Assembly (NCBI RefSeq): GCF_900102925.1
Contig: NZ_FNKI01000001.1
Span: 1,426,001-1,490,000 of the forward strand
Source: Flagellimonas zhangzhouensis
GTDB lineage: Bacteria; Bacteroidota; Bacteroidia; Flavobacteriales; Flavobacteriaceae
Direction: 5' to 3'
Length of the DNA: 64,000 bases
Shown here piece after piece: positions 1 to 64,000 of the stretch (the stretch's first letter is position 1; every line of letters starts with the position of its first letter). Under the pieces are notes generated by a model that saw only the letters and a program-made list of their open reading frames with translations, was not told where the DNA came from and made no database searches. The translations under genes were made by a program, and so were the position numbers.

Positions 1-1823
1 ACAGAAGGGACGATGCAACAGAACGATTGTTGGAGTTTGCGGAAACCGTTGTGGGTACTGCAAAGGAAAGCAAGGTGGATTTATCTTGGCGTGAAGAACC
101 ACTTCAAGATAGGATTACCCGTGCCTTGGTCAAGGGGATCGACCAATATATTGTTGAAGACGTTGAAGAAGCCCGTCAGCAAGCAACCAAACCTTTGGAA
201 GTTATCGAAGGTAATTTGATGACAGGGATGAATGTGGTTGGAGATTTGTTCGGAAGCGGTAAAATGTTCCTGCCCCAAGTGGTAAAATCCGCTAGGGTAA
301 TGAAAAAGGCCGTAGCCTATCTAACTCCTTACATTGAAGCATCAAAAGATAAAGATGCCAAAGCAGCAGGTAAAATTTTGATGGCAACTGTAAAGGGCGA
401 TGTGCACGATATCGGAAAGAACATCGTAAGTGTGGTATTGGCCTGTAACAATTACGAGATTATAGATATGGGTGTGATGGTGCCACCTGAAAAAATCATC
501 AATAGGGCCAAAGAAGAGCAAGTGGACATTATTGGGTTGAGCGGTTTGATTACTCCATCCTTGGACGAAATGGTGTTCTTGGCCAAAGAAATGGAGCGCC
601 AAAACTTTAAAGTGCCTCTTTTGATTGGTGGAGCAACTACCAGTAAAGCACATACAGCGGTTAAAATCGACCCCCAGTACAGTCATTCTGTGGTGCACGT
701 GAACGATGCTTCCAGAGCCGTAACTGTGGTGGGCGATTTGCTGAGCGATGAGACTTCTGTGAAGTATAAAAAATCCATCAAGCTGGATTACGAGAGTTTT
801 CGCGACAAGTTCTTGAACCGTTCCAAGCACAAGGAATATTTGACACTGGACGATGCTCGAAAAAATAAAATGCAAATCGATTGGGATTCATCGGACATTA
901 AAAAACCGAACCAATTGGGGATTCAGGTGTTGGAAGATTTCGATTTGACCAAATTGGAAGAATTTATTGATTGGTCGCCATTTTTTAGAAGTTGGGATCT
1001 GCATGGAAAATACCCTGATATTTTGAATGATGAGGTCGTGGGTGATCAGGCCAAAGAACTTTTTAAAGATGCCAAAACCCTTTTGAAGCAGGTTTTGGAT
1101 GAAAAATTGCTAAAAGGAAAGGCTATTTTCGGGTTGTTTCCTGCCAATCAAATAGATGAAGATGATATTGAAGTTGTCAGTTCGAGCGCAGTCGAGAACG
1201 AGGGGCAAACTTTTATCTTCAGAACCCTCCGTCAACAATTAAAAAAGCGAGAAACTGTTCCAAATATCGCATTGGCAGATTTTATTGCTCCCAAAGAATC
1301 AGGAATTCAAGATTATATGGGCTTCTTCTGTGTAAGCACAGGATTTGGAACCCAAGAATTGGCCACTGAGTTCGAAAAAAATCATGATGATTACAATTCC
1401 ATAATGATCAAGGCTTTGGCCGATAGATTGGCGGAGGCCTTTGCCGAATATTTGCACAAAGAGGTGCGAACCAAACATTGGGGCTACGCAGTGGATGAAA
1501 ATTTGGACAATGAAGCTCTAATTAAAGAAAAATATCGCGGTATTCGACCCGCACCTGGCTATCCTGCATGTCCCGACCATTTGGAAAAATTGACCATTTG
1601 GGATTTGTTGGACGTGGAAGAAAAAATAGGAGTAAAGTTGACCGAAAGTTTGGCCATGTGGCCTGCTGCAAGTGTAAGTGGCTATTATTTTGGACACCCA
1701 GAAGCCAAGTATTTCGGATTGGGGAAAATAAAACAAGATCAAGTTCAGGATTTTGCTGAACGAAAAAATATTAAATTGGAGGAAGCCCAAAAATGGTTGG
1801 CTCCGAATATAGTTGACGAATAG
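1..1823 (+). CDS. metH: Methionine synthase, C-terminal part (cobalamin-binding and activation domains), 5'-truncated by window edge
   Basis: The reading frame is open from base 3, before any start codon, so the gene begins upstream of the window. What is visible is the cap and B12-binding domain followed by the activation domain of cobalamin-dependent methionine synthase, which methylates homocysteine from methyltetrahydrofolate. The cobalamin ligand His lies in GDVHDIGKN (His codon 405-407), followed by SGLITPS and [10 protein letters not shown]. The activation domain has [12 protein letters not shown] and a SAM-site stretch near [15 protein letters not shown]. In Flavobacteriia the homocysteine-binding half is often a separate gene upstream; that cannot be checked here. 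Odd feature: codons at 1176-1199 (VSSSAVEN) are a copy of a dispersed palindromic repeat, in a variable loop just before the TLRQQ motif. metF follows after 3 nt, forming a methyl-group operon. Confidence 0.96.
1176..1199 (+). repeat. Short palindromic repeat (family A) inside metH, in frame
   Basis: The 24 bp copy has the core TTCGAGCGCAGTCGAGAA with flanking GTCA. It starts exactly on a codon boundary and encodes VSSSAVEN. Other copies lie at 4095, 5588, 23536, 51080 and (reverse) 51112. The ends can pair (GTTC with GAAC) and an inner TCGA pairs with TCGA. Confidence 0.85.
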
Positions 1824-1826
1824 TAG

Positions 1827-2780
1827 ATGAAAATCACCGATCACATAAAAAAAGCGAATGGGGAAACCTTGTTCAGTTTCGAGATTGTTCCACCCGTAAA
1901 AGGGAAAAGCATTCAAGAACTCTACAATAATATTGACCCCTTAATGGAGTTCAAGCCACCTTTTATTGATGTTACCACATCTCGGGAAGAATATATTTAC
2001 AAGGAGAAAGATGGCTTGTTGGATAAAAAACTGACCCGTACCCGTCCTGGAACATTAGGTATTTGCGCTTCATTGAAACATAAATACGATGTGGATACAG
2101 TCCCTCATGTGTTGTGTGGTGGATTTACCAGGGAAGAGACTGAATATCTTTTAGTGGATTGTCAGTATCTGGAAATTGAAAATGTGATGGCACTTCGTGG
2201 TGATGCACGAAAAGAGGAGAAATATTTTACTCCTACCAAAGGTGGACATCAATATGCAACCGATCTGGTAAAGCAGATTCAGGATATCAATGAAGGGAAT
2301 TATTTACACGAAACTTTTGAATCCAGTGATTTGGGAAGTTTCTGTATTGGAGTAGCAGGTTATCCAGAAAAACATATGGAAGCACCGTCACTTCAGTCTG
2401 ATTTGAAACGATTGAAAGAAAAAGTGGATTTGGGGGCAGATTACATTGTGACCCAAATGTTTTTCGATAACCAAAAATTCTTTGCCTTTGTAAAAGCGGC
2501 ACGTGAAATGGGAATTGATGTTCCGATCATTCCTGGAATAAAACCCATTGCCGTGAAAAAGCACTTGCAATTGTTACCTCATGTGTTCAGTATTGATCTT
2601 CCTGAGGATTTGATCAATGCCGTGGAAGAATGCAAGGACAACAAGGCCGTACGTCAAGTTGGGGTGGAATGGGCTATTCAGCAATCCAAAGAATTAAGGG
2701 AGGCTGGAGTTCCTGTTCTGCATTATTATTCCATGGGGAAATCAGATAATGTGATGGCCATTGCAAAGGAACTTTTTTAG
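1827..2780 (+). CDS. metF: 5,10-methylenetetrahydrofolate reductase
   Basis: Reduces methylene-THF to methyl-THF, the methyl donor for the methionine synthase encoded just upstream. The 317 residues match the length of bacterial MetF. The N-terminal FSFEIVPP motif carries the conserved catalytic Glu, and VMALRGD has the Asp that contacts the flavin. A TIM-barrel FAD enzyme is expected. The ATG follows the metH stop after 3 nt, so the two genes are almost surely cotranscribed. A long hairpin repeat follows the stop codon. Confidence 0.96.
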   Translation: MKITDHIKKANGETLFSFEIVPPVKGKSIQELYNNIDPLMEFKPPFIDVTTSREEYIYKEKDGLLDKKLTRTRPGTLGICASLKHKYDVDTVPHVLCGGFTREETEYLLVDCQYLEIENVMALRGDARKEEKYFTPTKGGHQYATDLVKQIQDINEGNYLHETFESSDLGSFCIGVAGYPEKHMEAPSLQSDLKRLKEKVDLGADYIVTQMFFDNQKFFAFVKAAREMGIDVPIIPGIKPIAVKKHLQLLPHVFSIDLPEDLINAVEECKDNKAVRQVGVEWAIQQSKELREAGVPVLHYYSMGKSDNVMAIAKELF

Positions 2781-2784
2781 AAGT

Positions 2785-2872
2785 TGTCATTCTGAGGGAG
2801 TGTAGTGGCCGAAGAATCTTATCCAATCTAGTATTTCAGGCTTAAAGATTCTTCACTTTGTTCAGAATGACA
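2785..2872. repeat. Long imperfect palindrome (family C repeat) after metF
   Basis: The outer arms TGTCATTCTGA and TCAGAATGACA are exact reverse complements (11 bp), and the inner arms GAAGAATCTT and AAGATTCTTC are too (10 bp). A loop of about 23 nt separates them. It fills the metF to 2944 gap and could form a stable RNA hairpin, so it may end or stabilise the metHF transcript. It resembles dispersed REP-like repeats rather than a classic U-tract terminator. Confidence 0.75.
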
Positions 2873-2943
2873 AATTATGATGACTAATTACTTTTCAGGA
2901 TTAATATTATTGGTGTTTTTTTAATTTCCTACTTTAGTGCCCC

Positions 2944-4044
2944 ATGAGGTACCTACTTAGCCTAACTATATTACTGACTTCATTTTTTGGGATTTCCCAA
3001 TCGGATGAAGCCCCTAAAAAATTCGTATTGGATGCCAATCCGTTTTACGGATCTATATTGCTCCATAACCCTGATATTTCACATTTGATTACCAATCATC
3101 CAGCTGGGGTTATTCTTGGGATAAGCAGAAAAACCTACGGTTATAAAGAATGGGAAGGGGATTTTGGTTATCCCGATACTGGATACACTTTTGTTTATCA
3201 GAATACAAACAACCCAACATTAGGTCAACTTTATAGTGTTTACGGACATTACAATTTCTATTTTTTAAAGAGAAATGTACAGTTGAGAGTGGCGCAGGGT
3301 TTGGCCTACAATAACAATCCTTATGATAAAAAGGAGAACTTTAGAAACAATGCCTACGGAAGCCATATATTGAGTAGTACTTTATTGATGCTGAACTATC
3401 ATAAAGAAAACCTCTTTGCTGGTTTGGGAGTGAATGCAGGATTGTCCTTTATCCATTATTCCAATGCCAATTTTAAAGCGCCAAATACTTCGACCAATAC
3501 TTTTGCCTTTAATGTTGGTTTGACCTATACTTTAGATGCTGATTCCACTTATGAGTATTTAAAACCAGAATCAACAGGAATCACTTCGGAACCAATTCGA
3601 TATAATATTGTTTTGCGAGCAGGTGCCAATGAAAGCGATGTAATCAATATGGGTCGCTATGGGTTTGTCACAATATCTGCTTATGCCGATAAACGATTGG
3701 GAAAAAAAAGCGCCATCCAATTGGGAACCGATGTTTTCTTTTCCAATTTTTTAAAGGAGCTGATTCGATATCAATCCACTGCTTTTCCAGAGTTGGATGT
3801 TGACCCTGATACTGACTATAAAAGGGTAGGGCTATTTATTGGCCATGAACTTTTTGTAAATAAAATGAGTGTAGTGACTCAACTAGGGTATTACGTGTAT
3901 TATCCTTTTGATTTTGAGGGGAAGATGTACAACAGAATTGGAATGAAACGCTATTTTGGAAACAAAATTTTTGGAGCGTTGACTTTAAAATCGCACGGAG
4001 CAAAAGCGGAGGCTGTTGAATTTGGAATGGGAATTAGACTATAG
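2944..4044 (+). CDS. PagL-like outer-membrane lipid A deacylase (acyloxyacyl hydrolase family)
   Basis: A 366-residue exported protein with a signal peptide (residues 1-18, ending near FGISQ) and many alternating aromatic/glycine strands typical of an outer-membrane beta barrel. The segment SFIHYSNANFKAPN holds His171, Ser173 and Asn174, matching the H-x-S-N active-site motif of PagL lipid A 3-O-deacylases. The role inferred is removal of an acyl chain from lipid A at the cell surface. The C-terminal half (from about residue 210) is longer than proteobacterial PagL and continues as a second barrel-like region, so the assignment rests mainly on the active-site motif. A GIN lipoprotein follows 44 nt downstream on the same strand. 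Confidence 0.7.
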   Translation: MRYLLSLTILLTSFFGISQSDEAPKKFVLDANPFYGSILLHNPDISHLITNHPAGVILGISRKTYGYKEWEGDFGYPDTGYTFVYQNTNNPTLGQLYSVYGHYNFYFLKRNVQLRVAQGLAYNNNPYDKKENFRNNAYGSHILSSTLLMLNYHKENLFAGLGVNAGLSFIHYSNANFKAPNTSTNTFAFNVGLTYTLDADSTYEYLKPESTGITSEPIRYNIVLRAGANESDVINMGRYGFVTISAYADKRLGKKSAIQLGTDVFFSNFLKELIRYQSTAFPELDVDPDTDYKRVGLFIGHELFVNKMSVVTQLGYYVYYPFDFEGKMYNRIGMKRYFGNKIFGALTLKSHGAKAEAVEFGMGIRL

Positions 4045-4088
4045 TATTGAGATTTGAGATGTTAGAATTTAGAAGATTTGAAAAAATA

Positions 4089-4862
4089 ATGAATGTCACT
4101 TCGAGCGCAGTCGAGAAGTGTTTTTTGTCATTTACATTCTTAATTCTGATTTCCTGCAATGGCGACAACGTTCCAAATTGTTTTCAAAATGCAGGGGATT
4201 TAGTTCGTGAAACTGTTGATGTTACTGAATTTTCCAAGATTACCGTTTTTGAAAATTTAAAAGTGGTTCTAAAACAAGGCGAAGAACAACTAGTAGAGGT
4301 TGAAACTGGAGAATATTTGCTAAACGATGTTTCTGCTACCGTTGAAGAAGGCCGCTTGATTGTACGAAATGAGAACATCTGTAATTATGTTCGTGATTAT
4401 GGTTTGACCACTGTTTATATAACCTCTCCCAATATTTCTGAAATTCGGAGCAGTACAGGTTTGTTGATTTCTAGTGACGGCGTTTTGGATTATCCAAGTT
4501 TAACATTGTTGGCGGAAAGTTTCAATAATCCAGAAACAGAAACTACCGATGGTTCTTTTGATTTAAACCTTAATTCAACTACGGTTAGAATTGTAGTAAA
4601 TGGAATTGCTTATTTCAAACTACAAGGAAATACCGAGAATTTTAATATAACTATTGCTGCAGGGGATTCAAGAATCGAAGCTGAAAATATGGTTGCAACT
4701 CATGTCGATGTAAATCATAGGGGATCTAATGATGTATTTGTGAATCCGCAACAAAGTTTAAGCGGTGTGATTCGAGGTACAGGGGATGTTATCAGTGTAA
4801 ACACACCACCAGAGATCAATGTAGAAGAAATTTTTAATGGGAGGTTAATTTTTCAGGATTAA
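4089..4862 (+). CDS. Lipoprotein with GIN (DUF2807) beta-helix domain
   Basis: A 257-residue protein starting at ATG 4089; the frame is open further up, to an ATG at 4047, but only the shorter form gives a normal lipoprotein signal (short n-region, then FLSFTFLILISC with a lipobox Cys). The rest reads as a GIN/DUF2807 auto-adhesin-like domain (VTEFSKITVFENLKVVLKQG, then repeated short beta strands), a family common in Bacteroidota with no settled function. Unusually, the signal-peptide n-region VTSSAVEK is encoded by a copy of the dispersed palindromic repeat. A second GIN gene is at 12890. Confidence 0.75.
   Translation: MNVTSSAVEKCFLSFTFLILISCNGDNVPNCFQNAGDLVRETVDVTEFSKITVFENLKVVLKQGEEQLVEVETGEYLLNDVSATVEEGRLIVRNENICNYVRDYGLTTVYITSPNISEIRSSTGLLISSDGVLDYPSLTLLAESFNNPETETTDGSFDLNLNSTTVRIVVNGIAYFKLQGNTENFNITIAAGDSRIEAENMVATHVDVNHRGSNDVFVNPQQSLSGVIRGTGDVISVNTPPEINVEEIFNGRLIFQD
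4095..4126 (+). repeat. Family A palindrome plus T run in the start of the GIN lipoprotein gene
   Basis: The copy at 4095-4120 has core TTCGAGCGCAGTCGAGAA with outer arms CACTTC (4097-4102) and GAAGTG (4115-4120), and is followed at once by six Ts (4121-4126). As RNA this is a hairpin plus U tract, terminator-like, yet it lies inside the coding region and supplies residues 3-10. Confidence 0.75.
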
Positions 4863-4936
4863 GAAACTTTCTTTGATGATATTTATCTTCAATTACTTTA
4901 ATATTTCTATTTAATTTCGAGGTTCAAACTGAATTC

Positions 4937-6022
4937 TTGGGGAACCTATTTACGCATATCAAAAAATTATTCTCACCAATTCCAAAGGTGAAATCCTTGA
5001 ATGGGATGCACGGATTGGAAAAAGCGGATGTACTTTTTCATAATCTAGTTGCTGAAAAAAAAGTGCCAGGTTTCGTTGTCACTATTTTAAATAAAGGTGA
5101 AATAGTACTTCAAAAAGGATATGGTTTTTCTAATCTTGAGGAAAAACTCAAAGTCGACCCAAAACAAACAGTATTCCGCATTGCCAGTATTTCTAAATGC
5201 ATCACAGGATTGACCTTGGGTAAAATGGTGGAGGATGGTATTCTCAATTTGGATGAATCTTTCTACACCTACGTGCCTTATTATCCGAAAAAGAAATATG
5301 ATTTTACACTTCGGCAATTGGCAACTCACACAGCTGGTATTAGGAGCTACCGAGGTAAGGAATTTGCCTTGAATCAAGATTTTTCTATAAAGGATAGTAT
5401 TTCGGTTTTTAAGGATGACCCTCTACTTTTTGAACCAGGAAAGGGCTATCTCTACAATAGTTTTGATTTTGTTTTGTTGTCTTTGGCGATGCAAGAAGCA
5501 AGTGGTGTGTTGTTCCAAGATTATGTGAGAGAAACTATTTTGATGCCCTTGGGATTGAAAAACACCGTTTCTCCAAAGGAAAATATTGTCAGTTCGAGCG
5601 GAGTCGAGAACCAAGCTCAATTTTACACCAAGAGGGCATTATGTTTTACTGAAGCTACTCAAGTAAATAACAATTACAAATTGGCAGCAGGTGGATATAT
5701 GTCAACTTGTGAAGATGTGGTCAAACTCGGACAAGCAATCTTAGAACAAAAATTGCTCAAAAAGGAAACCTACGACCAATTGTTGACCTCTCAAATGGTG
5801 AAGGACGAACCTACTTATTATGGGTTAGGTTTTCAGGTTAGTCAAGATAGTCAAGGGAGACCATTTGTTGGTCACGTTGGAAGTAACGTAGGAGCTTATA
5901 CCAACCTTTTTGTGTACCCAGAACAGGAAAAAGTGATAGCCATATTAATTAATTGCACAGACCCGAAAATCCAAAATGAATTGGATTTGGCCATTAATGC
6001 CATATTTGAAGAAGACGTTTAA
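4937..6022 (+). CDS. Serine hydrolase of the beta-lactamase/PBP4 family
   Basis: A 361-residue class C-like serine hydrolase. The nucleophile motif SxxK is Ser84-Ile-Ser-Lys87; the second motif is YNS in GYLYNSFDF, a common variant of YxN; the third is GHVGSNVGA. The substrate (peptide, ester or D-amino acid compound) cannot be told. The start is uncertain: TTG 4937 or ATG 5006; no in-frame ATG lies further up. No signal peptide is evident. Residues encoded at 5588-5611 (VSSSGVEN) are an in-frame repeat copy in the loop before the QAQFYTK stretch. The stop codon overlaps the stop of the convergent decarboxylase gene by 4 nt. Confidence 0.85.
   Translation: MGNLFTHIKKLFSPIPKVKSLNGMHGLEKADVLFHNLVAEKKVPGFVVTILNKGEIVLQKGYGFSNLEEKLKVDPKQTVFRIASISKCITGLTLGKMVEDGILNLDESFYTYVPYYPKKKYDFTLRQLATHTAGIRSYRGKEFALNQDFSIKDSISVFKDDPLLFEPGKGYLYNSFDFVLLSLAMQEASGVLFQDYVRETILMPLGLKNTVSPKENIVSSSGVENQAQFYTKRALCFTEATQVNNNYKLAAGGYMSTCEDVVKLGQAILEQKLLKKETYDQLLTSQMVKDEPTYYGLGFQVSQDSQGRPFVGHVGSNVGAYTNLFVYPEQEKVIAILINCTDPKIQNELDLAINAIFEEDV
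5588..5611 (+). repeat. Family A palindromic repeat inside the serine hydrolase gene, in frame
   Basis: A 24 bp copy, core TTCGAGCGGAGTCGAGAA (one C-to-G difference from the metH copy). It starts on a codon boundary and encodes VSSSGVEN, the same frame used in metH. Confidence 0.85.
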
Positions 6023-7470
6023 GCCTTGCTGGCCAATTTCTCCTCAATTTCCAAAGCGTATTTTTTGCAAAGGTCAAAGGTTTCGGTGACATCTTCCATG
6101 GTGGTCCTTGGATTGATCAGGCACATACGCAGCACAATCTGCCCATTCAAAATGGTGGTCACCAAAAGCGCTTTTCGGGAATCCACCACTTTTCCAGAAA
6201 TGTACTGGTTGATTTTATCCAACTCTTTCTCACTGTAATTTTTTGAAATTGGATTATACCTAAAATTAATTACCGCCAAAGTTGCAGGAAATACCACTTC
6301 CCAACTTTTACTGCCCCTCAATTTGGTTTCAACCTCTTCAGCTAAATCAATATTATAAGAAATGGCATCACGGAACTCCTTTAAACCAAACGTTTTTAAA
6401 GACATATAAAATTTCAACGCTCGGAATCTACGTGTCAATTGAATACCGTGGTCGTAGAAATTAATTTCAGAGGTGTTCCCCTCGATATCTCGTAAATATT
6501 CAGGTTTTTCGGTAAAAGTATGACTCAGGTTTTTGTGGTTTCGCACCAAAAGACAGCCCATTTCGTAGGGTTGAAAAAACCATTTATGTGGATCTACAGT
6601 CAAGGAATCGGCTTTTTCGATGCCTTTCATGGCCTGTTTTCCTTTTTGGGATAGAATGGCAGCTCCGCCGTAGGCACCATCAATATGAAACCAAATATCT
6701 TCTTTCTTGCATATTTTGCCCAATTCAACCAAAGGGTCAACAGTTCCTGTATTGGTGGTTCCCGCAGTGGCAATCAAACAGAAAGGATACATGCCCTCCA
6801 ATCTATCTTTGGCGATACAGTTTTTTAATTTGTTGACCGAAAACTTCAATTCGCTATCGGTCGGTATGATTCTAATCTGCTCCTTTTTAAATCCCAAAAC
6901 CCGAATCGCTTTAATATTGGAAGAGTGAGCTTGGTCCGAAAGATAGATAACTGCTTTGGAAAAATCATCCCCACATTTAATGCGACGAGCAGTAACCACA
7001 GCTGTTAAGTTGGCCATGGAACCACCACTGGTAAAGATTCCACCACCCTTTTTCTTCGGGAATCCGAAAATTTTCAACAACCATTGAATGGTCACGATTT
7101 CCAATTCTGCAGCAGCTGGACTTGCAGCCCATCCACCAGAAAAAATATTATAACCCGTTGCCAAGGTATCGGCCATTACGCTGATATAATTGCTTGGGCC
7201 AGGCACGAAAGAAAATGACCTTGGGTGTGCCATATTCGCACTATTGGTCATCACTTTTTCCAAAACAAAATCGAGCACCTGCTTAGGGTCAGAACCTTTT
7301 TCTGGCGCCTCCTCCAAAAATAAAGAATCCATTTCTTCCCTAGAACCTAGGGCAACGGGTAACTTTTCGTGTTGGGTGGCATGGTGTTCCACTATAGCAT
7401 CAACAATTTGATAACCATAGGTTTTCATTGCTTCTTTGGAGAGTTCCAATCTGGCGTTGTTCTTCTTCAT
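6019..7470 (-). CDS. Pyridoxal phosphate-dependent group II decarboxylase
   Basis: A 483-residue cytosolic enzyme of the glutamate/aromatic amino acid/diaminobutyrate decarboxylase fold. The PLP lysine is Lys296 in TVDPHKWFF; His182 (DQAHSS) stacks on the cofactor and Asp264 (HIDGAYGG) binds its pyridine nitrogen. Length and the early ANMAHPRSF stretch fit the family. The substrate cannot be fixed from sequence alone; an aromatic L-amino acid is one option. A perfect TAnnTTTG -7 element lies upstream at 7494-7501. It converges with the serine hydrolase and the two stop codons overlap by 4 nt. Confidence 0.85.
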   Translation of the reverse strand: MKKNNARLELSKEAMKTYGYQIVDAIVEHHATQHEKLPVALGSREEMDSLFLEEAPEKGSDPKQVLDFVLEKVMTNSANMAHPRSFSFVPGPSNYISVMADTLATGYNIFSGGWAASPAAAELEIVTIQWLLKIFGFPKKKGGGIFTSGGSMANLTAVVTARRIKCGDDFSKAVIYLSDQAHSSNIKAIRVLGFKKEQIRIIPTDSELKFSVNKLKNCIAKDRLEGMYPFCLIATAGTTNTGTVDPLVELGKICKKEDIWFHIDGAYGGAAILSQKGKQAMKGIEKADSLTVDPHKWFFQPYEMGCLLVRNHKNLSHTFTEKPEYLRDIEGNTSEINFYDHGIQLTRRFRALKFYMSLKTFGLKEFRDAISYNIDLAEEVETKLRGSKSWEVVFPATLAVINFRYNPISKNYSEKELDKINQYISGKVVDSRKALLVTTILNGQIVLRMCLINPRTTMEDVTETFDLCKKYALEIEEKLASKA

Positions 7471-7493
7471 CGAGTCCTATTTCTTCTGAGGTG

Positions 7494-7501
7494 CAAAAAT
7501 A
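7494..7501 (-). promoter_or_regulatory. Bacteroidota -7 element for the decarboxylase gene
   Basis: The minus strand reads TATTTTTG, a full match to TAnnTTTG, 24 nt upstream of the start codon. No clear -33 element is seen. Confidence 0.5.
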
Positions 7502-7557
7502 CCACAAATGTTATGGTTTTAATAGAACAACGGCACTTGTATTTGGGGATAATTAGG

Positions 7558-8457
7558 CTATATCTTTGAAGTCAGTTCTGTAAACAAACTTTCCAAATTT
7601 TTGTTTTTTCTGCTCAGTTGAAGTGTTTTCAATTGGTTGTCATGTGCAAAATCAAAAACGGCAGGTCGCATATCTTTGGACGTATTGAAGGTGATTTCAT
7701 AAACAAACCCCACAATGTTTTTTACGTTCGATACATTGGGCATTTGTTGCAACAACTGCTCTTCCACACGGTAATCAAATTCCACTTCGATAATCTGTTC
7801 CTCTGCTTCGCGAAGTTCTTCCAATTTTTTATCGGCCACCAATTTCCCTTTGTTAATGATGATTACACGGTCACAAACCGCTTCCACTTCTTTCATGATG
7901 TGGGTGGAGAGCAAAATGGTCTTCTCTTTTCCAATGTCACGAATCAATTTTCTTATTTCAATCAATTGGTTGGGATCAAGGCCTGTGGTCGGTTCATCGA
8001 GAATCAAAACTTCAGGGTCGTGCAACAAAGCAGCGGCAAGCCCCACACGTTGACGGTATCCTTTGGATAACTGCCCTATTTTTTTGTGGGCTTCGGGTTT
8101 CAATCCCGTTTGCTCAATTACTTCATTTATTTTTGATTTGTCTACGTTGTACACATCGGCATTGAAGGCCAAATACTCCTTTACATACATTTCCAAATAC
8201 AGCGGATTGTGCTCTGGCAAATAGCCAATACTTTTCTGAACATCCTTTTCTGCGTTCAACACATCAAAACCATTTACGGCGGCATCACCCTCATCGGCTT
8301 TGTAATACGTGGTCAGAATCCGCATCATGGTTGATTTTCCAGCTCCGTTTGGGCCTAAAAACCCGACTACCTCCCCCTTGTTAATGGTAAAGGAAACATT
8401 GTTCAATGCTTTTTGCGAGCCAAAGGTTTTGGTAATGTTCTGTACGGTAATGGACAT
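7558..8457 (-). CDS. gldA: Gliding motility ABC transporter ATP-binding protein GldA
   Basis: A 299-residue ABC ATPase: Walker A GPNGAGKST (35-43), signature LSKGYRQRVGLA, Walker B VLILDEPTTGLD, switch His in STHIMKE. The C-terminal 80 residues (after KLEELREAEEQ) match the GldA type rather than generic ATPases. In Flavobacterium GldA works with the GldF/GldG membrane proteins, needed for gliding; those partners are not in the window. It is a single minus-strand gene with a TATTTTTG promoter element upstream. Confidence in the ABC fold is near certain; the Gld label rests on overall similarity and on gldBC elsewhere in the window. Confidence 0.88.
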   Translation of the reverse strand: MSITVQNITKTFGSQKALNNVSFTINKGEVVGFLGPNGAGKSTMMRILTTYYKADEGDAAVNGFDVLNAEKDVQKSIGYLPEHNPLYLEMYVKEYLAFNADVYNVDKSKINEVIEQTGLKPEAHKKIGQLSKGYRQRVGLAAALLHDPEVLILDEPTTGLDPNQLIEIRKLIRDIGKEKTILLSTHIMKEVEAVCDRVIIINKGKLVADKKLEELREAEEQIIEVEFDYRVEEQLLQQMPNVSNVKNIVGFVYEITFNTSKDMRPAVFDFAHDNQLKTLQLSRKNKNLESLFTELTSKI

Positions 8458-8478
8458 TCAAATTGGATTTAAGGAATC

Positions 8479-8486
8479 CAAAAATA
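8479..8486 (-). promoter_or_regulatory. Bacteroidota -7 element for gldA
   Basis: The minus strand reads TATTTTTG (full TAnnTTTG match) 21 nt upstream of the gldA ATG. The -33 element is not obvious. Confidence 0.55.
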
Positions 8487-8656
8487 CACTTTTCGATGTT
8501 TTAATCCTTGTGTTTCAAACAGAAGAGATAGGATTACTTCAGCCTAATAAAATATAGAGCAAAGGGAGTATTCTTAAAAAAGCACGGTTTCTGTAAAATA
8601 ATATGCAGTGGAAATGTCTATTTTGAAAAAAAAATCAAAAAAATTTAGTGAAACAC

Positions 8657-8686
8657 TTTGCTTTTCAGAATGAATAACTAAATTGG
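8657..8686 (+). promoter_or_regulatory. Candidate promoter of the Phe/Tyr operon
   Basis: TTTG at 8657-8660 and TAAATTGG at 8679-8686 are separated by 18 nt, close to the Bacteroidota TTTG/TAnnTTTG layout (one mismatch in the -7). Transcription would start near 8693, about 12 nt before the leader peptide ATG. Confidence 0.5.
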
Positions 8687-8704
8687 CCGAGAATTTACAA
8701 GAAA

Positions 8705-8776
8705 ATGACAAACACGTATTTCTGGAACCGTTTTTATTTTTACTTCTTTTTTCAAGGAGCAACGGGACTATTATAG
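8705..8776 (+). CDS. Phe/Tyr-rich leader peptide of the aromatic amino acid operon (23 codons)
   Basis: A short ORF from ATG 8705 to TAG 8774-8776. Residues 5-16 read YFWNRFYFYFFF; in all, 6 Phe, 3 Tyr and 1 Trp of 23 residues. It precedes a terminator hairpin and pheA. This is the design of an attenuation leader peptide: ribosomes pause on the Phe/Tyr codons when charged tRNA is scarce. Its final codons contain the antiterminator strand (CGGGACT, 8763-8769). The product itself needs no function. Confidence 0.88.
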   Translation: MTNTYFWNRFYFYFFFQGATGLL

Positions 8777-8833
8777 ATACGTTTAAAGTATAACCAATAT
8801 ATAAAGTCCCGATGCAATCGGGACTTTTTTTTT
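8763..8833 (+). promoter_or_regulatory. Transcription attenuator: antiterminator strand and terminator upstream of pheA
   Basis: The terminator at 8803-8833 has a perfect 11-bp stem (AAAGTCCCGAT / ATCGGGACTTT), a GCA loop and a run of nine Ts, ending 3 nt before the pheA ATG. CGGGACT at 8763-8769, inside the end of the leader peptide, is exactly complementary to AGTCCCG at 8805-8811, the 5' arm. The two pairings exclude each other. CCGTT (8728-8732) can also pair with AACGG (8761-8765), a possible third, weaker hairpin. A ribosome stalled on early Phe/Tyr codons would leave 8763-8769 free and allow readthrough; one reaching the stop would cover it and let the terminator form. Confidence 0.85.
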
Positions 8834-8836
8834 GCC

Positions 8837-9664
8837 ATGGGTTTAAAAATAGCCATTCAGGGAATTAAAGGATCTAACCACCATCAAGTGGCCACAGATT
8901 TTTTTGGGGAGGATATCGAGCTGATGGAATGCAGTAGTTTCGATGCCGTTATCGACCATTTGATGAAAGGGACTGCTGATAAGGGCATTATGGCCATTGA
9001 AAACTCCATAGCAGGTTCCATTATTCCCAATTACAATTTGGTTTACCATAATAAGATTCATATTATCGGGGAGCATTATTTGGGGATCCATCACAATTTG
9101 ATGGTGCTCAAAGGAAAAACCATGGAAGATGTAAAAGAGGTGCATTCACACCCTATGGCCTTGTTGCAGTGCAAGGAGTTTTTCAAGGATTACCCCCAAA
9201 TTAAATTGGTGGAAAGTGCGGATACGGCCGAAACTGCCAAAAAAATTCAAGAAGAAGTACTGGAACATATTGCAGCCATCGCACCTAAGATGGCCGCAGA
9301 GTTGTACGATTTGGAAATTATCGCGGACAACATTCAGACCATTGTTAACAACTCCACAAGGTTCATTATTGTAAAAAAACAGAATAAAGTACTACCCAAA
9401 GAAGAAATCAACAAGGCATCGTTGCGATTCATAACCGACCATAAAAGGGGGAGTTTGGCCACCGTGCTGAACGTGATGAGCGATTGCAATATGAACTTGA
9501 CCAAGATTCAATCCCTTCCCGTGATTGAGACCCCTTGGAAGTATGCCTTTTTTGTGGATGTCACTTTTGAAAAATACGATCACTTTGCCAAAGCCAAATC
9601 GTTGTTGGAGATCATGTCCGAAGATTTTCAGGTTTTGGGTGAATATAAAAATGCATTGTTGTAA
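8837..9664 (+). CDS. pheA: Prephenate dehydratase
   Basis: Converts prephenate to phenylpyruvate, the last step before transamination to phenylalanine. The 275 residues contain a periplasmic-binding-like catalytic domain with IENSIAGS and the conserved NNSTRF motif (catalytic Thr), then a C-terminal ACT domain from about residue 195 (TDHKRGSLATVL, KIQSLP) that senses phenylalanine. There is no chorismate mutase domain; that activity is on the fourth gene of the operon. It is the first structural gene behind the attenuator, and its stop overlaps the next start (TAATG). Confidence 0.95.
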   Translation: MGLKIAIQGIKGSNHHQVATDFFGEDIELMECSSFDAVIDHLMKGTADKGIMAIENSIAGSIIPNYNLVYHNKIHIIGEHYLGIHHNLMVLKGKTMEDVKEVHSHPMALLQCKEFFKDYPQIKLVESADTAETAKKIQEEVLEHIAAIAPKMAAELYDLEIIADNIQTIVNNSTRFIIVKKQNKVLPKEEINKASLRFITDHKRGSLATVLNVMSDCNMNLTKIQSLPVIETPWKYAFFVDVTFEKYDHFAKAKSLLEIMSEDFQVLGEYKNALL

Positions 9665-10806
9665 TGATCACAGCCGATAGGTTAAATACCGTTCAGGAAT
9701 ATTACTTCTCCAAAAAATTGAGAGAGGTAAGAGGGTTGGTTGCCCAAGGCAAACCCATTATAAATATGGGAATTGGAAGCCCAGATTTGGCTCCATCACC
9801 TTTGGTGTTGGAAACTCTTCGGGATTCCATAACCGAAGCTGGGGCACACCAATATCAAAGTTATCAAGGTTTGCCGCAGTTACGGGAGGCCATTGCGGAT
9901 TTCTATTTGCAAAAGTTTGAGGTGACGGTAGACCCAGAGTCTGAAATTTTGCCGTTAATGGGTTCCAAGGAAGGAATCATGCACATTAGTATGGCTTTTT
10001 TAAATGTAGGGGATGAGGTGTTGTTGCCCAATCCAGGGTATCCGACCTATGCTTCCGTGACCAATTTGGTGGGAGCAGTGGCGGTAAATTACGATTTGAC
10101 TGCTGAAAATGGGTGGTTTCCAGATTTGGAGGCACTTTCCAAAAAGGATTTATCCAAAGTAAAATTAATGTGGATCAGCTACCCACATATGCCCACTGGC
10201 GCAACCGCAACTTTGGAACAACTTAAGTTGTTGATAGATTTTGCTAAGAAACATGAAATTCTTTTGGTAAACGATAACCCTTACAGCTTTGTTTTATCGA
10301 GCAATCCTACCAGTATTTTATCCATTGATGGAGCTAAAGAATGCACGTTGGAGCTGAATAGTTTGAGCAAAACCTTCAATATGGCAGGGTGGAGAGTAGG
10401 AATGGTATTGGGGAGTGCAGAGCATATCAACGCCGTACTCAAAGTAAAGAGTAATATGGACTCTGGAATGTTCTACGGCATTCAAAAAGGAGCTATTGCT
10501 GCATTACAAAGCGGGCCCGAATGGTTCGAAGAATTGGACAAAGTATACACCGAAAGACGCGAGTTGATGTTTCAATTAGCGGACAAATTGGGGTGCACCT
10601 ATGATAAAAATGCAGTGGGCATGTTTGTTTGGTGCAAATTGCCCGAGGGAGCAGAAGCATCCGAAGCGTTTATAGACAAGGTATTGTACGATAAGAATAT
10701 TTTCATCGCGCCTGGAACCATTTTTGGGAGCAACGGTGAAGGATACATTCGCTTTTCGCTTTGTGTGAAAGAAGAAAAAATCAAAGAAGCCATAGAAAGA
10801 TTTTAG
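9664..10806 (+). CDS. PLP-dependent aminotransferase (class I/II), probably aromatic
   Basis: A 380-residue fold-type I aminotransferase. The PLP lysine is in SLSKTFNMAGWRVGM, with NPGYPTY and NDNPYSF motifs binding the cofactor. Its place between pheA and tyrA, sharing one base with pheA, strongly suggests that it transaminates phenylpyruvate and 4-hydroxyphenylpyruvate to Phe and Tyr. Sequence alone would also allow aspartate or related substrates, so the specificity is inferred from context. Confidence 0.9.
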   Translation: MITADRLNTVQEYYFSKKLREVRGLVAQGKPIINMGIGSPDLAPSPLVLETLRDSITEAGAHQYQSYQGLPQLREAIADFYLQKFEVTVDPESEILPLMGSKEGIMHISMAFLNVGDEVLLPNPGYPTYASVTNLVGAVAVNYDLTAENGWFPDLEALSKKDLSKVKLMWISYPHMPTGATATLEQLKLLIDFAKKHEILLVNDNPYSFVLSSNPTSILSIDGAKECTLELNSLSKTFNMAGWRVGMVLGSAEHINAVLKVKSNMDSGMFYGIQKGAIAALQSGPEWFEELDKVYTERRELMFQLADKLGCTYDKNAVGMFVWCKLPEGAEASEAFIDKVLYDKNIFIAPGTIFGSNGEGYIRFSLCVKEEKIKEAIERF

Positions 10807-10809
10807 ATC

Positions 10810-11670
10810 ATGAAAGTAGTCATCATAGGAGTTGGATTGATTGGCGGTTCTTTTGCCAAGGATGTGAAAAAGTTGCATCCCGAAGCGGAAATCATTGGAG
10901 TGGATAAAAGTGAAACTCATTTGGATGAGGCACTTCAACTTCAAATCATAGATAAAAAAGGGGGTTACCAAGATTTGGCAACGGCGGATTTGGTGTATGT
11001 GGGTATCCCAGTGAATGTTTTGGTGACCGAGTTGCCCAAAATTTTGGATGCTGCAGGGGATGATACCGTGGTGATAGATGCAGGTTCCACCAAGAGATTG
11101 ATTTGTGAGCAGGTTGCCGAACACCCAAATCGAAGAAATTTTATGGCTTGCCACCCCATTGCAGGTACCGAATTTTCAGGTCCGACCGCAGCATTGGAAG
11201 GTTTGTACACGGGAAAGACCATGATCATTTGCGAAGTGGAAAAAACGGCTTTCAAATTGCAGGAAAAAGCATTGGCTATTTTTCAGGAAATCGGGATGCG
11301 AATTCGCTATATGAACCCCGAAGCACACGACAAACACATCGCGTACGTATCTCATTTATCACACATTAGCTCATTTATGTTGGGAAAGACAGTTATTGAG
11401 AAAGAGAAAAATGAACGTGATATTTTTGACATGGCGGGGAGTGGTTTTGAGAGCACCGTTCGCTTGGCAAAAAGTTCACCCGATATGTGGACACCGATTT
11501 TTGAACAGAACAAAGACAATGTGGTGGAAACCTTGGAAGAGTACATTCAAAACCTTACCACATTTAAGCAACTGATCTTGGACAACGATTTTGAAAATGT
11601 CCATCAAGAAATGAGTAACACCAATAAAATAAAACAAATACTAAAAGGAATACCACTTACAAAAAAATAG
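10810..11670 (+). CDS. tyrA: Prephenate dehydrogenase
   Basis: Oxidatively decarboxylates prephenate to 4-hydroxyphenylpyruvate for tyrosine synthesis. The N-terminal Rossmann motif is IIGVGLIGGSFAKD and the catalytic His lies in CHPIAGTEFSG; YVSHLSH follows in the C-terminal helical domain. The 286 residues are a bare dehydrogenase with no fused mutase or ACT domain. The start is 3 nt after the aminotransferase stop, so the genes are likely cotranscribed and share attenuator control. Confidence 0.95.
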   Translation: MKVVIIGVGLIGGSFAKDVKKLHPEAEIIGVDKSETHLDEALQLQIIDKKGGYQDLATADLVYVGIPVNVLVTELPKILDAAGDDTVVIDAGSTKRLICEQVAEHPNRRNFMACHPIAGTEFSGPTAALEGLYTGKTMIICEVEKTAFKLQEKALAIFQEIGMRIRYMNPEAHDKHIAYVSHLSHISSFMLGKTVIEKEKNERDIFDMAGSGFESTVRLAKSSPDMWTPIFEQNKDNVVETLEEYIQNLTTFKQLILDNDFENVHQEMSNTNKIKQILKGIPLTKK

Positions 11671-11678
11671 AGAGTATT

Positions 11679-12761
11679 ATGGAAAACAAGAAGGAAATGA
11701 GAAAATGGTTGGATGACATGAATTTGGGGCATCCTCTGGTTATTGCAGGTCCATGTAGTGCAGAAACCGAAGACCAGGTGCTTAAAATTGCACATGAACT
11801 AAAAGATACCGACGTGAATTACTACCGCGCTGGAATCTGGAAGCCAAGAACTCGTCCTGGAAATTTTGAGGGAGTAGGAGCAATTGGATTGAAGTGGTTG
11901 CAAAAAGTTAAGGAAGAAACAGGTTTAAAAACCGCTACCGAGGTGGCCAACAGAGCCCACGTTGATTTGGCATTGGAATATGATGTGGATTTATTATGGA
12001 TCGGGGCACGTTCTACCGTGAGCCCATTCATTATCCAAGAAATTGCAGATGCCTTGGAAGGTACCGATAAAATTGTTTTGGTAAAGAACCCAGTAAACCC
12101 AGACCTTTCTTTGTGGTTGGGTGCAGTGGAGCGATTGTACTCTGCCAATATAGAAAAGTTGGGTGTGATCCATAGAGGATTCTCTACCTACGAAAAAACG
12201 AAGTACAGAAATATTCCAGAATGGCAATTGGCCATTGAATTGCAAACCAAGTTTCCTGATCTTCCAATTATTAATGATCCTAGCCACATTACTGGTAAAC
12301 GTGATATGATTTTTGATGTATCCCAAACCGCTTTGGATTTAAACTTTGACGGTTTGATGATCGAAACACATTACGATCCAGACAATGCTTGGAGTGATGC
12401 TGCACAGCAAGTAACCCCAAAAACATTGGTTCAGATTATGAAAGATCTTCGAATTAGAAAAGAAACCGACGAGGAAGCTGAATACAATAGCAAGTTGACC
12501 AACCTTAGAGCACAAATTGATGTGTTGGACAATCAGTTGATTGATTTGTTGGGTAAAAGAATGAAAGTTTCTGATGGTATTGGGGAATTGAAAAAGCAAA
12601 AGAACGTTGCCGTACTTCAAAGTAACCGATGGAACGCCATTTTAGGAAATATGATCTTGGAAGGTGAGCAAAGAGGATTGAGCGAGGAGTTTGTTTTGAA
12701 AATGTTCAAAGCGATTCACCAAGAATCCATCAACCACCAAGAAAAAATTATCAACGCATAG
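11679..12761 (+). CDS. Bifunctional DAHP synthase / chorismate mutase
   Basis: Residues 1 to about 265 form a 3-deoxy-7-phosphoheptulonate synthase of the KDO8P-synthase-like type (AGPCSAET, KPRTRPGNFEG, NDPSHITGKRD). Residues about 270-360 are an AroQ-type chorismate mutase (LRAQIDVLDNQLIDLL, then a KK..V..S.RW pattern). One protein thus catalyses the first shikimate step and makes prephenate for the pheA and tyrA products. In related enzymes the mutase domain confers feedback control by prephenate or chorismate. It closes the operon 8 nt after tyrA and is followed by a strong terminator. Confidence 0.94.
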   Translation: MENKKEMRKWLDDMNLGHPLVIAGPCSAETEDQVLKIAHELKDTDVNYYRAGIWKPRTRPGNFEGVGAIGLKWLQKVKEETGLKTATEVANRAHVDLALEYDVDLLWIGARSTVSPFIIQEIADALEGTDKIVLVKNPVNPDLSLWLGAVERLYSANIEKLGVIHRGFSTYEKTKYRNIPEWQLAIELQTKFPDLPIINDPSHITGKRDMIFDVSQTALDLNFDGLMIETHYDPDNAWSDAAQQVTPKTLVQIMKDLRIRKETDEEAEYNSKLTNLRAQIDVLDNQLIDLLGKRMKVSDGIGELKKQKNVAVLQSNRWNAILGNMILEGEQRGLSEEFVLKMFKAIHQESINHQEKIINA

Positions 12762-12782
12762 TTGATTTAAAATTTAGGTTGT

Positions 12783-12833
12783 AAAACCATCCGATCCAGG
12801 TATTAAATTTGGGTTTCGGATGGTTTTTTTGTT
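12783..12833 (+). terminator. Terminator of the Phe/Tyr operon
   Basis: AAAACCATCCGA (12783-12794) pairs with TCGGATGGTTTT (12816-12827), followed by more Ts. It lies 21 nt after the fusion gene stop. Confidence 0.85.
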
Positions 12834-12889
12834 TGAAACTGTAACAAATCGGTTGCTCATCCATCTTTCAAGAGTAAAAACACTACAAC

Positions 12890-13564
12890 ATGAAAAAAAT
12901 ATGTACCCTTAGTTTGATTTTGCTTCCGTTGATCATGTTTTCCCAACGCATTATCGACACGGAAGTTGGAGAGTTCAATGAGATTAAAGTATTCGACCTT
13001 ATCGAGGTGAATTTGATCCAATCGGATGAAAACCGAATTATGATCAAAGGTTGGAATGTGGATGATATTAAATGGACCAATAAAAATGGAGTTTTGAAAC
13101 TTCGTATGCAGTTGGACAAGAAGTTTCAAGGTGAGGACACCATGATTGAAGTATACTACACCAATTTGGATGTGATCGATGGGAATGAAGGTGCAGAAAT
13201 TACCTGCAATGAGTTGGTTCAAAAAAGTAAAATAGAGCTTAGGGCCCAAGAAGGAGCCACTATCCACATTGGAATGGATGTGGATTATGCCGATATCCGT
13301 GCGGTGACGGGTGGTATAATTGAAGCTTCAGGTTTGGCAAAAAACCAAAGTGTGGTATTGAACACTGGAGGTGTGTTTGAAGGAAGGGAATTAAGAACTT
13401 CCAATACCGATATAAAAATTTCTGCTGGTGGCGAAGCTGATGTTTTTGCTTCGGAAATGGTAGACATCAATGTAAAGGCTGGGGGAGACGTGTATGTGTA
13501 CGGTCAACCTAAAACGGTCCATAAAAAAACCTTTGTAGGTGGTAGAATCTACATCAAGGATTAA
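12890..13564 (+). CDS. Exported GIN-domain (DUF2807) protein
   Basis: A 224-residue protein with a signal peptide (MKKICTLSLILLPLIMFSQ) and no lipobox Cys. The mature part is a GIN/DUF2807 domain: FNEIKVFDLIEVNLIQSDE, followed by repeated short strands rich in Gly, Asp and Val that suggest a right-handed beta helix. The function of the family is not known; surface or adhesion roles have been suggested from its name only. It has its own transcription unit between two terminators. Confidence 0.75.
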   Translation: MKKICTLSLILLPLIMFSQRIIDTEVGEFNEIKVFDLIEVNLIQSDENRIMIKGWNVDDIKWTNKNGVLKLRMQLDKKFQGEDTMIEVYYTNLDVIDGNEGAEITCNELVQKSKIELRAQEGATIHIGMDVDYADIRAVTGGIIEASGLAKNQSVVLNTGGVFEGRELRTSNTDIKISAGGEADVFASEMVDINVKAGGDVYVYGQPKTVHKKTFVGGRIYIKD

Positions 13565-13579
13565 TGAAGATTACGTGCA

Positions 13580-13614
13580 AAAAAAAACCTCTTGGTTTTC
13601 CAAGAGGCTTTTTT
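13580..13614. terminator. Bidirectional terminator between convergent genes
   Basis: A-run, then CCTCTTGG and CCAAGAGG with a short TTTT loop, then a T-run. It sits between the GIN gene (plus) and the 13628 gene (minus) and has U tracts in both directions. Confidence 0.85.
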
Positions 13615-13627
13615 ATTTATAGAAATT

Positions 13628-14068
13628 TTACTTTTTAAAGATGTATCGGGTAATAAAAATACCTTGACCGTCTCCTTTTCCAGCTTCACTTTCCACACCA
13701 CTCACCACAAAGGCCAATTCCCAGCCATTGGTAATCATATCGTTGATCATGGAAGTGATCACGGCATCGTTGGCAGCAATGTTCTGAAAACGGATACCAC
13801 CAATATTATAAAAGTTCAATAGTTTGGTTTCTTCAAAGTTTTTGACGCGAATATCACCACGATCCGATTTGTTTCGAGTGTTGTCATCCTCCGTCTGCAC
13901 ACTGGTGTAATCCTTATAATCTTTGTCTTCCAAAGCGTTGATGATACGTGATCTACCCAATCCGTTCGGAACAATGGATTCTACACTGGTTACCACTTTG
14001 TACTGTTGTGCATAAGCACCAAATCCAGCCATAAGGGCTAGCAATGCAATAAAAATTGATTTTTTCAT
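13628..14068 (-). CDS. Exported protein of unknown function
   Basis: A 146-residue protein with a clear signal peptide (MKKSIFIALLALMAGFGAYAQ). The mature part is about 125 residues, soluble and rich in charged residues, with no motif that I recognise. It ends GQGIFITRYIFKK. A perfect -7 element lies upstream at 14105-14112, so it is a single-gene unit. No function is assigned. Confidence 0.8.
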   Translation of the reverse strand: MKKSIFIALLALMAGFGAYAQQYKVVTSVESIVPNGLGRSRIINALEDKDYKDYTSVQTEDDNTRNKSDRGDIRVKNFEETKLLNFYNIGGIRFQNIAANDAVITSMINDMITNGWELAFVVSGVESEAGKGDGQGIFITRYIFKK

Positions 14069-14104
14069 AATTTGAAATAGTTAATGAATATTTAAAACTG
14101 TTGT

Positions 14105-14112
14105 CAAAGATA
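14105..14112 (-). promoter_or_regulatory. Bacteroidota -7 element for the 13628 gene
   Basis: The minus strand reads TATCTTTG, a full TAnnTTTG match, 37 nt before the ATG. Confidence 0.6.
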
Positions 14113-14165
14113 TAGGACGAAAAATAAGGAATATTGTTTCTTTGTAATGAAAATATAAAATAATA

Positions 14166-15104
14166 GTGAACGGAACTGTTTATAAATCAACAGGTAGCTG
14201 GTATACTGTAAAATCGGTGGAGGGTGATTTTTATGAATGTCGCATAAAAGGCAAGTTCCGTACCCAAAACATAAAGAGCACCAACCCCGTTGCTGTAGGT
14301 GATCATGTGGTTTTTCAATTGGAAGATATTGGTGATGAAACCGTTGCCGTAATATCTGAAATTGGGGAGCGAAAAAACTACATCATTCGTAAATCGGTTA
14401 AGCTTTCCAAACAAACCCACATTATTGCGGCGAATCTGGATCAGGTATTTTTATTGATTACGTTGAATAATCCACCCACTTTTACCGCTTTTATCGACCG
14501 TTTTTTGGTCACTGCCGAAGCCTACGATATTCCTGTGGTTTTACTTTTCAATAAATTGGATACCTATAGCCAAGAAGAATTAGACGAGGTGGATTACTTA
14601 ATGGGACTGTATTCCCATATTGGCTACACCTGTATTCCCATCGAGGCAAAAGACGGTAAAAATGTAGATAAAGTGAGAGCGATGATGGTGGACAAAACTA
14701 GTATGTTCGCGGGTCATTCTGGAGTTGGGAAGTCAACTTTGGTGAATGCCTTGGAACCAGGACTCCAATTGAAAACGACCGAAATATCTGAACAACATTT
14801 ACAAGGACAGCACACCACTACTTTTGCAGAAATGTATGATCTTTCGTTCAATGCACGAATCATCGATACACCTGGCATCAAAGGATTTGGAATTGTGGAT
14901 ATGGAACAGGATGAAATCGGTGATTATTTTCCAGAATTTTTTGAGTTGAAGTCCGAATGCAAGTTCAATAATTGCCTGCATTTGGATGAACCCAAATGTG
15001 CGGTAAAGGATGCTTTGGAAAATGATAAAATTGCTTGGAGCAGGTACCGAAGTTATGTGCAAATGCTAACTGGGGAAGAGGACAGTCCATACAGAGAAAG
15101 ATAA
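14166..15104 (+). CDS. rsgA: Ribosome small subunit-dependent GTPase A
   Basis: A circularly permuted GTPase that acts late in 30S assembly. The 312 residues show an N-terminal OB fold (to about residue 70), then G4 NKLD, G1 GHSGVGKSTL, G3 DTPG in the permuted order, and a C-terminal zinc finger with Cys, Cys, His and Cys in CKFNNCLHLDEPKC. The start is GTG 14166. Its stop shares one base with the dtd start. Confidence 0.96.
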   Translation: MNGTVYKSTGSWYTVKSVEGDFYECRIKGKFRTQNIKSTNPVAVGDHVVFQLEDIGDETVAVISEIGERKNYIIRKSVKLSKQTHIIAANLDQVFLLITLNNPPTFTAFIDRFLVTAEAYDIPVVLLFNKLDTYSQEELDEVDYLMGLYSHIGYTCIPIEAKDGKNVDKVRAMMVDKTSMFAGHSGVGKSTLVNALEPGLQLKTTEISEQHLQGQHTTTFAEMYDLSFNARIIDTPGIKGFGIVDMEQDEIGDYFPEFFELKSECKFNNCLHLDEPKCAVKDALENDKIAWSRYRSYVQMLTGEEDSPYRER

Positions 15105-15556
15105 TGAGAAGCGTAATACAAAGAGTTTCAGAAGCCAGCGTAACTGTTGATGGTGAAATTATTTCAGAAATAGGAACAGGCCTTTTGGTCTTGTTGGGCA
15201 TTGAAGATGCCGATGGAAAAGAAGATATTGACTGGTTAACTCAAAAAATTGCCAATCTCCGCATTTTTGGAGATGAAAATGATGTGATGAACCGCTCCGT
15301 TTTGGATGTTGATGGAGATGTCATAGTAGTAAGTCAATTTACGTTGCACGCCCAGACCAAAAAAGGGAACAGACCCTCTTATATTAAAGCTTCCAAACCA
15401 GATATAGCCATACCCTTGTATGAGAATTTTGTACAGGTTATGGCGCAAAAATTGGGCAAAAAAGTCGGCACGGGAATCTTTGGTGCCGACATGAAAGTGA
15501 AGTTATTGAACGATGGTCCAGTGACCATAACCATCGATACAAAAAATAAGGAGTAG
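15104..15556 (+). CDS. dtd: D-aminoacyl-tRNA deacylase
   Basis: Hydrolyses D-amino acids (and glycine on tRNA-Ala) from mischarged tRNA. The 150 residues start MRSVIQRVSEASV, and both family motifs are present: SQFTLHAQTKKGNRP and the NDGPVTI end. A longer frame opens at 15035 but would overlap rsgA by 70 nt; ATG 15104 overlaps by one base and gives the standard length. Translational coupling to rsgA is likely. Confidence 0.96.
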   Translation: MRSVIQRVSEASVTVDGEIISEIGTGLLVLLGIEDADGKEDIDWLTQKIANLRIFGDENDVMNRSVLDVDGDVIVVSQFTLHAQTKKGNRPSYIKASKPDIAIPLYENFVQVMAQKLGKKVGTGIFGADMKVKLLNDGPVTITIDTKNKE

Positions 15557-15637
15557 TCGTATTTTATCGATTTACTATTGATTTTTTGTAAGAAATTAAT
15601 CACATTAGCGTTAGAAGACCAAACCCTAACCATACTA

Positions 15638-17539
15638 ATGCGATTTTTTGCACTTACCTTTTTTATCTTTTTTTCTAATTTTTTTCATGCTCAATACAGT
15701 GTAAAATCTATTCCAGAAAACCTCCTAACAGGTGCAGATGCCGTACTTCGGAAGCACACAATGGATGTGGTTGTGTTGGCACAGGATAAAATGGAAATTC
15801 GATATCACCGCGTAGTAACCGTACTAAATGAAGATGGCGATGATAAAGTTGATGCTTATGCCTACTACGAAAAAAATGATAAAATTTCAACCCTGGAGGC
15901 TATCGTCTATAACGCCAATGGGAATGAAATTAAAAAATTCAAGAAAAAGGACTTTTTGGACCAAAGCGCCATCAGTGGAGGAACACTCTATTCCGATTCC
16001 AGGGTCATGTTTTTAAATTATACCCCAATACAATACCCTTATACCATTGAATTTATTCAAGAATATACCACTCCAAATACTGCTTTTACACCAACCTGGC
16101 CCTTTCTAGATGATTATAATGTAAGTACCGAGCTCAGTGAATTTGACTTTCGTGCAGATGAGCGTATTCAATTTAGGTATCAGGAACAAAATTTCGATGG
16201 CTATCAAATCAGTTCAAGCAGTACATCTAATGAATTGCATTATAAAGCCAAAAACATTGAGGCCATTAAAAGTGAGCCTATGTCCCCTTCTTTTAGGGAT
16301 TTTGCACCTCATGTAAAAGTAGGATTAAACAAATTCCATTTAGAAGGGGTCGATGGTGCTGCATCCAATTGGAATGAATTGGGTCAATGGATTTATGACC
16401 AACTTATTATTGGTAGGGACAAACTAGATCCAAATACTATAATAAAGGTTCAAAACTTGGTTAAGGGGGTAGAAGATGATTATGAAAAAACCAGATTGAT
16501 CTATGAATATGTGCAAGCTAATACCCGCTATATAAATGTCAAATTAGGAATCGGTGGATGGATGCCCATGAGTGCCGAGGAAGTGGATCGTGTAAAATAT
16601 GGCGATTGCAAAGGATTGACCAATTATACCAAAGCCCTATTAAGTGCAGTTGGGGTCAATTCTTATTATACAGTTGTCTACGGTGATGAACAAATACGAA
16701 GTTTGGATAATGATTTTGCATCCATGCAGGGAAATCACGTTTTTCTCAATGTACCCATTAATGGAGAAGATATTTGGTTGGAGTGTACTAGTCAAACAGT
16801 GCCCATGAACCATTTGGGAACCTTTACCGACAATAGATATGTTCTTAAAATAACGCCAGAGGGTGGTCAATTGGTTAAAACTAGGGAGAGTTTAGATGAA
16901 GGAAATTATCAAAAGACTACTGGGGAGTATACTGTAAATAGCGACCAAAGCATAAAAGGAAAGGCAGTTATCGTTTCTTCTGGAACACAATACGACCAAA
17001 AATATTGGCTTAAAGACCAACCTAAAAAGGAGCAAGAAGATTTTTACAAAAGGTATTTCGGATATATCAACAATTTGACTTTGGAAGAAGTGTCGTTTCA
17101 GAACAATAAAAATGAAGTCGAGTTTGTTGAAAATGTAAGCATTAAGGCTGGAAATTATCTTTCAAGTGCAAATGATCAACTGATCCTAATACTAAATGTT
17201 TTCAATCGGAATTTACGGGTACCCTCAAAGGTGAGAAATCGCCAAAAGGATGTGGTGATTTCTAGGGGATATTTGGATGAGGACGAATATCTCATTCATT
17301 TACCAGAGGGTTTTGAGCCTGAAGAATTGATGAAACCCAAAAGAATTGACAATAAATTCGGCACCTACGAAGTGGCGCTGGAAAAAGTGGATTCTAACAC
17401 CTTACGATATAAAAGAAAATTGCTCGTTAAATCGGGTAACTACCCAAAAGAGGACTATGAGAAATACCGTGATTTTAGAAAGAAAGTAGTTCGGGGCGAC
17501 AACACCAAAATCTTACTAAACAAAAAAAACAAAACCTAA
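15638..17539 (+). CDS. Exported DUF3857/transglutaminase-like protein
   Basis: A 633-residue protein starting at ATG 15638, with a signal peptide (MRFFALTFFIFFSNFFHAQ). Residues about 50-230 form a DUF3857 domain and about 265-385 a transglutaminase-like core. The catalytic Cys is present (Cys324 in KYGDCKG) and a His follows (His367). The usual Asp position reads as LECT, so activity is likely but not certain. The protein should act in the periplasm on peptides or proteins; the substrate is unknown. It overlaps its downstream paralog by one base. Confidence 0.85.
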   Translation: MRFFALTFFIFFSNFFHAQYSVKSIPENLLTGADAVLRKHTMDVVVLAQDKMEIRYHRVVTVLNEDGDDKVDAYAYYEKNDKISTLEAIVYNANGNEIKKFKKKDFLDQSAISGGTLYSDSRVMFLNYTPIQYPYTIEFIQEYTTPNTAFTPTWPFLDDYNVSTELSEFDFRADERIQFRYQEQNFDGYQISSSSTSNELHYKAKNIEAIKSEPMSPSFRDFAPHVKVGLNKFHLEGVDGAASNWNELGQWIYDQLIIGRDKLDPNTIIKVQNLVKGVEDDYEKTRLIYEYVQANTRYINVKLGIGGWMPMSAEEVDRVKYGDCKGLTNYTKALLSAVGVNSYYTVVYGDEQIRSLDNDFASMQGNHVFLNVPINGEDIWLECTSQTVPMNHLGTFTDNRYVLKITPEGGQLVKTRESLDEGNYQKTTGEYTVNSDQSIKGKAVIVSSGTQYDQKYWLKDQPKKEQEDFYKRYFGYINNLTLEEVSFQNNKNEVEFVENVSIKAGNYLSSANDQLILILNVFNRNLRVPSKVRNRQKDVVISRGYLDEDEYLIHLPEGFEPEELMKPKRIDNKFGTYEVALEKVDSNTLRYKRKLLVKSGNYPKEDYEKYRDFRKKVVRGDNTKILLNKKNKT

Positions 17540-19509
17540 TGCTTAAAAAATTTCTTTTACCCATATTGCTTTTGCATTGTGTATTCACCTTTGGTCAAAT
17601 AGAATTTGAATTTGGGGAACTCTCCATTTTCGAGAGTGACTTTAAAACCTATGAAAAGGATACCACGGCCAATGCGGTTTTTCTGTATGAAAAGGGAGAG
17701 AACTATTTTGAGGTTCGTAACGGCTATATCATGCTGATCACAAAATACCACGCCAAAAAGAAAATTATCAATAAAAATGGTTTTGATCACGCGGATATCG
17801 AAATTCCTTATTACCATTCCGATAGAAGTACAGAGGAAGTAAGCAAAATCAGGGCCATAACCCATAATAATGGTGTTAAGTCCAGCTTGGACCAAAGCAA
17901 TATTTTTGATGAAGATATAAATGAACATTGGTCTCAGAAAAAATTCACATTTCCCAATGTTCAGGAAGGATCTGTATTGGAATACAGTTATGAAATTCAA
18001 TCACCATACCTATACAATCTCAAAGGCTGGTATTTTCAAGATGATATCCCAAAAATATATACCGAATACAATGCCAAGATCCCTGCGAATTATCGATACA
18101 ACCGTTCTTTAAAAGGGGAGCTTAATTTAGATGTAAATGAAGCAACTGTTCGGGAAAGGTGTTTTCGTTTGCCAAGTAGACCCAATCAATCCAGCCATTG
18201 TGAAGTGTTGAAATATGTAATGGAACACGTTCCAGCCTTTAAAGATGATGAGGAATATATGCTGGGAGCTACCAATTACAGGTCAAAACTCGAATTTGAG
18301 CTTTCAGAAAAATTAGGGTTTGATGGTATAAATACAAAGTATACAAAGACATGGCGGGATGTGGACCGTCAATTGCGAGGCGATAAGGATGTTGGGGGGC
18401 AATTGCGAAAGAAAAATTATTTTGAAAGGAATATTCCTCTCGATCTTTTTACGCAAAGTGAAGATAAACTTACCAAGGCCAAAAACATTTACAGATTTGT
18501 ACAATCCTACTATACTTGGAACGAAAAATTCGGTGTACTATGGGAAAATAGGGTGAAGCAAGCGTTTGATGAAAGAACGGGTAATGTGGCCGAAATCAAT
18601 ATTACTTTGATCAATTTACTTAATGCAGCCGATTTGGATGCCGATGCCATGCTTGTATCTACTAGAGAACATGGTTTGCCTAAAAAGAGTCATCCCGTAA
18701 TGACCGATTTTAATTATTTGATTGCTAAAGTTGATATAGATGGAACTTCCTATCTGTTGGATGCCACCGAAAAGAATTTAAACTTTGGAATGTTGCCATA
18801 TAGATGTCTAAATTATTATGGAAGGGTAATGGATTTAGATGATGGAAGTTATTGGTTCGATATTGAGCCTGAAAAATCCAATGTAAGATCCGTCAGACTT
18901 CAAATGGAACTGGATTTTGAATCAGGATCTGGGTCTGGTGTTTTTGATGAAATTTCCACAGGGTACGAAGCCTATTTCAAAAGAAACTATTTGGCTACCA
19001 TGACCGAGGAAGAATATTTGGATAAATTTGATGAAAGCACCATAAATGATTTTTATGTGGAGGATTTTCAGGTCGATGAGGAAAAATCAAATGAAAATCA
19101 ATTGGTGGAACATTACGAGTTTACATTGGAAAATGTGGGCAATGGATCTACAGTGTTGGTGAATCCTTTTGCTATCAGATATTTTAAAAAGAATCCATTC
19201 CAGTCGGAAAACAGATATTACCCAGTGGATTTTGGCTACGTTAGAACCTTTCAATATTATGCTAGCATAAATATTCCAGAAGGTTACAAAATAAAAGAGA
19301 TTCCAAATCCCATGAATGTTGGACTTCCTGATAATAGTGGGGTTTTGAGATTTAATTGCAATGAATCACAAGGTAAAGTAATGGTGCAATTCAGTCTACA
19401 TTTAAAATATACCCAGTACACCAGTGAAGGCTATGCCTATGTGAAAAAGTTTTTTGAAAATGCCGTAACCGCGCAAAACAACAGTTATGTGGTTTTTGAA
19501 AAGATATAA
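17539..19509 (+). CDS. Exported DUF3857/transglutaminase paralog lacking the catalytic Cys
   Basis: A 656-residue protein with a signal peptide (residues 1-19, ending TFGQ) and the same DUF3857 plus transglutaminase layout as its upstream neighbour. Where the neighbour has GDCKG, this one reads GNVAE (348-352), so the nucleophile is a Val. It keeps the later HPVMTDFNYLIA and DATEKN stretches that hold the His/Asp positions. It is therefore probably a non-catalytic partner or a binding protein. Overlap by one base suggests fixed stoichiometry with the first paralog. Confidence 0.83.
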   Translation: MLKKFLLPILLLHCVFTFGQIEFEFGELSIFESDFKTYEKDTTANAVFLYEKGENYFEVRNGYIMLITKYHAKKKIINKNGFDHADIEIPYYHSDRSTEEVSKIRAITHNNGVKSSLDQSNIFDEDINEHWSQKKFTFPNVQEGSVLEYSYEIQSPYLYNLKGWYFQDDIPKIYTEYNAKIPANYRYNRSLKGELNLDVNEATVRERCFRLPSRPNQSSHCEVLKYVMEHVPAFKDDEEYMLGATNYRSKLEFELSEKLGFDGINTKYTKTWRDVDRQLRGDKDVGGQLRKKNYFERNIPLDLFTQSEDKLTKAKNIYRFVQSYYTWNEKFGVLWENRVKQAFDERTGNVAEINITLINLLNAADLDADAMLVSTREHGLPKKSHPVMTDFNYLIAKVDIDGTSYLLDATEKNLNFGMLPYRCLNYYGRVMDLDDGSYWFDIEPEKSNVRSVRLQMELDFESGSGSGVFDEISTGYEAYFKRNYLATMTEEEYLDKFDESTINDFYVEDFQVDEEKSNENQLVEHYEFTLENVGNGSTVLVNPFAIRYFKKNPFQSENRYYPVDFGYVRTFQYYASINIPEGYKIKEIPNPMNVGLPDNSGVLRFNCNESQGKVMVQFSLHLKYTQYTSEGYAYVKKFFENAVTAQNNSYVVFEKI

Positions 19510-19521
19510 TTTGGTAGTGCT

Positions 19522-19529
19522 TACCTTTG
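19522..19529 (+). promoter_or_regulatory. Bacteroidota -7 element for the MazG-like gene
   Basis: TACCTTTG fully matches TAnnTTTG. TTTG at 19495-19498 lies 23 nt upstream, slightly wide for a -33 element. The start codon is 22 nt downstream. Confidence 0.55.
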
Positions 19530-19551
19530 TGTCTTAATAAAATCGAATAAG

Positions 19552-19878
19552 GTGAACATCGAAAATGCACAAAAAGCCGTAGACGAATGGATCAAGAACC
19601 ATGGTGTTCGTTATTTTAACGAACTCACCAATATGGCCCAGCTTACCGAAGAAGTAGGGGAGGTGGCACGAATCATCGCGCGTCGTTATGGAGAACAGAG
19701 CGAAAAGGAATCCGACAAAGCCAAAGATTTGGGCGAGGAGCTGGCCGATGTAGTTTTTGTGGTGCTGTGTTTGGCCAATCAAACAGGAATTGATTTACAA
19801 GAAGCTTTCGATAAAAAACTAGATCTAAAGACCAAGCGCGATCACGACCGTCATCAGAATAACAAAAAGCTGAAATAA
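19552..19878 (+). CDS. MazG-like nucleotide pyrophosphohydrolase
   Basis: A 108-residue all-helical NTP pyrophosphohydrolase. EEVGEVAR and GEELADVV give the ExxE...ExxD metal-binding pattern of the MazG/dUTPase superfamily. It likely hydrolyses (d)NTPs to monophosphates as a house-cleaning enzyme; the exact substrate is unknown. The start is GTG 19552. aroA follows on the same strand. Confidence 0.88.
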   Translation: MNIENAQKAVDEWIKNHGVRYFNELTNMAQLTEEVGEVARIIARRYGEQSEKESDKAKDLGEELADVVFVVLCLANQTGIDLQEAFDKKLDLKTKRDHDRHQNNKKLK

Positions 19879-19915
19879 AGTTGCGCCCATAAAGTGACAT
19901 TAGGGCTGTTTTTTC

Positions 19916-19923
19916 TAGTTTTG
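19916..19923 (+). promoter_or_regulatory. Bacteroidota -7 element for aroA
   Basis: TAGTTTTG fully matches TAnnTTTG. A start of transcription near 19930 would exclude the GTG at 19894 and the TTG at 19921 and favours TTG 19948 as the aroA start. Confidence 0.5.
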
Positions 19924-19947
19924 AAGATTCATTCAAAGAGAAGAAAA

Positions 19948-21177
19948 TTGAGACTTCAACTTACCGCACCTTCAAATAAAACCATCCAAAAGGAAATTGG
20001 AATTACAGGCTCCAAAAGCGAGACGAACCGTTCGTTATTGCTTCAAGCGCTTTTTCCAAATGTGAACATTGAGAACCTTTCCAATTCCGATGATGGTGAG
20101 GTAATGCAAAAGGGGTTGAAAATCTCCAACGGTACAGTGGACATTCACCATGCAGGAACAGCGATGCGGTTTTTAACGGCCTATTTCGCATCTCAAGCAA
20201 GTAAAGAAGTCGTGCTCACGGGCTCATCACGTATGCAAGAAAGACCCATAAAAGTTCTGGTTGAAGCTTTGCAAGCCTTGGGTGCCGATATTCAATACGA
20301 AAAAGAAGAGGGTTATCCCCCATTAAAGATTTCTGGTAAAAAATTGGAAAAATGCCAAGTTTCCCTGCCAGCCAATATCAGTAGTCAATACATTTCTGCC
20401 TTATTGTTAATCGCACCAAGTTTGGAAAATGGATTGGAATTGGATTTGATTGGCAAAATAACTTCGGTTCCATACATTAAAATGACCTTGGCACTTTTGG
20501 AACAAATAGGAGTTGACACTTCTTTTGAAGGCAACAAAATTAAAGTGGAGTCCAAAGCAAGTGTAGCTGATACTACTTTAGTAGTGGAGTCCGATTGGAG
20601 TTCGGCAAGTTACTTTTATAGCATTGCCGCATTGTCCGAAGTTGGTTCAGAAATTAAACTTTCATCCTATAAAGAAAGTTCCTTGCAAGGAGATAGCGTA
20701 CTGGCTAAAATTTATACCCATTTTGGGGTGGAAACCACTTTTTCAAACAATCAAATTACCCTATCAAAAATAGCAGAAGCCAAAACTGATTTTTTTGAAT
20801 GCGATTTGGCCAATGCCCCTGATATTGCTCAAACTATTGCAGTAACTTGTTTGGGATTGGGAATCGATTGTCATTTAACAGGACTTCATACATTGCCCAT
20901 TAAAGAAACCGATCGTTTGGCTGCCTTACAAACCGAGCTTGGAAAATTTGGAGCCAAGGTGGATATCGATGCAGAGAGTCTTACACTTCACGCCGCCGAA
21001 ACCTTAAATACTGGAGTGGCCATTGATACTTACAACGACCACAGAATGGCGATGGCTTTTGGCCCATTGGCATTAAAAAAAGATTTGATGGTAAATGATG
21101 CAGGCGTTGTTTCAAAATCCTACCCCGATTTTTGGAATGATTTGAAGGCCCTTGGATTCGGCATTGCAGAAATGTAA
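19948..21177 (+). CDS. aroA: 3-phosphoshikimate 1-carboxyvinyltransferase (EPSP synthase)
   Basis: Joins PEP to shikimate-3-phosphate in the shikimate pathway, feeding chorismate to the Phe/Tyr operon. Motifs: GSKSETNRSLLLQAL near the N-terminus, HAGTAMRFLTAYF, and NDHRMAMAF near the C-terminus. With start TTG 19948 (MRLQLTAPSN) it has 409 residues, in the usual range; the frame is open up to GTG 19894, so the exact start is uncertain. It is not part of the attenuated operon and has a separate promoter element. Confidence 0.93.
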   Translation: MRLQLTAPSNKTIQKEIGITGSKSETNRSLLLQALFPNVNIENLSNSDDGEVMQKGLKISNGTVDIHHAGTAMRFLTAYFASQASKEVVLTGSSRMQERPIKVLVEALQALGADIQYEKEEGYPPLKISGKKLEKCQVSLPANISSQYISALLLIAPSLENGLELDLIGKITSVPYIKMTLALLEQIGVDTSFEGNKIKVESKASVADTTLVVESDWSSASYFYSIAALSEVGSEIKLSSYKESSLQGDSVLAKIYTHFGVETTFSNNQITLSKIAEAKTDFFECDLANAPDIAQTIAVTCLGLGIDCHLTGLHTLPIKETDRLAALQTELGKFGAKVDIDAESLTLHAAETLNTGVAIDTYNDHRMAMAFGPLALKKDLMVNDAGVVSKSYPDFWNDLKALGFGIAEM

Positions 21178-21200
21178 TGGGCATTTAATCATCAAATTAC

Positions 21201-21232
21201 TTGACATCCCCTATTGCGAGGTCGTATATTTG
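21201..21232 (+). promoter_or_regulatory. Promoter of queA
   Basis: TTGACA at 21201-21206 and TATATTTG at 21225-21232 are separated by 18 nt: a near-ideal Bacteroidota promoter (TTG-containing -33, TAnnTTTG -7). The transcript would start near 21239, leaving a leader of about 26 nt before ATG 21265. Confidence 0.8.
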
Positions 21233-21264
21233 CATCCTCTTTAAAAAAACGAAAAAAAGTCCAA

Positions 21265-22314
21265 ATGAAATTATCGAACTTCAATTTTGAATTGCCAAAA
21301 GAATTGTTGGCCGAACACCCTGCGGAACACAGGGACGAATCCAAACTAATGGTAATTCACAGAGATACAGGAAAAATTGAACACAAAATGTTCAAAGACC
21401 TAATTGATTACTTCGACGAAGGTGATGTTATGGTTTTGAACAACACCAAGGTGTTTCCTGCTCGACTTTTTGGAAATAAAGAAAAAACTGGAGCTAGAAT
21501 CGAGGTGTTCTTGCTAAGGGAATTGAACCAAGAACAACGCCTTTGGGATGTGTTGGTTGATCCTGCTAGAAAGATTCGTATCGGGAACAAATTGTATTTC
21601 GGTGATGACGAAAGTTTGGTGGCTGAGGTAATCGACAACACCACGTCAAGAGGTAGAACCTTGCGTTTCCTTTATGATGGTTCCTATACCGATTTTAGAA
21701 GAAAATTGAGAGAGTTGGGGGAAACTCCACTTCCAAAATACATTAAAAGAGAAGTAACCCCAGAAGATGAAGAGCGTTACCAAACCATTTATGCAAAGCA
21801 TGAAGGTGCTGTGGCTGCTCCAACTGCAGGTCTGCACTTCTCTAAGCATTTGTTGAAGCGTTTGGAAATTAAAGGCATCGATTTTGCCGAAGTGACGCTT
21901 CACGTTGGATTGGGTACTTTTAACCCTGTTGAGGTAGAAGATTTGTCCAAGCACAAAATGGACAGTGAGGAATTGGTGATTGATGAAAAAGCTACAGAGG
22001 TAGTGAACAATGCCAAGGATCAAAAAAGAAAGATTTGCGCTGTGGGAACAACAGTGATGAGAGGTTTGGAAAGTGCCGTTTCTTCGGAACACACTTTGAA
22101 TACTTTTGAGGGTTGGACCAATAAGTTCATCTTCCCTCCATACGATTTCAGCATTGCAAATTGTATGATTACCAACTTCCACTTGCCAAAATCAACTTTG
22201 TTGATGATGGTTTCTGCATTTGCAGGTCACGATTTAATCAAGAAAGCATACAAGCAAGCTATTTTGGAAGGATATCGTTTTTATTCCTACGGGGATGCGA
22301 TGTTGATTCTATAA
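21265..22314 (+). CDS. queA: tRNA preQ1(34) S-adenosylmethionine ribosyltransferase-isomerase
   Basis: Transfers and isomerises the ribosyl group of SAM onto preQ1 at the tRNA wobble position, in queuosine synthesis. The 349 residues start [19 protein letters not shown]; the family blocks [14 protein letters not shown]-like ([15 protein letters not shown]) and HVGLGTF are clear. ATG 21265 is chosen because it fits the family start and lies downstream of the promoter; the frame opens earlier at 21214. A terminator follows. Confidence 0.96.
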
Positions 22315-22335
22315 ACACGATATTTCATAAAAGGG

Positions 22336-22369
22336 AAATCCCGTTAGGTAACTACCTGCGGGATTTTTT
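22336..22369 (+). terminator. Terminator after queA
   Basis: AAATCCCG and CGGGATTT enclose a second short stem (AGGT/ACCT), followed by Ts. It lies 22 nt after the queA stop and before rlmN. Confidence 0.8.
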
Positions 22370-22387
22370 CTTCTGTATCTTTAGGTA

Positions 22388-23428
22388 ATGGAAATCAAAA
22401 AGAAAGACATACGGGCATTGACCAAGGAGCAGCTACGACAATTTTTTGTGGAGCAGGGCGACAAGGCATTTCGGGGCAACCAGGTATACGAATGGTTGTG
22501 GCAAAAATCTGCCCATGACTTTGATGCCATGACCAATATTTCCAAGGAAACCCGACAAATGTTGGAAGATAACTTTGTGATCAACCATATTCGGGTAGAC
22601 CAAATGCAACGCAGCTCTGATGGCACCATTAAAAATGCGGTCCGTTTGCATGATGGGTTGATTGTAGAGTCCGTTTTGATTCCGACAGATACACGGACCA
22701 CAGCCTGTGTTTCCAGTCAGGTAGGATGTAGTTTGGATTGTAGATTTTGTGCCACGGCACGCTTAAAGCGTATGCGAAACCTGAATCCAGATGAGATTTA
22801 CGATCAAGTGGTGGCGATAGACAACGAAAGCCGATTGTATTTTGACCGTCCGTTGAGCAATATCGTTTTTATGGGCATGGGCGAACCCTTGATGAACTAT
22901 AACAATGTGCTTAAGGCTATTGACAAGATTACTTCCCCCGAGGGATTGGGTATGTCACCTAAACGAATTGTGGTTTCCACTTCTGGCGTACCGAAGATCA
23001 TTAAAAAAATGGCCGATGAAGAGGTGAAATTCGGTTTGGCCGTTTCCTTACATTCTGCTATTGATGAGGTCCGTACTTCCATTATGCCATTCAATGCAAC
23101 ATTTCCTTTAAAGGATCTTCGTGAGGCATTGGAATATTGGTACAGCAAAACCAAGAACAAAATCACCTACGAGTATGTAGTTTGGAAAGGCATCAACGAC
23201 ACCCAAGAAGCGGTGGATGCCTTGGTGAAATTCTGCAAGTTTGCACCGTCCAAAGTCAATCTAATCGAATACAATCCGATTGATGATGGAGAGTTTCAAC
23301 AAGCTTCCAACAAAGCGGTGGAAATGTACCAAAACACCTTGGAACGAAATGGGATTACCGTAACTGTTCGTAGATCTCGTGGAAAGGATATTGATGCTGC
23401 TTGCGGACAATTGGCGAATAAGCAATAA
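22388..23428 (+). CDS. rlmN: Dual-specificity rRNA/tRNA adenine-C2 methyltransferase RlmN
   Basis: A radical SAM enzyme that methylates A2503 of 23S rRNA (and A37 of some tRNAs). The 346 residues have the cluster motif CSLDCRFC (CxxxCxxC), GMGEPLMNY, and the C-terminal conserved Cys (DIDAACGQL) that carries the methylene intermediate. The start is ATG 22388, with a TATCTTTA element just upstream that may be its promoter. Confidence 0.96.
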   Translation: MEIKKKDIRALTKEQLRQFFVEQGDKAFRGNQVYEWLWQKSAHDFDAMTNISKETRQMLEDNFVINHIRVDQMQRSSDGTIKNAVRLHDGLIVESVLIPTDTRTTACVSSQVGCSLDCRFCATARLKRMRNLNPDEIYDQVVAIDNESRLYFDRPLSNIVFMGMGEPLMNYNNVLKAIDKITSPEGLGMSPKRIVVSTSGVPKIIKKMADEEVKFGLAVSLHSAIDEVRTSIMPFNATFPLKDLREALEYWYSKTKNKITYEYVVWKGINDTQEAVDALVKFCKFAPSKVNLIEYNPIDDGEFQQASNKAVEMYQNTLERNGITVTVRRSRGKDIDAACGQLANKQ

Positions 23429-23465
23429 TCAATTAACAATGATCAATTTTGAGTAAACAATATTT

Positions 23466-23494
23466 TTTCACCTTTCACCTTTCACCTTTCACCC
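23466..23494. repeat. Short tandem repeat of TTTCACC (about 4 units)
   Basis: Four near-identical 7-nt units (TTTCACC) stand in the rlmN-polyprenyl synthase gap. No coding frame uses them. Confidence 0.8.
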
Positions 23495-23535
23495 CAAGCA
23501 CAAGTTCAAGAGTCAAGTTCAAAAAGAATTAATTT

Positions 23536-23559
23536 GTCATTTCGAGCGCAGTCGAGAAA
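23536..23559 (+). repeat. Family A palindromic repeat, intergenic copy
   Basis: Core TTCGAGCGCAGTCGAGAA preceded by GTCA. The flanks AATTAATTT and AAATTAATT extend the palindrome, so the outer stem is A/T here but G/C in other copies. It lies in the 264-nt gap upstream of the polyprenyl synthase gene, which otherwise holds only the TTTCACC repeat. Confidence 0.85.
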
Positions 23560-23692
23560 TTAATTTCAAATTAGAACCAACCAATTATCGAGCATTTCGC
23601 ACATCTGTCTTAAAACTTGTTTTATCCTGTGACCAACTGTGGCATTTTCGCTACTTTTAGGGTCTCAAAACCAAAATTGCCAAACCCAACAG

Positions 23693-24667
23693 TTGAAAAT
23701 AGTCTCGCAGATTAGGGAGCCCATTGAAGATGAAATGGAACTTTTTGAGGAGAAATTCCTTAAATCCATGTCGTCCAAAGTGGCTTTGTTCAATAGAATC
23801 ACCTATTACATTGTAAACAGAAAGGGCAAACAAATGCGCCCTATGTTCGTGTTCTTGACCGCTAAATTGTTGAATGGTGAAGTGAATGAGCGTACCTACA
23901 CAGGAGCCTCCATCATCGAATTGATTCACACCGCAAGTTTGGTACACGACGATGTAGTGGATGACAGTAATAAGCGCAGAGGCTTCTTTTCCATCAACGC
24001 ACTTTGGAAAAATAAGATTGCTGTATTGGTAGGCGATTTTTTATTCTCGAAAGGTCTTTTGGTTTCCTTGGAAAATAAGGATTACGATTTACTCCATATC
24101 ATTTCCAATGCGGTTCGGGATATGAGTGAGGGCGAGCTACTTCAAATAGAAAAAGCCCGTTTGTTGGATATTACCGAGGAGGTATATTACGACATCATCC
24201 GCCAAAAAACGGCCACCTTGATCGCTGCTTGTTGTAGCATGGGTGCTTGTTCTGTACGACCCGATTCTGATGAAGTAGAAACTTTCAGACGTTTCGGTGA
24301 GCTTTGTGGAATGGCCTTTCAGATCAAGGATGACCTTTTTGATTATGGCGCCGAGAAGATTGGAAAACCTACGGGGATCGACATAAAAGAACAAAAAATG
24401 ACGCTTCCGTTGATTTATGCCCTCAACCAAAGTGATACCGAAAAAAGAAAGTGGCTCATCAATTCCATCAAAAAGCATAACAAAAACAAGAAACGCGTAA
24501 GTGAAGTCATTGCCTACGTAAAGGAGATGGGCGGTCTGGAATATGCCGTGTCCAAGATGTTGGAGTTTAAAGATGAAGCCCTGTCCATTTTGGACAATTA
24601 CCCCGATTCTGAATATAAAAGTTCCCTTACTTTAATGGTCAACTACGTGGTTGATCGAAAAAAATAA
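23693..24667 (+). CDS. Trans-polyprenyl diphosphate synthase
   Basis: Extends isoprenyl diphosphates, probably for the menaquinone side chain. Both Asp-rich motifs are present: HDDVVDDSNKRRG (DDxxD) and FQIKDDLFDYG (DDxxD). The N-terminal KGKQMRPMFV block binds isopentenyl diphosphate. The frame opens at 23639, but TTG 23693 gives the family-like start MKIVSQIREPI and 324 residues. Chain length (octaprenyl or other) cannot be read safely from sequence. Confidence 0.92.
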   Translation: MKIVSQIREPIEDEMELFEEKFLKSMSSKVALFNRITYYIVNRKGKQMRPMFVFLTAKLLNGEVNERTYTGASIIELIHTASLVHDDVVDDSNKRRGFFSINALWKNKIAVLVGDFLFSKGLLVSLENKDYDLLHIISNAVRDMSEGELLQIEKARLLDITEEVYYDIIRQKTATLIAACCSMGACSVRPDSDEVETFRRFGELCGMAFQIKDDLFDYGAEKIGKPTGIDIKEQKMTLPLIYALNQSDTEKRKWLINSIKKHNKNKKRVSEVIAYVKEMGGLEYAVSKMLEFKDEALSILDNYPDSEYKSSLTLMVNYVVDRKK

Positions 24668-24715
24668 ATTTTAATATACTAATATTCAATTTTATACCTA
24701 AAAATTTTATTTTCA

Positions 24716-24744
24716 GGCAACCTTTCTATTTTTCATTGCGTCTA
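24716..24744 (+). promoter_or_regulatory. ECF-type promoter of the sigma factor operon
   Basis: GGCAACCTTT (24716-24725) and CGTCTA (24739-24744): the CAACC and CGTC cores are 16 nt apart. This AAC / CGTC layout is what ECF sigma factors usually recognise, and it differs from the TAnnTTTG housekeeping form. It suggests autoregulation by the downstream ECF sigma factor. Confidence 0.6.
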
Positions 24745-24774
24745 TAAAATAGAAGCACTAATGAAACCATTACT

Positions 24775-25344
24775 TTGAGAATTATCTCTTTGAACAATAA
24801 CGAGAAGCAATTGATCAAAAGATCAATTAAAGGGGATCAGCAAGCCCAAAAGTTGTTGTACGAAAAATTTGCACCTAAAATGTTGGGGGTTTGCAGACAA
24901 TATGTAAAAGACCTGCATTATGCCGAAGATGTAATGGTGACGGGATTCATCAAAGTATTCAACAATTTAAGTTCATTTGGTTTCAAAGGGAGTTTTGAGG
25001 GGTGGATCAGAACCATTATGGTTCGGGAAAGCATATCCCATCTGCGCAAAAAGCAATTTGTGGTGTATGATGAAGATGCGATTGATGTGCATCATGAACA
25101 TCCAACCCACCAAGATTCAGTTTTGGATATGGAGTATGTGCAGCATTTGATAGATGCACTTCCAGAGGGGTACAAAGCGGTTTTTTTGCTCTACGCCATT
25201 GAAGGTTTTGGACACAAAGAGATTGCGGAGATGTTGGACATTTCGGAGGGCACCTCAAAATCGCAACTGTTCAAAGCTCGAAAAATGCTTCAAGAAAATT
25301 TGACTTTAAAAGGAATGTCGCCCCGAAGAGAATCGGGCAAATAA
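24775..25344 (+). CDS. ECF-family RNA polymerase sigma factor
   Basis: A 189-residue sigma factor with region 2 (KLLYEKFAPKMLGVCRQY...AEDVMVTGFIKVF) and region 4 (LPEGYKAVFLLYAIEGFGHKEIAEML, helix-turn-helix near DISEGTSKSQLFKARK). The start is non-ATG (TTG 24775, or TTG 24790). It heads a three-gene unit with a one-TM anti-sigma-like protein and an exported coiled-coil/barrel protein. The signal it answers is unknown. Confidence 0.92.
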   Translation: MRIISLNNNEKQLIKRSIKGDQQAQKLLYEKFAPKMLGVCRQYVKDLHYAEDVMVTGFIKVFNNLSSFGFKGSFEGWIRTIMVRESISHLRKKQFVVYDEDAIDVHHEHPTHQDSVLDMEYVQHLIDALPEGYKAVFLLYAIEGFGHKEIAEMLDISEGTSKSQLFKARKMLQENLTLKGMSPRRESGK

Positions 25345-25354
25345 AATTTAGGAT

Positions 25355-26089
25355 ATGGATAAATTGGAAAAACATATCAAGGAAACACTGAAGGATCGGG
25401 AAATCACTCCATCTTCCAATGCTTGGGAGAAAATTACTTCAGAAGTTTCCGTTGAAAAGAAAAATGGAGGAAAACGTTGGTTTCCCTATGCCATTGCAGC
25501 AAGTGTTGTGGGCATAGTCTTGGTGTCAGTATTTTATTTTAATTCTGATTCGGCCACTGAGGAACAACCCATGCAATTGGTGGAAGAGCAGGTGGAGGAA
25601 GATGTGATTGTAGAAGACCAAAATGAGCTTTTTGAAGTGGAAAAATCAGTTTCTGTTGAAAATACAGTTGCTGCAACTGATATTGAATCACCCGTTGAAA
25701 AAGAAGAAGTAGAACCTCAATCTGATCAAATTGCCATTGTCCAACCAAGATTAGATCAATCCATAAATGAAGATGCAGTAAAAGATCAATTGGAGCAAAA
25801 TAGAAACTTGCTGATCGCGCAAAAACTGGATGAAGTTGTGGCGCAAGTTGCACAAATGGAAGCTTCGCAAACAAATGTCTCCGATGCAGAAGTAGACTCA
25901 CTGCTCTATGCAGCCCAGAAACAAATTATGGCCGATAAACTTTTTACACCGAACGGAACCGTTGATGCGATGTCCTTACTGGCCGAAGTAGAGGACGAGC
26001 TCGACGAATCGTTCAGGGACCAAATATTTGACGCCTTAAAAACAGGCTATTTTAAACTACGAACCGCGGTTGCAGACCGCAACGAATAA
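25355..26089 (+). CDS. Single-pass membrane protein, probable anti-sigma factor
   Basis: A 244-residue protein: a cytoplasmic N-terminus of about 42 residues (MDKLEKHIKETLKDREITP, with a conserved W in SSNAWEKI), one TM segment (about 43-62), then a long acidic Glu/Val/Gln-rich periplasmic part. It starts 10 nt after the ECF sigma gene. The layout fits a membrane anti-sigma factor that holds the sigma factor through its N-terminal tail. This is inferred from context; no anti-sigma Pfam motif such as HxxxCxxC is visible. Confidence 0.7.
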   Translation: MDKLEKHIKETLKDREITPSSNAWEKITSEVSVEKKNGGKRWFPYAIAASVVGIVLVSVFYFNSDSATEEQPMQLVEEQVEEDVIVEDQNELFEVEKSVSVENTVAATDIESPVEKEEVEPQSDQIAIVQPRLDQSINEDAVKDQLEQNRNLLIAQKLDEVVAQVAQMEASQTNVSDAEVDSLLYAAQKQIMADKLFTPNGTVDAMSLLAEVEDELDESFRDQIFDALKTGYFKLRTAVADRNE

Positions 26090-26121
26090 CTATTCATCAA
26101 TCAAAACCATTCTTCGATTCT

Positions 26122-26147
26122 TTTCCGCCTATTCGGTTAGGTGGAAA
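26122..26147 (+). other. Intercistronic hairpin in the sigma operon
   Basis: TTTCCGCCTA (26122-26131) pairs with TAGGTGGAAA (26138-26147), 10 bp with one G-U pair and a 6-nt loop. No T run follows, so it is not a standard terminator. It may affect mRNA stability or relative expression of the third gene. Confidence 0.6.
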
Positions 26148-26156
26148 GGGTAGAAG

Positions 26157-27323
26157 ATGGCTAAACCAAAACAAATCATGAGAACAATTACATTTTATTC
26201 CGCATTGGTATTCTTGCTTTTAATCTCCCAATCCATGGTCGGACAGGAAGACTATCAAAAGAAAATAGAGGCACTGAAAATTGAGAAGCAACGCATTATT
26301 GAAGAAGAAAAGGAAGCCTTAAAATCTGAAGTAAAGGAAATCAATAAGCGTTTGGATAACGAGGAGATAAGTATGCAGGAGGCAGATGTATTAAAAAAAG
26401 AAGCAGCCGAAAGGCGGGCTTTGAATATTGAGAATAAATCTGCGATTTTGGATAACCAAATTGCATTGTTGGAACGAAATGAATCTTACTTATTGATTCC
26501 AGAAGTGTTTCTAGAAGAACACTTTTTTGAAGAAGCCCATGAATTGCTGGGAATTAATTATTATCGATCGGATCTTCCCAGAAGAGATCGAAGAACACGA
26601 TCCAATTTAGTTTTTGGTATTGGGATATTGAACAACATTATTGAAGATAAACCTGTGTTGGAACTTCCGCATCAAATTTTGGGAAGTAAGTCACTTGAAC
26701 TAGGTTGGGTTTGGAAAACAAGAGTATTTAAAAACAGCAATTGGTTGCGCTTTACCTATGGATTTTCGTTTCAGTGGAATGGATTAAAAACCAATAATCA
26801 ATTGTTTGTCAGAAATACGGAAATAGTTGGGAATTACGAACCGCCAGTTATAGAACTCGCAAATGCCAATGAAGTTTATGGTAGTCCAACTGGTAAATTG
26901 AAAAAATCAAAATTTAGACAAACTGATATTATTTTTCCTATACATTTTGAATTTGGACCATCTAAAAGGAAAGAATATGGGGATTATGTGAGATATTCTA
27001 CAAAGAATAAATTCAAGGTAGGACTTGGAGCATATTATGGAATCAATATAGAAACTATTCAAAAAATTAAGTTCGGTGATGGGTTTGAGCCTAGTGAAAA
27101 TGGTTCGGAATATTTACAAAGAGCTTATTTTACAGGTTCTTCAGAAGCCCGAAGAAAATCCTTTTTTGGTTTGAGTACATATGCTGGTCATGGTAATAGC
27201 ACCTTTTTTGTAAAATACGATCTGACACCAAATTTTAGGGAAAGCTTCTACTTTAATCAGGATGGACAAATAACTTCTAAAAAACGAAACAATATAGCGA
27301 TGGGAATCCGATTTGAGCTATAG
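26157..27323 (+). CDS. Exported coiled-coil protein with predicted outer-membrane barrel
   Basis: A 388-residue protein from ATG 26157 (an alternative ATG at 26178 gives a better signal peptide start, MRTITFYSALVFLLLISQS). After the signal peptide comes a charged coiled coil (about 32-110, rich in Lys/Glu), then a C-terminal region of alternating strands ending NIAMGIRFEL, with a terminal aromatic-poor beta signature consistent with an outer-membrane barrel. It is the third gene of the ECF operon. I do not recognise the family; a role in envelope stress response is inference from the operon. Confidence 0.72.
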   Translation: MAKPKQIMRTITFYSALVFLLLISQSMVGQEDYQKKIEALKIEKQRIIEEEKEALKSEVKEINKRLDNEEISMQEADVLKKEAAERRALNIENKSAILDNQIALLERNESYLLIPEVFLEEHFFEEAHELLGINYYRSDLPRRDRRTRSNLVFGIGILNNIIEDKPVLELPHQILGSKSLELGWVWKTRVFKNSNWLRFTYGFSFQWNGLKTNNQLFVRNTEIVGNYEPPVIELANANEVYGSPTGKLKKSKFRQTDIIFPIHFEFGPSKRKEYGDYVRYSTKNKFKVGLGAYYGINIETIQKIKFGDGFEPSENGSEYLQRAYFTGSSEARRKSFFGLSTYAGHGNSTFFVKYDLTPNFRESFYFNQDGQITSKKRNNIAMGIRFEL

Positions 27324-27554
27324 GGCATTTTCCATCTCAGGCGTAAATTCCTCTTTGTAATACACTTTTTTGCAATGGGAACATTCCGCATATTTTACAT
27401 TGTTGATCGTAAATATGGGAATCCAGAACAAATGGGCATAGTTGGGTTGTGCCATCACGGTTAAGGTATTGGTCTGATGACAATAAGGGCAAGCAACATT
27501 ATTTAGTTGCTTGCTTTCTTTTTTACCAGGTCTTGTTCCAAAAAATAGAATCAT
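27318..27554 (-). CDS. Small zinc-ribbon protein
   Basis: A 78-residue protein from ATG 27554 (MILFFGTRPGKKE). Two pairs of Cys, CPYC and CSHC, can hold one zinc ion; between them is a hydrophobic stretch (PNYAHLFWIPIFTI). The frame is open seven residues further up, but MILFFGT is the usual start in flavobacterial relatives. Its last codons overlap the end of the convergent 26157 gene by 6 nt. Function unknown. Confidence 0.75.
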   Translation of the reverse strand: MILFFGTRPGKKESKQLNNVACPYCHQTNTLTVMAQPNYAHLFWIPIFTINNVKYAECSHCKKVYYKEEFTPEMENAL

Positions 27555-27649
27555 GAATAAAGAATATTGGGACAAAATTAGTGCTTTACGAAGGTATGGT
27601 TTTCAAAGTCTAGGATAAAGAAATTTAAAGTTCGTTTTTAAAAATCAGC

Positions 27650-27657
27650 TACATTTG
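27650..27657 (+). promoter_or_regulatory. Bacteroidota -7 element for the 2OG oxygenase gene
   Basis: TACATTTG fully matches TAnnTTTG, 17 nt before the TTG start at 27674. It supports this start. Confidence 0.6.
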
Positions 27658-27673
27658 CGCACATTTTTGAAAC

Positions 27674-28303
27674 TTGAAAACCTATCATGGTTTGGAGGAT
27701 TGGCTGTCCTGGATGGATGACATCTCCAATAAGGATTATGTGATCATAGATCACTTTCTGCGCGAAGATTTATATACCGAGATCAAATCCTTTTTTCTCG
27801 GTCAATTGCCTGCTTTTACTTTGGCAGGAATAGGGGCTTTGGAAGAGCATCAAATCAATACAAAAGTTCGGGGCGATTTTACCTATTGGCTAGATCGTAA
27901 GCGTGATGCAAATTTAGAAGCCTATTGGAGCTTGCTCGATGAGACCATGCATATTTTTAACCGTTATTGTTACCTCAGTTTATCAGGTTATGAGTTTCAT
28001 TTGGCGCATTATCCTTCTGGAGGGCACTACGATAAACACTTGGATCAGTTCGAAAGTCGAAATAACCGAATGATATCCATGATCATCTACTTAAATGATG
28101 CTTGGCAACCTGGAGATGGTGGGGAGTTAGAGATTTTTGAAAAGGATGGCTCCAGTTTTTTGGTGGAACCATTGGCGGCTCGTTGTGTCATGTTTAAAAG
28201 TGCAGAAGTACCACATGCTGTTTTGGAAGCCCATAAAAGTAGGTTTAGCCTAACAGGTTGGTTGCTGTACCAACCGTCGGCCATGGGTAAGTTTTTTGGT
28301 TAG
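27674..28303 (+). CDS. 2-oxoglutarate/Fe(II)-dependent prolyl 4-hydroxylase-like oxygenase
   Basis: A 209-residue double-stranded beta-helix oxygenase. The iron ligands are His122 and Asp124 (KHLDQF) and His181 (VPHAV); Arg190 (KSRFSLTGW) would bind 2-oxoglutarate. The pattern, including LNDAW..GDGGELEIF, matches the prolyl 4-hydroxylase branch. The start is TTG 27674. The substrate, perhaps a ribosomal or translation-factor residue, is unknown. It converges with the next gene, 2 nt between the stops. Confidence 0.85.
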   Translation: MKTYHGLEDWLSWMDDISNKDYVIIDHFLREDLYTEIKSFFLGQLPAFTLAGIGALEEHQINTKVRGDFTYWLDRKRDANLEAYWSLLDETMHIFNRYCYLSLSGYEFHLAHYPSGGHYDKHLDQFESRNNRMISMIIYLNDAWQPGDGGELEIFEKDGSSFLVEPLAARCVMFKSAEVPHAVLEAHKSRFSLTGWLLYQPSAMGKFFG

Positions 28304-28304
28304 G

Positions 28305-28613
28305 TTATTCCTGCGCATTCGGAATTTGTTTGATCAATTCCACATTTTGTCCGTGTTCAGCGCTGTAGGACATGACTAAAGTTCCTTTGGTGCCATCGGA
28401 AGCTTCAAGGGCAAATACAGTGGCTTCATCGCTTGGATTTGTTTCCCCTTCAAAACGATAGGTGCCTAGAATTTTTAATTCACTCGGATCATATTCTTTT
28501 TTGGAATAGAGTGCTATGATACTAGTTTCTCCTGCCTCAAAATCTTCTTTGAAACCTTCGGAAGTCAGGGTGTTTACGGCTTCGGAAAGTGTTGAAAAAC
28601 TATGTTTGTTCAT
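28305..28613 (-). CDS. Small conserved protein of unknown function
   Basis: A 102-residue acidic protein with no signal peptide, beginning with a FSTLSEAVNTLTSEGF segment. Similar small flavobacterial proteins carry a doubtful label of phosphoribosylpyrophosphate synthetase; nothing of that enzyme (no PRPP motif) is visible here. It overlaps the flavodoxin gene upstream by 14 nt, so the two are likely cotranscribed. Confidence 0.7.
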   Translation of the reverse strand: MNKHSFSTLSEAVNTLTSEGFKEDFEAGETSIIALYSKKEYDPSELKILGTYRFEGETNPSDEATVFALEASDGTKGTLVMSYSAEHGQNVELIKQIPNAQE

Positions 28614-29160
28614 GGAGTTTTAATTTTTGTAAACTTTCAGCAAAGTTCAATGTTTGTGTTTCGACCTTTTTCCAGTCGGTATATTCGTAATCCAAATTAA
28701 TATCAATCTCCTCGCCAGGTCTTTCCTTTTTGGCAATGGTACGCATGGTCATCTTCTTAAGATAATCATATTTTGAGAATTTTAGAGCACCAGCCATATG
28801 ATAAATGTGTTTGGGCTTCCAGTTTAATTTGGATAAGAATGAAGTTGTGATCTCTTTAACGGCTTCATGTTCTTCAGGATTATTCGAAGCCATGGCCAGA
28901 CTTACAGAGAAAAACCCAGTCAATTTTTCATTCAAACCCATCAAGTTTTCTTTTATATAAGATTTGATGGATGATTTGAATTTATGCAGATGGATGGAAC
29001 TTCCAATTAAAATGGCGTCAAATTCCTCTGGGGTAGGTGGGTTTTCGGTTGCATTTGCTGTTACTACATTATGACCATTTTCATGGAAAATGTTTGCCAT
29101 AAAGCTTGCGATTTTTTGCGTTTGCCCCTCAGCTGTGCCGTAAACAATTAAAATATTCAT
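28600..29160 (-). CDS. Flavodoxin-domain protein (HemG-like)
   Basis: A 186-residue flavodoxin. The FMN phosphate-binding loop is YGTAEGQTQKIA, near the N-terminus, with GSSIHLHKFKSSIK and a 7TM-free C-terminal helix region. It resembles menaquinone-dependent protoporphyrinogen IX dehydrogenase (HemG), but general flavodoxin electron transfer is also possible. Its tail overlaps the small gene downstream by 14 nt. Confidence 0.78.
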   Translation of the reverse strand: MNILIVYGTAEGQTQKIASFMANIFHENGHNVVTANATENPPTPEEFDAILIGSSIHLHKFKSSIKSYIKENLMGLNEKLTGFFSVSLAMASNNPEEHEAVKEITTSFLSKLNWKPKHIYHMAGALKFSKYDYLKKMTMRTIAKKERPGEEIDINLDYEYTDWKKVETQTLNFAESLQKLKLHEQT

Positions 29161-29242
29161 GTAATTGGGATAATGGTTAAACTATCCCAAAGACACTTAA
29201 AATCAAAAGCAATTCAAATGATATCGATCAGTTGCTGTAAGA

Positions 29243-31063
29243 TTATAATTTACCTCCAACCACAGGAAGGGTCAGTACTGTTCCATCCAAATCAACCGTC
29301 AATTCTGTCCCAGGTTCTGGCCAAAGTGTAAATTCCTTGTCGCTTGAAAAAATCATTAATCCAATTTGTTGCCCTTTTGGAATAATTTGATCATCGGGCA
29401 TTAATTCAAATTCCATTTCATAGAATTTGCCAGGTTTTAGCAGTTCGCTCTTTGTTAAGGAACTGTGATTTTGTGGGTCGGCCCATCCTCTAGTGATAAT
29501 ATTATCCGTGATTTTAGTGTTATACCCTTCTTTCCAAGGCAATGAAACCAACCAAACGGATAAATTGGCTGCAGGTTTGCTGCTGGCCAATTTGATGTTC
29601 ACTTTAGGAATCCCTGAAATGTGCACGTCTTCGGTTAAAGGTTCGGTAAGATAAATCAATCGATGCTTCGTGGTTTCAGCTTGAGCCAAACTGGCCCCTG
29701 AAAATGAATAATTGTCCACGAGCGTTTCAGTACCCTGTTTATTAGGTTTTGAAATTGAAAGTCCACCTTTTTCAGGTGCTCCTTTTGATACATAGAGTTT
29801 TATATCTTTTGCTTCAGGATTCGGAAAATCTGCATAAGGTGTTGGATTGTCTTTTTTGTCGTACTCGCGAACAATCCAAGCTTTTGGGTCGTTCTCAACG
29901 CCATTTTCTTCACCATATAAATATCGGGTAAACCATCGGTTCATCATATTAACAGGTGGTGGTCCGCCATGTCCGTTTTGATGGTAATAAATTTGAACAG
30001 GCAATCCCATTTCCCGCGCCTTGTTATAAATTCGATAGCTGTGTTCAGGCATTACGTTCCAATCGTTGAAACCGTGTGACATCAAAAGTGCAGCTTTCAT
30101 AGGCTTCATATCATTCAAATAATCACGACCAGCCCAAAAATCATTGTAATCACCACTAATACGATCTAAGCCATTTTTCATCTCTGTATCTCGAACCACT
30201 TGGTTGTTTCTGGCTCTTTTAGATTCGTCACCACTATGGATAAAATCGTAAAGAACATCGATATCTTCACCCAAATATCCTCCTGGTGAACGTACCAAAC
30301 CGTTTGATCTGTAATAATGGTAATAGGAAGTGTTCGGCGCAACTGGAATAATGGCTTCCAATCCATCCACACCTGTGGTTGCCGCTGCCAATGGAATGGT
30401 TCCATTGTACGAAGTTCCCGTCATGCCCACTTTACCAGTGGACCAATAAGCTTTTACTTCCTTATCTCCATCACGCTCGGTATACCCTTTGGCTCTTCCA
30501 CACAACCAATCGATAACTGCTTTTGGTGCCAAAGATTCGTTATCTCCACCAACCGTTGGGGCTCCATCGGAAAGTCCCGTACCTGGTGACGAAGAATGAA
30601 CCACAATATATCCTCTAGGAACCCAAGTTTGAATTTGGGAATTGGATATAATCGGACGTTCTCCAATGCGTGTAACTTCAGGATGCTTTCTGGGTTTGCC
30701 CAGTTCACCCAACTCATGTTTTACATCCCAAAAAATATCTTTATCCAAACCAGCTGTACCTGCATAGTAAGGACTAGATTCGTAAATAATGGGTAGTTGC
30801 AGTCCTTCGGAATCCGTTTGTTCAGGTCGGGTTACATCAACGTGCATACGGTCCAGTTTACCGTCACCATCGGAATCAAATTCTGTCTCCACCCATAGAT
30901 CGTGTCTTATCCATTTACTGGGGTCGGAAAAAGCTTCGACCACTTGAGCTTCACCATTTTCAATAACGGGAGCTGCTTTATCGGCCATTTGGGCATAAAT
31001 TCCAAAATTAAGGCTGGTAAATAGGACTATAAAACAAATACTGAGCAGTGTTCTCATCTTCAT
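29243..31063 (-). CDS. Exported X-Pro dipeptidyl-peptidase (S15/CocE family)
   Basis: From ATG 31063 it has 606 residues with a signal peptide (MKMRTLLSICFIVL...YAQ). The alpha/beta hydrolase nucleophile is Ser in GMTGTSYNG, the acid is in GFNDWNVMPEH and the His in YHQNGHGGPP, followed by a C-terminal jelly-roll domain (from about residue 400). This fits the S15 family of Xaa-Pro dipeptidyl-peptidases; related acylases are possible. The frame is open to 31138, but only the shorter form begins at a signal peptide. It likely acts in the periplasm or outside on proline-rich peptides. Confidence 0.85.
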   Translation of the reverse strand: MKMRTLLSICFIVLFTSLNFGIYAQMADKAAPVIENGEAQVVEAFSDPSKWIRHDLWVETEFDSDGDGKLDRMHVDVTRPEQTDSEGLQLPIIYESSPYYAGTAGLDKDIFWDVKHELGELGKPRKHPEVTRIGERPIISNSQIQTWVPRGYIVVHSSSPGTGLSDGAPTVGGDNESLAPKAVIDWLCGRAKGYTERDGDKEVKAYWSTGKVGMTGTSYNGTIPLAAATTGVDGLEAIIPVAPNTSYYHYYRSNGLVRSPGGYLGEDIDVLYDFIHSGDESKRARNNQVVRDTEMKNGLDRISGDYNDFWAGRDYLNDMKPMKAALLMSHGFNDWNVMPEHSYRIYNKAREMGLPVQIYYHQNGHGGPPPVNMMNRWFTRYLYGEENGVENDPKAWIVREYDKKDNPTPYADFPNPEAKDIKLYVSKGAPEKGGLSISKPNKQGTETLVDNYSFSGASLAQAETTKHRLIYLTEPLTEDVHISGIPKVNIKLASSKPAANLSVWLVSLPWKEGYNTKITDNIITRGWADPQNHSSLTKSELLKPGKFYEMEFELMPDDQIIPKGQQIGLMIFSSDKEFTLWPEPGTELTVDLDGTVLTLPVVGGKL

Positions 31064-31204
31064 AAATTTCAATTTTAGGGCATCACCCGTTCTGTAAAAC
31101 AGTAAGATGCTTCTAAGATAGTAAATCTGAAAATCCAATTTGAATTTCCAATTCGTGAAAACTTTGTTTTTATTTACCTTTAACAGCTATTTTAACGTTT
31201 TTCC

Positions 31205-33178
31205 GTGATTTCAAAAACCACCATAGATCAAGTATATGAAACCGCCCGATTGGAGGAGGTAATTGGTGATTTTGTGCAGTTGAAGAAATCTGGCTCCAAT
31301 TTTAAGGGATTGAGCCCATTTACAGATGAGCGAACCCCGAGTTTTATGGTTTCTCCTGTAAAACAGATTTGGAAGGATTTTAGTAGTGGCAAAGGAGGAA
31401 ATGTGGTGGCTTTTTTAATGGAACACGAACATTTCACCTATCCAGAAGCCATAAAATATTTGGCTAAAAAATATAACATTGAAATTGAGGAAACCGAACA
31501 GACCAACGAGCAGAAAGAACTCGCCAGTGAGCGCGAGAGTATGTATTTGGTTTCCGAGTTTGCCCAAAAATACTTTTCCAAAACTCTTTGGCACTCCGAA
31601 CCAGGAAAAGCCATTGGCCTTACTTATTTTAAGGAGCGAGGTTTTACCGATGAAACCATTAAAAAGTTTGGTCTTGGATATAGTTTAGACCAATGGGAAG
31701 CCTTTACAAAGGATGCTTTGGGAGAAGGCTATCAGTTGGAATTCTTAGAAAAAACGGGTCTGACCATTGTTAAGGAACAAGCAGGCGGAGAAACCAAAAC
31801 CTTTGACCGATTTAAGGGTAGGGTGATGTTTCCCATCCATTCCATGAGTGGGAGGGTGCTTGGGTTTGGTGGTCGTATTTTAACCAGCGATAAAAAAGCC
31901 GCCAAATATTTAAATTCCCCTGAAAGTGAAATTTATCACAAGAGCAAAGTGCTCTACGGAATCAATTTTGCCAAACAGGCCATTGCCAAGGAAGACAATT
32001 GTTATTTGGTGGAAGGCTATACCGATGTTATTCAAATGTTTCAGCGGGGTGTGGAGAATGTGGTGTCCTCCAGTGGGACAGCTTTGACACCTGAGCAAAT
32101 TCGGTTGATCAACAGACTCACCAAAAATATTACGGTACTTTTTGATGGGGATGCAGCTGGATTACGTGCTTCCTTGCGTGGAATTGACCTTATTTTGGAG
32201 CAGGGCATGAATGTAAAGGTCTGTACATTTCCAGAAGGTGAGGATCCTGATAGTTTTGCCAAGAACAACACCTATGAAGATTTGGTGCTCTATTTGGAGG
32301 AAAATGCCAAAGATTTTATTCAGTTCAAAACCTCTTTGTTAGCTGAGGAAGCCGCCAATGATCCTATAAAAAGGGCTGATACGGTTCGGGACATTGTGAA
32401 CAGCATCAGTAAAATTCCTGATCGTATTCAAAAGGAGATCTATATTCAGGAGTGTGCCAGAATCATGCAGATTTCTGAGGAGGTTCTATATAATACACTT
32501 GCTCAAATTGACAAAAAGTTTCAAACCGAAGCCAATAAAAAGGTCAAACAGGAGCAAAAGGCATTTGAGGTTGTTAAGAACGATGCGGTTGTTGAAAAGG
32601 TTGATGTACAATATGAGTTGGAACGCAAGATCATTGAGGTGTTGTTGCTCTACGGAAACCAAAAACAGGAGTTTGAGGATTTGGTCTTGAAAGAAAATGA
32701 AGATGGCGAATTGGTTCTGGAACCCGAAGTCACCGAGGCCAAAGTCTATGAAAAAGTATATCTAGATCTTCAGGAAGACGAAATAGAATTGACCAATGAG
32801 CAGTTTAAAGTCATTTATTATAAACTGATCGAGCGTTTGAATGAGGATGCTGATTTTTCAGTAAATACTTTTATGTCTGATTTGGAACAAGAAATTGTTG
32901 CTGAGGTCTCTTCCATTTTAATGGAAGAAGAGCAATATGTGCTTCACGATTGGGAACGTAAGGACATCTATCCAAAAGATAAACAAGTTGGTGTGGCCCA
33001 ATTAGTCGGGGAAACCATTTTAACCCTTCGCTGTAATTTGGTCAAGAATCGAATTCTAAAACTACAGGAACGTACCCAAGATAACAATGGCGATAATACC
33101 GAAGTTCTGGAAGAAATCATGAACTATCTTCAGCTCAACAAATTGTTGAATGCCAAATTGAACAGGGTGCTTTCTTAA
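31205..33178 (+). CDS. dnaG: DNA primase without zinc ligands
   Basis: A 657-residue primase. The N-terminal CHC2-like domain is present by sequence (SPFTDERTPSFMVSPVKQIW), but the four metal ligands are replaced by Ser37, Thr40, Asp58 and Ser61. The TOPRIM domain has VEGYTDVIQM and DGDAAG, with the catalytic acidic residues. The C-terminal helical domain binds the replicative helicase. The start is GTG 31205. It is an essential gene, so the domain must work without zinc; the protein is otherwise normal. Confidence 0.95.
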   Translation: MISKTTIDQVYETARLEEVIGDFVQLKKSGSNFKGLSPFTDERTPSFMVSPVKQIWKDFSSGKGGNVVAFLMEHEHFTYPEAIKYLAKKYNIEIEETEQTNEQKELASERESMYLVSEFAQKYFSKTLWHSEPGKAIGLTYFKERGFTDETIKKFGLGYSLDQWEAFTKDALGEGYQLEFLEKTGLTIVKEQAGGETKTFDRFKGRVMFPIHSMSGRVLGFGGRILTSDKKAAKYLNSPESEIYHKSKVLYGINFAKQAIAKEDNCYLVEGYTDVIQMFQRGVENVVSSSGTALTPEQIRLINRLTKNITVLFDGDAAGLRASLRGIDLILEQGMNVKVCTFPEGEDPDSFAKNNTYEDLVLYLEENAKDFIQFKTSLLAEEAANDPIKRADTVRDIVNSISKIPDRIQKEIYIQECARIMQISEEVLYNTLAQIDKKFQTEANKKVKQEQKAFEVVKNDAVVEKVDVQYELERKIIEVLLLYGNQKQEFEDLVLKENEDGELVLEPEVTEAKVYEKVYLDLQEDEIELTNEQFKVIYYKLIERLNEDADFSVNTFMSDLEQEIVAEVSSILMEEEQYVLHDWERKDIYPKDKQVGVAQLVGETILTLRCNLVKNRILKLQERTQDNNGDNTEVLEEIMNYLQLNKLLNAKLNRVLS

Positions 33179-33183
33179 TAAGA

Positions 33184-33209
33184 AATCCCGACCATTTCTG
33201 ATCGGGATT
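33184..33209. terminator. Hairpin between dnaG and the response regulator gene
   Basis: AATCCCGA (33184-33191) and TCGGGATT (33202-33209) form an 8-bp stem between convergent genes. T/A tracts are short, so it is a weak bidirectional terminator. Confidence 0.65.
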
Positions 33210-33231
33210 AGTTCAAGTTAGTTTGGTTTTT

Positions 33232-33861
33232 CTAATAAAGCTCTAAGGCTTTTGCTTGTTGTAGCAAGTCTACCAAGTTGTCCACATTTAATTTTTTCAT
33301 CAAACGTGCTTTGTAGGTACTTACTGTTTTTTCATTCAAATTAAGTCCTTCCGCAACTTCTTTGTTTCTTTTTCCACTGGCCAAAAGTTTCAATACTTCA
33401 ACCTCTCTGGAAGAAAGTTTTCTAAAGAACCTACGTGGTTTTTGAGTTCCTTCGTCGAAAGCCAAACGCTGGGCAAGTTCATTGGTAATGAACATGTTGC
33501 CTTCACTCACTTTCTTAACGGCGGAAATAATGTAATCCACGTCAGCGGTTTTGGACAGGTAACCGAAAGCACCAGCTCTAATGGTGCTAAGGGCGTAAAC
33601 ATCCTCGGATTGACCACTGTACATCAATGTTTTGATGTCTGGGTAATCCATTTTAAGTTTTCGTAATGTTGCTATACCGTTGATTTCTGGAATGTCCATT
33701 TCCAAAATCACTACGTCGGGGGTCGTCGATTTTAGAGCTTCAAAAAGTTCAGTAGTGGTAGAAACGTCTGAAATAACTTCAATATCTGAACTAGATTCAA
33801 GCACTTGCTTAACACCAAGCCTCACAATGGGATGGTTATCAGCAATTAAAACTTTGATCAT
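33232..33861 (-). CDS. NarL/FixJ-type response regulator with Glu at the phosphoacceptor site
   Basis: A 209-residue response regulator: receiver (1 to about 120) and LuxR-type helix-turn-helix (about 143-205; LSSREVEVLKLLASGKRNKEV). The receiver reads VILEMDIPEING where the phosphoacceptor Asp is expected, so residue 54 is Glu. The acidic pair near the N-terminus is ADN instead of DD. The conserved Lys (SKT) and Thr region are kept. The protein may act as a constitutively active or phosphorylation-independent regulator. It lies between dnaG and nadE, with no kinase gene beside it. Confidence 0.88.
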   Translation of the reverse strand: MIKVLIADNHPIVRLGVKQVLESSSDIEVISDVSTTTELFEALKSTTPDVVILEMDIPEINGIATLRKLKMDYPDIKTLMYSGQSEDVYALSTIRAGAFGYLSKTADVDYIISAVKKVSEGNMFITNELAQRLAFDEGTQKPRRFFRKLSSREVEVLKLLASGKRNKEVAEGLNLNEKTVSTYKARLMKKLNVDNLVDLLQQAKALELY

Positions 33862-33956
33862 TTAAATTAGTTTAAAGTATGGTTAGTGGCTAAATACTTA
33901 CATTTAGTGGCAAGCAAGATAACAATTTACCGATGTAAAACTCTAATTTTTTTCTT

Positions 33957-33985
33957 AAAACCATAGAAAAACTATGGTTTTTTCG
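33957..33985 (-). terminator. Terminator after nadE
   Basis: AAAACCATAG and CTATGGTTTT form a 10-bp stem with an AAAAA loop (plus-strand view); T runs flank it. It lies 30-58 nt after the nadE stop. Confidence 0.7.
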
Positions 33986-34014
33986 TTTTAGTTTAGGGTT
34001 TTTTGGGTGACTGG

Positions 34015-34803
34015 TTACTTTAAACCTTCAGGAATCTCACAAATGGGTATAGGAACCATCTTATGTTTGTTGGCAGAATTGTACCTTTTATATATAGAGA
34101 ATACTTCTTTTTCCCTTCCCGTAAAATCATCTGCTGTTTTACCTTGGTCGTCCATTTGCATGGCCCATTCCAATTCAGGGTAAGATGCGCCAATTTGGTC
34201 CTCATCGGTACGGCTGTCTCCCCAAAGACCATCAGTTGGAGGTGCTTCCATGATATCTTGGTTAACTCCAAGTACCCGGCCTACTTCATAAACCTCAGTT
34301 TTTACCAAATCGGCAATTGGACTTAGATCAACCCCGCCATCACCATATTTGGTATAGAACCCAATTCCAAAATCTTCAACTTTGTTTCCCGTCCCAGCTA
34401 CCAAATAGCCTTTAAGGGCGGCAAAATAATATAAGGTGGTCATGCGTAATCTAGCGCGAGTATTTGCCAGGGACATAAACCTTTCTTCTTCGGTTTTAGT
34501 TTTTGGGAAAGCTTCTACCAAACTATCAAATACTGGAGTAAGGTTTACAGGCTGACGGGAAACATTCGGAAAATTCTCTATCAACCAATCAATATGACGA
34601 TCTGCGCGGGTCACTTGATTTTCACCTTGGTGAATTGGCATTTCCAAACACAAAAGGTCCAAACCAGTTTTTGCACAAAGGGTAGAAGTGACCGCTGAGT
34701 CGATTCCTCCTGAAACCCCGATTACAAAACCCTTACAATTTGCCTTGGTTGCATAATCTTTTAACCAGTCAACAATATGTGTTATTACCTTTTCTGTTTG
34801 CAT
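34015..34803 (-). CDS. nadE: NAD+ synthase, ammonia-dependent
   Basis: Amidates deamido-NAD to NAD with ATP. The 262 residues contain the PP-loop GVSGGIDSAVTS and the later GTGNKVEDFGIGFYTKYGDGG motif. No glutaminase domain is present, so ammonia is the nitrogen donor. The gene is divergent from gldB, with a 66-nt gap. Confidence 0.95.
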   Translation of the reverse strand: MQTEKVITHIVDWLKDYATKANCKGFVIGVSGGIDSAVTSTLCAKTGLDLLCLEMPIHQGENQVTRADRHIDWLIENFPNVSRQPVNLTPVFDSLVEAFPKTKTEEERFMSLANTRARLRMTTLYYFAALKGYLVAGTGNKVEDFGIGFYTKYGDGGVDLSPIADLVKTEVYEVGRVLGVNQDIMEAPPTDGLWGDSRTDEDQIGASYPELEWAMQMDDQGKTADDFTGREKEVFSIYKRYNSANKHKMVPIPICEIPEGLK

Positions 34804-34828
34804 ATCTTACTATTTAGATTCTATAAAT

Positions 34829-34836
34829 TACCTTTG
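34829..34836 (+). promoter_or_regulatory. Bacteroidota -7 element for gldBC
   Basis: TACCTTTG fully matches TAnnTTTG, 34 nt before the gldB start. The -33 element is unclear. Confidence 0.55.
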
Positions 34837-34869
34837 TGCCCTGTAAATTTAAACCCTGTCCTCTTAAAA

Positions 34870-35859
34870 ATGAAGTGGTTCGCTAAATACTTTAAAATCC
34901 CGTCTTTTCTTGGCCTTTTATTGCTAATGATTTTAATGTTGGGGGCTTGTAATGAAGAAAATAAAATAGAGGAAGAGATTTCGAAAGTTCCAATCGACTT
35001 AAAGATCTCCCGTTTTGATCGTGAGTTTGCTACTGCAGATGCAAATGACATTCCCACATTAAAACATAAATTCCCCTATTTGTTTCCAGCGCAGTTTTCG
35101 GATAGTGTTTGGGTGGCAAAGCTAACCGATACATTACAGGTAGAATTGTTTGAAGAAGTGGACAAGACTTTTGGAGATTTTAAGAATGAGTCCGAAGATT
35201 TAGAATCCCTTTTTCAACACATTAAATATTATTACCCGAATACTCCAATTCCTCATGTGGTTACCTTGACTTCAGATGTTAGGTATGACGACCGTATAAT
35301 TTTGGCGGATACCTTATTGCTGATTGGATTGGACAATTATTTAGGTGCTGACCACTATTTTTATGAAGGAATTCAAAAATATATCGCTGCTTCGTTGGAC
35401 AAATCATTTTTGGTCTCCGATGTGGCCAGTGCCTATTCGAAAAAAGTCTTGAGCTACCCTAGAAATCGGACTTTGTTATCGCGAATGGTGTATTATGGGA
35501 AAGAACTGTATCTTAAAGATAAATTGATTCCATTCAATACCGATGCCCAAAAAATCGGGTATTCTCAAGAGCAAATGGATTGGGCTACAGAAAACGAAGA
35601 GCAGATCTGGAAATATTTTGTGGAGCGCGAATTGCTTTACAGTACCGACAACGGATTGGATAGGAAATTTTTGGACCCTGCTCCATTTTCAAAATTTGGA
35701 TTGGAACTGGACAATGAGTCACCACCTCGATTGGGAAGATATATGGGATGGCAAATTGTTAGGGCCTTTATGGAAAAGAATGATGTGGGCTTACAGCAGT
35801 TGATGGAGATGCCTGCAGATGAAATATTAAAGAAATCGAATTACAAACCTAAAAGATAA
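34870..35859 (+). CDS. gldB: Gliding motility lipoprotein GldB
   Basis: From ATG 34870 it has 329 residues with a lipoprotein signal (short cationic start MKWFAKYFKIP, hydrophobic stretch, lipobox LGAC). GldB is needed for gliding and SprB adhesin movement in Flavobacterium and is found with gldC. The family feature IDLKISRFDREF follows the Cys. The frame opens at 34777, overlapping nadE, but the upstream region does not give a signal peptide. gldC follows after 1 nt. Confidence 0.9.
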   Translation: MKWFAKYFKIPSFLGLLLLMILMLGACNEENKIEEEISKVPIDLKISRFDREFATADANDIPTLKHKFPYLFPAQFSDSVWVAKLTDTLQVELFEEVDKTFGDFKNESEDLESLFQHIKYYYPNTPIPHVVTLTSDVRYDDRIILADTLLLIGLDNYLGADHYFYEGIQKYIAASLDKSFLVSDVASAYSKKVLSYPRNRTLLSRMVYYGKELYLKDKLIPFNTDAQKIGYSQEQMDWATENEEQIWKYFVERELLYSTDNGLDRKFLDPAPFSKFGLELDNESPPRLGRYMGWQIVRAFMEKNDVGLQQLMEMPADEILKKSNYKPKR

Positions 35860-35860
35860 G

Positions 35861-36196
35861 ATGGCAGTAGTACATACTTCAGAAATAAAATTAACAGTAG
35901 GGTTGGATGAAAATCGCGTACCCGAAGAATTAAAATGGTCGGCACAAGACGGTGGATTAAACGAAGAGGAAGCTAAAGCCATGTTGCTATCCGTTTGGGA
36001 CAGTAAAAACCAAGAGTCTTTGAAAATTGACCTTTGGACCAAAGATATGCCCGTGGATGAGATGAAAGTATTTTTTCACCAAACCTTGGTGACCATGGCC
36101 GACACTTTTTTTAAAGCCACCCAAGACGAAAAGATGACCGCAACCATGAAGGATTTTTGTGATTACTTCGCAGAGAAACTGGAGTTGAAGAAATAA
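35861..36196 (+). CDS. gldC: Gliding motility protein GldC
   Basis: A 111-residue cytosolic protein that is normally found directly after gldB. It begins MAVVHTSEIKLTVGLDENRVPEE and has no motif beyond the family. GldC mutants of Flavobacterium glide poorly, so it is an accessory gliding protein. ATG follows the gldB stop by one base. A terminator with a 12-bp stem ends the unit. Confidence 0.9.
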   Translation: MAVVHTSEIKLTVGLDENRVPEELKWSAQDGGLNEEEAKAMLLSVWDSKNQESLKIDLWTKDMPVDEMKVFFHQTLVTMADTFFKATQDEKMTATMKDFCDYFAEKLELKK

Positions 36197-36215
36197 TAGT
36201 TTGAAACTTTGTTTG

Positions 36216-36246
36216 AATCAAGCCCATTTAATGGGCTTGATTTATT
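36216..36246. terminator. Terminator after gldBC
   Basis: AATCAAGCCCAT (36216-36227) pairs perfectly with ATGGGCTTGATT (36231-36242), TTA loop, then T-rich sequence. It lies between convergent genes and may work both ways. Confidence 0.85.
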
Positions 36247-36714
36247 TTATCCTTTTCCGCCCCCCCCCCCCCTTAAATCCAGAGCATGGATTATATTTTC
36301 TTTTTTTGTGTTATGTAGGCTCATGTAAACCACGATTCCTCCGATAACGATGAGGTAAAGTAAGTTTTGTGTCAAAACAAAGATTGCGGCACAGATAAGT
36401 GCAGGCATTTCCAGAAATACCATTTTTAGTAAAAAGGCAGCTTGAAATTTTTCAAGCTTTTGAGTTAGAGAAGCATTAGGTGGTATTGCTAAAAGATATT
36501 TTTTAAAGAGTTGATCACTCAAATAAAATCCAAGTAGAATTGCTGAGATAGCAAATAACATAAGTAAGTCCCAAGCATCAAAAATCAATAGGTAAGGGTT
36601 GTCGGCTGTTTGATATACAACCAACCCAACTATTATTGGACTTGCCATAATCGCCTTATGAATCAAATTGATTCTTTTTAAGAATCCAGAAATTGCGGTT
36701 TTACTTTCATCCAT
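36247..36714 (-). CDS. Small multi-pass membrane protein with a G13 tract at its 3' end
   Basis: A 155-residue protein with about four hydrophobic segments (about 25-35, 48-64, 103-117, 119-133), family not recognised. Its last codons lie in a run of 13 G (minus strand, 36260-36272), giving the tail RGGGGGKG. One more G would give a tail with RGGGGRKRIK, one fewer a tail of RGGGAEKDKINQAH. The tract makes length changes by slippage likely, and a sequencing error is possible. Confidence 0.7.
   Translation of the reverse strand: MDESKTAISGFLKRINLIHKAIMASPIIVGLVVYQTADNPYLLIFDAWDLLMLFAISAILLGFYLSDQLFKKYLLAIPPNASLTQKLEKFQAAFLLKMVFLEMPALICAAIFVLTQNLLYLIVIGGIVVYMSLHNTKKENIIHALDLRGGGGGKG
36260..36272 (-). 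repeat. Homopolymer of 13 G in coding sequence
   Basis: Thirteen C on the plus strand are thirteen G in the gene on the minus strand. This is the longest homopolymer of G/C in the window and sits in the last codons of the 36247 gene. Confidence 0.9.
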
Positions 36715-36814
36715 TTGATTAAGTTTTGATCAAAATAAGGAAAGGTGAAGCAGTAATAGGAACTCAAATTGACGGATGCCTAATTTCAATTGATGGATTT
36801 AGGTTTGTTCATGT

Positions 36815-37471
36815 TTAATCTCCAGCAACGAGCATATTGATCATCCAGCCATTTTCACTTTTATACAATCCCAATCGATAACCTATTGGGGAAACCAAAA
36901 ACTTATTGTAAGCGTATCCAGTAAGTTGCCCATCAATGGTGCTTATCTTTGTCCATTCACTTTTATCTTCACTGTTTAGGTGAGCTATTTTTACAATTTG
37001 GTAGCTCAATTGTCCCAATACTTTTGAATCTGAAACGCTTGGTTGATCTCTGACATTTACATTGGTTCCAAAAACCACATAATGCTCAAAAGCATCGTAT
37101 TGTTCGGGCCAATCCGTAAAAGTATAGGGTAGGTAATAATAATCAGGTTCCTTTTCAGCATCAAATGTTGGACCTCCTATTAAAAGGATGTTTTCCATGA
37201 CTGTCCAAAAGTTGGAGAAGTCCCTATCAAAATTCCAATATTCTTTAAATTCTTCAACTCCACCATCACCACCAAAACTATTGAGTATGCTGGGGTAAAT
37301 ATGTTCCAAAATAAAATTCTTGTCCTTTTTGCCCACTGCCAAGGTGAGTTCCGTTAAAAATTTTGAAAGTGAATGATCGGTAATATTTGGATTGGGTGGG
37401 TATAAGGTTTCTTGCGCTGAAAGTTGAAAAGAGAAAAGAAATAAGCAAAAAAGAAAAATGGTACGTTGCAT
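36815..37471 (-). CDS. Exported SH3-domain protein
   Basis: A 218-residue protein with a signal peptide (MQRTIFLFCLFLFSFQLSAQ). The centre (about 130-195) looks like a bacterial SH3 domain: GTNVNVRDQPSVSDSKVLGQL, with the usual N-V-R-x-x-P pattern. The N-terminal half has a FGGDGGVEEFKEYW segment of unknown role. A function in cell wall or peptide binding is possible. No partner gene is nearby. Confidence 0.75.
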   Translation of the reverse strand: MQRTIFLFCLFLFSFQLSAQETLYPPNPNITDHSLSKFLTELTLAVGKKDKNFILEHIYPSILNSFGGDGGVEEFKEYWNFDRDFSNFWTVMENILLIGGPTFDAEKEPDYYYLPYTFTDWPEQYDAFEHYVVFGTNVNVRDQPSVSDSKVLGQLSYQIVKIAHLNSEDKSEWTKISTIDGQLTGYAYNKFLVSPIGYRLGLYKSENGWMINMLVAGD

Positions 37472-37514
37472 TTCGGTTGGTTTTATGGGAAACTAAAATA
37501 CCATTAATCATAAA

Positions 37515-37538
37515 AAAAGCCTCAAAATAGAGGCTTTT
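37515..37538. terminator. Terminator between the pirin and SH3 genes
   Basis: AAAAGCCTC and GAGGCTTTT form a 9-bp stem with an AAAATA loop. It lies 10 nt after the pirin gene stop on the minus strand. Confidence 0.8.
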
Positions 37539-37547
37539 CAATATAAA

Positions 37548-38276
37548 TTACCCACCAATTCGGGGTAAAGCCATGGGAACTTCCATGAGTAAAACCCGAC
37601 TGTTGGTCAAAGATTTAAAATCGAAACTGTCGGTTTCCCAAAGACCAAACCCATCTCGTTTTTCCAATTTTTGACCGTTGATTTCCACTTCGCCATCCAA
37701 AATAAAGGCATAAACACCATTGCCTTCTTTTTTAAGGGTGTAAGTGTCAGTAGCTTCTGCATCAAATTTTCCTAAATGAAACCAAGCATCTTGGTGCACC
37801 CAAACGCCATCATCATCAGCATTTGGCGACAACACTTGATAAAAGGTATTGGCCTTTTCAATTTCCCGAATGGAAATTTGATCGTATCTAGGCTCTACGT
37901 TTCTTTCTTTAGGGAACACCCAGATTTGAAGAAACTTTACTTCCTTATCACTGTTTTTGTTGTATTCACTGTGATAAATTCCAGTACCAGCACTCATCAC
38001 TTGAACATCACCTTCTTTAATTACTGTGGTGTTGCCCATACTATCCTTATGTTCCAAATCACCCTCCAAAGGAATGGAGATAATTTCCATATTATCGTGA
38101 GGGTGGGTACCAAAACCTTGCCCAGGGGCGACTTGGTCATCATTTAAAACGCGAAGTACCCCAAAATGCATTCGATTAGGGTCGTGATACCCTGCAAAAC
38201 TAAATGTATGGTGCGAATTCAGCCATCCGTGGTTGGCATGGCCTCTTGTATTTGATTTGTGTAATACCGTTTTCAT
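37548..38276 (-). CDS. Pirin family protein
   Basis: A 242-residue bicupin. The first cupin has the iron-binding cluster GTHPHDNMEIISI and HSEYN; the second cupin is degenerate. Such bacterial pirins (YhhW-like) may have quercetin 2,3-dioxygenase activity; the physiological role is unknown. An AraC-type regulator is encoded 90 nt upstream on the same strand. Confidence 0.9.
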   Translation of the reverse strand: MKTVLHKSNTRGHANHGWLNSHHTFSFAGYHDPNRMHFGVLRVLNDDQVAPGQGFGTHPHDNMEIISIPLEGDLEHKDSMGNTTVIKEGDVQVMSAGTGIYHSEYNKNSDKEVKFLQIWVFPKERNVEPRYDQISIREIEKANTFYQVLSPNADDDGVWVHQDAWFHLGKFDAEATDTYTLKKEGNGVYAFILDGEVEINGQKLEKRDGFGLWETDSFDFKSLTNSRVLLMEVPMALPRIGG

Positions 38277-38366
38277 AATCGTCCTTTTTTATGTTGATAC
38301 AAAGTTCGATATACCTTTAAGTTTGAACGGTATGAAAAAACGGGAACCCCTTATGAAAATCCGATA

Positions 38367-39233
38367 TTAGGCAGAAGCCTTAAATGAGCTAGGTGATTTT
38401 CCTGTGCAGGACTTGAAAAAAGCACTAAAGTTGGCAGGCTCTGAAAATCCCAATTGAAAAGCAATTTCCTTATTGGATAGATCGGAGAAATAAAGCAAAC
38501 GCTTTGCTGCTATGGTCAATCTACTTTGGATATGTTCCTTGGCTGTTTTTCCAGTTAAGGATTTTACCACTCGGTTGAGGTGGTCAGGGGTAATGCTCAA
38601 TGCTTCGGCATACGATGAGGTGTGGTGCCATTCCGAATAGTGTTGGTTCACCAATTGTTTAAAGTTTCGCACCAATGAACCTCCCGATTCCATGGTCTGC
38701 GCGTCCAATTCATTCAAAGAGCAAAGATTGTGCGAACCAATCAATAACAATTTGAGCAAAGCGCCAATGGCCTCTAATTTGTAGGGCGCATTGCCATTAT
38801 AAAAACGAATCATTTCTTCTGCATAGGAAGAAAAACGATCCATCTCACTTTGGTCCACCTTTAAAGGTAAGGTGTTGGCAAAATCGTTAAAGAGGTTGAT
38901 ATCCTCAATAAATTCCACAGGAATATTGTTGAGTACTAAAAATTGGGTGGAGAAAACAATAGCATACCCCAACGTGGGTTTGTCTTCGGTGAGTTGATGC
39001 ACTTGCCCTGGACTTATAAAATATACCTGATTTTTTTCAAGAGTGTGTTGATTGAAATCGATAATGTGTTGTCCTTCACCATCCAAAACCAGTAAAATGG
39101 TATAATAATCATGCCGATGGGGTTCGTCGGGTTTTCCTCCTCGTTTAGCATAGATGTCCTCCATCCGAGAAATTCCAAAACTGAGGGAATCATCGGTCTT
39201 GTTAACATTGTGATAGGTCTTAAAAACATCCAT
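38367..39233 (-). CDS. AraC family transcriptional regulator
   Basis: A 288-residue regulator with an N-terminal cupin/AraC-binding domain (about 30-100: HRHDYYTILLVLDGEG) and a C-terminal double helix-turn-helix (about 190-285; LSNKEIAFQLGFSEPANFSAFFKS). It lies directly upstream of the pirin gene in the same direction and could control it, but no operator is evident. The ligand is unknown. Confidence 0.9.
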   Translation of the reverse strand: MDVFKTYHNVNKTDDSLSFGISRMEDIYAKRGGKPDEPHRHDYYTILLVLDGEGQHIIDFNQHTLEKNQVYFISPGQVHQLTEDKPTLGYAIVFSTQFLVLNNIPVEFIEDINLFNDFANTLPLKVDQSEMDRFSSYAEEMIRFYNGNAPYKLEAIGALLKLLLIGSHNLCSLNELDAQTMESGGSLVRNFKQLVNQHYSEWHHTSSYAEALSITPDHLNRVVKSLTGKTAKEHIQSRLTIAAKRLLYFSDLSNKEIAFQLGFSEPANFSAFFKSCTGKSPSSFKASA

Positions 39234-39306
39234 GCTTCGGTACTTGTGTGAAAAGTACTGAATTTAAAACTGAATGAAAATAGGCAAAGTGGAAGAAAGT
39301 GGAGTT

Positions 39307-39918
39307 TTACTGATTCTTAAAAAACTCTTGATTGATGTCCTCAATAAATCCTAAAAGTTCCTCGCGTCCCATTCGATTGGACGATGAGGTGATAAAATGT
39401 GTAGGGGCTTCTTCCCAAACGCCATCCAGAAGTTTTTGCAAATAGTTATTGGCGTATTTTTCTATGGCGGCAGGTTTCAACTTATCTGCCTTAGTGAAAA
39501 TAATAGCAAATGGAATTTGATTGGTGCCCAACCACTCCATAAATTCCAAATCCACAGGTTGTGGGTCGTGGCGAATATCCACCAAAACAAAACCACAGAC
39601 CAATTGCTTCCTTTTCTGAAAATACTCGGTAATGTACTTCTGAAAGGTCTTTTTGTCTTTTTTGGAAACTCGGGCATAACCATAACCAGGTAAATCGACC
39701 AAAAACCAATTGTTATTAATCTTAAAATGGTTGATGAGCTGCGTTTTCCCAGGTCTGCCAGAGGTTTTGGCCAACCCTTTGCGCTCCATGAGCATATTGA
39801 TCAAGGAAGATTTTCCCACGTTAGACCTACCAATAAAAGCGTATTCAGGTAGAGGCTCGTTGGGACATTTGGCAACATTGGAGTTGCTCATTACAAAATC
39901 TGCCGAAGTAATTTTCAT
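39307..39918 (-). CDS. engB: Ribosome biogenesis GTP-binding protein YsxC/EngB
   Basis: A 203-residue GTPase for large subunit assembly. Walker A GRSNVGKS (30-37), G3 DLPGYGYA, G4 TKADK, all in the normal order. The N-terminal FVMSNSNVAKCPN stretch is short as expected. The start, ATG 39918, lies 3 nt after the stop of the upstream hydrolase gene on the same strand, so they may be cotranscribed. Confidence 0.94.
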   Translation of the reverse strand: MKITSADFVMSNSNVAKCPNEPLPEYAFIGRSNVGKSSLINMLMERKGLAKTSGRPGKTQLINHFKINNNWFLVDLPGYGYARVSKKDKKTFQKYITEYFQKRKQLVCGFVLVDIRHDPQPVDLEFMEWLGTNQIPFAIIFTKADKLKPAAIEKYANNYLQKLLDGVWEEAPTHFITSSSNRMGREELLGFIEDINQEFFKNQ

Positions 39919-39920
39919 GT

Positions 39921-40688
39921 TTAGAAGTTACGCTTTTCCAGCCACGCTTCAAGAATGCGGTTAAAATCTTCTGGGTGCTCCATCATTGGGGCATGACCAC
40001 ATTTTTCAATCCAGTACAAATCCGAGTCTGGCAACAATTCATGGAATTCCTTGGCCACGTTCGGTGGAGTAACTGTATCATTCTCTCCCCAAATAATACA
40101 AGTTGGGGTTTTCATATGCGGTAAATCCTTGGACATATTATGCCGAATCGCACTTTTGGCAATGGCCAATGTCTTTACCAATTTTATTCTATCGTTTACG
40201 GTTGCAAAAACCTCGTCCACGATTTCTTTGGTGGCCACTTCTGGATCGTAGAACACATCTTGGGCTTTCTTTTTAATGAACTCGTAATCGCCACGCTTGG
40301 GGTAACCATCACCCATAGCACTTTCGTACAAACCAGAGCTTCCAGTAATCACCAAGGCCTTAACCATTTTAGGGTACAGTTTGGTGTGTAAAAGTCCAAT
40401 GTGTCCACCAAGGGAGTTCCCCAAGAGAATCACATCTTTCAATCCTTTGTATTCAATAAATTCTTCCAAAAACTTGGCAAAGTGTTTTACCGTGGTTTTT
40501 AAAAGTGGCATATCGTAAATGGGCAGTTCGGGAATCAGCACCTTATACCCTTTGGATGGGAAATACTCGGACACACCTTGGAAGTTGCTCAAACCTCCCA
40601 TCAGTCCGTGCAATATGATCATCGGGGTTCCTTCCCCCATCTCAATGTATCTATATTTTCCGTCCTCAATTAAATGCTCTTCCATCAA
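39921..40688 (-). CDS. Alpha/beta hydrolase
   Basis: A 255-residue hydrolase: oxyanion loop near LHGLMGG, nucleophile Ser in LLGNSLGGHIG, acid in WGENDTVTP and His in KCGHAPMMEHP. No signal peptide. The family covers many esterases and C-C hydrolases, so no substrate can be named. The engB gene follows after 2 nt. A -7 element (minus-strand TATATTTG at 40712-40719) precedes it. Confidence 0.87.
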   Translation of the reverse strand: MMEEHLIEDGKYRYIEMGEGTPMIILHGLMGGLSNFQGVSEYFPSKGYKVLIPELPIYDMPLLKTTVKHFAKFLEEFIEYKGLKDVILLGNSLGGHIGLLHTKLYPKMVKALVITGSSGLYESAMGDGYPKRGDYEFIKKKAQDVFYDPEVATKEIVDEVFATVNDRIKLVKTLAIAKSAIRHNMSKDLPHMKTPTCIIWGENDTVTPPNVAKEFHELLPDSDLYWIEKCGHAPMMEHPEDFNRILEAWLEKRNF

Positions 40689-40711
40689 AAGTTAGTTGGT
40701 AGTGAGAGCGG

Positions 40712-40719
40712 CAAATATA
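40712..40719 (-). promoter_or_regulatory. Bacteroidota -7 element for the hydrolase-engB pair
   Basis: The minus strand reads TATATTTG, a full TAnnTTTG match, 24 nt before the start codon. Confidence 0.6.
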
Positions 40720-40856
40720 GGTAATTCATATCACAAAGAATTTAGGTTTTTGGCTAAACGGCAAGAAGATTTTGGCTAAATGAACTTTTTGATCCACAAA
40801 TCTTCAATTCCCAAACCCGAAGTTTTGCTGTTAAATCTCTTGGATTTTTTTAAAAA

Positions 40857-40904
40857 GTGGGGAATTTATTAACAAATGTGGGGGTAAGTGGAGAAATGTG
40901 GAAA
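40857..40904 (+). promoter_or_regulatory. MraZ-box operator of the division cluster
   Basis: GTGGGGA (40857), GTGGGGG (40878), GTGGAGA (40888) and GTGGAAA (40898) are GTGG repeats; the last three are exactly 10 nt apart and the first is 21 nt before. This direct-repeat layout is the known MraZ DNA-binding site. It lies directly upstream of the -7 element, where bound MraZ would block the polymerase. Confidence 0.8.
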
Positions 40905-40913
40905 TAAAATCTA

Positions 40914-40921
40914 TATATTTG
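40914..40921 (+). promoter_or_regulatory. -7 element of the mraZ promoter
   Basis: TATATTTG fully matches TAnnTTTG, 10 nt after the last MraZ-box repeat. Transcription would begin near 40928, about 23 nt before the GTG start of mraZ. Confidence 0.7.
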
Positions 40922-40950
40922 AGTTGTATTAAGTAACCAATTGATTCCTA

Positions 40951-41406
40951 GTGACCCATATCATCGGACAACATGATTGTAAAGCTGACACTAAAGGGAG
41001 GGTGCTATTGCCCATCTCTTTAAAGAATCAGCTTTTGCCTGTTTTAAAGGATGGGTTCGTGATCAAGCGGTCTGTTTTTCAGCAATGTCTGGAGTTGTAT
41101 CCCAAGCAAGAATTTGATGTGCTCATGCAAAAAGTCATGAAGAAAAGTAAAATCAACCGAAAGTACGATGCTTTCGTGAGAAACTTTGTGGCTGGAATGA
41201 AAGAAGTGGCCATTGATGGAGATTCGGGCAGATTGCAAATTCCAAAAAATCTGGTGGAATACGCCAATATTGAAAAGGAAGTTGTGCTCAATGCGGTTTT
41301 CGATAAAATCGAAATCTGGAACAAGGATATGTATGAAGAAGTCTTGGCTAAAGGAGAAGCAGATTATGCGGATTTAGCCGAAGAGATTTTTGCAGACGAT
41401 GAGTAG
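40951..41406 (+). CDS. mraZ: Transcriptional regulator MraZ
   Basis: A 151-residue member of the MraZ/AbrB fold, with two repeats of the DxKGRVLLP-type motif (ADTKGRVLLPISLKNQL and GDSGRLQIPKNL). It represses the division and cell wall cluster by binding the box at 40857. The start is GTG 40951. It overlaps the rsmH start by 8 nt, as usual in the cluster. Confidence 0.94.
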   Translation: MTHIIGQHDCKADTKGRVLLPISLKNQLLPVLKDGFVIKRSVFQQCLELYPKQEFDVLMQKVMKKSKINRKYDAFVRNFVAGMKEVAIDGDSGRLQIPKNLVEYANIEKEVVLNAVFDKIEIWNKDMYEEVLAKGEADYADLAEEIFADDE

Positions 41407-42301
41407 CGCATACCATAATCCAGTGCTGCTGCAAGAGTCGGTGGACGGATTAAATATAAAAAAGGATGGAGTGTACGTTGATGTCACCTTTGGTGGCGGA
41501 GGACATTCCAGAGAAATATTAAAAAGATTGGGTGAAGGCGGAAAATTGTTCGCGTTCGATCAAGATGAGGATGCCCTGCAGAATGCCATTGAAGATGAAA
41601 GGTTTCAATTGATCAACCAGAACTTTCGCTATCTCAAACAGTATTTAAAGTTCTATGGCATTCGGAAAGTTGATGGAATCTTGGCGGATTTTGGGGTGTC
41701 TTCCCATCAGTTCGATGAAGCCAAACGAGGCTTCTCCATTCGGTTCAATGCCGATTTGGACATGCGGATGAACCAAAGCAGTGAATTGTCGGCCTACGAG
41801 GTGGTCAATTCCTATTCCCAAGAAGATTTGGCGACAGTGCTTTTTCAATATGGCGAATTGCGTAATGCAAATGCCATGGCGAAAACCATTGTTGAGGCCA
41901 GATTGGAAAATCCCATTCAAACTACAGATGAGTTGAAAGAAGTCTTGAAAAGGTTTCTGCCCAAAATGAAAGAGAACAAGATTTTGGCGCAGATCTATCA
42001 AGCCATTCGCATCGAGGTCAACCAAGAAATCGAGGTGCTCAAGGAGTTTTTGCTTCAAGTGCCCGAGTTATTGAACGAAGGAGGAAGGTTGAGTATGATC
42101 AGTTACCACTCATTGGAAGATCGTTTGGCAAAACGATTTATCCGTGCTGGAAGTTTTGATGAGGAGCCTGAAAAGGATTTCTATGGGAACATAAATGTGC
42201 CCATGAAAAAAGTTGGAGGATTGATCGTGCCATCAAAAGAAGAAATAGCTCAGAACAATAGAGCCAGAAGTGCAAAACTCCGCATTGCGGAAAAAATATA
42301 A
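41399..42301 (+). CDS. rsmH: 16S rRNA (cytosine(1402)-N(4))-methyltransferase
   Basis: A 300-residue SAM methyltransferase (MraW). The SAM-binding motif is DVTFGGGGHSREIL and the later motif is MISYHSLEDRLAKRF. It starts MSSAYHNPVLLQESV at ATG 41399, within the mraZ end. After its stop, 104 nt of non-coding sequence with two palindromes precede ftsL. Confidence 0.96.
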   Translation: MSSAYHNPVLLQESVDGLNIKKDGVYVDVTFGGGGHSREILKRLGEGGKLFAFDQDEDALQNAIEDERFQLINQNFRYLKQYLKFYGIRKVDGILADFGVSSHQFDEAKRGFSIRFNADLDMRMNQSSELSAYEVVNSYSQEDLATVLFQYGELRNANAMAKTIVEARLENPIQTTDELKEVLKRFLPKMKENKILAQIYQAIRIEVNQEIEVLKEFLLQVPELLNEGGRLSMISYHSLEDRLAKRFIRAGSFDEEPEKDFYGNINVPMKKVGGLIVPSKEEIAQNNRARSAKLRIAEKI

Positions 42302-42304
42302 AAA

Positions 42305-42331
42305 TTCTCGAACGCTGAGCGTAGTCGAAGC
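42305..42331 (+). repeat. Palindromic repeat related to family A (rsmH-ftsL gap)
   Basis: TTCTCGAACGCTGAGCGTAG then TCGAAG: contains ACGCT/AGCGT arms and TCGA blocks like the family A core, but is a diverged form. It sits just after the rsmH stop. Confidence 0.6.
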
Positions 42332-42367
42332 TTAAGATAACAAGAGGTAGAAAGATGACTTGCAAAT

Positions 42368-42393
42368 AGATTCCCGCTTTCGCGGGAATGACA
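42368..42393 (+). repeat. Palindromic repeat (family B) in the rsmH-ftsL gap
   Basis: ATTCCCGC and GCGGGAAT (8-bp arms, TTTC loop) followed by GACA. This sequence type, often found scattered in bacterial genomes, would form a strong hairpin. It ends 12 nt before the ftsL ATG at 42406. Confidence 0.75.
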
Positions 42394-42405
42394 ATTGAAC
42401 ATGAA

Positions 42406-42723
42406 ATGAGAAAAGGATTACTGGACATATTAAAAGGTAAGTTTTTGGTGAGCGGAGATGCTCCCAAGAACTGGCTGTTTTTGTTGTTTGCCTCTTTTTT
42501 GGCTGCCATGATGATCTCCAGTAGCCATAATGCTGATAAAAAAGTGCTCGAAATCGCTGCCTTGAACGAAGAGGTGCGCATGTTAAAGAGTGAATTTTTT
42601 GAAGCGCGTTCCAGTGTTCAACAATTGAAATTGGAATCCACTTTACGCGAGAGCATGTTGGCCCAAGGGTTGGTGCCATCACAAAATCCACCAAAAAAAA
42701 TTAGGGTAAAATCTGAAGACTAA
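42406..42723 (+). CDS. ftsL: FtsL-like cell division protein
   Basis: A 105-residue protein with a short cytoplasmic N-terminus, one TM segment (about 24-40) and a periplasmic coiled coil (about 45-85; VLEIAALNEEVRMLKSEFF). In Bacteroidota this gene sits between rsmH and ftsI in place of classical FtsL, to hold FtsQ/FtsB-type partners. ATG 42406 is taken; an ATG at 42388 is in frame but lies inside the palindromic repeat. Overlaps ftsI by one base. Confidence 0.85.
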   Translation: MRKGLLDILKGKFLVSGDAPKNWLFLLFASFLAAMMISSSHNADKKVLEIAALNEEVRMLKSEFFEARSSVQQLKLESTLRESMLAQGLVPSQNPPKKIRVKSED

Positions 42724-44732
42724 TGGCCATCACTGAAAAAAATATCATGAATAGACTGTACCTGGTTTCCGGGGGTCTTGTGGTATTGGCCATTGCTGTG
42801 GTGGTGAAGTTGGTAGATATTCAGGTGGTGCGTGCCGAGGAATATCAAAAACTGGCGTTGAGCAAGACGGAAAAGATGTTTACCATAGAGCCCAATCGTG
42901 GTAACCTCTATTCTGAAGATGGGAGCTTGTTGGCAGCTTCAGTTCCTAAATATGAGATTCGTTTTGATGCCGAGACCGTTTCCGAAGAAAATTTTCAAAA
43001 ACACGTAGCTGCCCTTTCCGATTCGTTGGGGTTGCTTTTTGATAGACCGTCTTCTTATTATCGACAATTATTCCGAAAGGCGAAAGCTAATGGAAACCGA
43101 TACAAATTGGTGGCCCGTAATGTGGGGTATTTGGATTATGTCCGTATCAAACAATTTCCATTGTTCAATCTTGGACCTTATAAAGGTGGATTTATTGAAA
43201 CCCATCGCGTAGTGCGTGAATATCCATTGGGTCAGATGGCTGCAAGAAGTATTGGGTATGAGCGCGTGGATGAAAATGGGTATTACACCCGTGTGGGAAT
43301 GGATGGAGCTTTTGGTGAAACCTATTTGCGTGGTAAGGAAGGAAAAAGATTAAAGCAAAGAATTGCTAAAGGCCAATGGAAGCCTGTTGGTTTGGATAAT
43401 ATTGTGGAGCCACAAGATGGTTTGGACGTGGTTTCAACCATCGATGTGAACATTCAGGACATTGCGCATCACGAGTTGCTAAAGCAATTGGAAAAATACA
43501 AAGCGGATCACGGTTGCGTGGTGGTAATGGAAACCGAAACAGGGGGGGTAAAGGCCATTTCCAATTTGGGAAGAACCTCCGAAGGAAAATATTATGAAAA
43601 GTTGAACTATGCTGTTGGGGAATCCCATGAGCCAGGTTCCACTTTCAAATTGATGTCATTGGTGGCTGCCTTGGAGGATAAAGTGGTTGATACTAGCTCT
43701 GTGATCGATACCGAAAATGGAAGATACCGTATTTATGATGGTGTAGTAAAAGATTCCAAATGGGGCGGGTACGGAAAAATTAGCGTAGCCAAGGCTTTTG
43801 CGTTATCCTCTAACACCGCATTTGCCAAGATCATCAATGAAAATTATAAGGAGCAGCCCGAAAAATTCGTGAATCGCCTAATGAACATGGGATTGCATGA
43901 AAAATTAGGATTGCCCATTATCGGAGAGGGAGATCCTGTAATCCGTTACCCTGGTGACAAAGGTTGGTCTGGAATCTCTTTGGGGTGGATGTCTCATGGT
44001 TACGAAGTGTCTTTAACTCCCATGCAGACTTTGGCTTATTACAATGCCATTGCCAATGATGGTGTATTTGTAAAACCACGCTTGATTACCGAAGTACGCG
44101 AGGGAAGTAAAGTGGTGAAGAAATTTGACAAGCAAGTGGTTAATTCTTCCATCTGTTCTAAGGAAACCGTAAAAAAAGTACAACAGCTGCTCAAAGATGT
44201 GGTGGAGAAAGATTACGGAACAGGTCATAAACTGTATTCCAAGAATTTTTCCATGGCAGGCAAAACAGGAACGGCGCAAAAAAACTATGTAGCCAAGGAT
44301 CCAGATAAACTGGCTTATATCTCAACATTTGCAGGCTATTTTCCAGCTGACAACCCAAAATACTCTTGTATTGTAATCATTCACGAGCCAGATAAAAAGG
44401 AGGGATACTACGGTGCCGATGTGTCTGGGCCTGTCTTTAAATCCATGGCGCAAAAAATCCATGCCATTTCCCCAATGGTAGATGAAGTGGAAGAAAAGGA
44501 AATCATTGACGAAGAATTGAACAAAAAGTACCAAGCGTATTATGCCGAGGTACAGAAAAAACATAGTACAGTGCCCAATGTAAAAGGTATGAGCGGCATG
44601 GATGCCGTTGCCATTTTGGAGAATCTGGGCATAGAGGTAGAGGTTAAAGGGAACGGAAAAGTGAAAAATCAATCCGTGAACCAAGGAACCAACCTCAAAG
44701 AAGTTAAAAAAATAGTATTGGAGCTTTCATGA
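42723..44732 (+). CDS. ftsI: Division-specific penicillin-binding protein (FtsI) with PASTA domain
   Basis: A 669-residue class B transpeptidase for septal peptidoglycan. One TM (about 12-32), a pedestal domain, and a transpeptidase domain with Ser306-x-x-Lys309 (GSTFK), SSN (362-364) and KTG (515-517). The last 60 residues form one PASTA domain (VPNVKGMSGMDAV). E. coli FtsI lacks PASTA; this is usual in Bacteroidota. It overlaps murE by 4 nt (ATGA). Confidence 0.95.
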   Translation: MAITEKNIMNRLYLVSGGLVVLAIAVVVKLVDIQVVRAEEYQKLALSKTEKMFTIEPNRGNLYSEDGSLLAASVPKYEIRFDAETVSEENFQKHVAALSDSLGLLFDRPSSYYRQLFRKAKANGNRYKLVARNVGYLDYVRIKQFPLFNLGPYKGGFIETHRVVREYPLGQMAARSIGYERVDENGYYTRVGMDGAFGETYLRGKEGKRLKQRIAKGQWKPVGLDNIVEPQDGLDVVSTIDVNIQDIAHHELLKQLEKYKADHGCVVVMETETGGVKAISNLGRTSEGKYYEKLNYAVGESHEPGSTFKLMSLVAALEDKVVDTSSVIDTENGRYRIYDGVVKDSKWGGYGKISVAKAFALSSNTAFAKIINENYKEQPEKFVNRLMNMGLHEKLGLPIIGEGDPVIRYPGDKGWSGISLGWMSHGYEVSLTPMQTLAYYNAIANDGVFVKPRLITEVREGSKVVKKFDKQVVNSSICSKETVKKVQQLLKDVVEKDYGTGHKLYSKNFSMAGKTGTAQKNYVAKDPDKLAYISTFAGYFPADNPKYSCIVIIHEPDKKEGYYGADVSGPVFKSMAQKIHAISPMVDEVEEKEIIDEELNKKYQAYYAEVQKKHSTVPNVKGMSGMDAVAILENLGIEVEVKGNGKVKNQSVNQGTNLKEVKKIVLELS

Positions 44733-46192
44733 AGTTATTGAAGGACATATTATATAAGGTAAGTCTATCTGCTGTTAGTGGCGATACCAACGTAATGGTG
44801 AACCAAGTGCATTTCGATTCCCGTAAAGTGGAAATGGATGATGTGTTCGTGGCCGTTCGTGGTACTGTGACCGACGGACACAACTTCATTCAAAAAGCAG
44901 TGGATTCGGGAGCAAGGGCCATTGTGTGCGAAGAACTTCCAGAATTGATGGTGGATGGTGTCACCTATTTAAAGGTAGATGACTGCAACAGTGCTTTGGC
45001 GATTATTGCTTCCAACTATTTCGATAACCCATCCAGAAACCTAAAACTGGTTGGGGTTACGGGAACCAACGGAAAAACTACGGTAACTACCCTATTATAT
45101 AACCTTTTCAAAAAGGCAGGCTATAAAGTAGGGTTGATTTCCACTATAAAAGTATTGGTAGATGATAAAGAATATAAATCTACCCACACCACTCCAGATG
45201 TGTTGACCATCAACAACTACCTGAGTGAAATGAACAAAGTGGGCGTGGAGTTCTGCTTTATGGAAGTGAGTTCTCACGGCATCCATCAAAAAAGAGCAGA
45301 AGGATTGCAGTTTGAAGGTGCAATTTTCACCAACCTTTCCCATGATCACTTGGATTACCACAAAACTTTTGCCGAGTACCGTGATACCAAAAAGAAATTG
45401 TTTGATGGTTTGCCAAAAACAGCATTTGCGTTGGTGAACATCGATGATAAAAATGGCTTGGTGATGTTGCAGAACACCAAAGCAAAAAAATATACCTACG
45501 CACTTAAATCTTTCGCGGATTACCGTGCCCAGATTTTGGAAAAGCAATTCAATGGTCAACTTTTAAAGGTTGATGAAAATGAATTGTGGTCCAAATTGAT
45601 TGGGGATTTTAATGCATACAATTTGTTGGCCATCTACGCCACAGCTAATCTTTTAGGGCTTGAAAAAATGGAAACCCTACGATTGATGAGTGAGTTGGAA
45701 AATGTGGATGGAAGGTTTCAATATTACATATCAAAAGATAAAATAACGGCTATTGTTGATTATGCCCATACGCCGGATGCACTTAAAAATGTATTGGTTA
45801 CGATCAATGCATTGAGGACTGGAAATGAAAACGTCATCACCGTAGTGGGGTGTGGTGGTGACCGTGATAAGTCTAAGCGTCCGGTTATGGGTCATATCGC
45901 TTCAGAAATGAGCAACCATGCCATATTTACCTCAGATAACCCTCGTTCAGAATCCCCGGCAGCCATTATTGAAGAAATGGAAGCTGGAGTGGAGCCTCAA
46001 AATACTAGAAAGGTGCTGTCCATCGAAAACAGAAAGCAAGCCATAAAAACGGCATGCAAGTTGGCCTTGTCCAACGATATAATTCTTGTTGCGGGAAAAG
46101 GGCATGAAACCTATCAGGAGACCAATGGTGTTCGAGTGGAATTTGATGATTTTAAAGAAGTAAAAGAGGCTTTGGATAGCCTAAATAAATAG
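44729..46192 (+). CDS. murE: UDP-N-acetylmuramoyl-L-alanyl-D-glutamate ligase MurE
   Basis: A 487-residue Mur ligase adding the third peptide residue (meso-diaminopimelate in Bacteroidota). ATP-binding GVTGTNGKTTVTT, then the Mur central motif and DNPRSESPAAIIEEM, which is the DNPR motif that selects diaminopimelate. The start overlaps ftsI. mraY follows after 11 nt. Confidence 0.95.
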   Translation: MKLLKDILYKVSLSAVSGDTNVMVNQVHFDSRKVEMDDVFVAVRGTVTDGHNFIQKAVDSGARAIVCEELPELMVDGVTYLKVDDCNSALAIIASNYFDNPSRNLKLVGVTGTNGKTTVTTLLYNLFKKAGYKVGLISTIKVLVDDKEYKSTHTTPDVLTINNYLSEMNKVGVEFCFMEVSSHGIHQKRAEGLQFEGAIFTNLSHDHLDYHKTFAEYRDTKKKLFDGLPKTAFALVNIDDKNGLVMLQNTKAKKYTYALKSFADYRAQILEKQFNGQLLKVDENELWSKLIGDFNAYNLLAIYATANLLGLEKMETLRLMSELENVDGRFQYYISKDKITAIVDYAHTPDALKNVLVTINALRTGNENVITVVGCGGDRDKSKRPVMGHIASEMSNHAIFTSDNPRSESPAAIIEEMEAGVEPQNTRKVLSIENRKQAIKTACKLALSNDIILVAGKGHETYQETNGVRVEFDDFKEVKEALDSLNK

Positions 46193-46203
46193 GAAAGTAG
46201 ACC

Positions 46204-47424
46204 ATGTTATACTATTTGTTCGATTTTTTAGAGAAGCAATACGACATGCCAGGGGCGGGACTTTTTCAGTTCCTCACCTTTAGGGCGGCCATGGCGGTAT
46301 TGTTGTCTTTGTTGATTGCAATGGTCTACGGAAAAAGAATCATTCTTTTCCTCCAGAAAAAGCAAATTGGAGAAACCGTTCGTGACTTGGGGTTGGAAGG
46401 TCAATCTCAAAAAGCAGGAACTCCAACCATGGGTGGTTTGATCATTATTTGGTCCACATTGTTGCCTGTTTTATTGTTTGCCGATGTTCAAAATATTTAT
46501 GTGATTCTGTTGATTGTGACCATGATATGGATGGGGATTATCGGCTTTATTGATGATTACATTAAAATCTTTAAAAAGGACAAGCAAGGTCTTAAGGGCC
46601 GTTTCAAGGTTATAGGTCAAGTGGTGTTGGGGTTAATCGTGGGATTGACGCTTTATTTTCATCCAGATGTGACCGTAAAGGAGAAGGATACCACAACCAT
46701 TACCCAAAATTTTAAGGTAGAACGAGTTTTTGGAGAAGAAACCAAATCCTTGCGGACCAACGTTCCATTTTTCAAAAATAATCAGCTGGATTACGCAGAT
46801 TTTATTTCCTGGATGGGTGATGGAGCAGCGGAGTATGCCTGGGTAATTTTTGTTATGGTTGTGATTCTGATTGTAACCGCGGTTTCCAATGGAGCTAATC
46901 TAACAGACGGAATTGATGGTTTGGCGGCAGGCTCGTCGGCCATAATAGTGCTCACGCTGGGCATCTTCGCATTCGTTTCTGGTAATATTCAGTTTTCTGG
47001 CTATTTGGACATTTTTTACCTACCCCGAGTTGAGGAGTTGGTGGTGTTTATTGCTGCTTTTGTGGGTGCTTTGGTTGGATTTTTATGGTACAACACCTAT
47101 CCTGCTCAAGTTTTTATGGGAGATACAGGCAGTTTGACCATCGGAGGTGTAATCGCAGTGATTGCCATTATTGTTAGAAAAGAATTATTGATTCCGATTT
47201 TGTGCGGAATCTTCTTTGCAGAGTCACTTTCGGTGATGCTGCAAGTGGGTTATTTCAAGCATACCAAAAAGAAATATGGAGAAGGAAAACGGATTTTCTT
47301 AATGGCGCCATTGCACCATCATTATCAAAAGAAAATGTACCACGAAAGTAAAATCGTGACCCGTTTTTGGATCATAGGAATCATGTTGGCCATCATCAGT
47401 ATAGTGACCCTAAAAATTAGATAA
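46204..47424 (+). CDS. mraY: Phospho-N-acetylmuramoyl-pentapeptide transferase
   Basis: A 406-residue polytopic membrane enzyme that makes lipid I. About ten TM segments; [40 protein letters not shown] and the catalytic [15 protein letters not shown] are all seen. A loop of about 60 residues (about 155-215) is the usual periplasmic insertion. murD begins straight after the stop codon. Confidence 0.96.
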
Positions 47425-48759
47425 ATGGGTCGGTTGGTGATACTCGGAGGAGGAGAAAGTGGCGTTGGAACCGCCATTTTGGGCAAACAAAAAGGATTTG
47501 AAGTCTTTGTCTCGGACAAAGGAGAAATAAAGGAGAAATACCAAAAAGTTCTTGAACATTTTGAGATTGAATGGGAGTCTGGTGAGCATACCGAAGCCAA
47601 AATTCTGAACGCCGATGTGGTGATGAAAAGCCCAGGGATACCCGATAAAGTAGCCTTGGTGAAAGCATTGGTCGAGAAAGGAATTCCAGTGATATCTGAA
47701 ATTGAGTTTGCATCAAAATTTACCGATGTAACAATCATTGGAATCACAGGAAGTAACGGAAAGACCACGACTACGATGTTGACCCATCATTTGTTGAAAG
47801 ATGGAGGGTTGAATGTGGGAATGGCAGGCAATATCGGTGATAGCTATGCTAAAATGGTGGCTGAACAAGATTTTGACCACTATGTGTTGGAGATAAGCAG
47901 CTTTCAGTTGGACGGCATCGTGGATTTTAAACCACACATTGCCATCCTAACCAACATCACTCCAGACCATTTGGACCGATACGAGTACAAGTTTGAAAAC
48001 TATATCGCTTCCAAATTCAGGATAGCCATGAATCAGGATGAAAATGATTACCTGATCTATGATGCCGATGATGAAGTGATAGTGGAATGGCTAAAGGAAC
48101 ACCCAGTTCAATCCAAATTGATACCCTTTTCTGTACAAAAGAAATTGGAAGAAGGAGCTTGGATGGAAGACAATACGATTAAAATAAAATTAGAAAATAA
48201 AACCTTGGAAATGAGTAGAGATATTTTGGCCTTGGAAGGTCAACACAACGTGAAGAATACAATGGCAGCCAGCATGGCAGCGCATTTAGTGAGGGTGAGG
48301 AAGGAGACTATTCGTCAAAGTATCCAGTCCTTTCAAGGGGCGGCCCACAGGTTGGAAAAGGTGTTGAAAATCAACCATGTGGAATACATCAACGATTCCA
48401 AAGCGACCAATGTAAATGCCACTTTTTATGCCTTGGATGGTATTAAGAAACCCATTGTTTGGATTGTTGGTGGTGTGGATAAAGGCAACGATTATTCTGA
48501 GTTGATGCCGTTGGTACGAGAAAAAGTAAAGGCAATCATCTGCCTGGGGGTTGATAATTCCAAGTTGATTGAAGCTTTTGGGAATGTTGTGGAGCCAATG
48601 GTCGAAACCTATTCCATGGAGGAAGCTGTAAAAGTTGCTTACAAGGTTGCTGAGCGCGGCGATACCGTTTTGTTGTCACCAGCTTGCGCCAGTTTCGATT
48701 TGTTCAATAATTACGAAGACAGAGGAGATCAATTTAAAACCGCAGTAAAAAATTTGTAG
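47425..48759 (+). CDS. murD: UDP-N-acetylmuramoyl-L-alanine--D-glutamate ligase
   Basis: A 444-residue Mur ligase adding D-Glu to UDP-MurNAc-L-Ala. N-terminal Rossmann-like ILGGGESGVG, ATP motif GITGSNGKTTTT, and the C-terminal NDSKATN motif, with a VDKGNDY block. It shares no gap with mraY. ftsW follows after 3 nt. Confidence 0.96.
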   Translation: MGRLVILGGGESGVGTAILGKQKGFEVFVSDKGEIKEKYQKVLEHFEIEWESGEHTEAKILNADVVMKSPGIPDKVALVKALVEKGIPVISEIEFASKFTDVTIIGITGSNGKTTTTMLTHHLLKDGGLNVGMAGNIGDSYAKMVAEQDFDHYVLEISSFQLDGIVDFKPHIAILTNITPDHLDRYEYKFENYIASKFRIAMNQDENDYLIYDADDEVIVEWLKEHPVQSKLIPFSVQKKLEEGAWMEDNTIKIKLENKTLEMSRDILALEGQHNVKNTMAASMAAHLVRVRKETIRQSIQSFQGAAHRLEKVLKINHVEYINDSKATNVNATFYALDGIKKPIVWIVGGVDKGNDYSELMPLVREKVKAIICLGVDNSKLIEAFGNVVEPMVETYSMEEAVKVAYKVAERGDTVLLSPACASFDLFNNYEDRGDQFKTAVKNL

Positions 48760-48762
48760 AAC

Positions 48763-49968
48763 GTGTTTGCAATCTTCAAAAATCTGAAAGGTGATAAAGC
48801 CATTTGGGGTGTAGTGGCCCTCTTGGCTCTTTTCTCATTTTTGCCAGTGTACAGCGCCAGTACCAATTTGGTGTACGTCAATGGTGATGGAACTACGTTG
48901 GGTCATTTGGTGAAGCACGCCATTTTATTGTTTTTGGGATTCGGAATCATCTATGCCATTCACCGAATTCCAACCCATTACTTTAAAGGGCTGTCCATAA
49001 TTGCATTGCCTATTGTCTTGCTACTGTTGGCCTATACCTTGACTGTGGAAACTCGCATTGGAGGGGTAACAGCCAATCGATGGATCAAGATTCCGTTTGT
49101 AGGGGTGAATTTTCAAACCTCTACGCTGGCTTCGGTGGTTTTAATGATTTGGATTGCGAGATACTTGACCAAGATCAAAGATGTAAAAATCACTTTTAAA
49201 GAAAGCTTGCTACCACTTTGGTTGCCTGTTGCTTTGGTGATTCTATTGATTTTGCCCGAGAACTTTTCTACAGCAGCCATCATCAGTTTTATGGTGTTGG
49301 TGTTGTGTTTTTTGGGAGGTTATCCCTTAAAATATTTAATGGCGATGGTCGGCACGGGAATCGTGCTCGGTGGTATGTTCCTGTTTGTGCTTTTCAAAGC
49401 GCCCGAGGTTTTGCCGCAAAGGGCAGGAACTTGGAAATCTAGGATTGAAACTTTTATTCATCCAGAACAAGCGGACAAGGATGATTTACACCAATTGACC
49501 TTGGCCCAAATTGCCGTTGCCGAAGGAGGCATTGTGGGTAAAGGAGCAGGAAAAAGTGTGATGAAGAACATGTTGTCCCAAAGTACATCGGATTTCATTT
49601 TTGCCATCATTATTGAGGAATACGGGTTACTGGGAGGGGGAGCTTTGCTCTTCTTCTATTTGTTGTTGCTATTTCGAATTGTGGTGGTGGCGCATTCGGC
49701 CAAAACCATATTTTCAAAATTACTGGTGATAGGGGTTGGCTTGCCGATTGTTTTTCAGGCATTCATCAATATGGCGGTTGTTGTGCAGTTGTTTCCCGTA
49801 ACAGGTCAGCCTTTGCCATTGATTAGTATGGGGGGGACATCCATTTGGATGACCTGTATGGCGATTGGAATTGTGTTGAGCGCCAGCAATAAAAAAGAAA
49901 ATTTAGAGGAGCAATCCTACGATATAGATGAAACGAATCCTTTAGAAGTATTAAGTGGACAGATATAG
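48763..49968 (+). CDS. ftsW: Peptidoglycan polymerase FtsW
   Basis: A 401-residue SEDS-family glycosyltransferase with about ten TM segments, working with FtsI to polymerise septal lipid II. The family motif region is [20 protein letters not shown] and the PLPLISMGG segment near the end. Start GTG 48763. The end overlaps murG by 14 nt. Confidence 0.94.
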
Positions 49969-51046
49969 GTTTATACTTTCTGGAGGGGGAACGGGAGGAC
50001 ATATTTATCCCGCAGTGGCCATAGCCAACGAATTAAAAAGGAGGTATCCTGATGCCGAGTTTTTGTTCGTGGGGGCCAAGGATAAAATGGAGATGGAAAA
50101 AGTGCCGCAGGCTGGATACGAAATAAAAGGTTTGTGGATAAGTGGATTACAACGGAAACTGACATTGAAGAATCTCATGTTTCCATTAAAACTGATAAGT
50201 AGTTTGTTAGAAGCACGAAAAATAGTGAAACAGTTTAAACCCCATGTTGCCATTGGCACGGGAGGCTTTGCTAGTGGACCTTTGTTGCGAATGGCCGAAA
50301 GTTCAGGTGTTCCTTGTGTGCTTCAAGAACAGAATTCCTATGCTGGGATTACGAACAAACTATTGGCGAATAAAGCAGAGAAGATTTGCGTAGCCTACGA
50401 TGGAATGGAGCGCTTTTTTCCAAAGGAAAAGATTGTAAAAACAGGAAATCCCATCCGAACTGACTTGGTGCAGATAAAAGAAAGCAAGAAAGAAGCAGCT
50501 TCATTTTTTGGTCTTGATGGCAATAAAAAGACCCTATTGGTTTTGGGCGGTAGCCTTGGTGCAAGACGTATCAACCAATTGATTGAAAAAGAGCTTAGTT
50601 TTTTTGAAAAACAGGGACTGCAAGTGCTTTGGCAGTGCGGAAAATTGTATCACGAAGAATATAAAAAATATGAATCTGAATCCGTAAAAGTATTGGCCTT
50701 TGTCAACCGAATGGATTTGGCCTATGCTTCGGCTGATGTAATCATTTCCAGAGCTGGTGCAGGTTCGGTATCTGAATTGTGTTTGGTGGGTAAACCAGTG
50801 ATTTTTATTCCATCGCCTAATGTCGCAGAGGATCATCAAACCCAAAATGCACAAGCTTTGGTGGCAATAGATGCTGCCATTATGCTTCGCGAAAGTGAAT
50901 TGGATGAAGCGTTTGCAACCCGTTTTTCTGAATTGATGGAGTCAAAGGAAATGCAAGAAAAATTGGGAGAGCAAATTAAAAAGATGGCCATGCCAAAAGC
51001 CACGGAACATATTGTGGATGAAATTGAAAAGTTGTTGAAGAAGTGA
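49955..51046 (+). CDS. murG: UDP-GlcNAc:lipid I N-acetylglucosaminyltransferase
   Basis: A 363-residue GT-B glycosyltransferase that makes lipid II. N-terminal [11 protein letters not shown], then GGFASGP and the C-terminal donor site [11 protein letters not shown]. Start GTG 49955 inside the ftsW end. After its stop there is a 100-nt gap with an inverted pair of palindromes. Confidence 0.96.
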
Positions 51047-51079
51047 GATTGCAATTGAAAGAACAAATAAATAAAGTAT

Positions 51080-51106
51080 GTCACCTCGAGCGGAGTCGAG
51101 AGGTGA
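51080..51106 (+). repeat. Family A palindrome, forward copy in the murG-murC gap
   Basis: Core CTCGAGCGGAGTCGAGAG with outer CACCTC/GAGGTG arms. Compared with the copy at 4095 (CACTTC/GAAGTG), both arms changed together, so the pairing is kept. Confidence 0.85.
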
Positions 51107-51111
51107 TTGCT

Positions 51112-51135
51112 GTTCTCGACTGCGCTCGAACTGAC
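51112..51135 (-). repeat. Family A palindrome, reverse copy in the murG-murC gap
   Basis: TTCTCGACTGCGCTCGAA is the reverse complement of the family core, only 5 nt after the forward copy. Together the two copies could fold separately or as one long hairpin with TGTCA/TGACA ends. Confidence 0.85.
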
Positions 51136-51146
51136 AAATTTGAATA

Positions 51147-52496
51147 ATGAACTTGAAAGATATACATAGCGTCTATTTTATCGGAATCGGAGGTATTGGT
51201 ATGTCCGCTTTGGCCCGCTATTTCAATTTTATTGGAAAAGAAGTGGCTGGCTACGATAAAACGCCAACCCCAATTACAGAAGGTCTGGAGGAGTTGGGTA
51301 TTTCGGTTCATTTTGAGGACAATGTGGATTTGATTTCTGATACGTTCAAGCATCCACAGACCTTGGTGGTATATACGCCTGCTGTACCTGTTTCGCATTC
51401 CGAATATCAGTTCTATAAAAACAACAGTTTCGATATTAAAAAACGTTCTGAAGTGTTGGGCATCATTACCAAAGATTCATTTTGTCTTGCCGTAGCGGGA
51501 ACGCACGGTAAAACAACTACCTCCTGCATTTTGGCCCATTTGCTCAAGGAATGTGAATTGCCATTTTCGGCATTTTTAGGTGGGATTTCGGAAGATTTCA
51601 ATAGCAACTTTGTATTGGAAGGAACAGAATATTCGGTAGTAGAGGCTGATGAGTTTGATCGTTCATTCTTGCGCCTAACCCCAACAGTTGCCTGCGTAAC
51701 TTCGATGGATGCCGACCATTTGGATATTTATGGCACCAAAGAGGAATTGGAAAACTCTTTTAGGGAGTTTGTGGGCAAAATAAAACCCAACGGAAAATTA
51801 TTTGTACGTAATGGATTGTCCTTGGCAGGAAGCACTTTCGGTATTGAGGATGGCTCTGATTACTGCATTCAAAATATTAACATTGAACATGGTACCTACA
51901 TATTTGATCTCGTCACGCCTACAGAGGTTATTGAGCATGTAAAGTTCAACAAACCTGGAAGGCACAATTTGCTCAATGGATTAGCTGCTTTCGCGATGGC
52001 GGTGCAAACCGGCTGCCCACCACACCGCCTTGCTGAAGCTTTGGGAAGTTTTAAAGGAGTTCAACGTAGGTTCTCGTATCAAATCAAACAAAAGGATTTT
52101 GTGTTCATAGACGATTATGCACATCATCCCACAGAAATCAATGCGGTGTATCAAGCTGTTCGTGAAATGCATGCGGGAGAGAAAGTCACTGTGATTTTCC
52201 AGCCCCATTTGTTTTCCAGAACCCAAGATTTTGCTGATGATTTTGCGAAGAGTCTATCGCAATTCGATGACATCATCCTATTGGAAATTTATCCCGCTAG
52301 AGAAGAGCCCATTGAAGGGGTGACCTCGCAATGGTTGTTGGACAAAATAGAGAATCCGAACAAGAAACTGGTTGCGAAATCAGACTTGATCAACGAAGTG
52401 AGTAACTGCAAATCGGGTGTATTGGTTGCCCTTGGTGCAGGTGATATTGGTTTAGAAGTGCCAAAAATCAAAAAAGAATTGAGTTATGCGCATTAA
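51147..52496 (+). CDS. murC: UDP-N-acetylmuramate--L-alanine ligase
   Basis: A 449-residue Mur ligase, first of the series, adding L-Ala to UDP-MurNAc. N-terminal FIGIGGIGMSALA, ATP loop AGTHGKTTTS, EADEFDRSF and C-terminal DDYAHHPTEI are all clear. Its ATG follows the palindrome pair by 11 nt. The end overlaps ftsQ by 11 nt. Confidence 0.96.
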   Translation: MNLKDIHSVYFIGIGGIGMSALARYFNFIGKEVAGYDKTPTPITEGLEELGISVHFEDNVDLISDTFKHPQTLVVYTPAVPVSHSEYQFYKNNSFDIKKRSEVLGIITKDSFCLAVAGTHGKTTTSCILAHLLKECELPFSAFLGGISEDFNSNFVLEGTEYSVVEADEFDRSFLRLTPTVACVTSMDADHLDIYGTKEELENSFREFVGKIKPNGKLFVRNGLSLAGSTFGIEDGSDYCIQNINIEHGTYIFDLVTPTEVIEHVKFNKPGRHNLLNGLAAFAMAVQTGCPPHRLAEALGSFKGVQRRFSYQIKQKDFVFIDDYAHHPTEINAVYQAVREMHAGEKVTVIFQPHLFSRTQDFADDFAKSLSQFDDIILLEIYPAREEPIEGVTSQWLLDKIENPNKKLVAKSDLINEVSNCKSGVLVALGAGDIGLEVPKIKKELSYAH

Positions 52497-53205
52497 TTGG
52501 GATTACATAAAACTGACCTTTTTGTTGGTCGCCGTGGTCGCGCTCTACGGTTTTGCCGATCAACGAAACAGTAAAAGACAAGTGAGCAAAATCTCCGTTG
52601 AGTTTGTAGGGGAAGAAAACCTGTATTTAACAGAGGATGCGGTTAATAAATTGTTAATACAAAAATGCGGACCCCTTGAAAATAGGGCAAAAGAACAGTT
52701 AGTTTTGAATACCATAGAGGAGGTAATTCTATCCAACGATATGGTCAAAAATGCCCAAGTCTATCTTACTGTAAACGGGGAGCTTATCTCTGAGATAATT
52801 CAGCGCAAACCCATAGGGAGAGTTGAAGGCGTCTCCAAATTTTATTTGGATGACACGGGAGGTCGTATGCCTTTGTCAAGGTATCATTCCGCCAGGGTTC
52901 CTATCATAACGGGTAAGATAACTGGAAAGAGCCTAGAGGATGCCTATGTGATTTTGAACTATATCAACGATGATGATTTTCTTAGGAAAAATATCATCGG
53001 TATTCATATTGAAGAAGAAGGAAACTACCAACTCAAATTCCGAATGGAAAATTTTGTGGTGAATTTGGGAGGGGTGGAAAACCTTAATGTAAAGTTTAAA
53101 AATTTTATGGCCTTTTATACCAAGGCCACCAAGGATAAAACCTTGGAAGAATATGCAACAGTGAGTTTAGAGTTCAACAATCAAGTGGTTTGCACCAAAA
53201 TATAA
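52486..53205 (+). CDS. ftsQ: Cell division protein FtsQ
   Basis: A 239-residue bitopic protein: short cytoplasmic tail, TM at about 8-24, POTRA-like domain (about 35-105: VEFVGEENLYLTEDAV) and a C-terminal beta domain. Assembles with the FtsL-like protein in the divisome. Starts within the murC end and is followed 3 nt later by ftsA. Confidence 0.9.
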   Translation: MRINWDYIKLTFLLVAVVALYGFADQRNSKRQVSKISVEFVGEENLYLTEDAVNKLLIQKCGPLENRAKEQLVLNTIEEVILSNDMVKNAQVYLTVNGELISEIIQRKPIGRVEGVSKFYLDDTGGRMPLSRYHSARVPIITGKITGKSLEDAYVILNYINDDDFLRKNIIGIHIEEEGNYQLKFRMENFVVNLGGVENLNVKFKNFMAFYTKATKDKTLEEYATVSLEFNNQVVCTKI

Positions 53206-53208
53206 CAT

Positions 53209-54540
53209 ATGGAACAGGGTAATTATTCAGTTGGGTTGGATATTGGAACTACCAAGATCGTAGCGATCATCGGTAGGGAAAATGAGTATGGAAAAATAGA
53301 AATATTGGGCACTGGAAAATCCAAAAGTCTCGGTGTGCACCGAGGAGTGGTCAATAATATCACCCAGACCATTTCTTCCATTCAACAAGCCGTGGAACAG
53401 GCAGAGTTAAACTCAGGTCTTAAAATTGGATCTGTGGTTGTGGGTATTGCCGGTCAACACATCCGTAGCCTACATCATAGCGATTATATTACGCGTCCCA
53501 ACTCAGAGGAGGTAATAGATGGAGAGGATTTAGACAAATTGTGCAACCAAGTGTACAAATTAGTGATGCTTCCCGGTGAGGAAATCATTCATGTATTGCC
53601 ACAGGAATACAAAGTGGACGGACAAACTGAAATTAAAGAACCTGTTGGAATGTACGGCGGACGTTTGGAAGCCAATTTCCATGTGGTGGTTGGTCAGGTT
53701 TCATCCATCAAAAATATTGGTCGTTGCATTAAAAGTGCAGGATTGGATCTTGGGAATATCACCTTGGAACCATTGGCCTCTGCTGATGCTGTTTTGAGCC
53801 AAGAAGAAAAAGAAGCTGGTGTTGCCCTTATCGATATAGGGGGTGGAACTACTGATTTGGCCATTTTCAAGGACGGGATTATCCGTCATACCTCCGTGAT
53901 TCCTTTCGGGGGTAACGTAATTACAGAAGACATTAAAGAGGGCTGCTCGATTATTGAGAAGCAAGCCGAGCTTTTGAAGATAAAATTCGGTTCTGCTTGG
54001 CCAGGTGAGAACAAGGATAATGAAATTGTTTCCATTCCTGGACTTCGTGGTCGTGAGCCAAAAGAAATCACGCTTAAAAATCTTTCCAAGATTATTCACG
54101 CTAGAGTAGTGGAAATTGTGGAGCAAGTGTACGTGGAAATCAAAAATTACGGACACGAAGAGCAAAAGAAAAAATTGATTGCTGGAATTGTGCTTACCGG
54201 TGGTGGTAGCCAATTGAAGCATTTAAAGCAGTTGGTGGAATACATTACTGGAATGGACACCAGAATTGGATATCCAAACGAGCATTTGGCCGGGGATTCC
54301 GATGAAGAAGTGGCCAGTCCGTTGTACGCTACCGCTGTTGGATTATTGATGAATTCCTTGGAGGCCAAGAAAAAGAGCTTGGGGCTTCATCAAGAGAACA
54401 CCTTGGTCGAAGAAGAGGTGTTGGTGGAACAAGAACAAGAAATGGGAGCTAAGGCAACTGTGACGTCCCATGGTGACAGAAAATCAATTTTCGATAAGTG
54501 GTCTGAGAAGTTGAAAGACTTTTTGGACAACGCAGAATAA
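53209..54540 (+). CDS. ftsA: Cell division protein FtsA
   Basis: A 443-residue actin-like ATPase that links FtsZ to the membrane. N-terminal VGLDIGTTKIVAIIG (phosphate 1), DIGGGTTDLAIF (phosphate 2), and GIVLTGGGSQL (adenosine motif). The C-terminal end SIFDKWSEKLKDFLDNAE looks like an amphipathic membrane-targeting helix. Confidence 0.95.
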   Translation: MEQGNYSVGLDIGTTKIVAIIGRENEYGKIEILGTGKSKSLGVHRGVVNNITQTISSIQQAVEQAELNSGLKIGSVVVGIAGQHIRSLHHSDYITRPNSEEVIDGEDLDKLCNQVYKLVMLPGEEIIHVLPQEYKVDGQTEIKEPVGMYGGRLEANFHVVVGQVSSIKNIGRCIKSAGLDLGNITLEPLASADAVLSQEEKEAGVALIDIGGGTTDLAIFKDGIIRHTSVIPFGGNVITEDIKEGCSIIEKQAELLKIKFGSAWPGENKDNEIVSIPGLRGREPKEITLKNLSKIIHARVVEIVEQVYVEIKNYGHEEQKKKLIAGIVLTGGGSQLKHLKQLVEYITGMDTRIGYPNEHLAGDSDEEVASPLYATAVGLLMNSLEAKKKSLGLHQENTLVEEEVLVEQEQEMGAKATVTSHGDRKSIFDKWSEKLKDFLDNAE

Positions 54541-54566
54541 TAAACCCCATAAGAAACACAACCGTT

Positions 54567-56543
54567 ATGAGTAAGAACACTGAATTTGATAACATCGCTT
54601 TTGATTTGCCCAAGAACAAGAGCAACGTAATTAAAGTTATTGGCGTTGGAGGTGGAGGTAGCAATGCTATCAACCACATGTTCCAAGCTGGTATCAATGG
54701 AGTGGATTTTGTAATCTGCAACACGGATGCACAAGCCTTGCAGAACAGTTCCGTGCCTAATAAAATACAATTGGGCGTTTCGTTGACAGAAGGTTTAGGT
54801 GCTGGTGCCAATCCAGAAGTAGGAGAGCAAGCAGCTTTGGAAAGTATGGAAGATCTTAAATCCATGTTGGGACAAAACACCAAAATGGCTTTTATTACCG
54901 CTGGAATGGGTGGTGGTACAGGTACGGGAGCAGCTCCTGTTATTGCCAAATTGGCCAAGGAAATGGATGTGCTTACGGTGGGAATTGTGACCATGCCTTT
55001 CCAGTTCGAAGGAGCCATGCGTAACAAACAAGCTCAAACGGGAATTGAAAAATTGCGTGCCAATGTAGATTCACTCATTGTCATCAACAACAATAAATTA
55101 AGAGAAGTTTACGGTAATCTTGGGTTTAAGGCCGGTTTCTCTAAAGCTGATGAAGTATTGGCCACTGCAGCAAGGGGTATTGCAGAGGTAATTACGCATC
55201 ACTATACACAAAACATTGACCTTAGGGATGCCAAAACGGTGCTTTCCAATAGTGGTACCGCCATTATGGGATCAGCGGCTGCATCCGGCTCTTCAAGAGC
55301 TACCGAGGCCATTATGAAAGCTTTGGATTCTCCTTTATTGAATGATAACAAAATACAAGGCGCCAAAAATGTATTGTTGTTGATCGTATCCGGTTCCCAA
55401 GAAATCACTATTGATGAAATCGGTGAAATCAACGATCATATCCAAATCGAGGCAGGTCACGGAGCCAACATCATTATGGGGGTTGGTGAAGATGATAACC
55501 TTGGTGAAGCTATTGCTGTAACGGTTATTGCTACGGGATTTAATGTGGATCAACAAGACAATATTGTAAACACCGAGTCCAAAAAGGTATTTTATACTCT
55601 GGAAGATGAGCAAACTGCTCAACAAGATTTAACACCAGAAGCTACCGCGGTTCAAGAAGTGCAAGTTGAAAGAACTCCAGAACCTGAACCAGAGCCAGAA
55701 CCAAAGATTGTAAAGCATACATTGGAAATGGTTGAGGAACAGGAAGCGCCTGCTCCAGCTCCAAAAGATCCAGATTTGATTCCGACCACCAATTACATCA
55801 GAAACTTTAATGTGTTTTATGAAGAGGTGTTGGTGGAACCAACCAAGGAAGATGACTTCATCATAATTGAAGCCAAAAGTATCTTGAATAACATTGAGGT
55901 GGTTGATGCCGAAGAAGTAGCTTCACAGTCCAATGAGGATCAATTTACTTTGAGTTTCGACATGCCTTTAAATCAAAAAGAAGAGGTAGAGGAAGAAGAA
56001 AAGGAACTTACGGTAACCTTTAATTTGGATGACGGTATCGGAGATGTAAAAGTGAACGAATATGTTGAAGTAAACCCTGTTCTTGAATACAATAAAGAGG
56101 GCGAAACTCGCTACAACTTGGAAGAATACATGGAGTTGGAGAATAAATTGACTGGCGCAAAGTCAATGGCAGAAACCCATGAACCAAAGTTGGTGGAGAA
56201 TGAGCTTGTTTTTGAAAAGAAGACCGTAAAAGTTGAGGAGAAGAAGGAGCAGCAAGAGGAAACTTCTGCTAGTTTGGATCCGATGAACAGTTCTATCAGT
56301 GATATTTTAAGAGATAGAGCGGATGAAAGAAGGAGAAAGTTGAAAAATTTCAACTACAAGTTTCAAAATAATAGAAACAGTATAGACGAAATAGAAAAGG
56401 AGCCTGCGTACAAACGTCAAGGGGTAGACCTTAACGATGTGCCCAAGGAACAAAAGGTGTCAAGAACCACTTTAAGTGAAGATAGCAATGATGATCTTCA
56501 ACTGCGTTCCAACAACTCTTTTTTGCATGATAATGTTGATTAG
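54567..56543 (+). CDS. ftsZ: Cell division protein FtsZ with long C-terminal linker
   Basis: A 658-residue tubulin-like GTPase forming the division ring. The GTPase core (1 to about 325) has GVGGGGSNAINHM, GMGGGTGTGAAPV and the NTDAQAL motif. A long acidic Glu/Val/Pro-rich linker of some 280 residues follows, then a C-terminal peptide region (YKRQGVDLNDVPKEQKVSR... ending in SNNSFLHDNVD). E. coli FtsZ has about 380 residues; the long linker is usual for Flavobacteriia. It ends the cluster, with a strong terminator. Confidence 0.96.
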   Translation: MSKNTEFDNIAFDLPKNKSNVIKVIGVGGGGSNAINHMFQAGINGVDFVICNTDAQALQNSSVPNKIQLGVSLTEGLGAGANPEVGEQAALESMEDLKSMLGQNTKMAFITAGMGGGTGTGAAPVIAKLAKEMDVLTVGIVTMPFQFEGAMRNKQAQTGIEKLRANVDSLIVINNNKLREVYGNLGFKAGFSKADEVLATAARGIAEVITHHYTQNIDLRDAKTVLSNSGTAIMGSAAASGSSRATEAIMKALDSPLLNDNKIQGAKNVLLLIVSGSQEITIDEIGEINDHIQIEAGHGANIIMGVGEDDNLGEAIAVTVIATGFNVDQQDNIVNTESKKVFYTLEDEQTAQQDLTPEATAVQEVQVERTPEPEPEPEPKIVKHTLEMVEEQEAPAPAPKDPDLIPTTNYIRNFNVFYEEVLVEPTKEDDFIIIEAKSILNNIEVVDAEEVASQSNEDQFTLSFDMPLNQKEEVEEEEKELTVTFNLDDGIGDVKVNEYVEVNPVLEYNKEGETRYNLEEYMELENKLTGAKSMAETHEPKLVENELVFEKKTVKVEEKKEQQEETSASLDPMNSSISDILRDRADERRRKLKNFNYKFQNNRNSIDEIEKEPAYKRQGVDLNDVPKEQKVSRTTLSEDSNDDLQLRSNNSFLHDNVD

Positions 56544-56581
56544 TAGTGTACATTAACATCCATTGATTTAGTGGAAAGCAT

Positions 56582-56618
56582 AAACCCGAAAGTTCGTTTT
56601 CTTTCGGGTTTATTTTTT
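56582..56618 (+). terminator. Terminator of the division and cell wall cluster
   Basis: AAACCCGAAAG (56582-56592) pairs perfectly with CTTTCGGGTTT (56601-56611), 8-nt loop, then A and a T run. It lies 39 nt after the ftsZ stop. Confidence 0.9.
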
Positions 56619-56644
56619 ATCTTCGCAACCCTAAAATCAAACAA

Positions 56645-57094
56645 ATGGGACTGCAAGAAAAGGTAATGACAGAAATGAAAGCCGCAATGAAGGCAAAGGA
56701 TACCGTTGCCTTAGAATCGTTGCGAGCCATTAAGTCTGCCATATTATTGGCAAAAACAGAAAAAGTAGGTACAGAACTTTCCGAAGAAGATGAAGTAAAG
56801 TTGGTTCAGAAATTGGTAAAGCAACGTAAGGACAGTGCCGCTATTTTTACAGAACAAGGCCGTGATGATTTGGCAGAGCCAGAATTGGCCCAAGTTGCGG
56901 TGATTGAAAAGTTTTTACCCGAGCAATTGACCGAGGAAGAAATTGAAAAAGTGGTCGTTCAGACCATTGATAGTGTTGGAGCCTCGGGAATGCAGGATAT
57001 GGGCAAGGTAATGGGTATTGTTTCCAAGGAATTGGCAGGACAGGCCGATGGAAAAACCATTTCTACCATTGTAAAAGCAAAGCTTAGCTCATAA
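56645..57094 (+). CDS. GatB/YqeY domain protein
   Basis: A 149-residue helical protein of the YqeY family, related to the tail domain of the amidotransferase GatB, which touches tRNA. The core motifs (LESLRAIKSAIL, EFLPEQLTEEEI-like FLPEQLTEEEIE, GKVMG) are clear. A TATCTTCG -7-like element lies at 56618-56625. It may have a role in tRNA-dependent processes, but no function is proven. Confidence 0.88.
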   Translation: MGLQEKVMTEMKAAMKAKDTVALESLRAIKSAILLAKTEKVGTELSEEDEVKLVQKLVKQRKDSAAIFTEQGRDDLAEPELAQVAVIEKFLPEQLTEEEIEKVVVQTIDSVGASGMQDMGKVMGIVSKELAGQADGKTISTIVKAKLSS

Positions 57095-57114
57095 AACATA
57101 TAATTGGCCCAGTA

Positions 57115-57135
57115 CCTGCCCGTCCGTTAGGCGGG
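57115..57135. repeat. Palindromic insert 1 in the tRNA-Arg copy (family D)
   Basis: CCTGCC (57115-57120) and GGCGGG (57130-57135) pair with one G-U, loop of 9 nt. Its boundaries are exact, since the flanking bases match the intact tRNA. Confidence 0.75.
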
Positions 57136-57148
57136 GTTCAACTGGATA

Positions 57149-57167
57149 CCTGCCAGCCGCAGGCAGG
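57149..57167. repeat. Palindromic insert 2 in the tRNA-Arg copy (family D)
   Basis: CCTGCC (57149-57154) pairs perfectly with GGCAGG (57162-57167). The same CCTGCC arm as insert 1 shows they belong to one repeat family. Confidence 0.75.
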
Positions 57168-57237
57168 GAATATCAGATTTCGGTTCTGATAGCAAATTGA
57201 AAGAATTGGAATGCTCTTTTTATAAGAGTTAATTAAT

Positions 57238-57311
57238 GGCCCAGTAGTTCAACTGGATAGAATATCAGATTTCGGCTCTGAGGGTTGGGGGTTCGAATCC
57301 TCCCTGGGTCA
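57238..57311 (+). tRNA. tRNA-Arg (anticodon TCG)
   Basis: A 74-nt cloverleaf: acceptor GGCCCAG/CTGGGTC (one G-U), D arm GTTC/GAAT, anticodon stem TCAGA/TCTGA with loop TTTCGGC (anticodon TCG), variable GGGTT, T arm GGGGG/CCTCC with TTCGAAT loop, discriminator A. CCA is not encoded. A strong terminator follows. Confidence 0.93.
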
Positions 57312-57327
57312 CTTAAGAACTTATATT

Positions 57328-57360
57328 AAAAGCCCGAAAGCAATTTGCTTTCGGGCTTTT
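57328..57360 (+). terminator. Terminator after tRNA-Arg
   Basis: AAAGCCCGAAAGCAA and TTGCTTTCGGGCTTT form a long perfect stem, then Ts. It lies 17 nt after the tRNA. Confidence 0.9.
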
Positions 57361-57509
57361 AAGTATTCATAAATATAACACTCGGTCAAAATGTGTTAAA
57401 AACCCCAAATAAAGGCAGCTACTTAATGGTTTACAAGCATTTGATAAATCTTCTCCTGAAATTTTAATTATTTTCATAGGGCATAAAATAAATTATCAAA
57501 CTATTTCAT

Positions 57510-59129
57510 ATGAAAATTAAATCGAGTTTGCTATTCGCGATAGCATTGGTGTGTCTGTTTCCAAAACTGCATGCCCAAATTGAACTTCAAACAGGTAAAG
57601 ATGTTGCCGTTACAGATACAGAATCTGGTAAGGTCCGTGGCTTTATTCGAAACGGAATTTATACCTATAAGGGGATTCCCTACGCAAAGGCTGAGCGATT
57701 TATGGCGCCCACTAAAGTGGATGCTTGGGAAGGAGTTCGTAGCTCAACGATGTATGGTCCCGTAGCTCCGTTATTGACTCCGACTACTTCAGTAATGGAT
57801 GAGTCCGAATTTGTGTTCGACCACGATTGGGGATATACTAGCGAGGATTGTCTTCGTATTAATGTTTGGACACCTAACACAGATCAAAAGAAAAGACCTG
57901 TGCTATTCTGGATTCATGGTGGTGGTTACACTGCAGGTTCCAGTCAAGAATTGCCATCCTATGATGGTGAGAATTTGAGTAAAAAAGGGGATGTGGTGGT
58001 AGTGTCCATCAATCATCGATTAAACGTGCTTGGTTTCTTGGATTTATCCGCTTATGGAGAAAAGTATAAAACTTCAGCTAACAACAGTATTTTGGATATC
58101 GTTGCTGCTTTGGAATGGGTGAAAGCTAATATTTCCAACTTTGGTGGAGACCCAAACAATGTCACCATTTTTGGTCAATCAGGAGGTGGAGCCAAAGTGA
58201 ACAATTTAATGGCCATGCCCAAAGCCAAGGGACTATTTCATAAAGCCATCAACCAAAGCGGGGCTATGCGTTCCAATATGTTGGAAAAGGAAGTTACGCA
58301 AGAAATTGGTACGGAAGTATTGAATCAATTAGGTTTATCAGCTGACCAAGTGGATCAATTGCAAACCATCCCATTTGAACAATTAAGCGCAGCAAGTTCA
58401 AAGGCGTTGCAAGTGGTTGGTGAAAAAATGAAAGCGGAAGGAAAACCAGTTATCGGTATGGGTTCCTTGAATTGGGGCCCAAGTCATGACGGTAATGTTT
58501 TTCCATATCAATTGCTTTCGGATGAGGCTTTCGAATTGTCCAAAGACATCCCGCTTCTGATCGGGACCACTAAAAATGAGTTTACTCCATTTGCCAACGG
58601 TCGCTTTTTTAATGCTTCGGAAGAGGAAATCATGGCACATATCAAAAATACCTACAAGGACAAAGCTGATGATTATTTGGCGGCGGTTAAAAAGGCATAT
58701 CCTAACGATACCAAACCATCAGATCTGTTGGACATAGATGCCATGTTCCGTCCAGGTGCCGTTTTTCAAGCCAACAGAAAATCTGCATTAAAAGGTGGTG
58801 CTCCAGTATATATGTATTTGTTTACTTGGCAATCACCCGTGTTTGATGGGAAATACAAGTCATTGCACTGTATGGAACTCCCATTTGTTTTTGATAATAT
58901 TGAAAGAGCCGTTCAAATGACAGGCGGTGGAGAAAAGGCACATATTTTGGCTCATAAAATGAGTCAAGCTTGGATCAATTTTGCGAAAACTGGTGATCCA
59001 AATCATGATGCTTTGCCAGTGTGGCCCGTTTACAATGCCACGGATACGCACACTATGTTTTTAGATGAAGAATGCTTTGTTTCCCCTCAAAGGGATAAGG
59101 AATTTTTAAAATTGGTAACAGGTTCTTAA
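57510..59129 (+). CDS. Exported carboxylesterase (type B)
   Basis: A 539-residue alpha/beta hydrolase of the carboxylesterase/cholinesterase family, with a signal peptide (MKIKSSLLFAIALVCLFPKLHAQ). Oxyanion hole HGGGYTAGS, nucleophile GQSGGG, the acid near residue 345 and His in SLHCMELPFVF. It should act on esters in the periplasm or outside. Neighbours are unrelated. Confidence 0.9.
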   Translation: MKIKSSLLFAIALVCLFPKLHAQIELQTGKDVAVTDTESGKVRGFIRNGIYTYKGIPYAKAERFMAPTKVDAWEGVRSSTMYGPVAPLLTPTTSVMDESEFVFDHDWGYTSEDCLRINVWTPNTDQKKRPVLFWIHGGGYTAGSSQELPSYDGENLSKKGDVVVVSINHRLNVLGFLDLSAYGEKYKTSANNSILDIVAALEWVKANISNFGGDPNNVTIFGQSGGGAKVNNLMAMPKAKGLFHKAINQSGAMRSNMLEKEVTQEIGTEVLNQLGLSADQVDQLQTIPFEQLSAASSKALQVVGEKMKAEGKPVIGMGSLNWGPSHDGNVFPYQLLSDEAFELSKDIPLLIGTTKNEFTPFANGRFFNASEEEIMAHIKNTYKDKADDYLAAVKKAYPNDTKPSDLLDIDAMFRPGAVFQANRKSALKGGAPVYMYLFTWQSPVFDGKYKSLHCMELPFVFDNIERAVQMTGGGEKAHILAHKMSQAWINFAKTGDPNHDALPVWPVYNATDTHTMFLDEECFVSPQRDKEFLKLVTGS

Positions 59130-59152
59130 AGTTGATTTTATACCTAAAATAT

Positions 59153-59189
59153 AAAAAGCGTGTCCCTATTGGAGTACGCTTTTTTTTTT
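59153..59189. terminator. Terminator between the esterase and kinase genes
   Basis: AAAAAGCGT (59153-59161) pairs with ACGCTTTTT (59176-59184), followed by Ts. It lies between convergent genes and has A/T tracts on both sides, so it may work both ways. Confidence 0.8.
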
Positions 59190-59248
59190 GCTTTTATAAA
59201 TAAATGACCATGTACCTCGTACTTAAAAAGAACTACGTTTTTAAAAGA

Positions 59249-61648
59249 TTAAGCTACTTTCTCACTGTGTTTTGCAAAGCAGTGTTTGTTGATTTTGGAG
59301 AACAATAATGGCCCATTAACAGGCTTGGTGACCAAATCATTAGCGCCAAGTTCAAATATTTTCTTGCGGGTTGCACTGGTATTGTCAGCGGTAAGGACAA
59401 TTATGGGGATGTCTGATGGACATTGCGCATTTCCACTTCTAATAATGGAAGTGGTTTCAAAACCGTCCATTTCGGGCATTTGTAAATCCATTAAAATGAA
59501 ATCGAAAGATTTGGTCTTCAGTATTTCCAATGCTTCTTTGCCATGGTTTGCGATAATTAGGTTTACATCTCCCCAGTTCTTTTTGAACAGTAATTTTACC
59601 ACGGTTTGGTTCATCTTATTGTCCTCAACCAAAAGGACATTAGTTGTCCCCAATTTTTTATCGAAAGACGGTATAATTTGTGCCTCATTTACAAGTGCAA
59701 TATCCTCGTCAATTTCAAAACTTAAGTTTAGTTCACAAATAGTTCCTTGTTGGTGATTATTTCTGAATTGGACATCGCCATTCTGCAAATCAACATAGGT
59801 TTTTACAATATAGAGTCCCAATCCCAATCCACTGAACTCTCGTTTATCCCTAAAGGATTTCTTTGTGAAAGATTCGAATATAGTACTCATTTTTTCTTTC
59901 GAAATGCCAATTCCAGTATCACTTATGGTGAAAGAAATGGTGGCCTTACCATTGATTTTTTTGCAATCTATTTGTGTGTACACACCACCTTGATTGGTAA
60001 ACTTAATGGCATTGTCCAAAATATGGTTGAGAATTTGTACTAGTTTACCCTTGTCTCCTACAATTCTTGCGGGTAGCTTATCTGAAATGGTGGAAGCAAA
60101 CGCCAGATCTTTGGATATCGCTTTTCTCTCTTGGGTATTTAGCACCCTGTTCAAGGTGGATTTTAAATCGAAAGGAATCTCTTTAAGTTCTTGATCTCCT
60201 TTTTCTATTACCGTAAAATCAAGAATATCCTCAATATAACCCAATAGATTTTTCGAGGAGCCAAGGATCATCTTGCATTTTTCTTCCAGATTTTCTTCCT
60301 CTTTATTTTCTTGTAATGATGTGGCAACACCCATAATTAAATTAAGTGGTGTCCTAAGTTCATGACTGATGTTGGACAGAAAGGACGATTTAATTTCGTT
60401 CATGTCTTCTGCCCTTTGGAGTGCCAATAATTGATTGTGTTCATTTTCCATTCGGAGGTTACGGATTCTATTGCTCATGGATATGGATAAAAAGATAATC
60501 TCCAACCCAATACCGAACTTAGTTCCATTACTCGTAAAAAATGAATTTTCTATGGTATTGAAATTATTAAGGATAAAGACCACAAAACCAGAAATTAGAA
60601 AAGTGACACCAATAATAAAATAGATATCCACCTTTTCCTTTTTAACCTTTAAAGTTACTATGGCACTGATCATGTGGATCAAAACCAAAATACCAATGGC
60701 GTTGGCGTATGGATAGCAACTTTTAAATAAACTTGGGACAGCAGCTAAAATTAAGGTGCCAATTATAATCCCAGCACTAATGGCCTTGTTGGCAACATGC
60801 AATACGGGGCTGTTTTTTTTTAGGTTTAGGAAGATGTCTCCATATTTCCCAAAAAAGAACAAGGAAATAAAAGCGGTAAGTAAAACTGCTCTATCAGACA
60901 ACCAACCTCCTTGGGGCGTAAAATATTGATGAAAAAAACCATCCAATGAAAACTGCATCAATGCTATAAAAAGCACGTATAGGGCATAGTAAATAAAAGC
61001 TCTGTCCTTTAAGGCAAAAAAGAAGAACAGATAGATAATACTCGCCAATATCAAAATACCATAAAAGAACCCATAGAAAACCTGTTCTTTATAAGTAAGC
61101 CTAAAAAAGCTATTCTCAGAATAAAGGTTCATGGGAAGCATCACAACTTCGCCATCACTTTTAAGATGAATATAAGCCTGTAGTTTTTGATTTGGCTCCA
61201 GTGCTATGTCAAAAATTGATTTTCTATGCTGAATAGTTTTTTCGGCAAAGGGTATTTTATCACCACTATATTGTTTCTGCACCTCACCTGTAGCATCAAT
61301 CAGGTATAGGTTTACTATATCCGTTATGGGTCTTGCAGTTTCCAAATAGTACTGGGAATACTTATCGGTAGGATTCTCCAAAGTGAAAGACATCCAATAA
61401 TGATCATTGGTAAAACCCAAGTTTTCCTTTAAACTGGAAAGTGGAACAAAATTGAGGTTAGGATTGTTCCTTATTTCTTCGAAACTATAGTCCTCTTGCC
61501 CCGCTAAAAATACCGAGGTTTTTGAACGAAGTGAAATAGCATCAGAACCAAGATCACTCTCATTAAATTGAGCATTGGAAACAAATGAAAATAACAATAA
61601 AAGGGCATTAAGCCATGCAATAGAGGTTGGGGGAATTATAAAGCGCAT
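59249..61648 (-). CDS. Hybrid sensor histidine kinase with 7TMR-DISM sensor
   Basis: A 799-residue protein. Signal peptide (1-26), extracytoplasmic 7TMR-DISM domain (about 40-180), about seven TM segments (about 190-395), HisKA with His429 (SNISHELRTP), HATPase (about 535-645; NAIKF, DTGIGI, GLGLGLYIV) and a C-terminal receiver with Asp721 (FILMDLQMPEMDG). DISM sensors usually bind small carbohydrate-like ligands. No DNA-binding regulator is next to it, so its output is unknown. Confidence 0.92.
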   Translation of the reverse strand: MRFIIPPTSIAWLNALLLLFSFVSNAQFNESDLGSDAISLRSKTSVFLAGQEDYSFEEIRNNPNLNFVPLSSLKENLGFTNDHYWMSFTLENPTDKYSQYYLETARPITDIVNLYLIDATGEVQKQYSGDKIPFAEKTIQHRKSIFDIALEPNQKLQAYIHLKSDGEVVMLPMNLYSENSFFRLTYKEQVFYGFFYGILILASIIYLFFFFALKDRAFIYYALYVLFIALMQFSLDGFFHQYFTPQGGWLSDRAVLLTAFISLFFFGKYGDIFLNLKKNSPVLHVANKAISAGIIIGTLILAAVPSLFKSCYPYANAIGILVLIHMISAIVTLKVKKEKVDIYFIIGVTFLISGFVVFILNNFNTIENSFFTSNGTKFGIGLEIIFLSISMSNRIRNLRMENEHNQLLALQRAEDMNEIKSSFLSNISHELRTPLNLIMGVATSLQENKEEENLEEKCKMILGSSKNLLGYIEDILDFTVIEKGDQELKEIPFDLKSTLNRVLNTQERKAISKDLAFASTISDKLPARIVGDKGKLVQILNHILDNAIKFTNQGGVYTQIDCKKINGKATISFTISDTGIGISKEKMSTIFESFTKKSFRDKREFSGLGLGLYIVKTYVDLQNGDVQFRNNHQQGTICELNLSFEIDEDIALVNEAQIIPSFDKKLGTTNVLLVEDNKMNQTVVKLLFKKNWGDVNLIIANHGKEALEILKTKSFDFILMDLQMPEMDGFETTSIIRSGNAQCPSDIPIIVLTADNTSATRKKIFELGANDLVTKPVNGPLLFSKINKHCFAKHSEKVA

Positions 61649-61865
61649 TAAGCAGGTATTATTGAATCCACCTTTTGGGGAAGTGTCATCAAGTTAGTTG
61701 GTTTGTTTTAGAAACGGTGCTTTTGCTTTAATAGTGCACTGAAGTGTCTGGAACTACCATCCTTTAGACGTAATCCAAAAAAATATCGGTGAACAGCAAA
61801 AAATGTTGAAAGGAATCTGCTTTACCTTGGACTAAACAAACCAATACTTTAAAAAATCAATCAAA

Positions 61866-62309
61866 ATGAAAAATTGGGTGGTACTGCTTTTATTGATCTC
61901 GGGTGTTTATGGTTATGCCCAAACTATAGATTACAATACCAAAAAAGGTTTTGCCGCCAATGGATATGATGTGGTCTCTTATTTTGATGGAATGGCGGTT
62001 GAAGGCAAAACAGATTTAACAGCCGTTTATGATGAGGTAAACTACAAGTTTTCCAGTGTTGACAATTTGAAAAAGTTCAAAAAGAATCCCCAAGCTTTTT
62101 TACCGCAATACGGCGGGTATTGCGCTTATGCTGTTGCCGTAAATGGAAAAAAAGTCAATATAAATCCCGAAACTTTTGAAATTAGGGATGGGAAACTGTA
62201 CCTGTTTTACAATCAAGGCAAAAACAACACCTTGCAATTTTGGTTGGATGAATCACCAAACAAACTAAAAGACCAAGCCAATAAAAATTGGGAGAAAATT
62301 AAAAATTAA
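61866..62309 (+). CDS. Exported YHS-domain protein
   Basis: A 147-residue protein with a signal peptide (MKNWVVLLLLISGVYGYAQ) and a YHS domain (about 30-85; GYDVVSYFDG, QYGGYCAYAV). YHS domains are often near metal-handling proteins; no such partner is near here. The preceding gap of 217 nt has a TACCTTGG element at 61823-61830, one mismatch from the -7 consensus. Confidence 0.8.
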   Translation: MKNWVVLLLLISGVYGYAQTIDYNTKKGFAANGYDVVSYFDGMAVEGKTDLTAVYDEVNYKFSSVDNLKKFKKNPQAFLPQYGGYCAYAVAVNGKKVNINPETFEIRDGKLYLFYNQGKNNTLQFWLDESPNKLKDQANKNWEKIKN

Positions 62310-62422
62310 TGAAAGGTAAAAGTGAATTGGGCATGCAGGATACATTGAATATTCTTTCTATCTTATGCTGATATAGCTTAAACCAAATAGCACAAATCAA
62401 TCTAAAAACAACCTTAATATAC

Positions 62423-62908
62423 ATGTTCAAACCCTCGTTGGAAACCCTAGAGCAATTCAAGCAAGTACTTTTGACTTTGCCCTTAAATTGTTACTCCCAA
62501 AAATGCAGTGTACTTTCCGATGCCACCATTGGGCAGCATACTAGACACGTAATAGAGCTCTATTTTTGTTTGATTCAGGGATATGAATCCGCTGACGTAT
62601 CTTATGATCATAGACAACGAGATTTAAGAATTGAGCAAGATTTATCCTTTGCTTTGGAAAAATTGAGCCTAATTCAGTCCCAGCTTCAACAGCCCAATAA
62701 GAATTTGAAAATCACTTATGAGTTGGAGGGCGAGACCACTTGTTTGGATTCCAATTATTATCGCGAAGTCATGTACAATTTGGAACATACCATTCACCAT
62801 CACGCCTTGATCAAGGTCGGAATCGAACAGCTAACAGGACAGGAGCTGCCAACTTCATTTGGGGTTGCACCCTCAACCATGCAATACAGAAAAACATGTG
62901 CACAGTAA
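62423..62908 (+). CDS. DinB family protein
   Basis: A 161-residue four-helix bundle of the DinB/YfiT superfamily. His residues in IGQHTRHVIE and EHTIHHHALI can bind the metal. The family includes thiol transferases, but no substrate can be stated. Overlaps the NRDE gene by 13 nt, so they are likely cotranscribed. Confidence 0.83.
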   Translation: MFKPSLETLEQFKQVLLTLPLNCYSQKCSVLSDATIGQHTRHVIELYFCLIQGYESADVSYDHRQRDLRIEQDLSFALEKLSLIQSQLQQPNKNLKITYELEGETTCLDSNYYREVMYNLEHTIHHHALIKVGIEQLTGQELPTSFGVAPSTMQYRKTCAQ

Positions 62909-63612
62909 GTTTTGTTTCTTCGCAAGGTCAATATGTTATCACTTCCAATCGAGATGAGCATATTTCCAGACCTTTAGCGCATCAGCCCAAAGAAGAAACT
63001 ATAGGTGCGGTAAAGGTGCTTTTCCCAAAAGATCCCAAAGCAGGAGGTACTTGGTTTGCCTTAAATGAGAATGGTGCAGTTGGAGTATTGCTCAACGGGG
63101 CTTTTGTAAACCATCAAATGGGCGGTGCCTATGCCAAAAGTCGTGGACTTATTTTACTGGATATCATAAGTTCGGAAAATCCATTGGCTTTTCTAAAGGA
63201 GCTGGAGCTATACCAAATTGAACCCTTTACTTTGGTGCTTTTTGATGCAAGCTTAGTTGAATTTCGTTGGGATGGCAATCAAAAATATTTTAGACCCTTG
63301 GATAAGACCCAAAACCATATTTGGGCCTCGGCCACGCTATATTCCGATGAAACTATTCAACAAAGGGCGCAATTGTTTGATAAATTTCAAGAAACCACCA
63401 CAGCTATTGGCGCTTCGGAAGTTCTGGATTTTCATTCCAATAACCACAATGACTTTGAAAATGGATTTATCATTGATAGGGAATCAGGACTAAAAACATT
63501 TAGTGTGACTCAGGCGGTTTTGGGAGATGACCAGATTTTGATGAAACACTTGGATCTATTGAACGATAAAGTTTTTGATGTGCTCTTTTCTGCTGGAGAA
63601 CTCACTTTTTAA
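62896..63612 (+). CDS. NRDE (TANGO2-like) protein
   Basis: A 238-residue protein from ATG 62896, starting MCTVSFVSSQGQYVITSNRDEH, which gives the Cys2 and NRDE family signature. The frame opens at 62740 but would overlap the DinB gene by 169 nt. Family members have an N-terminal nucleophile-like fold; the reaction is unknown. Followed after 2 nt by another gene. Confidence 0.88.
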   Translation: MCTVSFVSSQGQYVITSNRDEHISRPLAHQPKEETIGAVKVLFPKDPKAGGTWFALNENGAVGVLLNGAFVNHQMGGAYAKSRGLILLDIISSENPLAFLKELELYQIEPFTLVLFDASLVEFRWDGNQKYFRPLDKTQNHIWASATLYSDETIQQRAQLFDKFQETTTAIGASEVLDFHSNNHNDFENGFIIDRESGLKTFSVTQAVLGDDQILMKHLDLLNDKVFDVLFSAGELTF

Positions 63613-63614
63613 TA

Positions 63615-64000
63615 ATGGAACGTTTACAACTTACTTGGCATCGGATCACCCATTGGGAGTATTGGCCCTTTTGGTTGATTTATTATCCCATGTTCCCAGT
63701 TTGGTTGTATTATTCCATTAAGGCAAGGTCCATTTTCTATTTTAATGCTGCCAATCCTGGAATGAAAAACGGAGGTATGGCTATGATTTCCAAAAAGGAA
63801 ATCTACGATATGATTCCTGATCAATACATCCCGAAAACCATATTTTTCCCCGAGAATGAGTCAGTAGATACAGCCTTGGAACGTATTTTGGCTTCTGAAA
63901 TAGGTTTTCCATTTATTGCAAAGCCCAATATTGGGATGAAATCCTTTGGGGTGGAAAAAATTCATGATAAAGAAGCATTCCAGAAATACGTAGCTTGGTC
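63615..64000 (+). CDS. ATP-grasp-like enzyme, N-terminal part, cut by window end
   Basis: The frame is open from ATG 63615 to the window end (128 codons). Residues 8-36 are rich in Trp/Tyr and hydrophobic (THWEYWPFWLIYYP) and could be membrane-associated. Residues about 103-115 (FIAKPNIGMKSFGVEK) look like the ATP-grasp nucleotide-binding loop. A ligase is likely; the substrate is unknown. It is probably cotranscribed with the DinB-NRDE genes. Confidence 0.7.
   Translation, partial: MERLQLTWHRITHWEYWPFWLIYYPMFPVWLYYSIKARSIFYFNAANPGMKNGGMAMISKKEIYDMIPDQYIPKTIFFPENESVDTALERILASEIGFPFIAKPNIGMKSFGVEKIHDKEAFQKYVAW

Follow-up and report, generated by a model that had tools for sequence, protein, structure and literature searches.

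A probable ribosome-mediated attenuator with a phenylalanine- and tyrosine-rich leader precedes the pheA operon of Flagellimonas zhangzhouensis and recurs across Bacteroidia

The DNA immediately in front of pheA in Flagellimonas zhangzhouensis very probably encodes a classic ribosome-mediated transcription attenuator of the whole pheA–aminotransferase–tyrA–DAHPS/CM operon, whose enzymes make phenylalanine and tyrosine. A preliminary description of the 64,000-nucleotide stretch analysed here (hereafter the window) had proposed such a mechanism, and the conserved leader and covarying helices of this element support it. The arrangement comprises a leader reading frame rich in end-product codons, with the coding pattern and in-frame indels of a translated sequence; an intrinsic terminator between this leader and the first gene; a mutually exclusive anti-terminator, whose 5' arm would be masked by a ribosome that has passed the control codons (as covariation, simulation and spacing indicate); and a protector (1:2) hairpin that would hold arm 2 in an untranslated leader. 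Our fuller reading, to which we assign a probability of roughly 0.6, is of an old, Bacteroidia-wide attenuator that responds jointly to Phe and Tyr (and to Trp where its codon is kept), that controls the entire aromatic branch including DAHP synthase, and in which selection acts on how far the last aromatic codon lies from arm 2 and not on the stop codon. The features of the locus are as follows.

Start at 8457, minus strand: gldA, the divergent upstream neighbor (gene annotation)
8657–8660, plus strand: TTTG, candidate −33 promoter element (from sequence), 18 nt upstream of the −7 box
8679–8686, plus strand: TAAATTGG, candidate −7 promoter element, a motif conserved in relatives
8705–8776, plus strand: leader reading frame MTNTYFWNRFYFYFFFQGATGLL with its stop, 23 codons including six Phe, three Tyr and one Trp
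8714–8732, plus strand: protector 5' arm (region 1), codons 4–10, from the fold; an equivalent hairpin covaries in relatives
8761–8782, plus strand: protector 3' arm, overlapping arm 2 and extending beyond the leader stop codon
8763–8769, plus strand: anti-terminator 5' arm (region 2, arm 2), CGGGACT, complementary to 8805–8811 (arm 3)
8803–8813, plus strand: terminator 5' arm (region 3), of which 8805–8811 is shared with the anti-terminator; loop at 8814–8816
8817–8833, plus strand: terminator 3' arm (8817–8827) and nine-T run (8825–8833), from sequence, fold and covariation
8837–9664, plus strand: pheA, prephenate dehydratase (PF00800, E 5.7e-59) with a weak ACT domain (PF01842, below cut-off)
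9664–10806, plus strand: class I/II aminotransferase (PF00155, E 1e-61)
10810–11670, plus strand: tyrA, prephenate dehydrogenase (NF006307, above cut-off)
11679–12761, plus strand: DAHP synthase with a C-terminal chorismate mutase domain (PF00793 and PF01817, above cut-offs)

The composition and coordinates given earlier for the leader frame match the sequence, as do the positions of CGGGACT and its complement AGTCCCG (8805–8811) and the perfect 11-bp terminator stem (−14.7 kcal/mol), whose nine Ts are followed by GCC and then by the pheA ATG at 8837. Ten of the 23 leader codons are aromatic, the highest fraction among the 690 short ATG-initiated reading frames of the window. When 8458–8836 was shuffled with dinucleotide content preserved, a comparably aromatic frame arose on the plus strand in 2 of 2000 sequences and a perfect 10-bp stem with eight Ts in 0 of 2000; both the leader and the terminator stem in front of pheA thus exceed chance. 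The four genes that follow are separated by gaps of at most 8 nt, and the closest named relative of the window PheA is that of Muricauda sp. NBRC 101325 (97% identity). We considered whether the hairpin might be an ordinary gene-end terminator, and rejected this because the upstream neighbor gldA is divergent: when the window was scanned for reading frames of at least 120 residues preceded, within 130 nt, by a hairpin and T-run, three cases were returned, of which only the one at pheA has no co-directional gene directly upstream, the other two trailing such genes.

Bacteroidetes promoters follow the consensus TTTG/TAnnTTTG. A TAnnTTnG motif is present in 65 of 80 leaders, lying 25–26 nt upstream of the leader ATG in 58 of those, while TTG occupies the −33 place in just 24 of the 65, which argues only weakly for a −33 element. 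Transcription of the leader would, by the position of these motifs, begin near 8690.

Conservation in close relatives had been named in advance as a check on both the leader frame and the paired arms, and it proved strong. Of 80 family relatives, 79 have the leader in front of pheA (the contig of the other starts within it), with a core of YFWNGFYFYFFF and variants thereof, and terminator, anti-terminator and protector all covary. Codons 5–7 and 10–16 are aromatic at 507 of 510 aligned positions despite exchanges of TTT with TTC, of TAT with TAC and among Phe, Tyr and Trp, and two leaders (L060 and L065) have each lost exactly one codon in frame; it is this retention of aromatic codons through synonymous and Phe/Tyr/Trp exchanges, together with in-frame indels, that argues for translation of the leader. 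At codon 7, 44 of 51 close relatives have Trp and the others Tyr or Phe, so the Trp codon is dispensable. Sequence and comparison together show the leader frame and its conservation, as they do the operon, the three helices and the spacing treated below.

A covariance model (R1) built from 49 leaders matches, at E ≤ 1e-3, 279 of the 397 Flavobacteriaceae genomes searched, with individually examined matches reaching down to 1e-5; all 20 sampled matches (E 7e-18 to 1e-5) precede pheA–aminotransferase–tyrA–DAHPS/CM and carry a Phe/Tyr-rich leader. A second model extends to other families of the class, where the verified real matches again precede pheA; five class-level matches (L173, L174, L186, L188 and L195) were discarded as bare terminators, having neither pheA nor an aromatic leader. 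Sampling the class from pheA itself placed the leader at 22 of 29 examined genes, 19 of 26 outside Flavobacteriaceae and in about a dozen families. The aromatic run is shorter in some leaders (families f4 and f17), and the make-up of the operon varies between families (pheA adjoining DAHPS/CM in some) with the leader retained. The other 7 of the 29 pheA genes were without the leader. It is absent from all four members of family f13 (L208–L210 and L215), where the aminotransferase lies downstream of pheA, and no Phe/Tyr leader precedes pheA in f16 (L199, L201) or f55 (L200); in L199 and L201 pheA appears close behind another reading frame. Of 129 Bacteroidia genomes with a completeness of 90% or more, 94 yielded no pheA, and a PF00800 search returned the same 35 genomes, from which we conclude that most of the sampled assemblies lack prephenate dehydratase rather than having been missed (a control Bacteroides genome does match the enzyme). 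Many of the Bacteroidia without it may live with hosts or be auxotrophic for Phe.

One further locus departs from the single-leader layout. In L216 (family f50), two Phe/Tyr-rich leader frames, MLQTRFFFGYYYFYAAA and MVPTQQVFFTYGYYFFYLKKPARCCQC, lie in tandem at about 1185–1480 before pheA, each followed by a hairpin and T-run; this is possibly a double attenuator.

The three helices were assessed by counting pairs on alignments A2 and A3, with shuffle controls that leave shared ancestry in, so that the covariation counts given here are to be read as evidence and not as probabilities. The terminator is paired in 99.8% of cells, with double changes at 6 of 9 pairs, and is equaled by no shuffle; the anti-terminator is paired in 96.8%, with double changes at 3 of 7 pairs, and across 56 divergent leaders none of 2000 permutations of the arms matched arm 2 to arm 3 as well as each leader's own pair. 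Of the three helices the protector is the least uniform: most species pair GTAT..CTGGAACGGTTTT with GGGACTGTTCTAG.ATAC (90.7% of cells paired; double changes in 28 cells versus 7.2 in shuffles), and covariation is weak for the part inside the reading frame alone and clearer once the distal part is included. Its register shifts in the window's own clade (codon 9 = CGT), where it moves to ACGUAUUU/AGAUACGU plus CCGUU/AACGG. In the window the minimum-energy fold pairs 8714–8721 with 8775–8782, 8723–8725 with 8768–8770 and 8728–8732 with 8761–8765, and the full-length leader RNA folds as protector plus terminator. The competing hairpin suggested earlier, between CCGTT (8728–8732) and AACGG (8761–8765), is therefore present in the predicted fold, but as one segment of a longer protector and as a peculiarity of species with Arg9 (CGT), most relatives instead pairing GTATttCTGGAACGGTTTT with GGGACTGTTCTAGtATAC, which covary.

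A small hairpin of the form ATAC...GTAT at 8777–8792, between the leader stop and arm 3, recurs with changed bases in many relatives. It shares bases with the distal protector arm and possibly competes with that arm.

The scheme we infer from this architecture rests on a promoter upstream, on coupling of translation to transcription, and on stalling and read-through, with shortage of either amino acid expected to suffice. A ribosome would translate the leader close behind RNA polymerase. Were charged tRNA-Phe or tRNA-Tyr scarce, it would wait within the aromatic run (codons 5–16), leaving arm 2 (8763–8769) free to pair with arm 3 (8805–8811) before arm 4 exists, and transcription would read through into pheA. 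With both amino acids ample, the ribosome would proceed beyond codon 16 and its leading edge would mask arm 2; arms 3 and 4 could then form the terminator and transcription would end 3 nt upstream of pheA. In an untranslated leader, region 1 would pair with region 2, the protector so formed would hold arm 2, and termination would be the default. Shortage of Trp would act likewise wherever the Trp codon is retained.

We modeled ribosome position by allowing only the RNA ahead of the ribosome to fold, with its leading edge placed 15 nt beyond the A-site codon's first base. In this simulation of the window leader, pairing of arm 2 with arm 3 is open until the A site has moved beyond codon 16, which is the last Phe, and closed from codon 17. 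Where this boundary could be measured, in 104 leaders, it nearly always coincides with the end of the aromatic run; the boundary cases of −7 or −8 mostly have a terminal aromatic codon within or past arm 2, and in 4 of 108 leaders an anti-terminator could not be clearly identified, in some of them because the terminator end had been set wrongly. Counted from its first base, the last run codon lies on average 13.3 nt upstream of arm 2 (s.d. 1.8, 135 leaders), and in 130 of 135 leaders it is 10–17 nt upstream, mostly 13, figures partly shaped by the definition of the run and by confining the search for arm 2 to the stretch downstream of it, where the arm was picked solely by complementarity to arm 3. 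Among the 56 divergent leaders the distance to arm 2 varies less from the last run codon (s.d. 2.6) than from the start codon (4.8) or stop codon (8.6), which indicates that the spacing of the control codons is the conserved feature, as attenuation demands. Equilibrium folding of a ribosome-free RNA ending at arm 3 favors the anti-terminator (0.87), so that default termination would depend on the protector forming first.

Joint sensing of Phe and Tyr, as had been proposed, is most likely, since the controlled genes make both amino acids and all 135 leaders contain codons for both (means of 5.8 Phe and 3.3 Tyr per leader, with Trp missing from 37 of the 135), although codon content identifies potential stall sites rather than actual stalling; the codons of every leader agree with the proposal. 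We regard it as less probable, if still worth weighing, that the attenuator senses essentially Phe alone, with Tyr codons tolerated as spacers. TTY and TAY codons are one base apart and the run must remain U-rich, Phe exceeds Tyr by about 2:1, close relatives almost always have Phe at codons 14–16, the end of the run, and E. coli pheL has seven Phe and no Tyr. Against this reading, Tyr is present in all 135 leaders; Tyr13 does not vary among the 51 close relatives, which use both TAC and TAT for it, and tyrA belongs to this operon, whereas E. coli tyrA is encoded apart from the pheA operon, on the opposite strand.

The remaining alternatives concern the hairpin and the leader themselves. The stem, nine Us and 3 nt might also or mainly hide the pheA AUG, a stalled leader ribosome opening the stem; the closeness of the T-run to the start codon (3 nt in the window and similar in many relatives) is what one would expect of this, but in other relatives pheA starts some 60–100 nt further downstream behind an identical arrangement of leader and terminator, and the U-run is conserved, as a terminator requires. 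Since the start distance varies while leader, terminator and U-run stay, a translational effect is at most additional, and we think this account improbable. Still harder to sustain is a constitutive partial terminator beside a leader frame of no regulatory role. Hairpins with T-runs are common, and in the same genome, where a covariance-model search found no second copy of the element above noise, the low-scoring matches are probably mostly bare terminators; conservation of the aromatic run, of the codon-to-arm spacing and of the covarying anti-terminator and protector nevertheless stands against it. Least credible of all is a ligand- or tRNA-binding leader (a Phe riboswitch or T-box) in place of a translated one: it would suit an amino-acid operon whose 5' region is structured, yet the reading frame is conserved, no Rfam family reached cut-off at the window site or at six divergent loci, and no T-box or known riboswitch appeared at the window site even below cut-off in a lax scan.

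That lax scan, of 4227 families, returned as its best hit the Phe_leader family (RF01859; E 0.0008, 32.1 bits, model positions 1–125 of 125), short of the gathering cut-off of 55 bits. The element works like Phe_leader but is not to be filed as a member of RF01859, and as no current family catches it, it could seed one of its own. To our knowledge, the regulation of amino-acid synthesis in Bacteroidota has been little studied, and an attenuator of this type would offer a ready mechanism for balancing Phe and Tyr across much of Bacteroidia. It would need coupled or near-coupled transcription and translation in its hosts, and its roughly 135 natural leader variants gauge the ribosome-to-arm distance that an attenuator tolerates.

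Lopatovskaya and colleagues reportedly surveyed attenuation across bacteria in 2010, and an earlier prediction of this element in Bacteroidota may exist. The literature searched, which included few subscription journals, yielded no joint Phe and Tyr leader, nor its codons or class-wide range. The preliminary description knew of no case for this operon in Flavobacteriia; this holds for the leader itself, which we did not find described, but not for the site, as a 2021 study of Flavobacterium psychrophilum lists a structured 5' element before pheA that is conserved in other Flavobacteriaceae genera, and mentions in the same paragraph clues for leader-peptide attenuation upstream of amino-acid operons (PMC9723704). 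That element shares gene and family with ours; where the main text of the study deals with it, leader sequence, arms, sensed amino acid and range beyond the family are not given (PMC9723704).

The closest relative of the element is the E. coli pheL–pheA attenuator, with which it shares a short Phe-rich leader frame, alternative anti-terminator and terminator hairpins and pheA directly downstream. The two differ in that pheL carries codons for Phe only among these amino acids, as against Phe and Tyr (and often Trp) in the leaders described here, and in that pheL precedes a fused chorismate mutase/prephenate dehydratase with tyrA located separately, whereas the Flagellimonas leader precedes pheA–aminotransferase–tyrA–DAHPS/CM. 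Leaders that combine amino acids are familiar from enterobacteria, where thrL carries codons for Thr and Ile, and ilvL those for Ile, Val and Leu. As in those systems, a single leader here would sense several end products of its operon, although the amino acids, the phylum and the sequences differ; the element is very probably an attenuator of the ordinary type, and one of unusual breadth and probable double specificity.
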